Part shown: piece by piece, positions 1 to 64,000 of the stretch
How positions within the stretch are numbered: position 1 is the stretch's first letter
Layout: every line of letters starts with the position of its first letter
NCBI GenBank assembly: GCA_903813345.2
Contig: CAIIXF020000004.1
Coordinates: 7,151,525 to 7,215,524, forward strand
Reading direction: 5' to 3'
Source: Owenia fusiformis
Lineage: Eukaryota > Annelida > Polychaeta > Sabellida > Oweniidae
Length of the DNA stretch: 64,000 bases
Position numbers and translations under genes: made by a program
Notes under the pieces: generated by a model
Told to the model about the DNA's origin: nothing
Databases searched by the model: none
Seen by the model: the letters and a program-made list of their open reading frames with translations, nothing else

Positions 1-59
1 TAAAAATTTTACTGTAGATGGTGGAAATTTTGTGACATAGACTAGTGCACAGAACTGGT

Positions 60-427
60 AAAGTCCATTCATTCAAAATAAGAAATTGGGAGACCATTGT
101 GCAATAATATATGGAAAAGTATATTCATAATGTTTATGAATGACATTTGTATATTTCAGATTTTTTAGTTTTTTGTGCAATAAGCCTGTGCCGTCTTGTA
201 ATTTGAAGAATTTCAGCCATGTTAATCTTATTGGAAATAACATGGCAAAGAAACATCCAAATATAAGAGGCCACACACTTTATAAGCCAAACTAGAAGCA
301 ATCCAACATATACAAATGTCATTCATGTACATTATGAATATACTTTTCCATGTATTATTGCATAATGGTCTCCCAATTTCTTATTTTTGCCGTTCTACTG
401 ACGAAATGAAGCAGTGAAATGGACTTT
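60..427. repeat. Imperfect inverted repeat (fold-back element)
   Basis: The left arm (about 60-155) and right arm (about 308-427) are reverse complements with small gaps. Both contain the block GGGAGACCATTGTGCAATA or a close variant, and an adjoining ATGAATATACTTTTCC segment. No transposase is visible. It looks like a MITE or fold-back element. Positions 428-840, to its right, hold nothing I recognise. Confidence 0.6.
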
Positions 428-840
428 AGTTATGAATTCAACTATGAACTATGTCATTCCTCCTGCTACTGAATATCGTAAAATTTACTTTATGAATTAT
501 TCGTTACAACTTCCTGTTTTCCGAGCAGTCAGGTGCACTGCAGGTGAAAAGTGAAAAAAATTATATCTGACCTACAATAATTTGACCTCGAAATTTACTT
601 CAAATAACAAACGCTGAGTGCATAATTGTGTGCTCCACTTATAACCCATGTGTTATCTTACCTTCTAGATATGATTTGTACTCTTCAAAGACAGATTCAT
701 TGACGAATATTAACTAATAGTGGAGATCAGAAAAGTTTAGGTGACCTATTGAATGCTACTGGATTACGCCAAGATGGAATATCTCGAATCACGAAATAGT
801 ATACATTGGCTTTCAGATCACCAACCGTGAAGTAGGTACT

Positions 841-1140
841 TTAGGTCCAGGGGCGGATCTGGGAACCAACGGGGGGGGGGAAAGTTCTGGTCTGAGAAAA
901 AGGCTTCCGCGCTTTAGCGGGAAAAAGCTTGGGACCTCAAACCAAAAAGTGGGCCCAAATTATTAATTTTCGAGGACCATTTACTTCAAAATTTGGCCTA
1001 AAATTAAAAAATAAGGCCTTAGAAGGCCTATTTATGACCAAAAATGCCCACTTTTTGAGGCTCTAAGGACGTTTGCTCAAAATATTTCCTGTCCAACCCA
1101 GGGGGTAGACCCCCCCCCCCCCCCCCATCAAGCTCCGCCA
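841..1140. repeat. Dispersed repeat with G and C homopolymer tracts
   Basis: The segment starts near GGGCGGATCTGGGAACCAAC and runs through AAGTGGGCCCAAATT to a long C tract at about 1110-1126. A related copy lies at 33835-34075 and a short one at 21411-21485, so this is a dispersed family. It has no coding potential. The homopolymer runs of nine or more G and about sixteen C may be unstable or mis-sequenced. Confidence 0.6.
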
Positions 1141-1194
1141 GTGATGTCTGTTTGTCATGGGCTTTCAAGAGACTCACATTTTTTTATTTTATAT

Positions 1195-1670
1195 AGAGTC
1201 ACTAGTACGGCCTAACCTAGAATATGTTAGTGCAGCATGGGATCCTTACCGCCAGAAGGATATCAACATGCTGGAACCGAGGTACAAAGGAGAGCAGCCA
1301 AATGTCACTCTAGGGAACCAGGCTGTGTCACCCAAGCTCTCCAACACCTGCAGTGGGAATCACTACTATCCCGTAGGGATGCTTCTAGACTTTCCCTCTT
1401 CTACGAAGGAACCCACATTTTAGCTGCCACCACTAGTCTCCCGGGGACTAGTCTATACCCACATACTTCAGCCCTCAAATAAACACAAACACTAGACAGT
1501 TCCATCCATCCAAATTCATCCAACCAGCCAGAACGGATGCATACAAGTTTAGTTACTTTCCAAGGACAATAGTAAAATGGAACACTCTACCTAGTGATAT
1601 TTTAGACAGTGATAGCCTATCCAGTTTTAAATCTTCTGTCAGCAAGCAGCTTACTGGCAATTAAGCTCAG
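1195..1670 (+). mobile_element. 5'-truncated LINE (non-LTR retrotransposon) 3' end
   Basis: Translation across two frames gives a reverse-transcriptase C-terminal tail typical of jockey/CR1-type LINEs. It has a RPNLEYVSAAWDP block (about 1215-1255), a QRRAAK...LQWESLLSRR block in another frame (about 1285-1375), and a terminal PRTIVKWNTLPSDI block (about 1563-1605). At least one frameshift (near 1280) separates the first two blocks. There is no RT catalytic core or endonuclease, so this is a dead 5'-truncated copy. Confidence 0.7.
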
Positions 1671-1708
1671 TTGTATTTTAGCACTGAATAGGTCTATGGT
1701 ACCCCCCT

Positions 1709-2508
1709 ATCACACCAAACTAGTTCTTACCCGTTCTTGCCAGTCCTACGAAAACGTCGTAAAACGGGCTCAATCTGGCTGTGGTCGGGAAATATGTCTG
1801 AAATAATTAGCTTCTTCGTTCTTAAACAGTCTTCAATACGTCCATCTCGTTCGCAGTTCGTTCAGGTCGCACCACGTCGGTGTGCAACGTCGTGAAACGC
1901 GTCCCTTAGTCTAGAAGGTCAACATGACCTGATTACAGAACGGTATGGTCGCCATCGAATTTTGAATCGATTCAAAATTCTAAAATCACATTCCCGTCTG
2001 AGAACGTTCATAAAGTTCGTAAAAAGACCTTAGAAAGTTGCAGCTACGTTCATTCCGTTCGCACACAGTTTAAAACCAGATTTGAAGAACGCAGTGGCAA
2101 CTTGTTTGGTGTGATAGCTATTTTTGCTAACTCGTTCATAAGCAGTGTTAGCCTAAATACGTTCTTAATCACTTTAGACCCGTTTGCAAGTAGTTCTACC
2201 TCGTTCTCAACACGTTCTCAGACAGTTCAAGTCGTTGTTAAAACGTCCCTAGTAGGATTGAAGTACGACGGTTCCGTTCGTAGTACGTCCAGCTCGTCGT
2301 TAGTACGTTGTCACTCGTTCTAATTGTAGAACGTGACGACCACGAGAACATTTTGAGCATTGTCTAAGTTCTAGAGGACCTACCCGTTCGAGTACGTTCG
2401 ATGAAGTTTGTAAATAGATCCCAAACGGTTCTTAGTAGGTCCAGTCCGTTCGTACACAGTTGAAGCCCGTTTTCAAGAACGTAGTGAGAACTAGTTTGGT
2501 GTGATTTC
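1709..2508. mobile_element. DNA transposon-like element with CACACCAAACTAGTTC termini
   Basis: The left end (1711) reads CACACCAAACTAGTTC and the right end (about 2490-2506) carries its inverse GAACTAGTTTGGTGTG. A further internal inverse copy sits at about 2104-2113. Part of the same family recurs at 52469-52990. It contains many TACGTTC/GTTCGT motifs. No transposase is recognised, so it is probably a non-autonomous TIR element. A fragment repeating its 2300-2360 segment follows at about 2558-2610. Confidence 0.55.
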
Positions 2509-2675
2509 AGTTTACATTTTAAAATGAGTTGTAAACCATAGATCTATTTTTTTAAATGTTAAGTACGTTGTCACTCGTTCTGATTGCAGAACGTGACGAT
2601 CATCAGAAAATTTTGAGCGGCCGTAGATTTCTACACTTGGCGTTGCCATGATATTTCTGCGCTCTCATACTTTTG

Positions 2676-3053
2676 CAGTCACATTTCCCACGGCAGCCGC
2701 ACGGTGGATTTTAAATTTCTGTTGATAAATAATACTTTTTTTCATTTTATTTACATCGGGACAATTTATAAATGTAGTGCTAGGATGTAATATCAAATGA
2801 AAAGTGACCGTGAAACATTGACAAATAATGATTCAATCTTGTTGAGCCAGTTGATTTCTACGGGGACCTCAGAAATGAACAAATATTATAACTACGAGTT
2901 ATAATTTCTACGGCGACCCTGCGGCCTGTAAAAAACTGGATACGCCGTACGGAGGCCGCAAGGCGAGCGTAGTTTCCCTACGCTCGCCGCAGAAATACAC
3001 TGATTTAATTGATCTGCGGTCGACTTACGGCCGCCGTGCGACAAATGTGACTG
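2676..3053. mobile_element. MITE with AGTCACATTT ends and GC-rich CGGCCGTACGG arms
   Basis: The left end CAGTCACATTT (2676-2686) is matched by AAATGTGACTG (3043-3053) in inverse. The subterminal sequence is rich in CGGCAGCCGCACGG-type motifs at one end and CGGCCGCCGTGCG at the other. Related termini occur at 9871, 11678 and 48657. There is no coding capacity. 3054-3734 holds nothing recognisable. Confidence 0.55.
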
Positions 3054-3734
3054 GGGTGTTAATTACAACAGTATACGTGTTGCTTTGTATTTACCAAGAC
3101 GAGGAACCCTTCTAAAGGCAATTAAATCAAGGTTCAAAAACTCCAAAAAGTAGCCCTAACACCATTTCATCATCAGCACGTCATAAACTCGACGATATCA
3201 TCGGATCTCAACAGATTTTACTCAAGTAATGTTCGGATTCTGAGATCCTTTACTCAAGATATTTTCGGATCTTTTATTTATAATATTACTCATCGATCAC
3301 ATCGAGTCCGAAGTCCGATAACATCGGCTCTTTTAGGACAGCTTTTATGACAGCTTTTGCTGTTCAAAAGTGCTATTTTGACCTCATAATTTGACCCTTA
3401 AGTTAATATATTATGCATATGACATACATTTACCGGCCCAAATGTCTTATGTATGGCTCGTTATCAATTAAAGCGAGTACGAATGAGAAAAACAAATCGA
3501 AAACCGTCATACGTTTTACTTTTGTGTATCTTCCCTTGATCTGCTCAGTTGCTAATTGAAGAGAACATAACAACTCGTGTTGGTGCAATTATTTTATTTT
3601 AATGTAAAATAATAATGATAATAATATCAATAAGCCTTATCTCTTAATTTGTACATAAAAAATATATTTCAACTAAAATTCTGGGCCAATTCCGGCGGTA
3701 GGTTGTGTATAGGCGGGTAGACTTTCCCCCGTGA

Positions 3735-4206
3735 TATAGCTTAGATGGTGTTTATTAACACGTATTGAAGATTGGAGAGGATTAATGTGCAGCATGGTAT
3801 TGCATATGAAATATGAGAGTAGAAAAAGCACAATTTGATAACGAAATCACACAATTTGACCATGGATCACCACATTTAATCATGAGATCATCACTTTTGA
3901 TCACAGAACCACCACATTTGATCATTGTTTACTTCAATCCTTGCTTATTCACGAGTACCAACACTTTTAAAAATAAATACAAAAATCAATTCTATTAGAT
4001 TGACATATGGGGCGAATGTCTTTTAAATAATGATACATAGCGCATTAATGGCGAGAACGCAGCCAGTCTATGCCCTATAGCTGCAATTTAACACTTTGAT
4101 GGTCGTATATAAACTGATGTGGCGACAAAACAATATCCAAGGATCAAATACACCTCCAAAGGTAAAGTAGTCGTGTGTAAAATCTTTTACTTTTTTCGGT
4201 TAATCT
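3735..4206. repeat. Dispersed repeat, copy 1 (partner at 18225-18670)
   Basis: It begins TATAGCTTAGATGGTG and ends near a TTTTTCGGTTAAT block. The copy at 18225-18670 matches almost throughout, including the stretch GGATCAAATACACCTCC, in the same orientation. A short open frame inside (3813-3998) is not conserved as a protein in the other copy. 4207-5289 is AT-rich with nothing recognisable. Confidence 0.65.
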
Positions 4207-5289
4207 AATTTTCACATTTCTATAATTGTAAATTTAATACTACAAGGGATTTTATAATTTTTGACGCAAAATAGGATAATGTTTTTTCCTTGGTAATTGG
4301 CGCAAATGGCCTTGTTAAAGAAATGATCCGTGGTAATGCTACGCTATGCGTAAACCCAATTTTAACAAAATTAAAGCAAATTTTATCCAAATATTATTGG
4401 TCTTGATAAGTTTCAGAAATTTTTTCAGAAAAAGTTATTTTGGGTGTCATCAGTGTTTTGATGTTCAGATATATGAATTTCCTGCCGTTACATATTCAAT
4501 CCCTGTTTTAAATAATATGCTCTCGTCTATATCAGTAAAAGGTAACGGTCATCACATTCTCTTCCAAATTACTTTGTGGATAATTCGGCTTTGAAATTTC
4601 TAGTATTTCAAGCTTATATGACCTAGAAACTTCGGAAGCTATTGACGTGTCGCAAAAAGGTGGCGCATTTGTTTTTTAAGGGTATCGCGTGAATGTAACT
4701 TTGATTCCCCGGATTATAAGATACTATTCTAATTAAAGTTATATATCATTTTAAAGCTGTTTCGATAAAGATTTTAGATCAACTACACTCCGTTCACATT
4801 TTTTGCGCGTTCGTTTTTAAAAAAGAGTTTTTTACCAAAACATCTGGCAAATATCCCATGTTGACACGTTACATTTTGAATTATTTTTCGTCTTTAAACG
4901 CTCATAACTCAAACAATATATGACTATTATACTTATTTTTCGTCTTGATAAAGGTAGATGGAAGTTTTATTTCAAAGGATGAATTTTAGTAAGCGTCCCA
5001 TATTGTGACGTCATAGAGTCTGAAAAATAGAATCTGTTGACAGCGACCTTTTTTGCTCATTTTTTGGTACCTTCAACTTTTCAGGTGTACATTAAACAAA
5101 AAATACGAGATCAATTTTTAATAAATCATACATGATTATTTTGCTCCTAAACTCTAGTTTATTAATAAATAGTTGATTCTGTTCACAAAAGTATGTGTTT
5201 TCTGTTGTATGTGGAAAAGTGGAGGACGAAAGGTTTTCAAAATTCATTAAAATAGGGCTAATTTACGCCATTCGCCTATTTTCAAGCAC

Positions 5290-5297
5290 AGCAACAC
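5290..5297. repeat. Target-site duplication AGCAACAC, left copy
   Basis: The identical octamer AGCAACAC occurs at 7804-7811, directly outside the right terminus of the element between. An 8-bp duplication is the hallmark of hAT-superfamily insertion. Confidence 0.8.
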
Positions 5298-7803
5298 TAG
5301 GGTGGTCCAAAATATGGCGAAAAACCAACTTTCTTTCGGATCATCTTCCTCATTTGACTTACTGTTGTCCATGACCTAAAACACCTGCACACCAAATTTT
5401 GAGACCCGAATCCCATGGGAAATTTACCCACGCTTCGACTGAAAAATTCGGTTATTTCATGATTTTTTGCTATTTTCGATAAATTGCCATCTCCTTTTTC
5501 CTGGTATAAAATGTTTCCATTTTTTCATAATAAACATTTTTGTAGGACTCTTTATTACTTAATAATACTAGGAGCCCAAACACCAAATTTTGAGACCCAA
5601 ATCCCATGTGAAATTTACCCATGCTTTGACTGAAAAATTGTGATTTTCACAGTTTTGTCCGATTTTCAATAGATTACTGTCTCCATTTTCCTGGTATAAT
5701 ATGTTTCTATTTTTTCTTAATAAATATTTTTGGATGACTCTTTATTACTTCATAATACTAGGAACCCATACACCAAATTTTGAGACCCAAATCCCATGGG
5801 AAATTTACCCATGGTTTGACTGAAAAATTGTGATTTTCACATTTTTTCCGATTTTCAATAAATTGCTGTCTTTATTTTCCTGGTACAATATGTTTTTATA
5901 ATAAACATTTTTGAGGACTCATTATTACTTCATAATACTAAAAACCCATACACCAAATATCCACCAAATTTTGAGACCCAAATCCAATGAGAACGTTACC
6001 CATGCTTTGACTGAAAACTGGTGCTTATGATAGCTTATGATGTCTGTTTTAGGGGCATAATATGTTAATAAACATTATGGTAATTCCTTCTTAATCCAAA
6101 GAAACACCTAAATACCAAGACTTTAAGTCTTATTGAAAGGCGACAAATTCAGTAGTTTGGGGAAAATTTAGGATCTTTTACTTGTTCAGCAACTCAAATG
6201 CCTTGAAGATTTGGTTTGTTGGTTTCAGTAGGGATACATCACAGGACTTTGTTTGGATTTGTGTGAGATGTCATATTCTTTCTCACATCTTTGCAGGGTA
6301 AGGTCAAATATCAAATCTGATTTTCTTTGGAGAAATGATTTTTTGATTGATCAATGTATCAATGGCATGGTCTCTGTTGTAACCAGTAAGCCTGTACCAA
6401 ATCTTCAAGGGATTCGAGCTTCCACTGAGCTTTGTCATTTCTCTGAAAATGTTCATGCCCTGAAAGTACACAATGTAGAAGATAGGAAGAGCAATGAGAA
6501 ACACTTAAGGTAATTCTGTATGTTCAGAAATTTTAAGTGGAGTCCAATGTTATTTCTGGAACTCATTCCATACTTGGTCAGCTCTTTCAATTTTACACTG
6601 AGTTCAAATATGTATTTAGATTATTAGTTGATGGTTAGCAATTTTCTATAATGTACTATGTGCTATGTTTATACACTGTTTGTGCATCTGAATGGAATGA
6701 GTTATGTGTTCCTGAAAAAACACGGGGCTCCAATTAGGAAGCCATTAAAACTGAAAATAAGGAATTACCTTAAAGTTCTATATAACCATCTTTCACGATG
6801 TAACGTATGTAAGGCCAAACAGGATAATTAAGACAACGTGTAATACAATTTATTACAAATTGCACATCACACAACAATGATATGGTGCTCTAAACGACAA
6901 AAATCAAAAGTATATGATCAAAGCAAACGTGAATTTCCCATGGGGTTCAGGTCTAAACATTTGGTACATATTAAATGTATGGGTTCCTAGTATTAAGAAC
7001 GTATTAATGTCCTCCTAAAATGTTTAAAAACTAAATAAAAGATTAATGTTGATCTATTGAAAATAGGAGAAAATTCGCAGAAAATCACAAATTTTTGGTT
7101 GAAGCATGAATTAATTTCTCATGGGGCCAGGGTCTCAAAATTTGGTGCATATTTGGGGTATGGGTTCCTCGTATTATGAAGTAATAAAGAGCTAGTCCTC
7201 CCAAAATATTTATTATAAAAAATAGAAACATATAATACCAGGAAAATAGAGATGTATATGAAATAACCCAATTTTTCAGTCGAAGCGTGGGTAAATTTCC
7301 CATGGGATTTGGGTCTCAAAATTTGATGTATGGGTTCCTAAGTATTATGAAGTAATACAGAGTCATCCAAAAATATTTATTATGAAAAGACATCTACCAT
7401 TTTATACCAGGAAAATGGAGATGGCAATTTATCGAAAATAGCAAAAAATCATGAAATAACCGAATTTTTCAGTCGAAGCGTGGGTAAATTTCCCATGGGA
7501 TTTGGGTCTCAACATTTGGTGTATGGGTTCCTAGTATTATGAAGTAATAAAGAGTCCTACAAAAATGTTTATTATGAAAAAATAGAAACATATTATACCA
7601 GGAAAAGGGAGATGACAATTTATCGAAAATAGCAAAAAATCATGAAATAACCGAATTTTCAGTCGAAGCGTGGGTAGATTTCCCATGTGATTTGGGTCTT
7701 AAAATTTGGTGTGCAGGTGTTTTAGGTCATGGACAACAGTAAGTGAAATGAGGAAGATGATCTGAAACAAAGTTGGTTTTTCGCCATATTTTGGACCACC
7801 CTA
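5298..7803. mobile_element. 2.5-kb palindromic non-autonomous hAT-like element
   Basis: The terminal inverted repeats begin TAGGGTGGTCCAAAATATGG and extend into a much longer inverted arm. The left subterminal half carries about four copies of a roughly 190-bp unit (each with a CCAAATTTTGAGACCC block, near 5393, 5582, 5772 and 5965). The right half carries about five inverse copies (near 6948, 7131, 7311, 7505 and 7695). It is flanked by the 8-bp duplication AGCAACAC. The 8-bp TSD and TAGGG-type terminus point to hAT. No hAT transposase motif (RW or the C-terminal dimerisation block) was recognised, so it is probably mobilised in trans. Confidence 0.75.
6253..6513 (+). CDS. Unexplained 86-codon open frame in the centre of the hAT-like element
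   Basis: This is the only non-repetitive part of the element. The frame on + ends in HLR and stop, and an AAG|GTAATT splice-donor-like site lies at the same point. Acceptor-like polypyrimidine-AG sites precede it at about 6228 and 6298. The predicted peptide resembles no family I know. It could be a captured exon, a transposase relic or chance. The opposite strand also has a 66-codon frame here, which weakens any claim to coding. Confidence 0.2.
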   Translation: MDLCEMSYSFSHLCRVRSNIKSDFLWRNDFLIDQCINGMVSVVTSKPVPNLQGIRASTELCHFSENVHALKVHNVEDRKSNEKHLR

Positions 7804-7811
7804 AGCAACAC
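7804..7811. repeat. Target-site duplication AGCAACAC, right copy
   Basis: Exact match of 5290-5297, abutting the right terminus of the hAT-like element. 7812-8497 holds nothing recognisable. Confidence 0.8.
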
Positions 7812-8497
7812 GTATATTTATTTCACCTAAAATATCAATTGATTCGTGTTTTATGATGCTCCTAGCCCAGTAACAATATATATATGATATCAGAGTTATT
7901 CGTCTAAAATGTTTTGAGATATAGAGGTAAATGTGGAGGACGAAAGGATTTTCATGTGTGTACATTTTTCTCAAGAATGTCACATTCTATCATGTTAAAA
8001 GCGAGGATCATCTGAATTACGCCACAAAATGTGTAACAATGCGTGCGCGAGCTTTTTGCGACACGTCATTAAATTGTTCCTACCTACCCGACTAGCTTGA
8101 GAGTGAACGAAGAATTCACGTAACCGTGCGGCATTTGAAATATATCGTTGGATCGTGGATTCCCAGAGAGTTGTACAGGAATATTTTTTATCATGTTGAT
8201 AACTATGTATGTCATACGAGCTTGAAATGGTAGAAATGGCAAATCCGAGTATTACAGCAAATTGGTTTTATTCGATGGAAATATAAAAATATCGTAATCT
8301 ACATTTTCCGTCATTTCAAAAGAGGATGTAACGGCCGTCCCCTTTTCCTGATGATGACGGGTAATATTGTTTGTATTGGAGATTGAATGTGTAATGCTGA
8401 AAAATACAAATATTTGAAAATCAAAAGACCAACAATTTTTAGTTCGAGAAATAGTTCTCCCAAAAATTTCTCCAAAAGTCACTACAAATAATATTTT

Positions 8498-8756
8498 TAA
8501 ACTTTGAATGGTACTTTTAGAATTTGGAAGTACATGTACTTATCGCAACATACCATAAAACAAATTTCAAATATATGAGCAAGTGAGCGTAGCGAAAGAG
8601 TGAATATATCATATACTCACAGAGTATAAAAACACGATATACAGAATGAACATTATATAAACTCATAATACACTATTGCTCATATATTTGAAATTTGTTT
8701 TATGGTATGTTGCGATAAGTACTTCCAAATTCTAAAAGTACCATTCAAAGTTTATA
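8498..8756. repeat. Inverted repeat with about 80-bp arms
   Basis: The left arm (about 8498-8583) and the right arm (about 8676-8753) are near-perfect inverse copies. Shared blocks include CTTATCGCAACATACC and CAAATTTCAAATATATGAGC. The loop is about 90 bp and contains the motif GAGCGTAGCGAAAGAGTG. A MITE or fold-back is likely. 8757-9564 holds nothing beyond scattered GTGGTATA motifs at 9388-9530. Confidence 0.65.
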
Positions 8757-9574
8757 AAATACTTAGATTTGGGCGAAAATGGCCAAATTTCAGTCAAAAT
8801 CCTCGGGACATAGGGCCTTTGACGTAGATTTAGTCAATGATGCAACTCTTAGTAGAATGTGTGCCATATAGGGAATGAAAGCTGTCAGACGTATAATTTT
8901 CTTCAATAAACTCAGAGATAGTCAGGTTAGATTTGTGACGTCACAGTGGCAAAGTCAGAATAGCATATTTAGACGTATTTGAGGTAGGGCAAATTAACCC
9001 TTTCTAGCCTGAATGGATAAATTTTTCACATATTCAGCCAGTTCCGACGTTTTTATGCATTTTTGAACTAAAAATGATATTTGCTGCCAAAAAAAGTTGC
9101 AGAGACAAAAATCAGTGTGATGTCATAAAACATTAAGGTATGAGGTTCCATATCCATCCACCAAAAGGTATGACCCCTATATAGTCCATTTAAAAACTTG
9201 TGGTTTTGTTCTAAATAACGCCATAGTTGGCTTCTCGGGTACCTAGTATGCCACTATTTGGTATCAAAATAAAGAGGAAGAGTTCAACTGTCATTTGAAT
9301 TACGAAAATAACGATGTAGGTCAAAAATAGTTCAATAGCAGTAAAAGTCTTTCTATATTGATTAGTTCCCAAAATGCACTTCTACAGTGGTATACGCTAG
9401 AGTGGTATACGGTGGAGTGTAAACGATGACGATATACCACTCTCCATTATATAGTGTTGTTATAGACACCTGTTATACAACTATAATTGGACTTAGAGTG
9501 GTATAATCTGCTTTCTACGTGGTATATAACATCCATACGTATTATTTATTTATTGTATTTGCAGAAAAGTAAGG

Positions 9575-12500
9575 ATGTTGCCCCTTGTTCTTTTGTTCGC
9601 CACCGCCCTGGCCAGTGGGCCCCCAGTCGACATTGACGACCCAGGTAGGACATTAAATATTCCAAAGTCAAGGACTCATTTATCTGTAGTGACCAGTCGG
9701 AACCAGTTGTTCCCGTTATTACTATTTACCATTGAGCAATGTTCGATGTCCTTAGTAATGGTGTTGTCATGGACACATGTAACCTTATTTTGATATGTAT
9801 TATCAGACATCACGGCGTTTTTTTTTTCAAATTCCACTCAGGTTATTCGAGATATTACACTGTAAAACCTGTCACATTTGCTCTGGGGCGACCGTACGTC
9901 GTTAGACGGAGAAAATCTACCGTCACCTGATATCTCAATATGGCGTGTCCAGTTTTTACAGGCCGTAGAGTTGCCGTCTACATATCGTAGTTACATAAAA
10001 GTCGTAAACCCGTAGGGTGCCACGGTGGCCTTACATCGTACATACTGTCGATTTGCGATTTATTTGGATAAGAATCGCCGTATGGACGCCATACGGTGAC
10101 CTTGCATTATCTTTTAAAATGCCGTACGGCAACCGTAGTTTCTCTGTTTCTACAAAAATAGCCTACGTCATACGGCTTCCGTAGCATTAAGGACAAAAAA
10201 TAAGCGAACTTTTCGGATTTACAATTTCTCTTCTACTGGCAATGCCATATCCACGGTCACATACTGTAGCAATCAAATATGCTACAATAACCGCAGTGTG
10301 TATTTTTACTTTGTATCATTATTTTGCAGGAACTTTGTTGGAAGCCAGCTCAGATTAAATGCGCAAACACCCTATACTCCGAAAGATCGTTCTTCTATGA
10401 CAACTTTTCACAACGTTTACACGAAGGCTTTTTAAACTATCCGGGATAGTCGTATTACTGATGAAAACATCTATTCTGTAATCTGTTATTCATCTGTTAT
10501 TCAAATAAGTAGGTCTCGGTAATGCTTTGTTTTAAAAAGTCTAAAATATTTCTTTGAACGTCCCGGAGCTCAGTGGTAAGTCCCCCGGAGCAGATCAACT
10601 GCAATTGATAATAAAAACGTTTTGCTGGATATAAATCCTATATAAATACAAGCGACTGTAACGTATTTTGTAAAGTTCAGACGGCTTGATGACAATTAGG
10701 CCTTCTTTATTTGAAGCTTAATACCATATGATTTTTCAATGTTTTTTATTATGTAATTTATTTGCTAAGCATATCATGACATTAACATGAAAATGGAGAG
10801 CAAGTAAACTGGAACGATAACAATTTGAATTCTATACAATCTCCAAGATGAGTGGAGTAAATCTGAAAAAAACAAAATCGTTTTTTGCAATGATTGCTTT
10901 TTCTTTGAAAAAGTGATGGGTAATAAATACTGAACAAATGAAAGAATGAATAAATTTGAACAAATGCTTGTGTTTATAAATGATATACGCTTTTAAATAA
11001 TTTATTTCACAACGTTTTTAATTATTTAACACAATTATTTTCGGGGACTTCCCAGCCCCAGGGACGTCCCAAGAAATATTTTAAATTTTTATTGAAATAA
11101 AACAAAACAGAGATGTACACATTTGAAAGAACATGTGTTTTATCAATATTACGACGATTCCAGATATTTATTCGTCAATGTTGTAAAAATCATACAGAGT
11201 ATGGGACGTCTGCATTGTTTACAATAACTTTCAATAACTTTGTATTGGACCAGAACTGGCTTAAAAAAAATCCTACAAAGGACTGATTTAGCCATTGCCC
11301 AAGATGGGTTATTTTGTCCGAGAAGAATCAGCTTTTAAGTTAATTGTGCGAAATTATTGTTATTTCTAAATGTAAAATCTCATGCTCTGGGGTCTTCCGA
11401 CAATTAAATCTCATCCCGTGCCTAAGGTTGCCAAACGTTTTGAGGGAAGTGTAACTTCATGATGACATGTTTTTAACAAAATAAGCCTCTCGTGTTCATC
11501 ATAACAAATATCAATTCATTTACTGCTCATATATGTAGTTTTCAAATAGCACAATAATTTAATGTTTCTGGTTGAGGCATTTTTCCGGAAAATGATATTT
11601 TGGAAAATCCTGACCGGGGGTTCGTTCGAACCCACCGAACCCCCGCTGCGTATACGGCTATGCTAGAGCAAATGTGACCGAGGCGTTAGTCTGATCCTAA
11701 CACGGACACCTCGTGCAACAAATCATCAATTATTAACATACTTGCTTCGTTTCAAAAATATAAAAACAGACCGGATTACGTTATTAGTTTACCTATCCAT
11801 GAGTAATTGAAGAAAAGTATTGGTAAATGAATATACAATCACAATGGCTGTATTTTAGATTCCTGTTTGGCGACTGGTTATCTACCTGGTATAGACTTTG
11901 GAGAGGACTGTTGTTCGTTTGTTGTCTGTGATGACGCACAACTGAACAAGACTGGATACGTAGGTGAGTGATAAGTTGCTTGTTATAGCGAATACAACTG
12001 AACAAGACTGGATACGTAGGTGAGTGATAAGTTGCTTGTTATAGCGAATAACTGAAAGACTGGATACGTAGGTGAGTGATACGTTGCTTGTTATAGCGCA
12101 TAACTGAAAGACTGGATACGTAGGTGAGTGATAAGTTGCTTGTTATGGCGTATAACTGAACAAGACTGGATACGTAGGTGAGTGATAAGTTGCTTGTTAT
12201 AGCGCATAACTGAAAGACTGGATACGTAGGTGAGTGATAAGTTGCTTGTTATAGCGTATAACTGAACAAGACTGGATACGTAGGTGAGTGATAAGTTGCT
12301 TGTTATAGCGAATACAACTGAACAAGACTGGATACGTAGGTGAGTGATAAGTTGCTTGTTATAGCGAATAACTGAAAGACTGGATACGTAGGTGAGTGAT
12401 ACGTTGCTTGTTATAGCGCATAACTGAAAGACTGGATACGTAGGTGAGTGATAAGTTGCTTGTTATAGTGTATAACTGAACAAGACTGGATACGTAGGTG

Positions 12501-15500
12501 AGTGATAAGTTGCTTGTTATAGCGCATAACTGAAAGACTGGATACGTAGGTGAGTATTTAGCATGTGTTGCTCGAGATAATAACTCACAAGTATCTAGCA
12601 TTTTTTGCTTAAGAAGACGGGACACATAGTTGAGTACTAGTATTTGTAATTGCTAAGTATGGTAAGATTCATGAATATTTTTTTGATTGTGATAGCGCAA
12701 GACTTATCAAGGAAAGAAACGCAGGTTAAGCTAAAAGATGTTTTTATCATTCATTTTCTATTTGCCATGACTTTAAAAACTATTTGAGAGATTTAAAAAA
12801 AGATTTTTGAAAGAAAAGTTGTCATCTTTTCAAATCTCAAATATTCAAATATCCCTCCGATTTTCAAAAAAAGATTTAACCATCAAATATTCCACCATAC
12901 ATTTCAAAAAGATTATCTTTTTAACACCAATGCTATGATTGAACAAAGGACACACTATTTCAATAATAAAATGCCATGTCTAATGTGCCACTTCAATATT
13001 TTAGCATATTAAAATCAAAAATATTTTGCAACACCAGGTTAAAAGGAAGAATGTATCATGTTTCAAATATTATTGTACCATTGGTTACTAGGAGAACTAA
13101 CATTTTGAAATGCATCTTTCTCTGAACCATTTTCATGTGTCGATGAATTCCTTTCTCGCCTATTCTTGAACCGATTTTCCTAATTTTCAGCAAAAACACG
13201 TGAGGATGAATGCTTTTGGTATAAATTAGTATCGCATATTAAAAGATACGTGTGATCTCTAAAAGTTAGTTTTAAATAAATTCTCGATTTTTCGAACAAA
13301 AAGTACTTCAAAAATACTTTTTGAAATTAAAAAAAGTTTTACATATCACACTTTGATAACATTGGGTAAGACTACAGCATAAGCCAACGTGGTTTAAGCT
13401 AGCTTTATATAGGGCCTTTAAAATCACAAAACAATAGTCGATTTGGTGAGGTCTGTAAACATTCAGTGCTTGTGATAGCCTGGGATAACTGACAAAATAA
13501 GACAACGAATTAACACAGTAAACCCTGTAAAGTGAAACACCTCGGTTAGTGGAACACTTTTCAGAGTCCCAATACCAAATGATTTAATGTTATAATGAAG
13601 TAGAACACCTCCCAAGTGGAACACCTTCAGAGATGTTCCACGTAGACAGGTTTTACTTTAATATTGTCATGGTAAATATTTTACAGGCAAGTGTATGGGA
13701 GGTACTGTGTGGAACGATGTCCTGGTTGTATGTGATGATGCCAAGCAGGTTCCCGATTGCGACCCACTCAGCTGTGCCGGTAAGTTTCTTTATTTCAAGT
13801 CGAGGGTGAACAACCTTACAACATCGTTGAAACACGCAAAAGTGGGACAATATTCATTGTCAAAGATACGATTTTCTATTTGCGTTAGTCATTCAATTCA
13901 TTCGTGGGTGTTTGCATTGAATACGAGAACGGCTTTTAAAGCATGTCATGGGGCCATCGACACAATTAGTCTAATGCCTCCACAACGTTTTACAGACAAA
14001 TGTTTTTAGACTATTTATCGTCATTCACTAAACTTTAGACGAGGAGATTCTATCGTGATTGAATTTTAAAATGTTATATAAACTGCTCTGTCACTCTTTC
14101 TGTTCTCCTTGTTGGCCATGAAAGTGAAATGAATAACATGTTGATGTTTACAAATAAATGAATTTGCTGAAAATGCACAAAAGAATTAATAAAAAAAATC
14201 CTTGTAGTCCCAAAGAGAACCAATGCCGAGTGCGCCGATGCCCAGCCCACTGGTACCACATGTTGTGTTGGACAGAACAGAGAGGATGGTAAGAATGGAT
14301 ACGAGCCAGTCTTCACCGCTGGATCTGGACCTGAATTCTACATCCGTGGATCCGATCGTGAGGAACAGAAGTGTCCATTCGGCCAGGTCTTCGTGCTTGA
14401 ATCGTGCTGCTGCGAATTCGAATGTGAGTACTTGCCAGAAGCACCATAAGTAACAAGGGCTCTGGCCGTTGGGGGAGTACTGGTTAAAATATTACAAAAC
14501 ATAATAGGGAGTGTGGCGAAGTTAAGTCTCTCTATCGTTTACAAAACTTGAAAACAAATATAGTTTAAAATATTAATTTATTAAAGAAAAGTTAAAGTCC
14601 AAAAATTTCATTTCAATCGGCTACTTACAGTTTTTGGTTTGTCCCTAGTTCACGCTACGAGGTTCTGAGGCTTCAATGCCAAAAAGCCTCTTTTATATCT
14701 TAATTTTGAGGTGGGCAGAGCCGAAATAAGAGGTCTTATCCAATAAAATATTAGGAAATCCTATTAACTAAAATTGACCTTAAAATAAATGTTTAATTTT
14801 ATAAAAAGTCAATAATAAATGGTGATGATTTTCTGCCCACAAAGCTTAAATGTTTACTGAGAATTTGAGAATTTGGCAGATTTTGGTGAGAAAGGAATGT
14901 CTAGACAAAACCTCTGAGCCTCGTCTCGTGAACTCTGGATGTTTAATCTAATTATCTAATTTAATTCATTATCTAATTTATGTCCGAAACACATATTTAT
15001 AAGTTAATTTACCCCCTAAAAAATATACAATTATTCGTAAAATGTGATGTAGATAATAAAGGTATAAACATTTGCAAAGCATATACAGCAGTATTGATGT
15101 TTTGGTCAGTTTTTACTCCAGGACCTTAAATGTAATCGCTTTTTACTTTGTTTATCAGAAATTTGCAGTCTTCAAGATGATGCCAAAAACTATAGAAACT
15201 TATAAACATCTTAACTAAACATTACAAAATTTCACATCAGTTGACTTCATATATCATTGTCTGTCACTCATATCTCAAGAATAACCCTTTCATTTGATTG
15301 GCTCTAGAAATATTCCATACCTAAAACTGCTCTAATATGATGATAAAACCTGGAAATCAAGCTGTTGATGTTGTGAAATATCACACTGGGTTCAAAGATC
15401 ACTAAAACAACTGTTATAATACAAATATAAACTCAAAACAAATATAAAATCAAAACAACGCAATAATTATAAACATGAGTAACAGAAAAAGATCATTATG

Positions 15501-16998
15501 ACATCAACTGATGTGAAGTGAAATAAGGCCATAAGAAGTAGATTCTTTGTTTTGCGTCCTGGCAAAATCCAAATCATGCAAGGGTACAAGGAAAACAAAC
15601 ACAAACTCAAGAAAAAACACAAACTTGTTTGCTGAGAAATGTATACATTTATGGACGTAAAAGGGGATGGCATACCAATTTGCAGTGATTATAACCACAT
15701 ATCTATACATTTTATACAATATATTTAAACATAGCTATTATTCAAGGGTAAAAAAAAAAAAAATACACAATGTATGCCAAACTTATTAATAACACTGTCA
15801 ATTTTGAAGCACATCAAATTATCCGCCATTTTGTCTATTCTGATTGAACAAGATGTGATGATACTTTCAGACCCTTGTGATTGCTATTTGGATGTGTTTG
15901 TTTTTTCTGATTTACTCAAAATCGTGCAAGCAAGGGGACGCAAAACAAAGAATCTACTTCTTATGGCCTAAGTATAGACTGACCAACGAGATCAGCTATG
16001 ACTTCGTCACAATAGCGCCTCGATTTAGTTAATATATGATTCACCCAAGTACATCGATCGTAATGAAATATTTCAGTCGTCCCAGTCGCTCCATGTGACG
16101 ATACCTCAAGCTTTTACTTTGCCGACCCCGATGGTGATGGCTGCTGTACCTATGTACAATGCTTTGCCAACAGAACCGGTTATGATACCCTCGAGTGCAT
16201 GCCACCAAGCGTCTGGAATGACGAAGAAAAGGCCTGTGATATCGTCAACAACGTCATGGACTGTATGAATGTCAACTGTGGACTTGAGATGACCGACCCA
16301 CCTTGTGATGGTAGTGGACAAGGTTTGAACGTTATTTTCTACTTTGCGATTTTATGAGTTTAAAAGTGTTAAAACGACTCTCGTTCAGCTCGAAGATTCA
16401 GCTTCAATAGGTCAAAATTGGTCACGTGATGAAACCCATCGATCATCGACTTTAATGGTCAAAGAGTTCCATGGTCAAATTTCGATTATTTTCATCAAGG
16501 TACAAAGGTAAGCCACCATCTTCTTTTGACTGAGCAATTGTAGTGAAAGAAATTGGACGAGTTTTTTATCACAAGGCCTAACAAATGTGTATCCAATGGA
16601 TAATACGCCATTTATATACGGAGAATTTTCATTTTCAAAAGTCATTTAGTTCACGATTGCACTGAACGAAATATAAATGTTATTCAGGAACTTGTTGCCG
16701 TGCCGGGAACTATTACTCGGAGGGTGGAGACAACACTCAATACATCATTACCGATGGTCCAGGTACGAACAAACACATTAAAAACGTGTAACCTAACTTC
16801 CCTATTACGTGTAAATTAACTTCCATAATAAGAATGGGGATCAGAGGGCCATTGTTTGACGCTAGGATTTAACCCTTGTTAACTGATATTATAGGAGCCA
16901 GTGACAGAGCCGAGTGCTGCCCATTGAATATGGATGGTGAGCAGTTGGTCTTCAACTTTGACGAAGAAGTATGCTGCTGCGAACTTCCATCATTTTAA
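9575..16998 (+). CDS. Secreted Cys-rich protein with two CBM14-like chitin-binding domains (7 coding exons, 302 aa)
   Basis: Exons: 9575-9644, 11859-11963, 13687-13779, 14208-14423, 16077-16322, 16688-16762, 16895-16998. All internal introns are phase 1 and all junctions are GT-AG. The ATG is preceded by an acceptor at 9564, so a non-coding first exon lies upstream. The first 14 residues (MLPLVLLFATALAS) form a signal peptide. Residues about 24-85 and 165-225 are peritrophin-A/CBM14-like: spaced Cys, a YFADPDGDGCCTYVQC block and a PPSVWNDEEKACD block in the second, and TVWNDVLVVCDD in the first. Each is followed by a Cys-rich module starting with CC and ending in CCCE (about 90-162 and 243-302), so the protein looks like a duplicated two-module unit. 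CBM14 binds chitin, so an extracellular role in mucus, cuticle, gut lining or shell matrix is an inference. No catalytic domain is seen. Confidence 0.85.
9871..11678. repeat. Inverted terminal motifs GTCACATTTGCTCT bounding part of intron 1
   Basis: GTCACATTTGCTCT at 9871-9884 is matched by AGAGCAAATGTGAC at 11665-11678. Near the left end lie CGACCGTACGTCG and several GCCGTACGGC motifs (to about 10170), as in the MITE at 2676-3053 and at 48657. It may be one 1.8-kb non-autonomous element or two independent solo ends. The interval otherwise holds nothing recognisable. Confidence 0.4.
11939..12560 (+). repeat. Tandem array of about 12 copies of the exon 2 end plus its splice donor
   Basis: The 3' end of exon 2 (ACTGGATACGTAG) and the intron start (GTGAGTGATAAGTTGCTTG) repeat about every 53-58 bp. 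I count 12 copies of GGATACGTAGGTGAGT, the first being the real exon end at 11963. Spacer variants (AACTGAACAAG or AACTGAAAG, with CGAATA, CGCATA or GTATA) recur with a higher-order period of 320 bp, so a six-unit block was itself duplicated. Every unit retains a consensus GTGAGT donor. Confidence 0.9.
13514..13660. mobile_element. Short MITE-like element (CAGTAAAACCTGT family)
   Basis: One end reads CAGTAAACCCTGTAAAGTG and the other AGACAGGTTTTACTT, in inverse. The inside repeats GGAACAC motifs. Related sequence appears at 27855-27950, 46968-47150, 51460-51560, 56790-57100 and 59300-59345, always in introns. It sits just upstream of exon 3 of the CBM14 gene. Confidence 0.5.
15524..15970. mobile_element. 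MITE-like element in intron 4 with about 35-bp inverted ends
   Basis: The left end contains GGCCATAAGAAGTAGATTC and TTTGTTTTGCGTCC. The right end (about 15937-15970) is its near-perfect inverse. There is no coding potential. The rest of the intron (14424-16076) holds nothing recognisable. Confidence 0.6.
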
Positions 16999-17006
16999 TA
17001 GGAGTT

Positions 17007-17029
17007 AATAAAGGAAACAAACAAATAAA
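17007..17029 (+). terminator. Poly(A) signals of the CBM14-like gene
   Basis: Two AATAAA hexamers (17007-17012 and 17024-17029) lie 9-30 bp after the stop codon, so the 3' UTR is probably very short. Confidence 0.6.
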
Positions 17030-17124
17030 ATATTTTTGTCCAGATCAAATCTTTTGTCTTTAAATACGGTACCAGTTTCCATTTGTATTACGTGCGAAAT
17101 ATCTCGCTCACATTTTCCTGAGGT

Positions 17125-17560
17125 TTATCCAGGTTCTCGGCAATTTCGATATTTTCGATATATTAGATATTTCGAGTATCTATATACAAGCTTTTCGATT
17201 GGCGATCCTTTCGATAGTCTCGATAGCATCGACATGTATTTAAAGAAAATTTCGAGTAAAACGATAAGAAATACATTACTACAAAATGCATTTCGACATT
17301 TTCGATATTTTCGATACATCACAGAATGCTTGATGGCTTCATAATAGATTTAGAAAACTTTGATATTTTCGAAATTTTCGAGTATAACGATGACAGGTGA
17401 GGTTATACAGTGTAGCTGCAGAATGTTTTTCGATTGTATCGATATTTTCGATTCTGAATATACATGAACCTCATGGCTTCAGATTGTTTTCCGAAAACTT
17501 CGATATTTTCGAATATTTCGAGTATAAAGATAGGAAGTAATTACAAAATGCAAAGTTAAC
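17125..17560. repeat. Clustered TCGATATTTTCGA motifs downstream of the CBM14-like gene
   Basis: Many copies of TTCGATATTTTCGA and shorter variants are interspersed with ACAGAATGCTTGATGGCTTC-type segments. The stretch belongs to the duplicated block whose second copy is at 18990-19560. Apparent small frames on both strands are products of the repeat. Confidence 0.7.
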
Positions 17561-17564
17561 CCCG

Positions 17565-17740
17565 AGCCCGCAACCTAACCCTAACTCTTAATTCTAACCC
17601 CTAACCATACCTATGAGCCCTTAACCCAAAAGCCCTTAGCCTAAACCCTAATAACTTTAAGCATAACCCTTAACCCTAACTTTAAACCTAAGCCCTAACA
17701 CTGAACACAAACCTTAATTCTAAATCCTCAGCCTGAAATG
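17565..17740. repeat. Degenerate interstitial telomere-like repeat
   Basis: There is a run of CCCTAA-type units (AACCCTAAC, CCTAACCATACC, TAACCCTTAACCC). The animal telomere repeat is TTAGGG/CCCTAA, and this is a diverged internal array. 17741-18224 holds nothing recognisable. Confidence 0.65.
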
Positions 17741-18224
17741 TTTATTTTTCGATTAAACAAATTTCATCGAAAATAACGAAAAAATCGAAATTGTCAAGAT
17801 CCTGGATAAATATGATTTTCCTCGATCAGTCAATATCATTTTTAGCTCGTTTAATATCATATTACACAGGCTAGAATGTTGAAAATCAACCATTGTATAG
17901 TACTTTGTTCACCGCCATAGTTGAGCGACCAATACTTCATTGGTATATCCCGTATTTCACGTATTTTACACTCAAAGACAGAGCCAGAAACCCCTCCTTG
18001 GAGGCGCCCTTGGTTAACACTGAAAGAGGGGGATTTGATACTTCTTTTTTGGTAAGTAGATGGGTATATATGTGATGAAACTCAATATGCAAAAGAGTCC
18101 AGAGGGGTCTTGATTGTGTTATCCTATGGCATAGAGCCTCTTTCATATGTGTTGAACTATTCCGTTCTATTAATGAGTCATACCTTGTCGAATTGTGATA
18201 CAGTTTAACAACGTCTGTATTCTC

Positions 18225-18670
18225 GTATAGCTTAGATGGTGTTTAAAACCACAATTGAAGATTGAAGAGGATTAATGTGAAGCATGGTATTGTATATGAA
18301 ATATGAGAGTAGAAAAAGCATAATTTGATGACGAAATCACACCATTTGACCTCAGATCGACCTCATTTCCTCACCTCCATATGTGATCATTGTTTACTTC
18401 AATCCTTGCTTATTCACGAGTACCACGACTTTTATAAATATATGAAAAAATTTAATCTATTAGATTGACATATGGGGCGAATGTCTTTTAAATAATGATA
18501 CATAGCGCATTAATGGCGATTACGCAGCCAGTCTATGCCCTATAGCTGCAATTTAACACTTTGATGGTCGTATATAAACCGATATGACAAATAACAATTA
18601 ATAATCAAGGATCAAATACACCTCCAAAGGTAAAGCAATCGTGTGTAAAGTCTTACTTTTTCGGTTAATG
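18225..18670. repeat. Dispersed repeat, copy 2 (partner at 3735-4206)
   Basis: Same orientation and nearly the same length as 3735-4206, from TATAGCTTAGATGGTG to the TTTTTCGGTTAAT block. It lies between the CBM14-like gene and its duplicated last exon. Confidence 0.65.
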
Positions 18671-18782
18671 TAAATTTGGAGAACCCCCGATCATCATCAT
18701 TTTCAGGATAACCATTTGACAGGATCACCCATTGGTGGGGACATTTTGTACACATTTGTGTTCTTGTTAACTGATATTATAG

Positions 18783-18886
18783 GAGCCAGTGACAGAGCCG
18801 AGTGCTGCCCATTGAATATGGATGGTGAGCAGTTGGTCTTCAACTTTGACGAAGAAGTATGCTGCTGCGAACTTCCATCATTTTAA
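18783..18886 (+). pseudogene. Duplicate copy of the last exon of the CBM14-like gene
   Basis: This is the same 104-bp exon as 16895-16998: coding sequence identical by eye, the same acceptor context (GTTAACTGATATTATAG), the same stop, and an AATAAA after it. The duplication starts at about 18763, matching 16876, and continues into the TCGATATTTTCGA region to about 19560. The exon and its phase are intact, so it could serve as an alternative terminal exon giving the same protein with a different 3' UTR. Otherwise it is a non-functional duplicate. Confidence 0.8.
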
Positions 18887-18989
18887 TAGGAGTTAATAAA
18901 TGAAACAAACAAATAAAATATTTTTGTCCAGATCAAATCTTAAACACTGTACCAGTTTCCATTCTCATTACGTGTGAAATATCTCGCTC

Positions 18990-19560
18990 ACATTTTTCAG
19001 GTTTATCCAGGTTCTTGGCAATTTCGATATTTACGATATTCCATATTTTCGAGTATCTACTTCGACTGGCGATCCGTTCGATAGACTCGATATTATGTAA
19101 GTATCGAAATGTATTTGAAGAATATCGATATTTTTGAGTATTTCGAGTATAAAGATAAGAAATACTACAAAATGCATTTCGAAATTTTCGATATTTTCGA
19201 TTCATTACAGAATGCTGGATGGCTTCAGAATAGATTTAGAAAACTTCGATATTTTCGAAATTTTCTAGTATAACGGTGAAAGGTTATTCGGTGTAGCTGA
19301 AGAATCAGAGACATAAAACATATGTCTCTGGCAGAATGTAATAGTGAAACATAATGAATGTTGTCGATTATTTCGATATGAACTTCGTGACTTCAGATTG
19401 TAAGTTCGAAAACTTCGATATTTTCGAATATTTCGAGTGTCAAGATAGGAAGTAACTACAAAATGAATTTCGAAGTTTTCGATATTTTTGATTCATTACA
19501 GAATGCTTGATGGCTTTAGACTGGATTTCGAAAACTTCGATATTTTCGAAAGGATTGGTA
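18990..19560. repeat. Second copy of the TCGATATTTTCGA-rich block
   Basis: Paralogous to 17090-17560, including the ACAGAATGCTGGATGGCTTC segment, with insertions and point differences. 19561-20150 holds nothing recognisable. Confidence 0.65.
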
Positions 19561-20151
19561 TCGGTATGGTGAATCGAATTCTACAATTCAATTTCTTTAG
19601 CTAATTATTGAAAACATTCTGTAAAACACGGTCCTTAAAGTAATTTTGTAATTTAATGCGAAAATTATTCATATATATTTTATATAACTGTTTTTGTTAA
19701 CATTTTCTTTAGTGCAATAGACCAGATGCGAGTAGAAATAATCTTGATTTGCGTCATTAGATATTCAAAATTCAGTCAAAGTGGTGTCATATTTAAATTC
19801 TACATGTAAAAGTACATCTCGAAATATGGTTTCGAAAATTGTTTATCAACTTTGAAAATTTAATTTTTTTGAAAATGTGACTTCTCGTTCGGGTTAATTC
19901 CCCATAGGCCCCATGTTACAAAATCACAAAAAGTGAAATATCTTTTCTTGTATTTTCTTTTACTGGACATATTTTAATTTGCATAACTATTAGATACACA
20001 GGGGTTACTATGAAAATTGAACCACTAAAATATCTAGATGTAATTTAAGTTAAAGGGAACTTTCTCCTATACCCGCCATGCTATCTGACCCGAACGAGCC
20101 ACCTGGTGGTCAAACTGGTAACTACCTTCTCGCATCTGCTTTATTGTTTTT

Positions 20152-20920
20152 TAGCTCACACGGTGAGTCTGTCTGTCCGTCCGTGTGTGCGTCCGTCCGT
20201 CAACAATAGTGGCACGTTTTAAAACCTCTGTCGATAGGATTCCCGTTTTAAGTTATTTTTGTTCAACAACAATACAGGAAACTCCCCTCTGATTCCTGGT
20301 TCAAAAGCTCGCCTATTTTCAAGATGGCCGCCATTTTTGTCTCGTGAAATTCATTTTTGACCCATTTCCTAGCTTTACAAATAATGTCAGGTGTCCTGCA
20401 TTGTTAAAATCCATGTCGATGTAAAGAGTAGTTATATGAAATAATTTTGTTACAAAAAATCGGCAAAATATTATATATGTTTTTTATTTCAGCCATTTTA
20501 GTTAACATTGATTTGTCCAACATGTCACTGTAAAGAGTAGTTGTATGAAATAATTTTGTTACAAAAAATCGGCAAAATATTATATATGTTTTTTATTTCA
20601 GCCATTTTAGCTAACATTGATTTGTCCATCTGTCTCGCAAAATCCTCTTTTGGACCATTTGCTTAAAACCTCTGTCGATAGGATTCTAGTTTCAAGTTTA
20701 TCACCAATACAAAAAACTCCCCTATGACTCCTGGTTCAAAAGCTTGCCTGATTTCAAAGTGATCGCCATTTTTGTCTCGCGAAATTCAGTCAGTCCAAAA
20801 TAGTGGCAAGTGGCTTAAAATAATTTTGTTACAAAAAATCACCAAAAAATTATATCCGTTTTTTTTTAAATTTGCTGTCACCATGTGAGCCCAGTACCCA
20901 CGGTACTCATTTTTGTTCCT
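20152..20920. repeat. Dispersed repeat bounded by AGCTCACACGGTGAG and CACCATGTGAGCCC
   Basis: It starts with TAGCTCACACGGTGAGTC followed by CTGTCCGTCCG simple repeats. It ends with CACCATGTGAGCCCAGTACC. Inside, a block of about 110 bp containing CAAAAAATCGGCAAAATATT occurs twice (about 20435 and 20545) and a diverged third time (20820). It has no coding capacity. 20921-22660 holds nothing recognisable except the short repeat at 21411. Confidence 0.55.
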
Positions 20921-21410
20921 TTTTACTAATTCTTGAGAATGAAATAAAATATCTTTCCGAGGCTTGTTGGAACAAAATAACATATATAACATCTTCTTAA
21001 ACATCTCAATATATTACCTATACAAATGATATTTTGGATGATTTCACAAAAAGTATTGAAAAAATAAAACAATCTCCAAAAATAGATAAAAAAATTGGAT
21101 AATTATTTTATTTCATTAACAAAATACTTTTTTAAAATCAACTAACGTTTACTTTGTACAATTACAATATTGAGAGACCTAAACACGACGTGTTTATGTC
21201 ATTTTGTTCCAATGAGGCTCGGATAGATGTTTCATTTTATTCCGAACATATGATACCATGAACAAAAGAAGTGCCTGTGTGTAAAAACAATATCGAGAAA
21301 AGTATATACATTTATTTCAAAGTTGTTATTGTTACCATTCAAAGATGAGCATTAAATTGACGATGTGTAAAATTTTCAGAATTCTTTGATGACTGGTTCA
21401 CCATATCCAT

Positions 21411-21485
21411 GGGCGGATCTGTGAACCAACAAGGGGGGAGGCAAATATCAGGTCAGAGAAAAAACTTTGGGCCCCTAAAACTTGA
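21411..21485. repeat. Short copy of the GGGCGGATCTG repeat family
   Basis: GGGCGGATCTGTGAACCAAC followed by a G-rich run and TTTGGGCCCCTAAAA matches the repeats at 841-1140 and 33835-34075. Confidence 0.5.
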
Positions 21486-22661
21486 AATTGAATTTTCTTT
21501 ATAGTATTAATAATAGAGCTCATTCCAAATTCCTTGTGATTATTATATTGTTAGGTCCTATTGCTATTTATGAAATACTTTCCTTTAGTCCTCGTTTCTT
21601 GTCAACTGATGAAACGGCTTACCGCAAGTTGCGCGTCCGTAGGAGGAATCCATATTTTCTTCATTCTTTCACTTCATTATAATAAACAGGAAATATTTGA
21701 ACCCGAATAAAGATACATCTATCCACGTATCAATATCGAGAGCCAGCTTTCATAATTTGTAGCATCGCCCCCTAGCGACACTTATATTTGAATGTCACTG
21801 CTTTCAGTTTCAGAACTCGAGTCATTTTTTTCATCAATTGTTTTTTGCACTTTGGTTGACATTTTCTCATGATCTTTTTTACTTTATTGTCAAATTTTGA
21901 GATTTTTTCTGAAATAAAAAAATCATGTTTAACATTTCAAATGAGTGTGTAGGATTTTCGTTTATACGAGTTATACGAGTTGACGAGTTTTACGATTTAC
22001 TCTTAATTTCTATTAGAATTATTATTTTTCGTAGAATGGCAGGAGTTACACCCTATTTTACATACATACACCCAATTTCATAAATGTGGCAACCAGAATT
22101 GTATTTTTGAATATCAATTTTTTTTAGTTTCTCGGTGATACTAGTTAGAATTCATGACAATAAATTCGTTCGCTTAACACGTTGCACGAAAAAGAGTTCC
22201 GATTGCCAACCTTTTGAAGGGAGGTTACAATGACAACGGTTGAATATAAAAGTGAAGACTATTACTTTTCGAAGTACTTCCTGTGATTCTATATTTCTGT
22301 TCGCCCCTCTCTAAGATTCCAACTCCGCCTCCAATATCGTGTATGCTGCGCTTGGTGAAGTCAGTCATGTGACCTGAATATTTATAAAGCATAATTAAAA
22401 AAAATGAAGGGGTGACATCGAAAGATGTCTTAAAAAGCAGTCGAATCCAAATATTGACCTCTGAAGATAAAACAACGACTTAACCAGTGCCATGTAGTGT
22501 GCCCTCGGAGTTTGCCCTGATAATCACCATTGCAAGTGTAAAGAATTTGACAAACTGCTGATGTGTAAAAATGTTTGTACTTGAAGGTATCTAAAATTGT
22601 TGTCTTCCACTGATGTAAAGGTATTGACCATTTTTTAAGTATGGAGTAACTTATGATATGT

Positions 22662-25600
22662 TTAAATAGAATTTTTCAGAAATACCGTTTTCGCCAACTC
22701 AACAAGTTTTTTGTTGAACTCACCGCCATCTATCGTCCAAGTATATATTTGTGTGGTGCGCATGCGCACGTTGTCGAATATGAGTGCAATCTCTGTTTCG
22801 GAGTCTGCTTGATATACCACTGTATCCATTTTCTTCCGTGGGCATGGTCGCTTTACTTTCTTCTTCTTTGGTCTGGAAACGTTAAAAATAGAACTACATG
22901 TAAATGGCGTGAATGAATACAATTCATCGGAAATTGCGGTCCATGAATTTATTTCTGTGACGGACAGTGTTTTTCAAATTCATACAGAGAGTGGCCATTT
23001 GTAATTAGATACTACTTGGAAATAATCTCTGTTTGAAATAGGCAAATTCTTAAATAAACATTGCTTTTTACTAAACAAGTTTGTTAAAAGATCCAATTAT
23101 TGACCTGTTATGTGGGACTTTCTTCACGATGTGTGGAGTGAGTGAAGATGGTGTAAGAAATGGCGTCGCTGCATTCTGTGGCGATATTGTATTCACGACA
23201 TTTGTATCTGAAACGTTTAATAAGAGCGTGTTACTTAATGTTAGAAGGCAAGAGTTGTAAGATTCAGTAACAGTTGATGATCATGGCATATCTCAATATC
23301 TGGTAAGTTAAATTGCGGTTTTATAACAATTTTCCAGATGCCGAAAACAAACATCTGACAACCAAATGTAATATGCCGCCTATCACACTAGAAACAAGGC
23401 AAAATATCACCACCAGTTTAAGTGAAGTTGTAAGAATTAATTACAGATGCCGAACCCTGAACGTCGACCGCCGAACTCCGTCCACTAAAGTCGGAGACCA
23501 TAACAATATGTCAATATGTGGTGACAACATGCAAACGGAAGGATATATAGCTTCCTGATTGTGACAATAAAATCATATGTCATTCACTGCAAAATGATGA
23601 ACATGTCTTTTTCAAAAGTTGAATAGATTTTACTGAAAATTTTAATAGAATTTTTGATTTACGTATACCATTTCAAAGTTACCTTCAAAATCATAATATA
23701 CTGAAATAGGGTACCGGTAGGTACAATTTAGACAAAAAAACAAGTACGTTCAATTAAGAAAAAACAAGTATGTACAATTTAGAAATTATAAAAAGGTACA
23801 ATTACATGTAAGTGAAAAACATTTTTACAATAAAACACAATGACTTCAAAGAACTGAAATAGAAGGCGCTTACCATTGGGGCAGGATTTACAGCATTGAC
23901 CATGTCTGGGTTGTGGATTGCTACAAGGTAGACTTGCTAGAGATGGACACTCAAGTTTTGAGCACGACACTTCCCCATTCTGAAAACACATGCAAAACAA
24001 TTTAGTTCCAATAATCGGACGATATGTGTTATAGGGGGGGGACTATATCTGACGATGTGTCATAAGGGGCGAGGTATTATAACTCTTAACTACCACATGT
24101 CACCGTATGTGCAAAAACTTGCTTTACACAATAATTCACAATGAGTATACAATATTTTGATATACATATAAAATAACTTACCATACATACACAATCAATC
24201 ACAATGCACATACAATATTTTGATATACATTTAAAATAACTTACCTTACATATACAATCAGGCACCATACAATATATTAATGTACATTTAAAATAACTTA
24301 CCATACATATACAATCACTAACCATACATATACAATATCTTAATATACATTTAAAATAACTTACCTTACATATACAATCAGGCACCATACAATATATCAA
24401 TGTACATTTAAAATAACTTACCATACATATACAATCACTAACCATACATATACAATATCTTAATATACATTTTAAATAACTTACCATACATATACAATGC
24501 ACGCATTTCATCTTTCCAAAAGGACCGACGATGGGGTGCCATACGGTGCCGTTTTTGTACACTACACCACCCGTCTTACAACCTGGAGAAAACAAAGCAA
24601 AAGTAACTCTAGAGTAACAATAGGGTCTTTATCCAAAATCTGACATTATTGATGTTGACCCTAGTTAAAACTGCAAATAGAGCCGGTGCGTCACCGTTTA
24701 GAGTACGGTTTCACGAAAACTTGACCAACCATGACAACACAAAGATAGAATCAGTTGATATAAAAGAAACAACAATGATTGAATATATTTCTTTGGGCAA
24801 GATGATACACTGCGAAGTAGATAAGTTTCACTTCCCAAGCTCAATAGAAACGATTTCGATTTTTTCAATCAGCTTCACATAAAATTGATTTGTTATTTAC
24901 TTTTTCTCGGCTTTTTCGGTCTTTTGTTTGTCTTTGAGATGACGTAATCAGGGTCAAATAAGTCGCTATCGCCATCTAGCGGTGAGTGAACATCGGTACA
25001 TATCGGACAGCAGTCCTCAAGGACTTGAATTTGGTTCTTGCAGGATAGATTGGTACAGGTCTTCAGGTGGCATAATACCTCGCCGTCCTATAAAACAAAA
25101 CAGTTTCGATTTTGATGCCAGGCTAGAGCATTGTTTTTCTAATAAGCAGTTTTCAGTAATGACTTGAACGGTATTCTGAATATGTGAATATCCAACAACT
25201 TTGTGTTTTCGATTCAAAAGTGGAGTAATGGTGGGGGGGGGGGGTCAAGTCACTGTTTTTTATTATCTTACATCATTCTCTGGATTCTGGGAGTTGTTTC
25301 CTTATTGTCGGTAATACCCACTCCTTTACATTTTCCCTTTTCTATCCTTTTGGTGTTTTGCCTGTTGGCATACATATTGTGAAAAGCCGTTCACCCTAAA
25401 GAGTGTTGTTTTTATCACTATTTCGTTATATGTTTATATGATTTTAATAAATAAATAGAAACAAGTATTTGTATGAAGCCACAGTTGCATAACTATTAAC
25501 TTGGACTTTGTAATGCTGACGCAAAAGATAGAGACAAGACGTAGCCTTGAGAAAGATATAGGGACATTTTTGGTTTATTTTTTTAAAAGGAGACAACTTA

Positions 25601-28600
25601 CGTGAATCAACAAATAGTCAATACGCTGTCCTAAGAGAATATGATCTATTGAATGAAAGAAAAACGACAAAAACATAAATTCGAGGTCTACAGACGCCAT
25701 AAAGTCGTCTATCAAGAAAAAACATTTCTGAAGCCTGGGTACCGCTATATAAATCATTCAATAGAATTTCTTGTTATTGTCTTGTTTACCAGCACTTATA
25801 GTTCAGGGCAGTCATAAAAATATATCAAAATATTTTTACCGAGTGGTTATTATTTGACTCAAAGCCTACTTACTCAAAATCAATATGTTAATTTTTCATA
25901 ATCTTAGTACCATGCATTGCAGGCCCGTAGCCGAGGGGAGGGGGCTGGGGAGCTGAATGGAACGGAAGCTCTCCGTGGCCAGAACTTATTTCGAAAAAAT
26001 GCAGTTTTCACCATTTTGAGCACTTTACGCGTGCTTTTTTTAGCCAAAACCATCAAAAAGCTCCCCCTCTAGGTAAAAGCTGACTACGGGCAAGCATTGA
26101 ATATAACATCATGCTATGATGTATACTTACTGAACAGATACATTGGACGCACTGATCGTCACGTGTCGGTCTAAGTGACGTATTATCTGTGCCGAACGTC
26201 TGCCCGTGTGTATACATGTTGCCATAGTAATCGCAGGAGCGCTTGGATTCAAACGTATTCTCAAAGGAGTCTTTATCCTGAGAGGGCGGGGTGTTATCTG
26301 GAACAATAGCGTTCACAGTCAAAAAATAAGATGAACTTTCAAAGCCAATTCACGATCCGGGTTTTTAGTTTAATTATATACATTGGAACAGTATTTTGCT
26401 CTGAAAACTGGCAATTAATGGCCTGGATCGGGTAAAACAAGATTAATTTATATTTTCTTAGAAATCGCAAAGAGAGATAACATTGTCGTTCTAACATGTC
26501 CACAACTTGAAAGAATTAGCTAACATTTATAAAGCACAGAATACATCAGTTCATACAATTCTAATCAATTTTCATTTTTTGATATATTAGGCTAATCAAT
26601 CAATCTTTATATCAACGGATTTTAGTAAAATCTCTTTATAATCACGGCGTTATCGACCAAGATGATTTTATGATAATTACACCATACCTTGGCAGACAGG
26701 GCAGCATTTCCCCGGGACGGTCTGTAAATTATTACAATGCACTTTTTCACACTCTTTGCTGTCGCATTTCACCTTGGCGCCCTCTATACACGTACAGTTA
26801 ATACACGGCATCAATCCGAATGGCCTCAACTCGGGGTGCCAGACCTCGCCTATCTGCCTCTCTAAACCATCAAATGTACACACAGAACCGTCGGCTAGAA
26901 ATGAAAATAAAGCTGTTGAACTTCACGTTTTTAGAAGAGAACTTCTACGTGAACGTGTTATGGTCTAATGGTCAAAAATAAGTTATCTCATTGAGCATAA
27001 AGGAATAAGGAAGTAACTTGAAATACAAGTTGGAGGGAGACAGAAATCAAATGCATCCTTTTACAAATACAGGCTTAAACACGAGGTTCAATGGGGATTT
27101 ATGTTTCCAAACTTTCTGAGGGGAGTGTAATATAAAATGAGCGAGGGTACAGAAAAGGGGTCTTATCACAGATTTTTCAATAATTTAATTATTTGTTTAT
27201 CTTAGAAAGCACAGAGACCTTTCGAATAAGTCATTACTTATGTCTTAAAAAATTTTGCTTGCAGGTATGGGCCAAAAGTACGGATTTGAATTATTTTTCT
27301 CTAAATTTTGGGAACATTTTTGATTCTGTAGCAGAATTCTAATTTTTGTGTGATTAGACTGGTTTTCCTATGTCGAGGCTCAAATATCAAATGCAGGTTA
27401 TAGCAAATACAGACTTTTGGGAGCCATAATGTTCATCATAGCAAAACACGGACGAAAAAATGCAACATTGTAAAAGGCTTTGCATTTATGGCGCCATGCA
27501 ACGTAACGAAATAAATAACAAAGAAGGAGAGTCTTGCGTACAATCTAAACTAAGCATGCTGCAAAGTCCGAACTCCGACTATTTGGCCAACATAACCACT
27601 CTTAATTCGAATAATTCTTCAAATTGTTGATTTTTCACAGATTAATACTGCCTACCTTAGACATAATTGGTATACTTTTTATTATAAGATCGCGATCGGT
27701 AAACAGAGACACGACTTACAAATACATAACTGTTAAACACGTCTATTACTTACCTGGCTCCAAAGATGTGGATATAGCCAGGTATGTGACACTTACGACC
27801 AGGAGAATGTTTAAGATGACACTTCCTTGCAACTGCAATAACAAAACAAAAAATACAGTAAAACCTGTCTAATCCAAACGCCATCGGGACCGGCTAAAAG
27901 TGTTTAGATTAGCGGGTGTTCATATTTCAAGTTTTTTAGGTATATGATTCAAAGGGACCGATAACAAATTGGACCGAGGAAAGTGTTCACATTGATTACA
28001 ATTTTTTTATACACGGTTTAAAATACTCTATTTTTATTGATAAAAGACTAGTCCATAGTTTTTATGTTTGTACCTTAACTGAAACACTCCATTCTTATTG
28101 GACAAAAAGCAGTCTATAGTTTGAACTATTGACTGACCATTGCGTTCAACTAATCTTGACGTCTTAATGATAAATCAGATTGGAAAATGTGATATACATA
28201 GTGACAATGAATACTTTAGGGGTTTCGAGTAAATTAGGAATACTTAATATTCTTCAGACGCCTATCCCCGGGGCACAATTTATTCAGCATTAATATATCG
28301 ACGAATCCCCCCGAGAGCCATTTCATATAAGTATTCGCGATTATGTGATATATATTATATTGAAATACATGTAATTGTTTCCCATTTGCAGTGATTGTGT
28401 GGACGAGGTGGTTGGTGAATCTTCACTTATGATTTGTATTCGAGGACATGCAACATTCCATTAAGAATATGTCAAAACTTTAAGCGATGCAAGCCGTGTA
28501 TAATTTTGAAAACATAAGACCGAGCGTCTGTTTTGAAAATGTTAACAAAACAATAACTAGTAATCAAATAAAAATGTAAAAATATTAATAATGATAAAAA

Positions 28601-28762
28601 TATCTATTTGAGATAATAAGATAGTCATTATTGAAACATGCCACAATTATAATTAGAACATGACACAATTAATATGATACAATTGTGATTAAAATATGAC
28701 ACAATTATGACTGAAATATGACACACTTATATATGATTACTTACCATCGTCCTATCATTCAT
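22662..28762 (-). CDS. Chordin-like protein, three VWC domains (9 exons found; C-terminus unresolved)
   Basis: Minus-strand exons, 5' to 3': 28762-28745, 27832-27754, 26894-26688, 26297-26131, 25087-24901, 24582-24485, 23979-23874, 23207-23105, 22872-22724. They give about 371 residues with matching phases. Exon 1 encodes six residues from the ATG (MNDRTM); exon 2 encodes a hydrophobic signal segment. VWC1 (about 35-101) has a GEVWHPELRPFG block and ends CCPVCQ. VWC2 (about 118-188) is split over two exons and ends CCPICT. VWC3 (about 220-287) has GTVWHPIVGPFG and ends CCKSCP. The last exon has a basic run and a IYTWTIDGG block, as in the C-terminal region of vertebrate CHRDL1/2. Chordin-like proteins are secreted BMP antagonists or modulators. 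The donor at 23104 (GTCAAT) is weak. Past 22724 the frame can read through to a stop at 22662, or further exons may lie downstream. Confidence 0.82.
23430..23545. repeat. Dispersed repeat (CCGACCGCC / GACCATAAC family) in a chordin-like intron
   Basis: TTACAGATGCCGAACC...GGAGACCATAACAATATGTC matches sequences at 37250-37330, 38340-38405 and 55410-55510. It lies between VWC3 and the C-terminal exons. Confidence 0.5.
24170..24490 (-). repeat. Tandem array of a splice-donor segment after the VWC3 first exon
   Basis: The real donor at 24484 reads TGTATATGTATG|GTAAG on the minus strand. This segment repeats at about 60-bp spacing (near 24417, 24358, 24297, 24238 and 24177), each with GTAAGTTATT. 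Between them are diverged GGTTAGTG copies, giving a 120-bp alternating period. The long minus-strand open frame here (24086-24595, CICMVSYFKC repeats) is a by-product of the array. Confidence 0.85.
25918..26098. mobile_element. Short MITE-like element with GCCCGTAG ends
   Basis: The left end has GCAGGCCCGTAGCC and the right end CTGACTACGGGCAAG, roughly inverse. The element is GC-rich relative to its surroundings and repeats AGCTCCCC/GGGGAGCT motifs. It lies 32 bp from the VWC2 exon boundary at 26131. Confidence 0.4.
27855..27990. mobile_element. CAGTAAAACCTGT-family fragment near chordin-like exon 2
   Basis: CAGTAAAACCTGTCTAATCC followed by GTGTTTAGATTAGCGGGTG matches 46968-47150 (GTGTTCGGATTAGTAGGTG). 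A one-sided end is seen, so this is probably a truncated copy. Confidence 0.45.
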
Positions 28763-29488
28763 AGATCTCTGTTAATTGCGAGGTTTCTAATCCAAGTTAT
28801 GCTTTCTTTCAAAATGTAATATTTACGTTTTGGAATGAACGTATATAGCGACAGTTGTTTCACGTTAGATCCCACTGGCCTGTTTACAACTCTAATATAA
28901 TTCCTATTCTTTCTCAACTAAATGCACAATTTTGATCATATCAATTAGGCAGGTTTTATTCCGAGACAGAAAATACTGAATTCCTAAATTTTCAAACGGG
29001 ACTTAAGTCGGTCTAGGTGGCTCTCAGGTGGAGGCAGACGTTGTACTGTTGGGCAAAGTGAGTCGCGGCCCGATGCCATCAGAGACTTGCCCTGCCATGA
29101 AACGTTCCAACAAAAGATACCTTCCCGTTTGGGCTTAACGTGACAAACAGAAAAACAAAGGTGAATTCGATGAGTGTAACGAGGGAACGAGCTGCTCTGC
29201 GAGAATACGAGGAATTCTGGAGAAATATAGAATAGAGATGAGAAATTCGCGTGACGATGGTATGATTATACGCAGGGGCGATCGGGATGTCGTCTGCCTA
29301 CTATAGTATAGTGCCGCGGCCTAGTGTCACGAGCGGCTACTGAAGCTTCGGGGGAGCAAATAGCTCCGTGTCTCACGTCTACTGATCGTCTGCCGCGACT
29401 TACATTAAGTACTACCACTTATAACACCATATTACCAGCCCGCTACTTATCCATATTGCCAACTGCCCAATCAGATTGAATGATTTAG

Positions 29489-29520
29489 GTCACGTGACGT
29501 GCGCCGTTGACTGGGTATAA
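29489..29520 (+). promoter_or_regulatory. Possible core promoter (E-box/CRE-like plus TATA-like)
   Basis: GTCACGTGACGTG (E-box overlapping a CRE-like half) is followed about 15 bp later by GGTATAAG. This is in a locally GC-richer stretch (28980-29540), with an inverted CCAAT-like motif nearby. No gene could be attached to it on +. It is also about 730 bp upstream of the chordin-like ATG on the other strand. The rest of 28763-31507 shows nothing recognisable. Confidence 0.2.
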
Positions 29521-31641
29521 GCCTCCTTCGGAGACTGGAGTAGAGTTGGAGTTTTACCTAAAAGTTCATTATCAATAATCAAGTCAAACTTTAGTCGCCG
29601 ATAAGTACTTACTCAAGCATTTCCGCATTTAATTTCGATTGTTTGTTTTGCATATACTCTAGATTTGCATGAGAGGTTAAGTGGCCCCGTCTCGGCGAGA
29701 AATAAAGGTTATATTTCATGTTTTTATAAAAACATAGAAACTATTTCGAAAATAGTAAGTCAACATAATTCTTGTAAATCAGTTTAAATTGTTTTTCAGG
29801 CCAAAAATGCTTCAATTATACAACCAATCCGATCTTTAAAATTTTCTGACTTTTCCTGGTACCCGATCGAAGCTTGAAATTCTATGTTGCGGTTTCAAAT
29901 CGACAACCCTGAAATCAATCATTAGGGGACGTTTCAATATAGTTTGATAACTTTATATCTATCAAAGGGATTGCACCAAAACATTTATCTAAATTACAAA
30001 TGAATCAATTTATCTCTTCCCTCCCAACGCAAAATTCACTTATGCAAAACTTGCAAAAATAGTATATTATACTAGGTTCTTCAATATGAAATCGAAAACC
30101 CAAACATATTTAAAAAGTACCCTTACACCCCCCCCCATCACAAAAACAAACCAAATTTCCCTGGAGACGATTTGTTCATTGACGGTTTAGTACGATCCCT
30201 AAATCCTTCAATCTAATTTGCTTGAAAGGAATTGTAAAATAACACACAAGACTCTTATAAATGTGCAAATTCCCACAGACGTAGCCACCAAACTCCAACT
30301 TACGGTTTAAAAGTCTGGATTATATATAAATGTAAATAAAAATGTCAAAATTGGCTAACTATTAATTGTGATCCCCATCTGGCCGTCTCAACAAAGGAGG
30401 TTAATCAATACCAGCCTACAGTCAAAGGAGGTTAACCAATACCAGCGATAACACTGACAAGCTTCATCCACAGTGGAAATAAATAGACGTGTGCTTATAG
30501 ACGCCTAGCTGTACATAATAAGGCCTTTACAAATTGTATGCCAGTTTAGCGGAACTATCTTGTCATCTCAATTCACTAGCTCCTCAAAGTCAGGCACTAT
30601 TTAAAAATTTAGTATTGTTCCTTTATTTTAGAATTTTGAAGTGTGTGAAATTTTGAATAAATAATGGTAGTTTTTTTCCCAAATTAAAAGTTCACATATC
30701 TTGCCTTGAGATTAAGTATGTCCTGAATGTTAATACAAATGATTGCTGAAATGTTCCTGTCGACACAGAAATAGTTTATAAAAAACTCAGGCGTTTGGGC
30801 GACTAAACTGCATTTTAAAATGCATCTGTTTGGTGCTGAAAGTAAAAATACATTGAAATGAACATGGCGTGTACAAACAAAACGTTATTTTTCGGTCGGT
30901 GATTTTCCTCGGTCTTACAAGAACAGTAATTCCAGTTTTATGAAATTGATCGCCGATTTAAAGGAAAATATTTGTCCCGGTTTGTATTGACTTAAATGAG
31001 CATAAGTCGACACCGACTGGTGATGCTACAAATCATTATATATTGTTTTATATTATGTACTTTATAAATATGCAATTTAATGTGCTTTATTGTTTCAATT
31101 GCCCCAGGGATTTCCCAGTTTATACTATATTACTGGGGGTTTGATTATATGTAGATCCCAGGATGGAGGTGCTTCCCAATGAGTTTAGCAAAAAATGATC
31201 AATCCCCTTTATGGAACTTGACAACATGGTCAAATTTAACACATCGCATGTAAAGGTAGGGTGAACAATTTGTAATATCAGTGACACATAATTATTAAAT
31301 AAACTGATAAAGTATTTTAAACGAACGCTGTATAACTGGCCCGATTGGTGTCGCTGTACATCAATATGCCAGTATCTGTGCATCCGGGCTCGGACAATAT
31401 ATTAACGGGACAATAACATATTCGGATACATAAACTCATCATATCTTTCTGTCTATCAACTAGAAAGCAACTAACACAAAGCCATGATTTCCGGTGATGG
31501 GATAATACGAGGGGTGATCAATATGTAATGGACGCTTTTTTACACAGATACTCTTTATGAACCAATCCCTTTGATTTTCCTACCAGTGATGCACACTTAT
31601 CTATCAATTCTGAAGATTTGAAGACAAAATATATAATACAT

Positions 31642-32098
31642 ATAGGTTATTTACTGGGAGGGATTGAATATGGGTTTTATTCCGAGGGACAATATGATAT
31701 TGACCGAAGGGTAATATGATATTGACCGAGGGAGCGCAGCGACCGAGTGTCAATATCATATTTCCCAAGGTCAATATCATATTTTCCGAGGAATAAAACC
31801 CATATTCAATCCCGACCAGAAATAACCTATTTATTCCATTATACATTCCTCCTTAAAATGTTACATTTGGATAATGCTTTTATCAATTAGTCAAGGTTAA
31901 AAATAACCGGGAAAACCAAAAATAGGTTAAAACGTTCCAATACGATTTTTGTCCCGGGGACAATACGATTTTTCCATGTAATACGCTCCAATACGATTTT
32001 TTTCCCGGGGACAATACGATTTTTTCATGTAATACGATTCAATACGATTTTTATTCCTTCATATTTCCCTGGGAAAACAGTAGTATTATGGAATAAAT
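31642..32098. mobile_element. Element nested in the left TIR of the mariner-like transposon
   Basis: The left arm of the mariner TIR stops at about 31641 and resumes at about 32099 relative to the right arm. The insert starts with a roughly 190-bp imperfect palindrome (TAGGTTATTTACTGGG to AGAAATAACCTA, 31642-31830), with CAATATCATATT motifs around a GAGCGCAGCGACCGAG centre. It continues with repeats of CAATACGATTTTT and CCCGGGGACAATACG. TTTATTCCATTAT near 31830 and its inverse ATTATGGAATAAA near 32090 may be its own ends. Confidence 0.55.
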
Positions 32099-32332
32099 GT
32101 TGATCTATCCTTATTTCTGTGAAGGAGGTACAGGTACCCCGGGACCGATATTTACGTCACATATTCAGTTTTTAGCCAGTTGGGCAAATTTCAGTTACAT
32201 TTAAACTTTTTTTTTATATGCAACAAGTGTGTGTTGTTTCAAACATTTTGCTGACTGGTTACACGTAAACAGTAAGTGATGTGATGTCAGAGTGTTGTAT
32301 GGTCGGGGTTTGCAGGTCTATTTGAGGAAGCA

Positions 32333-32632
32333 TTGTGGAAGAAGGGGTTGATGAGAAAAGGAAACACCCCACTCCATATGGACAATTCACCTGCCCACAT
32401 ATCTCAAAATGTTCAGAAAACAATATTCCTGGACCTCAAAATTGAGCCCTTGGCCAATGCACCATATTTTCCAAATGTGCTCACATGTGATTTATTCATT
32501 TCCATGCTACTTATTCCTATAGAGAAAGGACGCAGGTTTATTGACATTGATGAAATAAAACCCGTGCAACTGCATCTTGCTCCCATTAGAATGGATTCAG
32601 CCTTGTCTCACAATCTTGAGTTAAGAGGATGA
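32333..32632 (+). pseudogene. Mariner transposase C-terminal remnant
   Basis: The frame includes HMDNSPAHIS, the second catalytic Asp region of mariner transposases. About 35 residues on (my count) it has a PYFPNVLTCD block, corresponding to the third Asp of the D,D34D triad but diverged. GRRFIDIDEI follows, as in the family. The N-terminal DNA-binding domain and the first Asp are missing, so it is inactive. Similar ends elsewhere could depend on an intact copy. Confidence 0.75.
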
Positions 32633-33834
32633 GGAATTGTGTACATGAAGGACTTGATGGAACCTATGTAGAGGGCCCTGTAGAATGAATGTGACATGAA
32701 TACCACATAGTGATGATAAAATATTCAAAATCAACTATGGCATAACAAAATGGGGTAATTCATGACCAAAATGGTTTGTTTTGTTCGGCCTGCATTCAAC
32801 TGCGTTGCATGTTAAACAAGCTATAATAACCTGAGAATGTTTGACGTAAATGTCGGTCCCGGGGTACCTATACCTCCTTCACGGAAATAAAGATATATCA
32901 AAATATATTACATGTTTTGTTTTCAAATCTTCAGAGTTGATAGATAATTGAATGATGTATCACTGGTAAGAAAATCGAAGGTATTGGTCTATAATAAGCA
33001 TCCGTGTAAAAAAGCGTCCATTACTTATTGATCACCCCTCGTAAGTACATGTACTTGGAATTTTTTGACACTGCCACGAATCTTTGAGACATGAAGGCAG
33101 ATCTGCAATTTTGAAAAGAAGACCGCTCAATTTTCTAGGCTTTTATATTTTCTAAAGGAAAATTACCACTCAATTATTAATCTGGGTACACCAGCGCTCC
33201 TTTTGTTCAAAATTGCAGGATTTAGAACGTGTTTGGAATGAGTAACGTCATCTGAAAAAAACACATGGTCATCAAAATGGTAAAAAGTGCAGTTTGACCT
33301 TATGGGACAATAAGTACTTGTACTTGTAATTTTTTCACATCATGCCACGAATCTTGGAGACATTAAGATATTGAGATGCCAGGCATCGGCTAATGGATCC
33401 AGAGACTCCCGTCATAAACGTCTTGACGTCGGGTCTCTGATTTTACAGAATGTGTTTAGCTTAAATCGTATCAAATAAAATGTCTTGTATGATAATGTGG
33501 TTTTCATTTTAACCATGGCCACGGAAAAACAAAAGATATGCGAATAAATATAATTAGGTACGTTAATAAGGGTTGAACAAAAATTACAAATGGTGAATTC
33601 AAAATCATTCAATCAAGTTATCTGTATTATAAGCTACTTGTGGAACAAATATATCCAAGTATATCCTGATTTTTTAATTATTTTGCAACTTTTGTGAAAT
33701 AAAACTTTTCCCATGATAATTCAAGTTTAAACATTCACTAATAGATAGATGTCACTACTTACATTGTTTATGAAAAGATTGTGGTTGGGACTGTGGTGGA
33801 TTATTTGTTTTTTTGTGACTGAAACCTATAACAG

Positions 33835-34075
33835 GGGTAGATCTGGGAACCAACAATCGGAAGGGGGCAAATTTCAAGTCTGAGAAAAAATTGGGCCCCT
33901 AACACCAAAACGTGGGCCCAAATTTTGATATTTTGAGGCCGATTTTCTTCAAAATTTGGCCTGAAATTAAAAAATAAGGCCTTAAAAGTAAAGACCAAAA
34001 GGCCCACCTTTTGGGGCTTTAATGCCTCTTTTTGGCCCGAAATTTTATTAGGGCCCATTTTTTTCTGGGCCCACC
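33835..34075. repeat. Dispersed repeat of the GGGCGGATCTG family
   Basis: GGGTAGATCTGGGAACCAAC, then GTGGGCCCAAATTTTG and TTAAAAAATAAGGCC, parallels 841-1140 along most of its length. It directly abuts the 12-bp satellite at 34083. 33044-33834 holds nothing recognisable. Confidence 0.65.
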
Positions 34076-34082
34076 CGGTAGG

Positions 34083-35536
34083 ATATATAGTATAGTATAT
34101 AGTATAGTATATAGTATAGTATAGTATAGTATATAGTATAGTATATAGTATAGTATATAGTATAGTATAGAGTATAGTATATAGTATAGTATATAGTATA
34201 GTATATAGTATAGTATATAGTATAGTATATAGTATAGTATATAGTATAGTATATAGTATAGTATATAGTATAGTATATAGTATAGTATATAGTATAGTAT
34301 ATAGTATAGTATATAGTATAGTATATAGTATAGTATAGAGTATAGTATAGTATAGTATATAGTATAGTATATAGTATAGTATAGAGTATAGTATAGAGTA
34401 TAGTATAGAGTATAGTATAGAGTATAGTATAGAGTATAGTATAGAGTATAGTATAGAGTATAGTATAGAGTATAGTATAGAGTATAGTATAGAGTATAGT
34501 ATAGAGTATAGTATAGAGTATAGTATAGAGTATAGTATAGAGTATAGTATAGAGTATAGTATAGAGTATAGTATAGAGTATAGTATATAGTATAGTATAG
34601 AGTATAGTATAGAGTATAGTATATAGTATAGTATATAGTATAGTATATAGTATAGTATATAGTATAGTATATAGTATAGTATAGAGTATAGTATATAGTA
34701 TAGTATATAGTATAGTATAGAGTATAGTATAGAGTATAGTATAGAGTATAGTATAGAGTATAGTATAGAGTATAGTATAGAGTATAGTATAGAGTATAGT
34801 ATAGAGTATAGTATAGAGTATAGTATAGAGTATAGTATATAGTATAGTATAGAGTATAGTATAGAGTATAGTATAGAGTATAGTATAGAGTATAGTATAG
34901 AGTATAGTATAGAGTATAGTATATAGTATAGTATATAGTATAGTATATAGTATAGTATATAGTATAGTATAGTATAGTATAGAGTATAGTATATAGTATA
35001 GTATATAGTATAGTATAGAGTATAGTATAGAGTATAGTATAGAGTATAGTATAGAGTATAGTATAGAGTATAGTATATAGTATAGTATAGAGTATAGTAT
35101 AGAGTATAGTATAGAGTATAGTATAGAGTATAGTATAGAGTATAGTATAGAGTATAGTATAGAGTATAGTATAGAGTATAGTATAGAGTATAGTATAGTA
35201 TAGTATATAGTATAGTATATAGTATAGTATATAGTATAGTATATAGTATAGTATATAGTATAGTATATAGTATAGTATATAGTATAGTATATAGTATAGT
35301 ATATAGTATAGTATATAGTATAGTATATAGTATAGTATATAGTATAGTATATAGTATAGTATATAGTATAGTATATAGTATAGTATATAGTATAGTATAT
35401 AGTATAGTATATAGTATAGTATATAGTATAGTATATAGTATAGTATATAGTATAGTATATAGTATAGTGTATAGTATATAATATAGTATATAGTATATAG
35501 TATATAGTATATAGTATATAGTATAGTATAGTATAG
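34083..35536. repeat. 1.45-kb satellite of a 12-bp unit (TATAGTATATAG / TATAGTATAGAG)
   Basis: It is almost pure 12-bp tandem repeat. Two unit variants, ending in ATAT or AGAG, occur in blocks: mostly ATAT at 34085-34325, AGAG at 34370-34590, mixed to 35190, then ATAT to 35470. Because 12 is a multiple of 3 and the minus strand lacks stops, two overlapping 500-codon frames of Tyr/Ile/Leu/Thr appear there. They are artefacts of composition. Confidence 0.95.
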
Positions 35537-35639
35537 CACTTCAAATCATTCAATAACGTTTTTATGGTGTTATCTTGGGCCAATACATTTTACTAAGGCG
35601 ATAATTTCGGAATATATTTCGGAAATATTTTGTATTTTC

Positions 35640-35745
35640 TGTATTGCTACTGAGATTGTCCCTTCCGTACCAATATTTTCTGTATTGCTGCGGAGATGAT
35701 CAATGGGGACAATCCCCGGGGACAATCTCAGTATTGGTACAGCAC
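35640..35745. repeat. Short inverted repeat
   Basis: CTGAGATTGTCCC (35649-35661) and GGGGACAATCTCAG (about 35718-35731) are inverse copies. TATTTTCTGTATTGCT is duplicated nearby. The rest of 35537-37040 shows nothing recognisable; small frames there look random. Confidence 0.4.
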
Positions 35746-37039
35746 AAGAACTGACCAATCAGAGGGCTTCATTATACAGAATATACGATAATACAATGTA
35801 CCGTGTACCTTCAGCAACCATTGTTTGGACTCAATGGTTTAGCATTAATCTTGGTAGAGTCATCACGATCGATGAAAACATCGCAAGTCTTTTGATATTT
35901 GCAAGTATTAAGAGTTCACCGTTAAGCATTATGAGGGGTGCATTGTATGAAGGTAAGCTTAATTTGGTATAGGTCGATTAATAGGGCTTTGCTTTTACCT
36001 TTTACTTACGATTTAAAGATCATGCCTTCGATATGTACTAGTTTCGATATGTAGTTTTCTTAAACGAGGTAGAGGGGTTAGAGAGGGTAAAATGCTAGAG
36101 TGATTGTTCTTTTAATTTATTTTCTGAAAAATGATGAGTCATTGGAGACTAGTTGCAGACAAGAAAATAGAAATGTCCAAATTCCTTGGGATGGACGTCC
36201 ACATTTCAAATATCGAAGAATGAGCCTTATATAAAGTCAGAACTTTTGGACGCATTCAAATAGAGATATAGCATGGAATGCATATGACATTACAGCAAAA
36301 AAATCTAAAATTGTGTCAATGTGGTTTCGTCTTTTTCAACATGTGTTCTGTTAATAATTAAAGTGTAGAACAATGTAGAACCTCTGGGCTGTATCCCTGA
36401 ATCGCAATTGAACACATGGAAAATAGTCAAAGGGTAGTTACGTGACAGAATCACACGAACGTCTATTCGTCGTCAAATGATGGATCTTCAAATCCCCATT
36501 TGTGTGATCTCAATAAACTGAATACGACTTATATAAAACCGATTTTAGTGAATGAATTATTGTGAAAATAAATTTTAATCCGCCTATTCAGATTTAAGGT
36601 TGCTAAAGGCACGCTAAATAGACTAGAATCGGGGGTTGAAAATATAATGACATCTTATATTTTGACGAGCAGGCAAGTCATGTTAGCTAATTGACAGGAA
36701 AGTGGTTCCTTAAATGATACTGAGATTTAACGAGACGAAATTGGTGTCAAAATGTGTTTTTGGGTAAAAATGTGTTTTTCGCAGAGAAAAATTGAAATAA
36801 AATAATATTTTTAGAAATTTTATTTTAGTAAACACTGTCTGGTTGACTTTGGAAAAGTGAAAATAAACCAGTTTTGATCGATTTTGGTGATTTTGGGGAG
36901 GTATTAGAGATTTCCCTTGTGGTTGTCAAATAGTGAAATGAATGTAGACTAGAATCAGTGCATTTAAAATATAATGACCTCTTTTGACAAGCAGGAAAGT
37001 CATGTTAATAAAGGTAAATAGTTTCTTAATTGATACTGA

Positions 37040-38420
37040 GATTTAACAAGAAGAAATATGTGTAAAAATATGGTAAAAATGTGTTTTTTGCAGAAATAAA
37101 ATCGGTCGATTTGAAGCAAGTTGAAAAAAGACCTTTTTGGCCTTGAAAAGGTCATTGAAGTTCTGAAAACATGGAGATGATTTTGAAAAATTGAAGTCAA
37201 TCTTAACAGTATTTGTTATTTATTGGCAGTTCCAAGGATTTGTTACAGACGCCGATCGCCAACCACCAACAGCCAACCACCAAACGCCAACCGGCGTCAA
37301 AAAGAACGGAGACCATAACGAAAAAATAAACTTGTCAATTTGAAGCAAGTTGAAAAAACCTTTTGGACCCTGAAAGGGTCTTTGAAGGTCAAACCTTAAA
37401 TAGAAAGTCAGATTTGAACTTCTGAAAACATGTAGATGATTTTGAAAAAAATGATGTCCACCCTATGCAGACAGAGCCTGTGGGAAATATTGGGTGCGGA
37501 GCAAATGAGCGGAGGGTGCGGAGCTAACGGTCATTTTTGAATTTAAAATTGGGATATTTCTGAAACTAAGCCGTTTTGGGACTTCAAATATACCAAGATA
37601 TGTGTATTTGAGACCAAATATCAATAAAATTGTGAAAATAGTAGTGCAATTCATTTTATAGCGACGCAGTATGCCTTAAACATTTCCCAGACCTATATAT
37701 TTTGAGACTATCCTTTTAATACTGCGTCCCCAGCATTCATAAAAAATGGTGTTCAAGATACACTACCCATGCAAATTATTTTTGCATCTTGGAAGCCAGG
37801 CAGTATCTGTGTGATTTTATAAAAATTCGGAAATGTTCTTCAGATATGAGCCCCTCTAAATATTGGGTGCGGAGCTACGTTTATGGAGCTGCTCCGCACC
37901 CAATATTTAGAGGGGGCTCATATCTGAAAAAAATTTCCGAATTTTTATAAAATCACACAGATACTGCCTGGCTTCCAAGATGCAAAAATAATTTGTATAG
38001 ATAGTGCACCTTGAACACCATTTTTTATGAATGCTGGGGACTCAGTATTAAAAGGATAATTTCAAAATATATAGGTCTGGGAAAGGTTTAAGGCACACTG
38101 CGTCGCTATAGAATGAATTGCGCTACTATTTTCACAATTGTATTGATATTTGGTGTCAAATACACATATCTTGGTATATTTGAAGTCCCAAAACGGCTTA
38201 GTTTCAGAAATATCCCAAATTTAAATTCAAAAATAACCGTTAGCTCCGCACCCTCCGCTCATTTGCTCCGCACCCAATATTTCCCACAGGCTCTGTCTGC
38301 ATAGGGTGATGTCGGTCTAATCAGTATTTGGTAAGTTATTGGAAGTTGTAAGAATTTGTTACAGACGCCGATCGCCAACCGCAAACCACCAACCGCCGTC
38401 AAAAAACAATAAAAAGATAA
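37040..38420. repeat. Two tandem copies of a dispersed repeat, the second split by an insertion
   Basis: Copy 1 (about 37080-37330) runs from GATTTGAAGCAAGTTGAAAA to GGAGACCATAAC. Copy 2 starts at about 37335 with the same blocks, is interrupted at 37459-38308 by a fold-back element, and resumes to about 38405 (TTACAGACGCCGATCGCC). Related sequence is at 55160-55510 and 23430-23545. Confidence 0.65.
37459..38308. mobile_element. 850-bp near-perfect fold-back element with 5-bp target duplication ATGTC
   Basis: The ends CACCCTATGCAGACAGAGCC and their inverse bound two arms of about 420 bp that match closely throughout. They meet near 37883 at a short centre around GGAGCTACG...GGAGCTGCTCC. ATGTC flanks both ends (37454-37458 and 38309-38313). 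The 63-codon frames on each arm (MNC...LSA) are the same sequence read in inverse, not genes. No transposase is present. Confidence 0.85.
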
Positions 38421-38924
38421 TATATGAAATCAAACTATACTATTCAACATATATCAAAAGTGTCATACAGTTTTAGATTGATTCTGTTATTTTGCATTCA
38501 AGTAAAGTTTAATTGTTTTTTCATAACTCTCATTTTAAATATTTAATGTGTCAATAAACATTAATAAACCTGGTGGATACGTAAATCAAAAATAAATGAA
38601 TCACTTCAAGTTGCCCATTTAATCTTATGACATGTGGAATGTAACCATTTGATTCATTCTGTAATTTTGCAGTATTCAGTTTCGGTATTTAAGAAAACGT
38701 AAGAAAATGAATATGATGTTGGATTATTTTTACTTTATGGAATGTAAAATTAACAATCAACAAATGTAATCTAAAGTTAACCGAAACCATAATACATTCA
38801 TAACATATAACTTCTACAGCAGTTACGGTCACTGGTTTCCTTACCTATTTGTACTGAACCCACTAATTGTAAGAATTATGTGATCTATGGAGTGACAATG
38901 ATCCACCCATAGCAGTGGGAGGTC

Positions 38925-39085
38925 GGGCCTGTTATGGTATTGTAACGACCCTTGGGCACGTCCGTCGGGGAGCTGTAGTGTACCGAGCCAGATACTAGAC
39001 TCGAAAGAGAGTGTGCTAAATTCAACCTTCCGCTCTCGAGTCAGACGCTCTACCCCTGAGCCATTACAGCCACTACAGCTGAGAC
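38925..39085 (-). repeat. tRNA-derived SINE-like sequence
   Basis: On the minus strand, GGCTGTAATGGCTCAGGGG starts at 39071. The stretch 39063-39053 reads TGGCTCAGGGG, a good Pol III A box. A GGTTGAATTTA stretch about 35 bp on is a weak B-box candidate. The non-tRNA part continues to about 38925. AGCTGTAGTG and its inverse flank the head. It cannot fold as a full tRNA, so it is read as a SINE head or tRNA pseudogene. 38421-38924 and 39086-40015 hold nothing else recognisable. Confidence 0.4.
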
Positions 39086-39664
39086 TGTAGTAGCGACTTG
39101 CTATCGAAGGTCATTACACCATCACACTCTGATGGTTTTACTTCATCCTCTAGACTGAGTTCAATAAAGTCAACCAAACCAAGACGTACAATTATCATAA
39201 CGCTAGATTGGCTGGCAGAGTGCCAACCTGGCACAATGACATGTTGACCACAACTATTTAGTATGTGGTGATGAACGCTGATTGTATTGTTTGAACTAGT
39301 TAAGGATTGAAGATAATATTTTAATTAATTGTCTAATTAGTGCATTTTGACACCTGGTTCACCATGTTAAATCTCACAAATCTTTTGTTACATATAATGG
39401 AGTATTAAAATATAAGTACTTTCACGTTCTAAAGGCTTTTATCATCATATGATTCTAGTCTAAAATATTATGTCCACATTATGGATTTCACCTCGATTTC
39501 ATAAACATTTTCTTGTTGAGAATGTAAGCAGGTTTGGTAAAAGTTGTCATGTTCATGGCAAAAAGGTGTAGAGTATAGGCACCTATACCATTTTAATCTA
39601 TGTTAGAATGACTTCAAATGCTGGTGGTTGAGGGTCCCACAGGGGTGATGGACCAGAGATATGC

Positions 39665-39678
39665 GTTGCTATAGCAAC
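39665..39678. promoter_or_regulatory. X-box-like palindrome
   Basis: GTTGCTATAGCAAC fits the RFX-factor X-box pattern of two inverted half-sites. Three more matches or near-matches lie at 40645, 40799 and 49144. Binding is not shown by sequence alone. Confidence 0.3.
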
Positions 39679-40019
39679 CTAATCAATGATCGCTACACAA
39701 TTTCGGTCTTTTAACAATGAACAGAATAAAATTTCCGGTCATACTAATTAAATTCATACAAACCAATACTATTTATGCCTCACACTACAAGGAAATTTAT
39801 AGCCACATGTTTGTGAAAATTTGTAGTTCATGGGAAATGTTATTTTTTAAAATGTTATGTTTCAATTGTTTATCATATTTACCATGATTTACCATATTTG
39901 AATAAACATAACATTATTGTAATAATATAATGATATTGCGTCTTGATTAGTAAAATCTTGTGCTGAATTTAACATCACCAATGACTACACACTACTTACT
40001 ACTAGGTGATAGTCAAAAT

Positions 40020-40470
40020 GACACAAAACCCAATACCATCCCTGCAAAGAAAGATCGCAAGATGTAAATTGTAAGTAGCTTATTAGAGAATTTGCCAAAA
40101 TGCATATCTAATCTAAAGATGGTTCAAACATATAATTTATTCCTGCTGCTAGGTAGTTGCTAGGAAAAATGACATGACATGTAATAAATACAGCAACTTT
40201 TCAGCAAAGAAAACCATCTGATGTCAGTTGTAGGTAACTTACATGAGACAATCTTGCCCAAAAATGCTCATCATATTATAGATATGGTGGTTTTGAAGCT
40301 CTTATGTCCTAATTACTAGTATTCCCATTGCTATATACATGTAGGTAGTTGCTATGCAAAAATAATGTGTTCTGCAAACATTGTTGTCTGTTTTTAATAA
40401 ATTATTGAAGAGGAAAGTTGCCAAAATTGCACATCTGATTAGAGGGTATATTGTTGCTCTAACTAGTTAC
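40020..40470. repeat. Degenerate tandem repeat of about 190 bp
   Basis: Successive segments share TTGCCAAAATGCATATCTAAT / TTGCCCAAAAATGCTCATC / TTGCCAAAATTGCACATCTG and GGTAGTTGCTAGG / GGTAGTTGCTATG motifs. No coding potential. Confidence 0.4.
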
Positions 40471-40644
40471 GCCTAGGGCTTAAAAATATACATTACTTGT
40501 TCGAAAGGAACGACAATGTTTATTTAGTACTACAAACATACCATATCACCAATATCTAATCCGAATCCTAAAGAAAATATAATATAACTTGTGCCCCTTC
40601 CATTTTTTAACTATAAAACTCCATTTATTTCACCTTTTATTGAC

Positions 40645-40658
40645 GTTACCATGGCAAC
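40645..40658. promoter_or_regulatory. Consensus X-box (RFX-type) site
   Basis: GTTACCATGGCAAC is a perfect match to the canonical RFX X-box, 546 bp upstream of the YHYH gene's likely start. A related GTTGCTATAACAAC lies at 40799-40812. Confidence 0.35.
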
Positions 40659-41190
40659 AACGTAACAGTGATTGGTTAATTTTAATGACATAAGGGTTGG
40701 GTCATAAGCTCTCAATCCTGTAGGAATGGCATCTATCTGTGTGTGTTTATTGAACAAATTACTTAACATTCAGGCTTGACCGGTATTTGCTTTACTTGGT
40801 TGCTATAACAACCAATAGCTCTGCCCCATTACCCCTACCAGACCCTCAACCGCTACAAGTTACAGTCTTTGAGTATACCAACAATGTGTCATAGGTGGCT
40901 AGACTCTACAGTCAAACGCCGTGATTGGCAAATTTATGAAGCCTTTGCCAAGACCTGCTTACAGTCTAGTTACTTCAATCTAGGACTATCGCCATAGCTG
41001 CAATCGATCTCAGAATAAACGTAAACACATCTTTTTATTTTGCTTCAGTCATGTCAGCCTTCAAAGTCGCTTTAGACCTCAATGCATTCAAAAATACCCA
41101 TATTTCCATCGCCATTTTTACACTCTATTTAGCCTATTCCTGTTTTAGTCACTACTAATGAGTAATTTGAATTTTGTTTCAGAGATCGCC

Positions 41191-42042
41191 ATGTCTCCAG
41201 TTAGTATCTTGTTGTGTATGAGCTTTTTTGGATGTACTTTCGGTCTCTCTATTGAAGAAGCTGCACTGTTTCAGAACGATGGTACAGTCGGGCAATATCA
41301 CGGACTCTCAGGATTCGTCAATATCACTGACAACGGGGACACTTGGACACTAATCAGTAATGGCGTACCTGATCATGATACAGGTGACTTCCCGATTGCC
41401 GGTTCAAACCCTAATGAGATATCCACTCAGACCCATGAATATGAAATTCCTAAAAATCCAAATATTGCTTCTGAGGCCACATGTCTGTCTAGGGGCGTGA
41501 TAGGAATTGCAAAAAATGGTGTCGCAATTTTCAACCCATTTACGATACAAGGATGTAATGCGGTTGAGGGAAGTGGCGCGGAGGAATTCGATGAATGTAA
41601 TGCCCACCCCGCTCCAAATGGTGCGTACCATTACCACATGGTTCCGAACTGTATAGTAGACGGCACGAACGATCAGTTTATCGGTGTTGCCCTTGACGGA
41701 TTTCCCATCTATGGACCACTGAACTCAGCCGGTCAAAACATAACATCTGCCGATTTGGACGAATGCCACGGAGAAACTGTGAACGGAGCCTATCGCTACA
41801 GAGTGACCCACGATTATCCATACTATCTCGGTTGTTACAAGGGTGGGTATGTTTCCAGTATGGGTGGCCCTGCAATGATGCGCAAGAAGCGCCAGACCCC
41901 TCCACCAACGTGCTCATTTGCAAACCAAGCCACATTGGAGACTAGCCCGTGTTATACTTCGGACGGAAACAAGGCACCTTTCATTTTCCAAACTGGACTC
42001 ATCGCTACAGGTTTCCTCATTAGCTTTTTCAATATCCATTAA
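41191..42042 (+). CDS. Secreted or GPI-anchored YHYH-domain protein (283 aa from this Met)
   Basis: The coding part lies in one exon. An acceptor (TTTTGTTTCAG) ends 8 bp before the Met at 41191, so an upstream non-coding exon is likely; an earlier in-frame Met at 41158 lies inside the inferred intron. Residues 1-19 are a hydrophobic signal peptide. The GAYHYH signature is at residues 144-149 and DGFPIYGP at 169-176, the two marks of the YHYH family, whose biochemical role is unknown. A furin-like RKKR lies at 231-234, followed by a Pro-rich link, and the chain ends in a hydrophobic segment of about 18 residues. That fits a GPI-anchor signal. The gene converges on the VHL-like gene, with 748 bp between stop codons. 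Confidence 0.85.
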   Translation: MSPVSILLCMSFFGCTFGLSIEEAALFQNDGTVGQYHGLSGFVNITDNGDTWTLISNGVPDHDTGDFPIAGSNPNEISTQTHEYEIPKNPNIASEATCLSRGVIGIAKNGVAIFNPFTIQGCNAVEGSGAEEFDECNAHPAPNGAYHYHMVPNCIVDGTNDQFIGVALDGFPIYGPLNSAGQNITSADLDECHGETVNGAYRYRVTHDYPYYLGCYKGGYVSSMGGPAMMRKKRQTPPPTCSFANQATLETSPCYTSDGNKAPFIFQTGLIATGFLISFFNIH

Positions 42043-42662
42043 TGATTTTTTCTGAGAGATAATGAACTTAGCAAAATATTATTTATATCGAGTCGGCATA
42101 AAAATGGGCCGTACTTTGATGCTTCATTGCATTATGTGTACGGGTTAGTGTATATGCACTCATGCTTTTAAAATTCCACTGAAGAATGTCAACATGACTG
42201 ATTCATGCAGGCAGATTTGAGAAGTATAGAGATTCCCCTCAGACAATAGACATTTCTAATGAACCCTGGTTGCCACTGCACCCTTTGGTAGATCAAGGTA
42301 GCTACGATACATGGGCTAGGTTGTTGATGTCAAAGGTTGTACCTTTTCAAAATGAGCAATGAGTTGATTCTCTTTTGATAAGACAGATTGCAACATATGA
42401 CATCATCAATCTGGATAATCTGTCACCGCTTCTTTGATTTACCAAACGTTGGCATGATCTATTGAAAAGGTCTTTTGAAACCTTGATTGACAGAGGAATG
42501 ACATACTTTTACATGATTGTATAGGACTAAAATGCACCCCATGTTTACAAGGAATTAGTTCAAGAACGAATTGTAGTCTGTATTGTATGATTGTATGTAT
42601 ACAATTGCAATCTGTCTGTATTGATAAACAACTGATAAACATTTCATATAGATTTTTAGTCA

Positions 42663-42668
42663 TTTATT
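42663..42668 (-). terminator. Poly(A) signal of the VHL beta-like gene
   Basis: AATAAA on the minus strand, about 123 bp past the stop codon at 42791. Confidence 0.45.
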
Positions 42669-42695
42669 TGTATGTTCATTTCAATACATAATCTA

Positions 42696-42701
42696 AATAA
42701 A
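42696..42701 (+). terminator. Possible poly(A) signal of the YHYH gene
   Basis: AATAAA on +, 654 bp after the YHYH stop. If used, the two convergent transcripts would overlap by a few tens of bases. Confidence 0.3.
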
Positions 42702-42790
42702 CAGTTCATCAACATCAACACAAAATGTGCGTATATGTCAAAATCCCTGAATTATCACATAAAGATGTCACTGGTGGTGAGGTCACGTGA

Positions 42791-45700
42791 TTACTGATCC
42801 AGTCCAGTGATCCATACAGCCTTCTCGTTGACCTTGGGCCAATAGACACACTCTCCGGCAAGAGTGTAGACCTTACCAGCCTCGTCAGTGACCACCCATG
42901 GGTGTTGAGTGTTAGTGTTCATTCTAATGCTGTTGCCTAAAAGTGGACGAAAATAGCTCACGTGATGTGGTTTGGCCAATCAGAAATTTGGACACATGAG
43001 AAATATGTTGAATACTGTCATTCTTATCCCGTTGCCTAAATTTGACGAAAATAGGTCACGTGATGTGGTTTTGAGCAATCAGAATGTGTAATTAAAGATT
43101 CAATATAGCAATTTGGTTCAAAAAATCATGGCTTCTCATTATACAATGCTTACCAGAGGCGAGTTTCCAGTTGCCTTGCATGTTTCCTTGGTAATCCACC
43201 CAGTGAAGGACGACGGTCATCTTGGAGAGGTTTCTGAAAGTGAGGGTGACGGCTTGTCCACTGCCAGATTTGATACCAGTTGGCTTCTTACAAGGAGTGG
43301 CTGTAAATGTTGAGTTTTTTTCAGTATAGTTTAAGAAATTCAAGATACAATATGAGCAACTCAGAGAGTTTATAACATAAATCTCTCTACTCCTCAAAGC
43401 TACCTGGAAACCCATGATCTCAATACTGAAAAGATAATCATGTACAATTTCTAACCCCAAGATCTCAGTATGATATTCCTAATAGGCCTACTCATTTAAA
43501 CATGAGATTTACAAAAGAATTCGTTGACTTAGTGGCACGAGTTTCGGATCTGAAACTTTTACAGATCCAAAGCCATCTTTTAGAAATCAAAGCGCACTTA
43601 CAGGAAATTCCGATCTCCTTCTCGATATGGTCGACAACAACACCAGCGCCATCTTTAATTGTGTCAATGGCGCCACCAGCAGCGGGCTTCATCTTCTCCA
43701 AAGTCTCGTCTGCAACATAAATACCCGGATGTTGATCCATCATATATATACAATGAATTTACCTAGGAGGAGTTTCAAATTAGCAGGTACATTTGGAAAC
43801 TGCAGTATATGAATAATATGTTACTGTATAGTACCAATACACGGATAGATAAACCATGACATCTCATTTCTTGAGTTTCAGGTGAAACAGAAAGATGCTA
43901 TGAGTATCAGAATGGAATAACCTTGTTTAAACAAAACTTACTGAGGATATCAGTTGAGGCTTCAATGAGGGCATCAAGTCCGTTCTTGGCGTGTCCGAGG
44001 AGTTCCTTGCCATGATCACCGAGTTGCTGTAGAATACGAAGATAGATATTAACGTGACCTGATAAACTGGGTTTTGATTTTGCAGTATCTTGATATATTA
44101 TTGTTACTGACGATTATCGACTATAGACCACGGGCTATAGACGAAAAGCTTGGGAGGTGGATATTTTCCTTAGCTTGATATGACGGTCAACTTTGGGGAG
44201 GATGTATTCCTTCTTAACTCAATGTGTGTACATGTATTTCTTACATTGCTGTTATCATGTGACCCACAAGTTTGGGGAGGACGTATTCCTCCTTACCTTG
44301 ATGTTATCCTCAAGTTTGGCGAGTGAGTATATGTATTCCTTACCTTGATGTTACCTGGAAGGATGTACAGGTGTATTCCTTACCTTGATATGACCGTCAA
44401 GTTTGGGGAGGATCTTGTCAACATGTGGCTTAGCTTTGTCCCACAGATCACCAGCTCCCTTTGAGACGTCATTAACGATTCCGTTGACTCCCTACAGAAT
44501 ATACACAACTTAACTAGCCTACAATATACCATGGGCTTTCATCTAGTTGAAAGCCCATGAATATACGGAATATGTTTCATACAGGATATGATTCCTTAAA
44601 ACAATAGTAGTATACATCAAATATATTTATCTCAATGGTACATACCATGATTACAAGTAGTTTTCTTTTTGGGCTTCTTAATCAAAATATAAAGAAACCT
44701 ATTAGCTATTGAAAGACGAAATTTTTAATATAAAGCTCCAAGATGGCCGCTTCCAAAGCTGTTTTAACGGTGTCCATCTGTGAAAAGAATATTCAAACTT
44801 TAAAATGTTGCGCTAATTAGTAGATGTATTATGTAAATTTTTAAATAAAATCATCTTACGGAGACGATTTTGTCAATATGTGGCTTGAAAGCATCACCGA
44901 GAACTTGTCCAAGGGCCTTGACGGCATCAATGATTCTCTTGTTAACCTGTCGGTCTTCGGGGACAGAGAACTCACTGAAGATATCACGGGTGTGGCGGGC
45001 ATGGAACTCTGCGTATTAGGAAAAATAGTAAATACATTGTCACAATCATGAAATACATTGTCGTGATATTGTCATAGTGACAACCTTGTCTCAATTTTTA
45101 AATGCATTTTCACAATCATATAATACATTGTTGTGATATTGTCATGGTGACAACCTTGTCTCAATTTTTAAATGCATTTTCACAATCATAAAATACATTG
45201 CCGTGATATTGTCATGGCGACAACCGTGTCTCAATTTGTAAATGTATTTTCACAATCATAAAATACAATCTCCAAACCACAACGTTGTCAATTAAAACCT
45301 ATTTATACTTGGAATTAAAAAATTAGAAATACCTAATAAGGTCAGACATTTATGACTTTGGTTAAATTTTATGTAATGTCGTTGGGTTTTACCAAACATT
45401 TCGAAGGAAGTGTATGTTACAACCGGCTTTCAATTGATCAAATATTGATTACATTTTTGTCAATCTGGCAAAATAATCGAAGTACTACCTACCAGCGACC
45501 TCTTCGAGTTTCTTTTGTGTCTCCTCAGTGCTTTTGGTGACGAAGTCAAGTCCGTAAACCTCAGAGAGAATCTACGAATGAAAATAGGCTATAAGTTAAA
45601 TAAAATTTAAGATTGGAAATATCCAATTCTTAAGAATTGAAAAAGAAGACGTCAAATTTTGTCCGATTATCATTTAATAAAATCAGAACTGTTTGACATA

Positions 45701-47470
45701 CCGTAAAATTATTTTTACAAAGTTGTGTCCAACTCGTCTCTAGTCTCATAAAACACTGGTACTCACCTGGTTATTGAGACTTTACGTCCAAGGACTCCAA
45801 TAATAGAGAGAGAATTTGCTGAAGAGAGGAATTCTCACTCGATTATTGGAACTGATGGATATAATTGCTCGCCTCTGCCTAGATTTTCAGTAACTGGATG
45901 TTACTATTAGCATACTGGTAAAATATTTGGATACAAATTAAATCAACCTACTTCTTAATGAAAACTATGAAAATGAAAATTGCCTACAAGTTCATCCATT
46001 TTGTTATAAAGACGTATAACCAGGTTGGGGCCAGTGATAAAAGATACAAAAAGGGAGTAAGGTTAATCTTACTACAGACATTAATCATAAATACCTCCTG
46101 TACGATTTCCATTGAAGCATCAGTGACCTCCTTGGCGATCTGGATCTTGGTTGAGAGGATCTCTCTGAAGATCTCAGTCACCTCATTAACGAACTGTTGG
46201 TTCTCGCTCTTCTGTTCCTCGACATCTCGTTTGCCGATGACGACATCGACGAGACCTAAATGAATAGAAATATCGGTGTAATCTATTTTATAAGATAACG
46301 ATATCCAGATGTGCAAATGGGTCCAAACCTGAAAAATAATGTCCATCTATTGTTCGACGCATTTCGCTTTCTGTCCACGGGGTTGAGAAGAAGAAGATCT
46401 TGGACACTCTGCGATATCGGGTTATAAACGAAAACCTTTTAATTTTACACATTGCTTAGAGATAAAATTTAGCTAAATACAGTCGCAAAAAATCAAAAGC
46501 CTAACCCCTTGAATAGGAAAAGTGACTTTCAGTCACCACGAAAGATGGAAGCCCCTTGGCTGTCAGAGATTTGGATTGATAGAGGGAAATTTAGCGAACA
46601 TAGGAAAGACGACATATTCGCCTTGACAGCCAACCAATATTTTATGATTCCCGTCTTAAACGCATTAAAGTATGCACTTGATATACAGGTAGTTGATCAT
46701 TGGTGAACTTCAACTTTGTATAAATTTGGTGCTGAAAGAATTCGAAAGGCTTTACCTCCCATAGCTTTGTCCAGGATTGCTTCTCCCTTTTTGCCGAGGT
46801 CGTCTAGGAGATCGTTGAGCCATTTGCTGGTGGCATCTGTGGCTTTGCCAATGTTGTCTCCGATTGTGTTAACATCTAAAACAAAACATCAACGTTAAAC
46901 TCCTTTGCATTAGTCTGGGAATTTTTGGATAGTGTAACTGTGAATAGCCCCCCCCGGTATCTATTTATTTTATTTCAATTACAGTTCAAACTGTCTTATC
47001 CGAACCCCTCTGGGACCAGATAAAAGTGTTCGGATTAGTAGGTGTTCACATTTCAAGGTTTTATGAATATTTATGTCAGGTTTGAAAACATATTCTCAAT
47101 GAGAGGTGTTCGCATTAGAGAGGTGTTCGGATGTACATGTTTCACGTACATAGAAAGATTGGGTCAAAAATGGGCCGGAACACTAACATCAGCTGACTCA
47201 CATATACTCTTATTTGAAAAACAAATATGATCTCAGTGTTATGAGAAACAGGTAAAATAAGGTTTGTGGATTTATGAATGCATGTTCAATTCACAAATCG
47301 AGTCAAATGATGAAGGTTTTTATTATTTTTAGAGACATGGATATTACGATACAACATGCATTCATCTTACTTTTCTCGAGTTGAGCGAGTTTCTCCTCAG
47401 TGGTTAGCTCCTTGGTTTCGTCCTGGGCAAGGGCCCCTAGTACGAGCAATGACAGGATCAATAACTTCAT
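42791..47470 (-). CDS. Secreted helical protein with C-terminal VHL beta-like domain (10 coding exons, 400 aa)
   Basis: Minus-strand exons: 47470-47371, 46875-46756, 46255-46095, 45571-45493, 45008-44860, 44491-44384, 44026-43942, 43709-43602, 43300-43154, 42936-42791. They total 1203 nt and all phases agree. A signal peptide (MKLLILSLLVLGALA) starts the protein. Residues about 17-300 are rich in Lys, Glu, Asp and Ala with heptad-like hydrophobics, reading as amphipathic helices; related PHIDKIV and PHVDKIL segments lie in consecutive exons. Residues about 319-390 resemble the pVHL beta domain: FRNLS, VVLHWVDYQG, a L..G turn, then HPW. Trp337, His364 and Trp366 align with pVHL Trp88, His115 and Trp117; the Tyr98 position is not Tyr. 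Two Cys (307, 382) could pair. pVHL is cytosolic and binds hydroxyproline in HIF; a secreted relative with no alpha domain suggests a different role. Function unknown. Confidence 0.8.
42930..43085. repeat. Tandem duplication at the last intron's acceptor region
   Basis: GTTGCCTAAA...GACGAAAATAG, TCACGTGATGTGGTTT and CAATCAGAA occur twice (42931-42985 and 43029-43085). The first copy contains the real acceptor at 42937. Both keep an E-box CACGTG and an inverted CCAAT. Confidence 0.7.
44160..44400 (-). repeat. Degenerate tandem copies of an exon end and splice donor (VHL-like gene)
   Basis: The real exon end at 44384 (CTTGACGGTCATATCAAG|GTAAGGAATAC on minus, in two parts) is followed by about four diverged copies containing CCCCAAACTTG, ATCAAG and GTAAGGAATAC-type segments. 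Spacing is about 40-100 bp. Confidence 0.6.
44735..44779 (-). pseudogene. Possible decayed or optional exon in the VHL-like gene
   Basis: A good acceptor (TTTTCACAG) precedes an open frame (MDTVKTALEAAIL...) that fits the helical style of the neighbours. No donor GT is present before the frame ends at TAG. Flanking exons join in phase without it. Confidence 0.3.
45025..45275. repeat. Three tandem copies of an about 88-bp intronic unit
   Basis: The unit holds GATATTGTCATRGTGACAAC and CTTGTCTCAATTT, with TTTTCACAATCAT. Copies lie near 45060, 45130 and 45205, just past the exon at 45008-44860. Confidence 0.7.
45775..45830 (-). pseudogene. Decayed duplicate of exon 4 of the VHL-like gene
   Basis: On minus, an acceptor-like TCTCTTCAG is followed by ATTCTCTCT (as in exon 4, ILS...) and GGAGTCCTTGGACG. 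An in-frame TAA comes before a consensus donor (CAG|GTGAGTACC) at about 45774. Splicing it in would truncate the protein. Confidence 0.35.
46968..47150. mobile_element. CAGTAAAACCTGT-family fragment in intron 1 of the VHL-like gene
   Basis: AAACTGTCTTATCCGAACCCC and GTGTTCGGATTAGTAGGTG match the element at 27855. The small open frame here is incidental. Confidence 0.4.
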
Positions 47471-47985
47471 AGCTATAAGCAGAGAGGGTATACCCGTAAA
47501 TAAAAGCTTAGAAACATTTGAATATTAGTATAAGAAATAACTTCAGAAACAATACACTCGTACACATAAGGATACAAAGCCTCGAGAGTACCATGGGCGT
47601 AAATGTATTATGAGAATGTTTTGGAAGTGGGTCAATTAAAAATGCTAAAAAATATCCCAATATTTTTTAAAATACACATTCATATATTTACAGAAATAAA
47701 GTTTGAAACAAAATTTATCGATGTACCAGTTTGCAGTTTACTCTGAATTATTTTCGATTTGTACATGTACGGCTCAAAAGTGGACATTGAAACTCCAAGT
47801 TAAAATATCAAAATGATGAAAACGGGAACCAGCAACCGATCGGATCATACATAGAAACAGGAAAATAATCATTCTTCACAATCAAACCATGACTTAAAGG
47901 ACATCTCAATTCAATATTTTTCTTCAAGTTTTTTTTATCTAATTTTCATATTATATTTGCTGAAATGATGAACGCGTGCAATTAC

Positions 47986-48070
47986 CTGTGAGTTTGATTG
48001 TCCAATGTAGAATTGATGACACGTTTCTCCTTATGTACGTCTAAGCTCCAGATGGTGTTGTTATCTTATC
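47986..48070 (-). other. Candidate 5' non-coding exon of the VHL-like gene
   Basis: On minus, a donor (CACAG|GTAATTG) ends at 47986. An acceptor (GCTTATAG) lies two bases before the ATG at 47470, so an upstream untranslated exon must exist and this is the nearest good donor. The 5' boundary is a guess. 48071-48650 shows nothing recognisable. Confidence 0.3.
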
Positions 48071-48656
48071 ACAGAATTGGATCTTATCGTAAAGATAGAC
48101 GGAGGATGGAGTATCCCAAGATATGATATAGAAGTTTTGTAATTGTACAACACGAGGCCCAGATACGAATAATTTAAAATGGCACCAGGTATATTTATGT
48201 TATTTGACTTCATTTACTCCCTCTAGACACAAACTTGAAAACGTTGAACGAAAGATGCATAACACTGAAATTGGAGCAACTAATACGTTGAGGATCAAGA
48301 TGTGAAAGATGGGTATTACACCATAACGTGATTCTCATAATTATCACTAGGAACTTCATTCCCGGGTTTAGGGATGCAAGTGAGTGATGGGACCTATCAA
48401 CATGTTCGACGATGTACATGTACAGTACTTCTCTCGTCTTGATAAGAGTTTCAAGAAAATGGGTTGGCGTCACTCCTCGTGATACAGCCAATCACAATAA
48501 ACCGTTTCATCTGCTTTCCATTTCATTTTGATAAGGCATGATATTTTGTACAGCGATCTGTATTTCATCTGATCAGTTCTTGTTTCATCTAATGTGGGAG
48601 GGGGTATAAAGGGGTCATTTTTATGTAATGCCTACATTGACGAGGCTTAATCGCCC

Positions 48657-48800
48657 TAGTCACATTTGCTCTACGGCGGCCGTGACTTCACAAAGTCGAC
48701 ATAGAAAATCGACATCGTACTGCTTATCCATTTATTTCATATAATTATTTCTTTTGATTTTGGTAAGCTTAGGCCGTCGTACGGTTGCCGTAGATCAAAT
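48657..48800. mobile_element. Fragment of the AGTCACATTTG / CGGCCGT family
   Basis: AGTCACATTTGCTCTACGGC is followed by GGCCGTGAC and, at about 48770, GGCCGTCGTACGGTTGCCG. Same family as 2676-3053 and 9871. Confidence 0.45.
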
Positions 48801-49024
48801 GAAACTAAGGCAACATTAGTAAATAACCTTACAGAACAAAACTGTAACAGCTTATCTGCCATCTTTTGTTTTTTATTTACAATTTTATCTACAATTTTTT
48901 TACCAGAACCAATTTGTCCTTTTCCACATTTCATATATACAATAAATATCCTGCTTAATAAAGGTATATATATAGAATGCCTATATGATATATTACACCA
49001 TTTTCAAACAAGTAGTATGATCAC

Positions 49025-49300
49025 CTAAAGTTGCTATGGTGATACAGTTGCTAGGGTGACTCTGTTGTATCTAATTGACATCGACTCTGAGTTGCATGAC
49101 TGTCAATAGATCTATGTACTATAGTCTGAGGAGCAAAATGCTGGTTGCTATGGCAACAACTAAATGATTTGTGTAGGAATTATAGCAATTAATAAACCGG
49201 GGATATTTGTACTGTTGCTATGACAAGAGTTCAATGACTTGTTCAGGAGTTCTAGGCACTATTGTCTTAGGATCTGTGTACTCGTTGCTAGGGTCAACTA
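49025..49300. promoter_or_regulatory. Cluster of GTTGCTAYGG half-sites near the COG6 3' end
   Basis: GTTGCTATGG (about 49032), GTTGCTAGGG (49049), the full X-box-like GTTGCTATGGCAAC (49144-49157), GTTGCTATGA (about 49214) and GTTGCTAGGG (about 49286). The last two fall at or inside the COG6 coding end. It may be a diverged tandem repeat rather than a regulatory module. Confidence 0.3.
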
Positions 49301-52300
49301 TTGCATCATACATCTGTTTGTAAGCCTTACATAAGAGCTCTGTGGAGCTCTTTTTCACCATCTCTCTAAAATATAATCACAAAAAAATAAGTAAAATTGT
49401 AGATCATCTGCTACCTTTAAAAGCATGTTTTTTTGAAAGCGCATGTAAAAATAGATTTCAATAAATACATATTATTTACATGATACCAATCAATCTGTAA
49501 ACGAAATGAGTACGCAATTCACAATGACAAAATGTATATATTTCCTAAATGTTCCCTCATTATCCTCTTACAAAAAACATTAAAGCAATAATGAATTACA
49601 AAGGTATTATTTAACCCCTTGCTTACTACCCTTTGCATTTGTTCAACTTCGCAACTCAAAAGAGAGCTTCGTCTTCGGTAGTTTATGACTTGACTCTGCG
49701 CGCAGGGTACTTGCTTATTCAAGTTAAAGGAAAAATTCTCGTGGTTAAATTACTTCTTATACAGTTCTTTAGTCTGCTCGTCTAATAGTCAATAGAGTAA
49801 TACACACATTTTAAGACAAACCACTAAGAAGAATGAATATAATATGTTATTACATGTACATGTTATGTGTCTCACCTTAGTTTAGCTGCAGTCAGCAGCG
49901 CACATTGAGGCATATCAAGACTGTCAGGGGAGGCAAGGTAACTGTCAAATTTATTCTGAAATGTTCAGTAGTAATCAATGTCATTAAGGCTACAACAGAG
50001 CTTGTCTGTTCAGCAAAAATTATAACCATGTAACACTTGTTTTGTGCACATTATCAACCAACTATTATCTGGACACTTCACATTGGTATCAACATATTTC
50101 AAGCATAATCCATTTACTTTCTTTAAAATAAAACGAGTTATGATATTACTTTATGATGCCAGAAAGTAACATTTTGCTGAGTGAAGCGCATTTAAAGAAT
50201 CAAGAATCAAATCGCCATTTATCTGTTAAAAGAGCAATGTGATCAATAAATGTTTTTGACTAATCAGTGAAGATAATATGACAAGATAGAAGTTCATCTT
50301 CAAATGATGATAGGGTCTTGATACCATAAAAGCCTATTTCCCCCTTTATGTGTTCGAGAAACATATTTCCACTCACCATGGCTGACTTTACAGTAATAGG
50401 ATCCATGCCAGGGAGAACAGAGAGTGGCCCCTGTTTAGGCTGGTGCTGCTGTACCAATCCATACATTTGGGCCATATCTATACTGTTGAGAATGTATGAA
50501 GCTTGTTCACTGGTCAAGGTGTCTATGTGGGCGTCTATCTAAAATATAAAGAACCAAGTAAGACAGAGACTGGCCCTTGTTTAGACTGGTGCTGCTGTAC
50601 CAATCCATACATTTGGACCATATCTATACTGTTGAGAATGTAAGAAGCTTGTTCACTGGTCAAGGTGTCTATGTGGGCGTTTATCTAAAATAGTTGAAAC
50701 CAATTCATAAACTGTAATGCTATGACGTCTCTATTTGAAGTTGTTCACATTTCCATTTTAATTTCCAAGAGAAAAGGTTATCTTCGCGAAAGGAAACAAA
50801 CTTTTAATTTTGTGAACTGAGATCAATGTAAATATCTCTACGAATTCTCTTCTCTAATTCAACAATCTAGAAGAACATTCATTGTCCTTGAACTGACTGA
50901 CTGGGAAATAACCAGGACTTTCCTTGATGCCTCTATACCACACTGCCATCTTTAAATGAAGAGAAAATAATTTGTAACAAGTTTGCAATTAGGTCTTCTG
51001 TTGCTGAACTTAATAATAACATACATGTAGCGCAATAAACAACCGACAACAAATGTCTTCAAGACATTACATTGGTATTTTTCAATAATAATTTGCTTCT
51101 AATGTATGGATGAATGTCACAATTGAGTTTTTTTTATTATAAAAACCTTTAAACAGTACACTGGATGGGACACTGGATTGAATATTATTTGAGGAAATAA
51201 ATTAAAGAAACTGAAAATGCTTATTACCTGTGCTTGAAGCATCTCTAGTCTTTGGTCGGTGAACTCATACAGGGCTAGTGTGGTTTGCATATTATAGATG
51301 GCGTTCACCATGTATGTTGCCATATCAACGGTGTTTAGTTTACTGGCTGAGACGCTACACATTTGAATTAACGGATCAATCAAGCAAGACACTATCTGTG
51401 AGGAAAAAAGGAAAATGTATGATAAAGATTGATTTTAAAAGATCTTTTATAGTAAAAACTAAAGTGGAACACCCCTTTAAGTGGAACATTTTTCAAAGTC
51501 CTATAACTATTATCTTTGTGTTAAATGATAAGCTGTTTCATTTACACTTTTGAGAAGTAGGGTTTTACACAAGCTCTACTTTTCATAGTAAACAACAATC
51601 TTTATATTTGATTTATTATTGCAACTCAACTATCTGACTCTACTTAATACTTTTACATGTAAATTGACTAAAATATATATACTTAAACAGATTTAGTGCA
51701 GAACTGGCTTTAGTACAGTCTGACCTGGGAAAGATGCCATATAAACTTGCATGTAGTATTCATCAAAACACGTGGATTGTTGTCTACCAATGTAGTATTC
51801 ATCAAAACACGTGGATTGTTGTCTACCAATGAACAGTAAGTAAGCTGATTGACTGGGAGTATTTGACCATGATTGAGTATTCATAAAATATTCCTACAAC
51901 ATTCATATTCGATTTTGTTGTACTATATCTGTATCAAATTTCCTGTAAAATGATAAAATCTCTTCTCTTGAGAAGCTTTCGTGCAAAACTTTTTGAACGC
52001 CCCTAATACTTTGATGAAAACAGATATATTGTTTATATCTTCTGCACCATCTTAAAAAATGTACAAATCAAACTAAAAATTATCTAAATATCAGAAACAT
52101 ATCCCCAGGAACATACATGGGTAAAATCCTGCTGTCTTGCATCTAAGGTTACAACTGAAGAATCATGGGAAGACAACACCTCTTGTATTAGCTGTAGTGT
52201 TTGATGTAAAGAGGCAGTAGGACCTAAGTCAGCAGGTGGGAGTTCTACCTGAAAGACAAACAAGACACACAGAGATAAATATCAAACTCCAAAGAACAAA

Positions 52301-55300
52301 ATGGTCACCATGTAATTGACTCAGAATGTCCAATAAATTAAACTAGTATGTGGAGTCCATGGTACAGTCAGTTTTCCTCTCTGTGGAAGCATGGAAATTC
52401 TGTAAATCCATGGTGGAAGGGGATTTTGTGTATGTTCATTTGCATCAGTAATAAGACAGTAACCCTACTATCACACCAAACTAGTTCTCACTACGTTCTC
52501 GAAAACGGGCTTAAACTGTGCACGAACGGATTTGCCGTACTAAGAACCCACTAAGAACCGTTTGGGATCTGTTTACAAACTTCATGAAACTACTAGAACG
52601 AGGAGGTCCTCCAGCACTTAGAGCATGCTAAAAAAATTTCTGGTGATCGTCAAAACGTTGCCGAATCGGTTTCAAACTGTGTGCGAACTGAATGAACGTA
52701 GCTACAACGTTCTACGGTCTGTTTACGAACTTCATGGACTTTCCCGGACGGGGTATGTGATTTAGAATTTTGAATCGATTCAAAATTCGATGGCGACCAT
52801 ACCGTTCTGTAATCAGGTCATGATGACCTTCTAGACTAAGGGACGGTTTATACTACGTTGCACACCGACGTGGTGCGACCTGAACGAACTGCGAATGAGA
52901 TGGACGTATTGAGGACTGTTTATGAACGAAGTAGCTAATTATTTTAGACATATATCCCGACCGCAGCCAGATTGAGCCCGTTTTACATCATACTGTATGG
53001 ACAAAAATAATCTACATGGTCAGATCTAGTGAGACTCCGATTCTATGCATCGAGTTACTAGTAACTTACCTTTTCTAGTAGTTTGCCAGCATGGCAGTTG
53101 AGACTGTTATAGAACATCTTAGCACTTAAAGTAGACATTTCCTCAAGAGTTGACAGCAGTGAGGCATCTATCTTTGTAACAATTTGTCTGTAATAGAAAC
53201 CTTTAATAGAAACTGCTGGTAATAGAACCAATTGATACGATTGCAAAATAAACTTTTGACTCAATGTGTCTGCAACGGAAACTTATACAGACACCTAGGA
53301 TGTATTTTCTCTTCAATAGAAACCTATTATATACAATATGGCTGCAGTAGAAATCTGTTATACAATTTTCTGAAATAGAAACCCTCAATTTGTCTGCATT
53401 TAGAAAACTAAAGTACAACTAATAATATAGGTGGCTCTGAGAGGATTTTAAACCAAAGAATTTTCACTTTTATTTGGCTACTTTTTGAAACTGTATTTCA
53501 TTTACTTTTTATTTCTGAGAAAACATATGTAATTGCTATATCTTTCAAAAGCCCATGGTTATAGTAGTTACAATACAGTTACAGGTGTTTATGGAAACTT
53601 TACTTTTGTATTTACCATGTGGCATTTGAATTTGTAAAATAAGAGAGAATGACCAATTACACATATTTCGATGCATAGTTAGTGTAAAAAGATGGAAAAG
53701 ACACATAAAAATAACAATTACGGAGAAATTTAATAGTAAAACCCCCACATACTATAGCCATACTTACCCAATAGTATAATGATAGAACTTGAGTAAATTG
53801 GTAAGTTTGTACAGTACAACAGCCGCTGGTTCTGCCAGAAGCACCTGTTCTACACGGACCTAGAAACATGGATAGACTTTGAGTTAAGTCGAATATATTC
53901 TTTTTAGTTCCCAACTGAGTGAAAATGAATTGTTGCTGATTTCTTATGTGGTATTGTTTTCAGATTAAAAATTCACACAACACAATATTTTTCCTCAAAC
54001 ATTAGTTTTCACTTATTAATCAGGCTGTACAATTAATTACAGTAATGAATGGTAATGCGGCATTCTGATTGGTCAAAATCGAGTAATGCATGCCTACCTT
54101 GAATGGTCTACACACCCCCTCTGTTATATGGTTTAGTACATCTTGGATCTGTTCTTCCATAGCTACAAAAAGACAGCAATATTATCAGATGTCATATCTA
54201 ATAATTAACATGAGTGACATTTGGACTTTCTAAATTGGCATTTCAAACAATTGGCATATTTAAATATTTTCATGTTGAACAAATGGCATCTTAAAGAATT
54301 GGCATTAAAGAATTAGCAGATTCAATCAACAGAATTAAAATGATTTGATTTAAAAGAAATTCACAATTGATAAATATCTTTTGCAGGTTTTTCAATTTAC
54401 CCAAATCAGATGATTTTAATTCAAAGAGACAAAAATGAAACATATTACTGAATATATTGTTCAAATCCCAGGACAATATTTGATGGCTATGATGATCCCA
54501 GAATGAAACCATTTTGTGACAGATGTTAAAACGTACCATAGAATAACCATAACCATTAACCATAATAAAGGTTATAGACCATAGAAAGTATAAAGACTGT
54601 TATACCCAAAGTGGATTATACGCATTTAATGTACACGTTCGCAGTGTATTAAAACAAACAAGACATTAGCATATATACAAGGGTTGTTCAAAAAGTGTGT
54701 ATGCAATTGGACAAATTGTTATTCTAATCAAGCACTTGTAAGCTGTAAGCGTATGCATGATTTTACATACGTATTGGACTGCATAAAGAATCTATAAACA
54801 AACAACCCCCACATATAAACAATCAAAATGATCACCAAACAAAATCTCCAACAAACAATCAAATGGAAATTTCTGCATATTTCCGTAAAGTCCGTAAAAA
54901 TCATGTGATACTTCACCATGTTCCCTCTGCAATTTTGTTTTATTCATCGCTCTTCCACATACAGTAGATTTAATACTAATTTGACATGGAACATCAGTAC
55001 CTCCCCCTCTTTAATTAAGCAGATTGACGTCCAGGTTTTGTACAAAATGTTTCACAATTACAATCAATGTTTCTTAGCTTTTTACAAACATTACAAGGCA
55101 TTAACATGACAAAATGTCACCACCTAGTTGCTATAATCTGAAATCTCTAGTCAGATTTGAGACTCTGAGAACTTGTAAATTATTTTGAAAAAAATGGTCA
55201 ATTTGAAGCAAGTACCTTTTTGACCTTTTTTCGACCTCGAAAAGGTCATTGAAGGTCAAATCTCAAGTCTACAGTCTACAATCTATAATTTTTTTAAAAT

Positions 55301-58300
55301 TGGTCAATTTGAAGCAAGTTGAACTTATGAGAATGTGTAGATGATTTAGAAAAAATTGAAGTCAGTCTAAACAACAGGATTTGTGGATTTATTGGAAGTT
55401 GCAAGAATTTGTTATAGATGCCTTCCACAACCTGCCAACCACCGACCGCTACCCGCTGTCACAAAAAAACGAAGACCATAACAATATGTCATGTCATCAC
55501 TTTTTGGTGGTGACATAAAAAAGTATAACATACAACCTTTAATGGAGGAAGTCAGTATATCAATGTTAACCCAAACATGATTAATATTATGTCAGAGTCA
55601 GACAACTCTTAGATCTCCCCAAAAATATAAAAGAAAATTTGTTAAGTTTTTCACATTCCAAGTGATTTCATTTTGTAATTAGATTACTGCTAACAAAGCT
55701 AATATTAACTAGACCCCTTCCCCAAAACTTTATTAATAACATTTGTGGATATTCATAAATATACTAACAATGTCCCTAAACAGTAAATAAATGCTGATAA
55801 AGTCCTGATAAGATACAGTTACATGAATTGTACTGGACATTTTTTCCTTTCATTACCTCTATGGGTATCCACTCAAAATAAACAAATATTTATATGTAAA
55901 TAATACAATTACATTGGTGGCAAAAGTGTTAATAGAGATTTGACTATTGATTATAAAGGTAGGAACTTTTGTGCTTTGATTTAACCATTTTTATATTATA
56001 ATGGAATAGTGCAGATGTAAACAAGACATATTAATCAAAATCTAATCTAATACTAATACTCCAATACTCACGTAGTAATGTTGATCGTTTGAGTAGGGTT
56101 TGTAGGTGTTCCTTTTCTGAAGCGGAGGCCTGATGTAACCAAGCTAGCATGTCTCCCATATAGCGCAAAGGATCATGGGAGTGGAGCTCTATTGGTCTGG
56201 GAGTTCCTCCAGGGCCTATAACACAAGTTACACAATGCAATAATGCTAGGAATATATTAAGAGGAGGGAAAACCCCATGATTCAATTGATGACATACGAT
56301 TTCCTCCTTTGTGCACCTCCTTTCCCGGAAGTACGTACGTATATTTATACTTCCCTCCATCAAAGTTTTCAAATTGACCTAGTTTTAAACCAATCAACGA
56401 TCGACTTGCTAAACCTATCAGCGACGATGTCATCTCAATACTGATTTACATTATAAGTGTATGTCATCTTTGAACCCTGGGGTTTTTCCCCCTCATGAAT
56501 ATATTCAAATTTTTTGTTTCCATAATTTCAAATATCATTGGTTTTTATAATATAATTGTTGTCTGAGCAGAGTTTTTTCTTTACTTTGATACATCACATC
56601 TATGTAACTCAAATAAGAAATAAAAATAGAATGCTCATCAAAATGCTCATTAAAAATGCTATAATATTACCTCCACGAGTCAGTGCATCTATGAAACCCC
56701 TAACTACAGCGGTTCTCCTGGCAGTACCAAACTCATCCAATGTGTACCTGAATGCAAATCAAATACATGTATGGTCAAATCTGTACTGTGGAACATCTCT
56801 GTATTACTAAATGGAACTCCTCCATAAGTGGAACATTATTCAAAGATCTTTGACGCCTTGCCTTAATGTAAAATGAACCTCTACAAGTGGAACACTATTT
56901 AGAGGTTCCAGAAGTGTTCAGCTTTTTTAAACAGGTTTTACTGTACTGGATTGTAGTATATCGATGGAATGGTTAACTTCTTTTAAATGTTCCACTTATA
57001 GAGGTGTTCAACTTATACAGGTGTTCAACTTATCTTAAAGAGGTGTTCAACTTATAGAGGTGTTTCACTTTAAGGGATGATCCACTGTACAGGTTTTACT
57101 GGATATTAATCAGAATCAATTAAAAACTATTGATAGTGCAAGCAAACATGTTAAAAGGAAATTGTGTAAGTGTAAACCTTATTGGACAGAGCAATTAACT
57201 CTACTATGGAATGATATAAATGATTGCAGTTTAATTGAAAAACTGAACACGAGAAATGACTAAATAAACTAAACTAAACATAAAATATCAATTCAGCTGT
57301 GAGAAGTGGTTCAAATTATGTAAATACCTAAAGAGTACGGGTCTATCTTGAAGTGCCTGCATTGCTTGAGTGAGTTGTGATGTGATATCTGGAGAATCTC
57401 CACTGAGAGCTCTGCATTCATCTAAAATAACACCAACAACTTAAAAAATCAAGAAATATGCTATATAAAGATATATAAATATTGTAGCAATCATTTAGGG
57501 GTATTTTCCAAAAAACACATATACTTTACAGATCGGAGTAAACTTGTCTGATGTTCATCAATCTCCTATCAGCATTTCCCAGATTCAAGTTTTCTCAATT
57601 TACAGAAATATAGTTTTGTTTTTATCAATTTATACACAACTTTTTGTTTACATTCACATTTTCTCAAATATGACAAACGCATTCCATTAATTTAACATAT
57701 GAACAATCCTTACTCTGAGTCCACCTGTACAGGCGCTCATAGGCAGATTCTTGGTGAAGTGCCATGGTCTCCATGATCTCTAACCTGTCGAATATATAGA
57801 ACTTTATTTCAAATTCGAACATGACTGTATTCACGCCTTCCATAAACTGTAAACAAAGTCAACATTCCAACAGGGGTATATTCGCGAACAATGCCAATGG
57901 TGATATGTGTGATGTCATAACGGCGGACCGTAGTAATGGCGAACCATAATGAATATTCAAAACATTTCGTAATATAATATAATCGTAATATAGACCTCAG
58001 TTAGGGCTAGGCACACATACATTACAAACTTTCAGATTAGAGAGATGCTCAGATGTACCGGTTTTACTGTGTATTTATATTTTAATCATATCATAAAAAG
58101 AAAATTCTTAAAGGCACTATTTACTAAAAAACTAGGCCTTAATTTAATTTTGTGCATATTAATTACCCTGCAGTCTGCTGATTAGTCCTTAGTAAGACCT
58201 TACAGTCATTGTGGATCTGCTTCACTCTATCAAGGGAAGTGAAGAAATTCTGGAAATACATTAATTCATTTTTCAAATCATTTTTCATTTGCTTTATACC

Positions 58301-59449
58301 TTTTGTCATATAGTTTTCAGAAATAAAAGGAAATTTCAACTTTTTGACAACATAGGGAAAAATATGAAATTGAAGGACTGAATTCTGCTTTTAGTTGACA
58401 CTAGGGAATTTTCCCCATGGAGAAATTACAATACCTGATGTAAAGATCCATCCCTAGTGCCTCTTAGAACCTTCACTTCTTCAGGTTTCAGCTGGAACTT
58501 TGCCAAGAAGGCATCTGCGACCTCTGACCTCATCTGCAGACGGCCACTGGAACACAGTCCAAAATTAAGAAAATACTATAAAAACACATTCCATAATTAA
58601 TTATCTTTGAAACTAATTGTAATTTTATGTCCAACATACACAGTTTAAAGGAATGTAACCCTTTCTTAACAAATTGTCACAAATCTGACAACTTTAGACA
58701 TGTCTGCATTGTATAACTTTAATAGCTTCCATATATTCATTCAGCTATCTCAAGTGTATTAATTTTTCAGATAAATGTTTTAGGGCTGTAAAGGTATGTC
58801 TTTTTGAGAAGATAGCTTCCAACATTTCATACTCTTTAATATTTGCCGAAACTGGAATAATACACATCAGTCTCATACATCAGAGATTAAACATTTTAGT
58901 TACATGGACCAAACTGGAATTAGAGGGTCGCCTAACATTGCCAAACATAACAAAGTTTTCTCACCTCTCAGCCTGAAGCTTTGTTGTCTGGTTGATGAGA
59001 TCATGTGTCTGTTCTTTGGCTGTCTGTAACATAATAATGTAATATTGAGATCTAATGATGTTACAAACTAAATCATACAAAAATGTACTTTTGTTAAGTC
59101 TACCAATGAAAAGTTCTAAAAAGGGTTTGCAAAAAACAATTTTTATAATTGATTTCTTTTGACATTTTACTCCCATGAAACAAAATATGTGGATATTTTA
59201 TTTCGTACGTTTTTGTAGTAATTATCTGTTGTTTATATACTTTGAATCTGCTTGTCATGTCCCTTTAGCAATAATGATTTAATATTATTAAAACAATGTA
59301 AATGAGACACCTCCCAAAGTGGAACACTATTTAATGGCCCCAAGTGTGTTCCATTTAAGTATACAGAGTTTATGTACCTTTAGTCTGGTTGTCATGTCGC
59401 TGCAGCAATCATTCATGGCCTTGACATCTCCATAGACACTGTCCAGCTT
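49218..59449 (-). CDS. COG6: Conserved oligomeric Golgi complex subunit 6 (16 exons, 5' end outside window)
   Basis: Minus-strand exons: 59449-59378, 59023-58965, 58546-58435, 58249-58167, 57784-57714, 57421-57328, 56747-56671, 56215-56072, 54162-54098, 53859-53768, 53187-53070, 52248-52117, 51395-51228, 50538-50377, 49955-49876, 49365-49218. They total 1677 nt (558 aa plus stop) with every phase consistent. The order matches animal COG6 along its length, for example [58 protein letters not shown] and a C-terminal [11 protein letters not shown]. Human COG6 is 657 aa, so about the first 100 residues are missing and probably lie beyond the right edge. COG6 is a lobe B subunit of the COG tether for retrograde intra-Golgi vesicles, on the cytosolic face of the Golgi. 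Confidence 0.95.
50565..50690 (-). pseudogene. Partial duplicate of a COG6 exon
   Basis: This repeats the 5' part of the exon at 50538-50377 with its acceptor, differing at a few bases. It stops before the exon's 3' end and has no donor; where the duplication ends, the upstream intron of the real exon begins. It was probably made by a tandem duplication of about 155 bp. Confidence 0.8.
52469..52990. mobile_element. CACACCAAACTAGTTC-family element in a COG6 intron
   Basis: The left end TATCACACCAAACTAGTTC and following sequence match the inverse of 2330-2508. The remainder (about 52750-52985, with TTTTGAATCGATTCAAAATTC) matches the inverse of 1735-1990. So this is a rearranged copy of the element at 1709-2508, truncated at the right. 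Confidence 0.6.
55160..55515. repeat. Dispersed repeat (GATTTGAAGCAAG / GACCATAAC family) in a COG6 intron
   Basis: CAATTTGAAGCAAGT, CGAAAAGGTCATTGAAGGTC and GAAGACCATAACAATATGTC parallel the copies at 37080-38405. It ends TTTTTGGTGGTGACATAAAA. Confidence 0.55.
56790..57100. repeat. GTGGAACA / GGTGTTC-rich repeat (CAGTAAAACCTGT family)
   Basis: It holds several GTGGAACA and AGGTGTTCAACTTAT copies, plus ACAGGTTTTACTG near 56932 and 57090. It probably represents overlapping or nested copies of the family seen at 13514-13660. Confidence 0.45.
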
Positions 59450-59483
59450 CTGTAACATTGAACAAGACACAAAGTGATAAATA

Positions 59484-61249
59484 TTGCATCCTGGAAATGT
59501 TGTTGAGTTGAAATCTGAAGTATGCAAAGCCCCAACACTAGCAATTCCAAACCCAAAGCTTCCATACGAGCTACATACAGACACTAGTTCGAGTGGTCTT
59601 GGTGCTCCTTTATACCAAAAGCAAGATGATGTTTTGAAACCTGTAGCATTCGCTAGTCGTAGCCTGTCCAAATCTGAGAAAAACTATCCAGTGCACAAAC
59701 TCGAAATTTTGGCCTTGAAGTGGTCAGTCAATGATAAGTTTCATGACTATCTATATGGTGCCGAGTTTACAGTGAAAACTGACAACAATTCCCTGACATA
59801 TGTTCTCACATCAGCTAAGTTAGATGCCACTGGACATCAATGGCTCTCAGAATTGTCCTTGTACAACTTTACACTAAAATATACAAGTGGTAAGTCAAAT
59901 GTAGATGCAGACACCTTGTCATGAATGCATGAAAGAAATGAAACCGTTAAACAGTTTGTTGAGCGGTGTGATCCTTCTGTCATCATCAATGCTGTTTTGG
60001 AAGGGGACGGGTTCCCACCATGTCACAATTCTGTTGAGGTTGAGGAATACCTAGATTTTCTTGAAAGTTTACCTTCAATGGGTAAAGATGTATCTCATAC
60101 CCAGGATTTAGACAGTGATATTGGTAGGGTTAAATACATCATAAAAAATGATGTGAGTCTAAATGCTTTCCAAAGGAAAGCAGAACGTCCAAATGTCATA
60201 GCAAGGTTAAGACACAGGGGAAGTCTGATCGTTCAATCAGGTATTCTGTACAAGGTTTCTAAACTTGGTGGTAAAACATACAAAAGGATAGTTCTTCCCC
60301 AGGTTCTCCACAATGTTGTATTGAAATCCGTCCATGATGAGATGGGCCATTTTGGTATAGAACGCACATTAGATCTTGTTCAGAAAAGAATGTACTGGCC
60401 TCGAATGATAAATGATGTCACAGATTATGTCAAACTATGTAAGAACTGCATTTTGCGTAAAACAAAGATTCCCAACGCAGTTCCAATGGAGCATCTTTCG
60501 TCTAACTGTCCAATGGATTTAGTCTGCATTGATTTTTTGACAGTTGACCCTGATGACTTAAATAAAACAAACATTTTGGTGATAACCAATCATTTTACAA
60601 GGTTTTCAAAAGCAATTGTCACTAAAACACAAACCGCAAAGACTGTTCCTGATATCCTTTTTAGAGATTTTTTCTTGAATTTTGGTTTGCCCCGTCGTCT
60701 CCATTCTGATCGTGGTGCCAATTTTACTGGTAAAATAATCAAAGAATTGTGTAGATTGACAGGTGTCAAAAAGACTTTCACAACCCCGATCCACAAGGGA
60801 ATGGGCAAACGGAATGTTTTAACTGCACATTGTTGAATATGATCGGTACTTTGGATGATGTCAAGAAATCCAGGTAGTCCCAACATGTAAAGATTCTATG
60901 TCATGCAAATAACTGCTCAAAGAATGACTCAACTGGGTTTACTCCATTTGAACTCATGTTTGGTCGTCGACCTATCTTACCTATTGACATTCTTCTAGAA
61001 ATAAATTCCAGTGAACATTTGGAGTCAATGCACAAATATGTGTCCAATCTAAAATCTGACCTAAAAACTGCATATGATGTAGTGAATGGAAATGTCAGTA
61101 AAAGAAACAAACTCAATAAGGATAGGTATGATAAGAAAGTAAAACAGTTACCACTAGAGCTAAATGATAGCGTCCTTGTCCAAAATGTTGGCTTAAGAGG
61201 GAAAAGACAAGAACACAAATGTGTACAAAATGTCCCCACCAAGTGGTGA
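59484..61249 (+). pseudogene. Decayed Gypsy-type LTR retrotransposon pol fragment (RNase H, integrase)
   Basis: Reading on +, an RNase H domain (59484-59924, with HTDTSSSGLGA and DNNSLTYVL) is followed after an in-frame TGA by an H2C2 zinc finger and integrase core (59925-60836, with GHFGIERTL, CKNC and a SDRGANF block). A frameshift/deletion near 60800 breaks the core before its last acidic residue. The frame resumes at 60956 with an integrase C-terminal stretch. The gag, protease and RT parts and both LTRs are absent. It lies antisense inside the first visible COG6 intron, starting only 35 bp upstream of the exon at 59449, so it cannot act on its own. Confidence 0.85.
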
Positions 61250-61254
61250 TCCCG

Positions 61255-62160
61255 TGAAATGGTTATCCTGAAAATGAGTAGACAAGACTTTACCAACACA
61301 ATTTGAGGACGGAAAATCCAAAGTGGCCACCTTAAAATTTACCCAGAATGCTAAAAATTTAGTCAGTTCTAGATTTTCATACTAAGAACCACCCCTGAAA
61401 ATTTGAAATTGATCCGTCACACAGTTAACCAGAAAACATGTAAACAAGACTTTACAGACAAGATTTCAGGATGGAAAATCCAAAATGGCTGCCTTGACAT
61501 TTACCCAGAATGTCAAAAAACTAATCTGTTTGTAGATTTTCATACTAAGAATCATCCCTGAAAATATGAAATTGATCTACCAAACGGTTCACCTGAAAAC
61601 GGGTAGACAAGACTTTACAGACAAGATTTTAGGACAGAAAATCCAAAATGGCTGCCTTAACATTTACGCAGAATGCAAAAAAAGTAATCAGATGTAGATT
61701 TTCATACAAAAAAATCATCCCTGAAAATTTGAAATTGATCTATCAAACTGTTCTCCTAAAAACGCGTAGACAAGACTTTACAGGCAAGATTTTAAGACGG
61801 AAAATCCAAAATGGCTGCCTTGACATTTACCCAGAATGCAAAAAAACTAATCAGTTCTAGATTTTCATACTAAGAATCATTCCTGAAAATTTGAAATTGA
61901 TCTACGAAACGGTTCACCTGAAAACGAGTAGACAAGACTTTACAGACAAGATTTTAGGACGGAAAATCCAAAATGGCTGCCTTGACATTTACCCAGAATG
62001 CCAAAAAACTAATGAGATCTAGATTTTTATACTAAGAATCATCCCTGAAAATTTGAAATTGATCCACCAAACGGTTCACCTGAAAACGCGCAGACAAGAC
62101 TTCACAGACAAGATTTTAGGACCGAAAAATCCAAAATGGCCGACAATAAAAAAGTCCTTA
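61255..62160. repeat. 162-bp tandem repeat, about 5.5 copies
   Basis: GACAAGACTTTAC recurs at about 61281, 61443, 61605, 61769, 61931 and 62093, a 162-bp period. Each unit has AAAATCCAAAATGGCTGCC and CCTGAAAATTTGAAATTGATC. 162 is a multiple of 3, so a small open frame appears (61648-61860); it is not a gene. Confidence 0.9.
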
Positions 62161-62339
62161 TGAGTTTTTGCTGATTTCTTTTTACAAAATTATCACATAT
62201 AACTACTGTTAACAATAAAGTAGGCTTTTACAGCAAAGTACATCTGAAATTATTTATAAAGCTACTAAATAGTTAAAGTATGAAAACTCAAAAACACCAT
62301 TCAATATGATACAAAGTATTATCGCGCGCTAACTTTTCT

Positions 62340-62720
62340 TAAGACATTCAAAATGGCTGACATGACTGAGCTAGCAGGTCCAAAACCTAATAAGATCTAG
62401 AATGAAGTGAGCTGAACAAGATGTTAAAGTTTTAAAAGCAACTGTGAAGCAGTTTTTCTTAAAGTTTGCAGACAAGGATTTTAGCATTTGACTTCAAAAT
62501 GGCCGACAGGAAGTAGGTATCGAGTTAATTTTTTTCATCCACATCTGTATGCACTCATAAGTTATCCCTGAAAATTTGAAGGTGATATCTGTAGCGGTTT
62601 TGGAGAAAACTGCCGGACGTACGGACAGACGGACAGACAGACGGACAGACGGACAGACAGACGGACGGACGCGCCTAGGCCGACAATATGGCCCCACACT
62701 ATGTGGTGGGGACATAAAAA
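62340..62720. repeat. Dispersed repeat ending in a GGACAGAC microsatellite
   Basis: It has AAAATGGCTGACATG and AAAATGGCCGACAGG blocks, then CCCTGAAAATTTGAAGGTG, and GGACAGACGGACAGACAG repeats (about 62618-62670). The end reads TGTGGTGGGGACATAAAA. It is related in part to the adjacent 162-bp unit. 62721-64000 shows nothing recognisable, including no COG6 5' exon. Confidence 0.6.
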
Positions 62721-64000
62721 GTTGCAAACAATTGGTCTCCTGACATTTACGTGGTCATCAAACTGTTGGGTAATTCAGTCTTGATCGTCAAACGGCAAAA
62801 TGGTAAAGGTGAACCAAGAACACTACACAGAAATATGTTGTTACCATGTGGTTTTTTACCGATTGAGAAAAATGTACAGGAGTGCTACAAACCTGGGAAA
62901 ATTCCAAAAGTGTAAGAGAATTAACTACACAACACTCTTCCGACATTTCTTGATCTTTATCAAGGAAATCTTCTTGGTTTTCCAGTTCAGATTCAGATGT
63001 ATGTTTGACCAATATAAGGGAACAAGTTCCAGAATCATCAGAATCATCATCTGAGACATCTTCTCCTATCCACCCAAGACGTTCTCACAGAGTGAGAAGA
63101 CAACCCGAGAGATTCGGATATGAGTGATGTTCAGTATGTTAATGACCCCCAGTATAGGAAAGTAGGATATACTCAACTGTATATCGTTTATATATTGTAT
63201 ATAATTTTTTATGTTTTTATGACCTGATTCAGCAATCAGTAATATGATCCACTGCCATGTAAACATATCTTAAGAGACATGAAATGTAATGATATCATGA
63301 AGAATTATAAATCTTCGTGAACGTCTTATATGAAACTATATCAGTCATAAATTCTGACCAAAATGAATTATCAGAATTTATCCTATAAACACTTGTCAAA
63401 ATGTTTTTCTTTGATGAGGATATACTTTTATTTATCTACCGGTGAATATAAAAATTCACTTGGATATACTAATAAGGAAAATTCCAACTCATTATTTCAT
63501 GAGGGTGAATAATTATGGATAAGCTACAAGATAAATCTTGATGTTACCAAGAGTTCACAAAGTGCTTTAACACATCAAACTGCATGATGATGAGCCATAC
63601 ATTTATATTACTTGTAAATGATGAAAATATTATCATCATATACATGTTTAATTTTAAACAGTTTAGTAACTGTATCCTCTATAAATAACATATATATATA
63701 TTAAAACATTTTTCTGCAAAGAGTAAATTGCAGGTGCAAATTTTATTTTTACCAGGGGAAGTATGTAACCCATGTTTTAATAACATCACCCTTTAATGGT
63801 TTAAAAACATTAGCCTTTAAATGCTTTGGAAACAAGCCAGTCAATTTTATTGTATAGTTCAATAGCCAAGTGAATTCAAGGCAATCAAGCCAATTATCTT
63901 TTCTTTGCCTTAGCTGTACATGTTTGGCATGACTCTGGATAAGGCTGGCAATGTTGTAACTTCTTAGGCTACAATTTTGTACATTTCAGATTTGGTTTTG

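Follow-up and report, generated by a model that had tools for sequence, protein, structure and literature searches.

What would a VHL beta domain do at the end of a protein that appears to leave the cell? The domain is known from intracellular hydroxyproline sensing for oxygen control, and hydroxyproline is characteristic of collagen and of the wall glycoproteins of plants and algae. The question is raised by a gene in a stretch of 64,000 nucleotides of the Owenia fusiformis contig CAIIXF020000004.1 (the whole stretch is called the window here), for which an earlier note had proposed a signal peptide, a long helical segment and a C-terminal fold resembling the beta domain of pVHL.

Gene model and domains of the window protein

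We rebuilt the gene independently as a predicted exon chain on the minus strand (47470..42791), in which 10 exons code for 400 amino acids plus a stop codon. The rebuilt chain agrees with the exon model of the earlier note: the start resembles a signal peptide, the middle is helical and the C-terminus is a VHL beta domain. The gene may also have additional or alternative exons. The predicted parts are:

Exon 1, 47371..47470, minus strand: ATG, putative signal peptide MKLLILSLLVLGALA (by eye), start of the mature chain; donor gtaagatg
Exon 2, 46756..46875, minus strand: helical segment; GT-AG, phase 1
Exon 3, 46095..46255, minus strand: helical segment
Exon 4, 45493..45571, minus strand: helical segment
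Exon 5, 44860..45008, minus strand: helical segment
Exon 6, 44384..44491, minus strand: helical segment
Exon 7, 43942..44026, minus strand: helical segment
Exon 8, 43602..43709, minus strand: helical segment, which ends here
Exon 9, 43154..43300, minus strand: Cys307 arm and first half of the VHL beta domain, with W337 (VHL W88) and W348
Exon 10, 42791..42936, minus strand: second half of the VHL beta domain, with T360 (VHL S111), H364 (H115), W366 (W117) and Cys382; stop codon
Candidate polyadenylation signal AATAAA, 42663..42668, minus strand: starts about 120 bases beyond the stop

The coding frame is open along the chain, the remaining two frames have 9 and 33 stops, and GC is 0.50 in the exons vs 0.34 in the introns. 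The model was built from sequence alone and its exons are short (79-161 bases), which could point to an artefact in which the exon for the signal peptide and those for the VHL domain come from different genes. We consider this very improbable: all nine introns are GT-AG with compatible phases, and 400 codons stay open across the joins. Since none of 20,000 random chains was open (random minus-strand window pieces of matched lengths, with no splice-site condition), we rejected the artefact; the cysteine pair described below also speaks for export of the VHL half. The AATAAA at 42668-42663 is weak evidence, because the window contains 179 copies of this hexamer. There were no Rfam matches in the window.

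The C-terminal 97 residues score 33.1 bits against Pfam VHL (PF01847) and the entire protein scores 29.4, both over the cut-off of 21. Trp337, His364 and Trp366, which the earlier note had placed at VHL W88, H115 and W117, are at exactly these positions in the rebuilt protein, and T360 corresponds to VHL S111, with Ser replaced by Thr. The Tyr98 equivalent is missing, as had been claimed, with N347 at that site and W348 as the next residue. The elongin-binding alpha domain is likewise absent, since the frame ends 18 residues past Cys382. A loose elongin-box pattern was not found in the window, and it was not found in the VHL-like loci L033-L035 either, so the pattern is uninformative. The protein has two cysteines only, C307 and C382; both correspond to cysteines that recur in the family, and they probably form a disulfide.

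Searching the PDB by phmmer with the window domain alone gave chance matches only, mostly antibody chains, and VHL was absent from them, so a family profile was required. A profile built from 13 domains of this genome (A1) matched VHL in the PDB, in 24 distinct sequences with E 5e-5 to 3.5e-4, and the sole non-VHL match was one unrelated chain at E 0.66. Because the family profile in effect matches only VHL, we rejected chance resemblance.

The N-terminus, MKLLILSLLVLGALA followed by Q, has the appearance of a classical signal peptide (judged by eye), and the protein is probably exported. Residues 34-300 (about 267 residues) form an amphipathic helix by periodicity, with a peak at 3.67 residues (11/3; z 11 vs shuffles). 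The heptad period of 3.5 reaches z 8, below this peak, and we rejected a heptad coiled coil as the label for the middle part because the maximum is at 3.67 and not at 3.5. The 11/3 periodicity, together with a weak match to Pfam Apolipoprotein A1/A4/E (PF01442, 19.7 bits), raises the alternative that this is mainly an apolipoprotein-like amphipathic helical protein of lipids or surfaces, with the VHL domain as an accessory tail. However, the score is far under the Pfam cut-off of 90 and the part common to the paralogues that we saw is the VHL domain, so we regard this alternative as improbable.

Related domains in this genome and in bacteria

The same genome has 16 further places with a VHL beta domain of the window type, plus three VHL-like genes. 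The cysteine pair is present in 14/15 of the fuller domains of the animal family, while VHL itself lacks it; the least sure of these cysteines is the arm Cys of L027, which was taken from an open frame lying some 5 kb upstream of the VHL exon. At four places the domain follows astacin protease exons (L025, L024 and L029 twice), and three of the four were scored against Pfam astacin (PF01400), at 42.5, 79.0 and 58.5 bits (cut-off 22.5). Two domains lie among C-type lectin exons (L037, with a Pfam score of 55.6, and L030, by similarity to L037), one follows SUEL-like lectin pieces, and the lectin-type neighbor at L044 scores under the Pfam cut-off. The exon chains of the paralogues were built in part, and we infer that neighboring exons on the same strand belong to one transcript. 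Signal-peptide-like starts are present in the paralogue loci, none of them assignable to a particular gene.

Some members fall below the Pfam VHL cut-off of 21, such as the astacin-linked domain of L025 (16.6 bits) and L031b (18.1), and L031a has no Pfam VHL match; these three were placed in the family by their similarity to other members. L045 is a near-copy of L044 and the frame of L046 contains a stop. The counts leave out C2:17300388-17300649 and C4:4459222, which have internal stops.

In bacteria, exported-looking relatives of the domain occur either stand-alone (Nostoc, Calothrix, Limnohabitans and others) or enclosed in DPP-IV-like proteins with DPPIV_N and Peptidase_S9 domains (L056-L066, L071-L076). 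Known members of the S9 peptidase group cleave after proline. The animal family profile matches the bacterial relatives with E 1.9e-17 and probability 98.9. For one bacterial relative modelled with pLDDT 88, the best 50 Foldseek rows are all VHL (E 1e-6 to 7.5e-6, query TM 0.65-0.79); the fold is thus modelled for the bacterial relative, to which the window protein is linked by the profile match. Scanning prokaryote genomes with A2, a sub-alignment of animal domains, gave 23 stretches, none of which was a relative. The plasmid search gave three matches with E 2e-3, 0.2 and 8, the first two confirmed by Pfam, and repeating it with the L027 domain gave nothing better than E 4-9.

In the tree, 15 animal domains of the secreted type are on one side (support 89/90) and the bacterial and intracellular VHL rows are opposite; the tree is unrooted and silent on transfer from bacteria, with four long end branches and 13/31 inner branches open.

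The pocket and its possible ligand

Tyr98 of VHL binds the hydroxyproline carbonyl. We took the pocket residues of VHL as named in PMC9528729, according to which S111 and H115 hold the hydroxyl group of hydroxyproline. In the bacterial domains, W88, Y98, S/T111, H115 and W117 are each present in 21/21, where L049-L066 were retrieved by patterns, one of them including W88; the six rows retrieved by the Pfam model instead of patterns (L071-L076, with the L074 frame read by eye) have the full pocket set in 6/6. Of 18 bacterial loci, the alignments omit L050, L059 and L060, which are copies or near-copies or are interrupted by N. The animal family has W88 in 18/20, S/T111 in 21/22, H115 in 18/22 and an aromatic residue at 117 in 21/22. 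Tyr98 is found in only one of 21 animal rows (L024, by alignment), and 11 of the 21, including the window protein, have Trp at position 99. The pieces without H115 are three from one tandem array and L046. A first count had omitted L045, L046 and five L031 array pieces, all included in the 22 rows, and H115 is absent in 4 of these seven.

The five pocket columns were better conserved than random columns, with p 0.015 for the 22 animal rows, 2e-5 for the 21 bacterial rows and 0.0005 for the six Pfam-found bacterial rows; these p values are too strong, because the permutation test ignores row kinship and residue burial. The columns used were those filled in 75% of rows for the 22- and 21-row count and in 90% for the first count.

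The earlier note had suggested that the domain could read hydroxyproline in extracellular proteins. In favor of such reading, W88, S/T111, H115 and the aromatic at 117 are kept above other columns in the family of this genome and in bacteria, but Tyr98 is lost across the animal family and H115 is absent in 4/22. The relatives that adjoin protease and lectin exons add to the support for hydroxyproline reading, although such neighbors also fit the binding of something else. Based on what is read directly from the sequence (gene anatomy, domain homology, the family, the same-strand neighboring domains and column conservation), the best reading, which we hold tentatively and at somewhat less than an even chance, is an extracellular module for hydroxyproline-type binding with altered contacts, where binding, export and the disulfide are all predicted.

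Only a little short of an even chance is the alternative that the VHL beta fold has become an extracellular binding or spacer module that no longer reads hydroxyproline. Its ligand would instead be a glycan, an unmodified peptide or a partner bound to lipid, and W, T and H would be conserved for folding or for a new ligand. The loss of Tyr98 throughout the animal family, the Trp at 99, the pieces without H115 and the lectin-type neighbors at L037, L030 and (sub-cut-off) L044 fit this alternative, and conservation of W88 and W117 may reflect a folding role. Against it, most domains keep S/T111 and H115, the polar residues that hold the hydroxyl in VHL, and the bacterial relatives, DPP-IV-like peptidases included, retain the full pocket.

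If the module does bind hydroxyproline, the exported protein, with about 385 mature residues, would carry at its C-terminus an extracellular VHL beta sandwich in which a disulfide ties C307 in the N-terminal arm to C382 in the last strand. The old hydroxyproline pocket (W337, T360, H364, W366) would bind an extracellular protein ligand, with hydroxyproline or a residue hydroxylated in a similar way as the most likely target, and W348, beside the lost Tyr98 site, would alter the holding of the peptide backbone. The amphipathic helical part would either multimerize the protein or anchor it on a surface of lipid or mucus, which would let sites that are weak individually act together; for the window protein, both the ligand and this role of the helix are predictions. 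In the relatives, the VHL module would keep astacin proteases or lectins attached to substrates of this kind.

A broader proposal, which we consider rather unlikely, is that VHL beta domains are a general extracellular hydroxyproline-reading system of bacteria and animals. They would steer exported bacterial prolyl peptidases to hydroxyproline-rich proteins and would have been copied in this animal onto astacins, lectins and a helical surface protein, whose targets would be collagen-like and hydroxyproline-rich glycoproteins, either foreign or from the animal itself. On this view pVHL, with its intracellular oxygen sensing, would be a specialized branch of an older hydroxyproline-binding fold. 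If true, the VHL fold would be a general hydroxyproline reader, with extracellular relatives that retain most of the pocket and adjoin proteases and lectins. Small hydroxyproline-binding modules held by a disulfide would then be available from nature, and the origin of VHL could be put to a clear test. Because the modules form a family that includes neighbors of protease and sugar-binding domains, the idea of an extracellular hydroxyproline reader can be tested directly.

Comparison with known systems

Among the papers listed in our literature searches, none dealt with extracellular VHL beta domains as a family in animals, or with VHL beta domains joined to astacin or S9 peptidases. A sea anemone matrisome study (PMC12549020) is indexed with one use each of IPR036208 and 'von Hippel-Lindau domain', and may therefore already include such a domain from an extracellular animal protein. 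The passage on VHL in PMC12403961 concerns the HIF pathway only.

Like the pVHL beta domain, the domain of the window protein is predicted by profile to be a beta sandwich, with W88, S/T111, H115 and W117 matched, and the spacing from W88 to H115 is ungapped, with 27 residues in both. Unlike pVHL, the window protein has a signal-peptide-like start and a cysteine pair, has lost Tyr98 and has Trp at 99, and it lacks an alpha domain and hence an elongin C site.

One secreted bacterial VHL-beta protein, from Litorilituus sediminis, is described in PMC9002001. The small, exported-looking bacterial proteins of this kind (six stand-alone rows aligned) share the domain, the pocket residues and a cysteine pair with the window protein, but they have no such long helical segment, they keep Tyr98, and their second Cys is at another alignment position. 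The bacterial DPP-IV-like S9 peptidases also have a VHL beta domain in an exported-looking protein, there with a proline-type peptidase; these are enzymes, whereas the window protein has no peptidase domain. The astacin-VHL genes of the same genome (L024, L025 and L029 twice) belong to the same subfamily, with the arm Cys, the last-strand Cys and the VHL domain in last position, and they differ from the window gene in that it has the helical segment in the place of the protease.

A ten-exon gene ending in a VHL beta domain

The earlier note had described an exon chain encoding a signal peptide, a long helical segment and a C-terminal domain like the pVHL beta domain. The chain was rebuilt and is listed here with the other features of the window.

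47470..42791, minus strand: ten exons, every join GT-AG and in phase, 400 residues (the window gene)
~45020-45270, plus strand: three to four direct-repeat copies of ~80 bases each, within the fourth intron
41149-42042, plus strand: unbroken frame of 297 residues that includes a YHYH domain (PF14240, 86.6 bits against a cut-off of 25), adjoining the point where the VHL gene ends on the opposite strand
33801-35540: long simple repeat, several frames open
59481-61249, plus strand: retroelement RNase H and integrase-like frames, by eye
13662-16357, plus strand: Cys-rich frames, chitin-binding (peritrophin)-like by eye

The spliced chain is open solely in its own frame, none of 20,000 length-matched chains joined from random minus-strand pieces was open, and GC content is 0.50 in the exons versus 0.34 in the introns. 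Residues 1-15 read by eye as the claimed signal peptide. The helical segment was also borne out, with strong helical amphipathicity over residues 34-300 and a periodicity peak at 3.67 residues (z 11); an 11-residue repeat accounts for this better than a heptad coiled coil, whose period of 3.5 gives z 8.

The final 97 residues match Pfam VHL (PF01847, cut-off 21) at 33.1 bits, in keeping with the proposed pVHL-like domain, and judging from sequence profiles the domain very probably belongs to this family and has the VHL beta fold. In the PDB, a profile of 13 domains from the same genome matched VHL (24 distinct sequences, E 5e-5 to 3.5e-4), with the next match at E 0.66 and nothing else of note, and it matched a bacterial profile at E 1.9e-17. 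Structural likeness was modelled for a Nostoc domain, to which sequence profiles tie the window domain: the model (15 bacterial rows, pLDDT 88, seven strands) gave VHL structures in all 50 best-listed Foldseek rows (E 1e-6 to 7.5e-6), with a TM by query of 0.65-0.79 among those 50.

Relatives in the same genome and in bacteria

Searching the 498-Mb assembly (525 contigs) with four domains as well as the Pfam model, we found three VHL-like genes (L033-L035, of which L035 scores 47 bits against human VHL in the PDB) and, besides these and the window gene, at least 16 further places with this type of domain; here an array on contig C9 is taken as one place, and one weak place with two stops is excluded. 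This count is a lower bound because only the best candidates were scored.

Exons neighbouring the VHL exons at paralogous loci, whose exon chains were built in part
L024: fourth astacin-VHL gene; astacin 79.0 bits
L025: single exon in which an astacin end (42.5 bits against a cut-off of 22.5) is joined to a Thr-Pro linker and a Cys arm
L029: tandem pair of astacin-VHL genes; 58.5 bits for the second gene's astacin exons, those of the first assigned by likeness
L037: C-type lectin exons upstream (55.6 bits against a cut-off of 22.6) and one downstream of the VHL exon (20.7 bits, below cut-off)
L030: C-type-lectin-like exons flanking the VHL exon, judged by likeness to L037
L044: two SUEL-lectin-like exon pieces upstream (25.4 and 28.9 bits, below the cut-off of 31.4)
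L045: VHL exon nearly copying that of L044; no lectin pieces in the 3 kb read
L031: seven VHL-like pieces in an array (C9:2725500-2735499, one strand), directly adjoined by L036

The L025 exon could be spliced in phase to its VHL exon, whose domain alone scores 16.6 bits, below the Pfam cut-off; the domains of L027 (25.3 bits) and L030 (29.1 bits) score above it, and that of L044 scores 22.7 bits. Two L031 pieces were run against Pfam VHL, one scoring 18.1 bits and one giving no match, and H115 is absent from three of the seven; the array may be a multi-VHL protein in the course of change or decay. Starts resembling signal peptides occur at the paralogous loci, none of them assignable to a gene.

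Among the fuller domains aligned, a last-strand Cys (GxCxYxP type) is found in 15/15 and an N-terminal-arm Cys in 14/15, the exception being L032, which has no arm; neither Cys is present at the corresponding places of human VHL and L033-L035, as far as these were aligned. Since C307 and C382 are the sole cysteines of the window protein and both recur at family positions, a disulfide between them is likely.

Plasmid records of Calothrix and Nostoc hold small proteins with PF01847 (37.6 and 31.3 bits, respectively), and a scan of prokaryote genomes gave 18 loci. L049-L055 are stand-alone proteins from Nostoc, Calothrix, Rhizonema, Limnohabitans and a Comamonadaceae MAG; in L056-L066, from Verrucomicrobia, Planctomycetes, Armatimonadetes and one bacterial MAG, the VHL-like stretch lies within a long protein. 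All four long proteins run through Pfam have DPPIV_N and Peptidase_S9. VHL is listed in two of them (32.4 and 35.8 bits) and is not listed at E 0.01 in L062 and L063, although L062 reaches 31.0 bits in a six-frame search. A VHL match above cut-off occurs in 11 of 194 genomes from the L056 phylum, and 11 of the 12 matches lie within open frames 779-943 residues long. Six of these loci (L071-L076) were read; each carries the motif GGSAGG and resembles the S9 proteins, an assignment made by motif and sequence likeness. In these DPP-IV-like S9 peptidases (L056-L066, L071-L076) the inserted VHL beta domain keeps the full hydroxyproline pocket, which merits separate study.

The hydroxyproline pocket

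According to a ligand review (PMC9528729), the hydroxyproline site of VHL comprises W88, Y98, H110, S111, H115 and W117, with the hydroxyl group held by S111 and H115 and the carbonyl by Y98. Profile alignment places W337, H364 and W366 of the window protein at W88, H115 and W117, as the earlier note had it, and the reported lack of a Tyr98 equivalent is correct: N347 stands there, with W348 next to it.

The bacterial rows have W88, Y98, S/T111, H115 and W117 in 21/21 each. Of the 22 animal rows, 20 reach W88 and 18 of these have it; S/T111 is present in 21/22, H115 in 18/22 and an aromatic residue at 117 in 21/22 (13 F, 7 W, 1 Y), while Y98 is found in 1/21 and Trp at 99 in 11/21. Conservation across the five pocket columns exceeds that of random columns in animals (p 0.015), in bacteria (2e-5) and in the six bacterial rows found by the Pfam model (0.0005), and the same holds for W88, S111 and H115 alone (0.003, 0.001 and 0.016 for the three sets of rows); these p values are rough and take no account of shared descent or residue burial.

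Proposed role and known systems

On the most economical reading, the window protein would be an exported binding module that retains the part of the pocket recognising the hydroxyl on the proline ring, with contacts to the peptide backbone altered relative to VHL, and the helical segment would cluster the module or set it on a surface. Hydroxyproline itself we put forward only tentatively as the ligand of the window domain.

Our literature search found no report of an animal extracellular-type VHL beta family beside proteases and lectins, nor of an intact-pocket VHL domain in bacterial DPP-IV-like peptidases. An animal matrisome study (PMC12549020) may list such an extracellular VHL domain, and a secreted VHL beta protein has already been described from a bacterium (PMC9002001).
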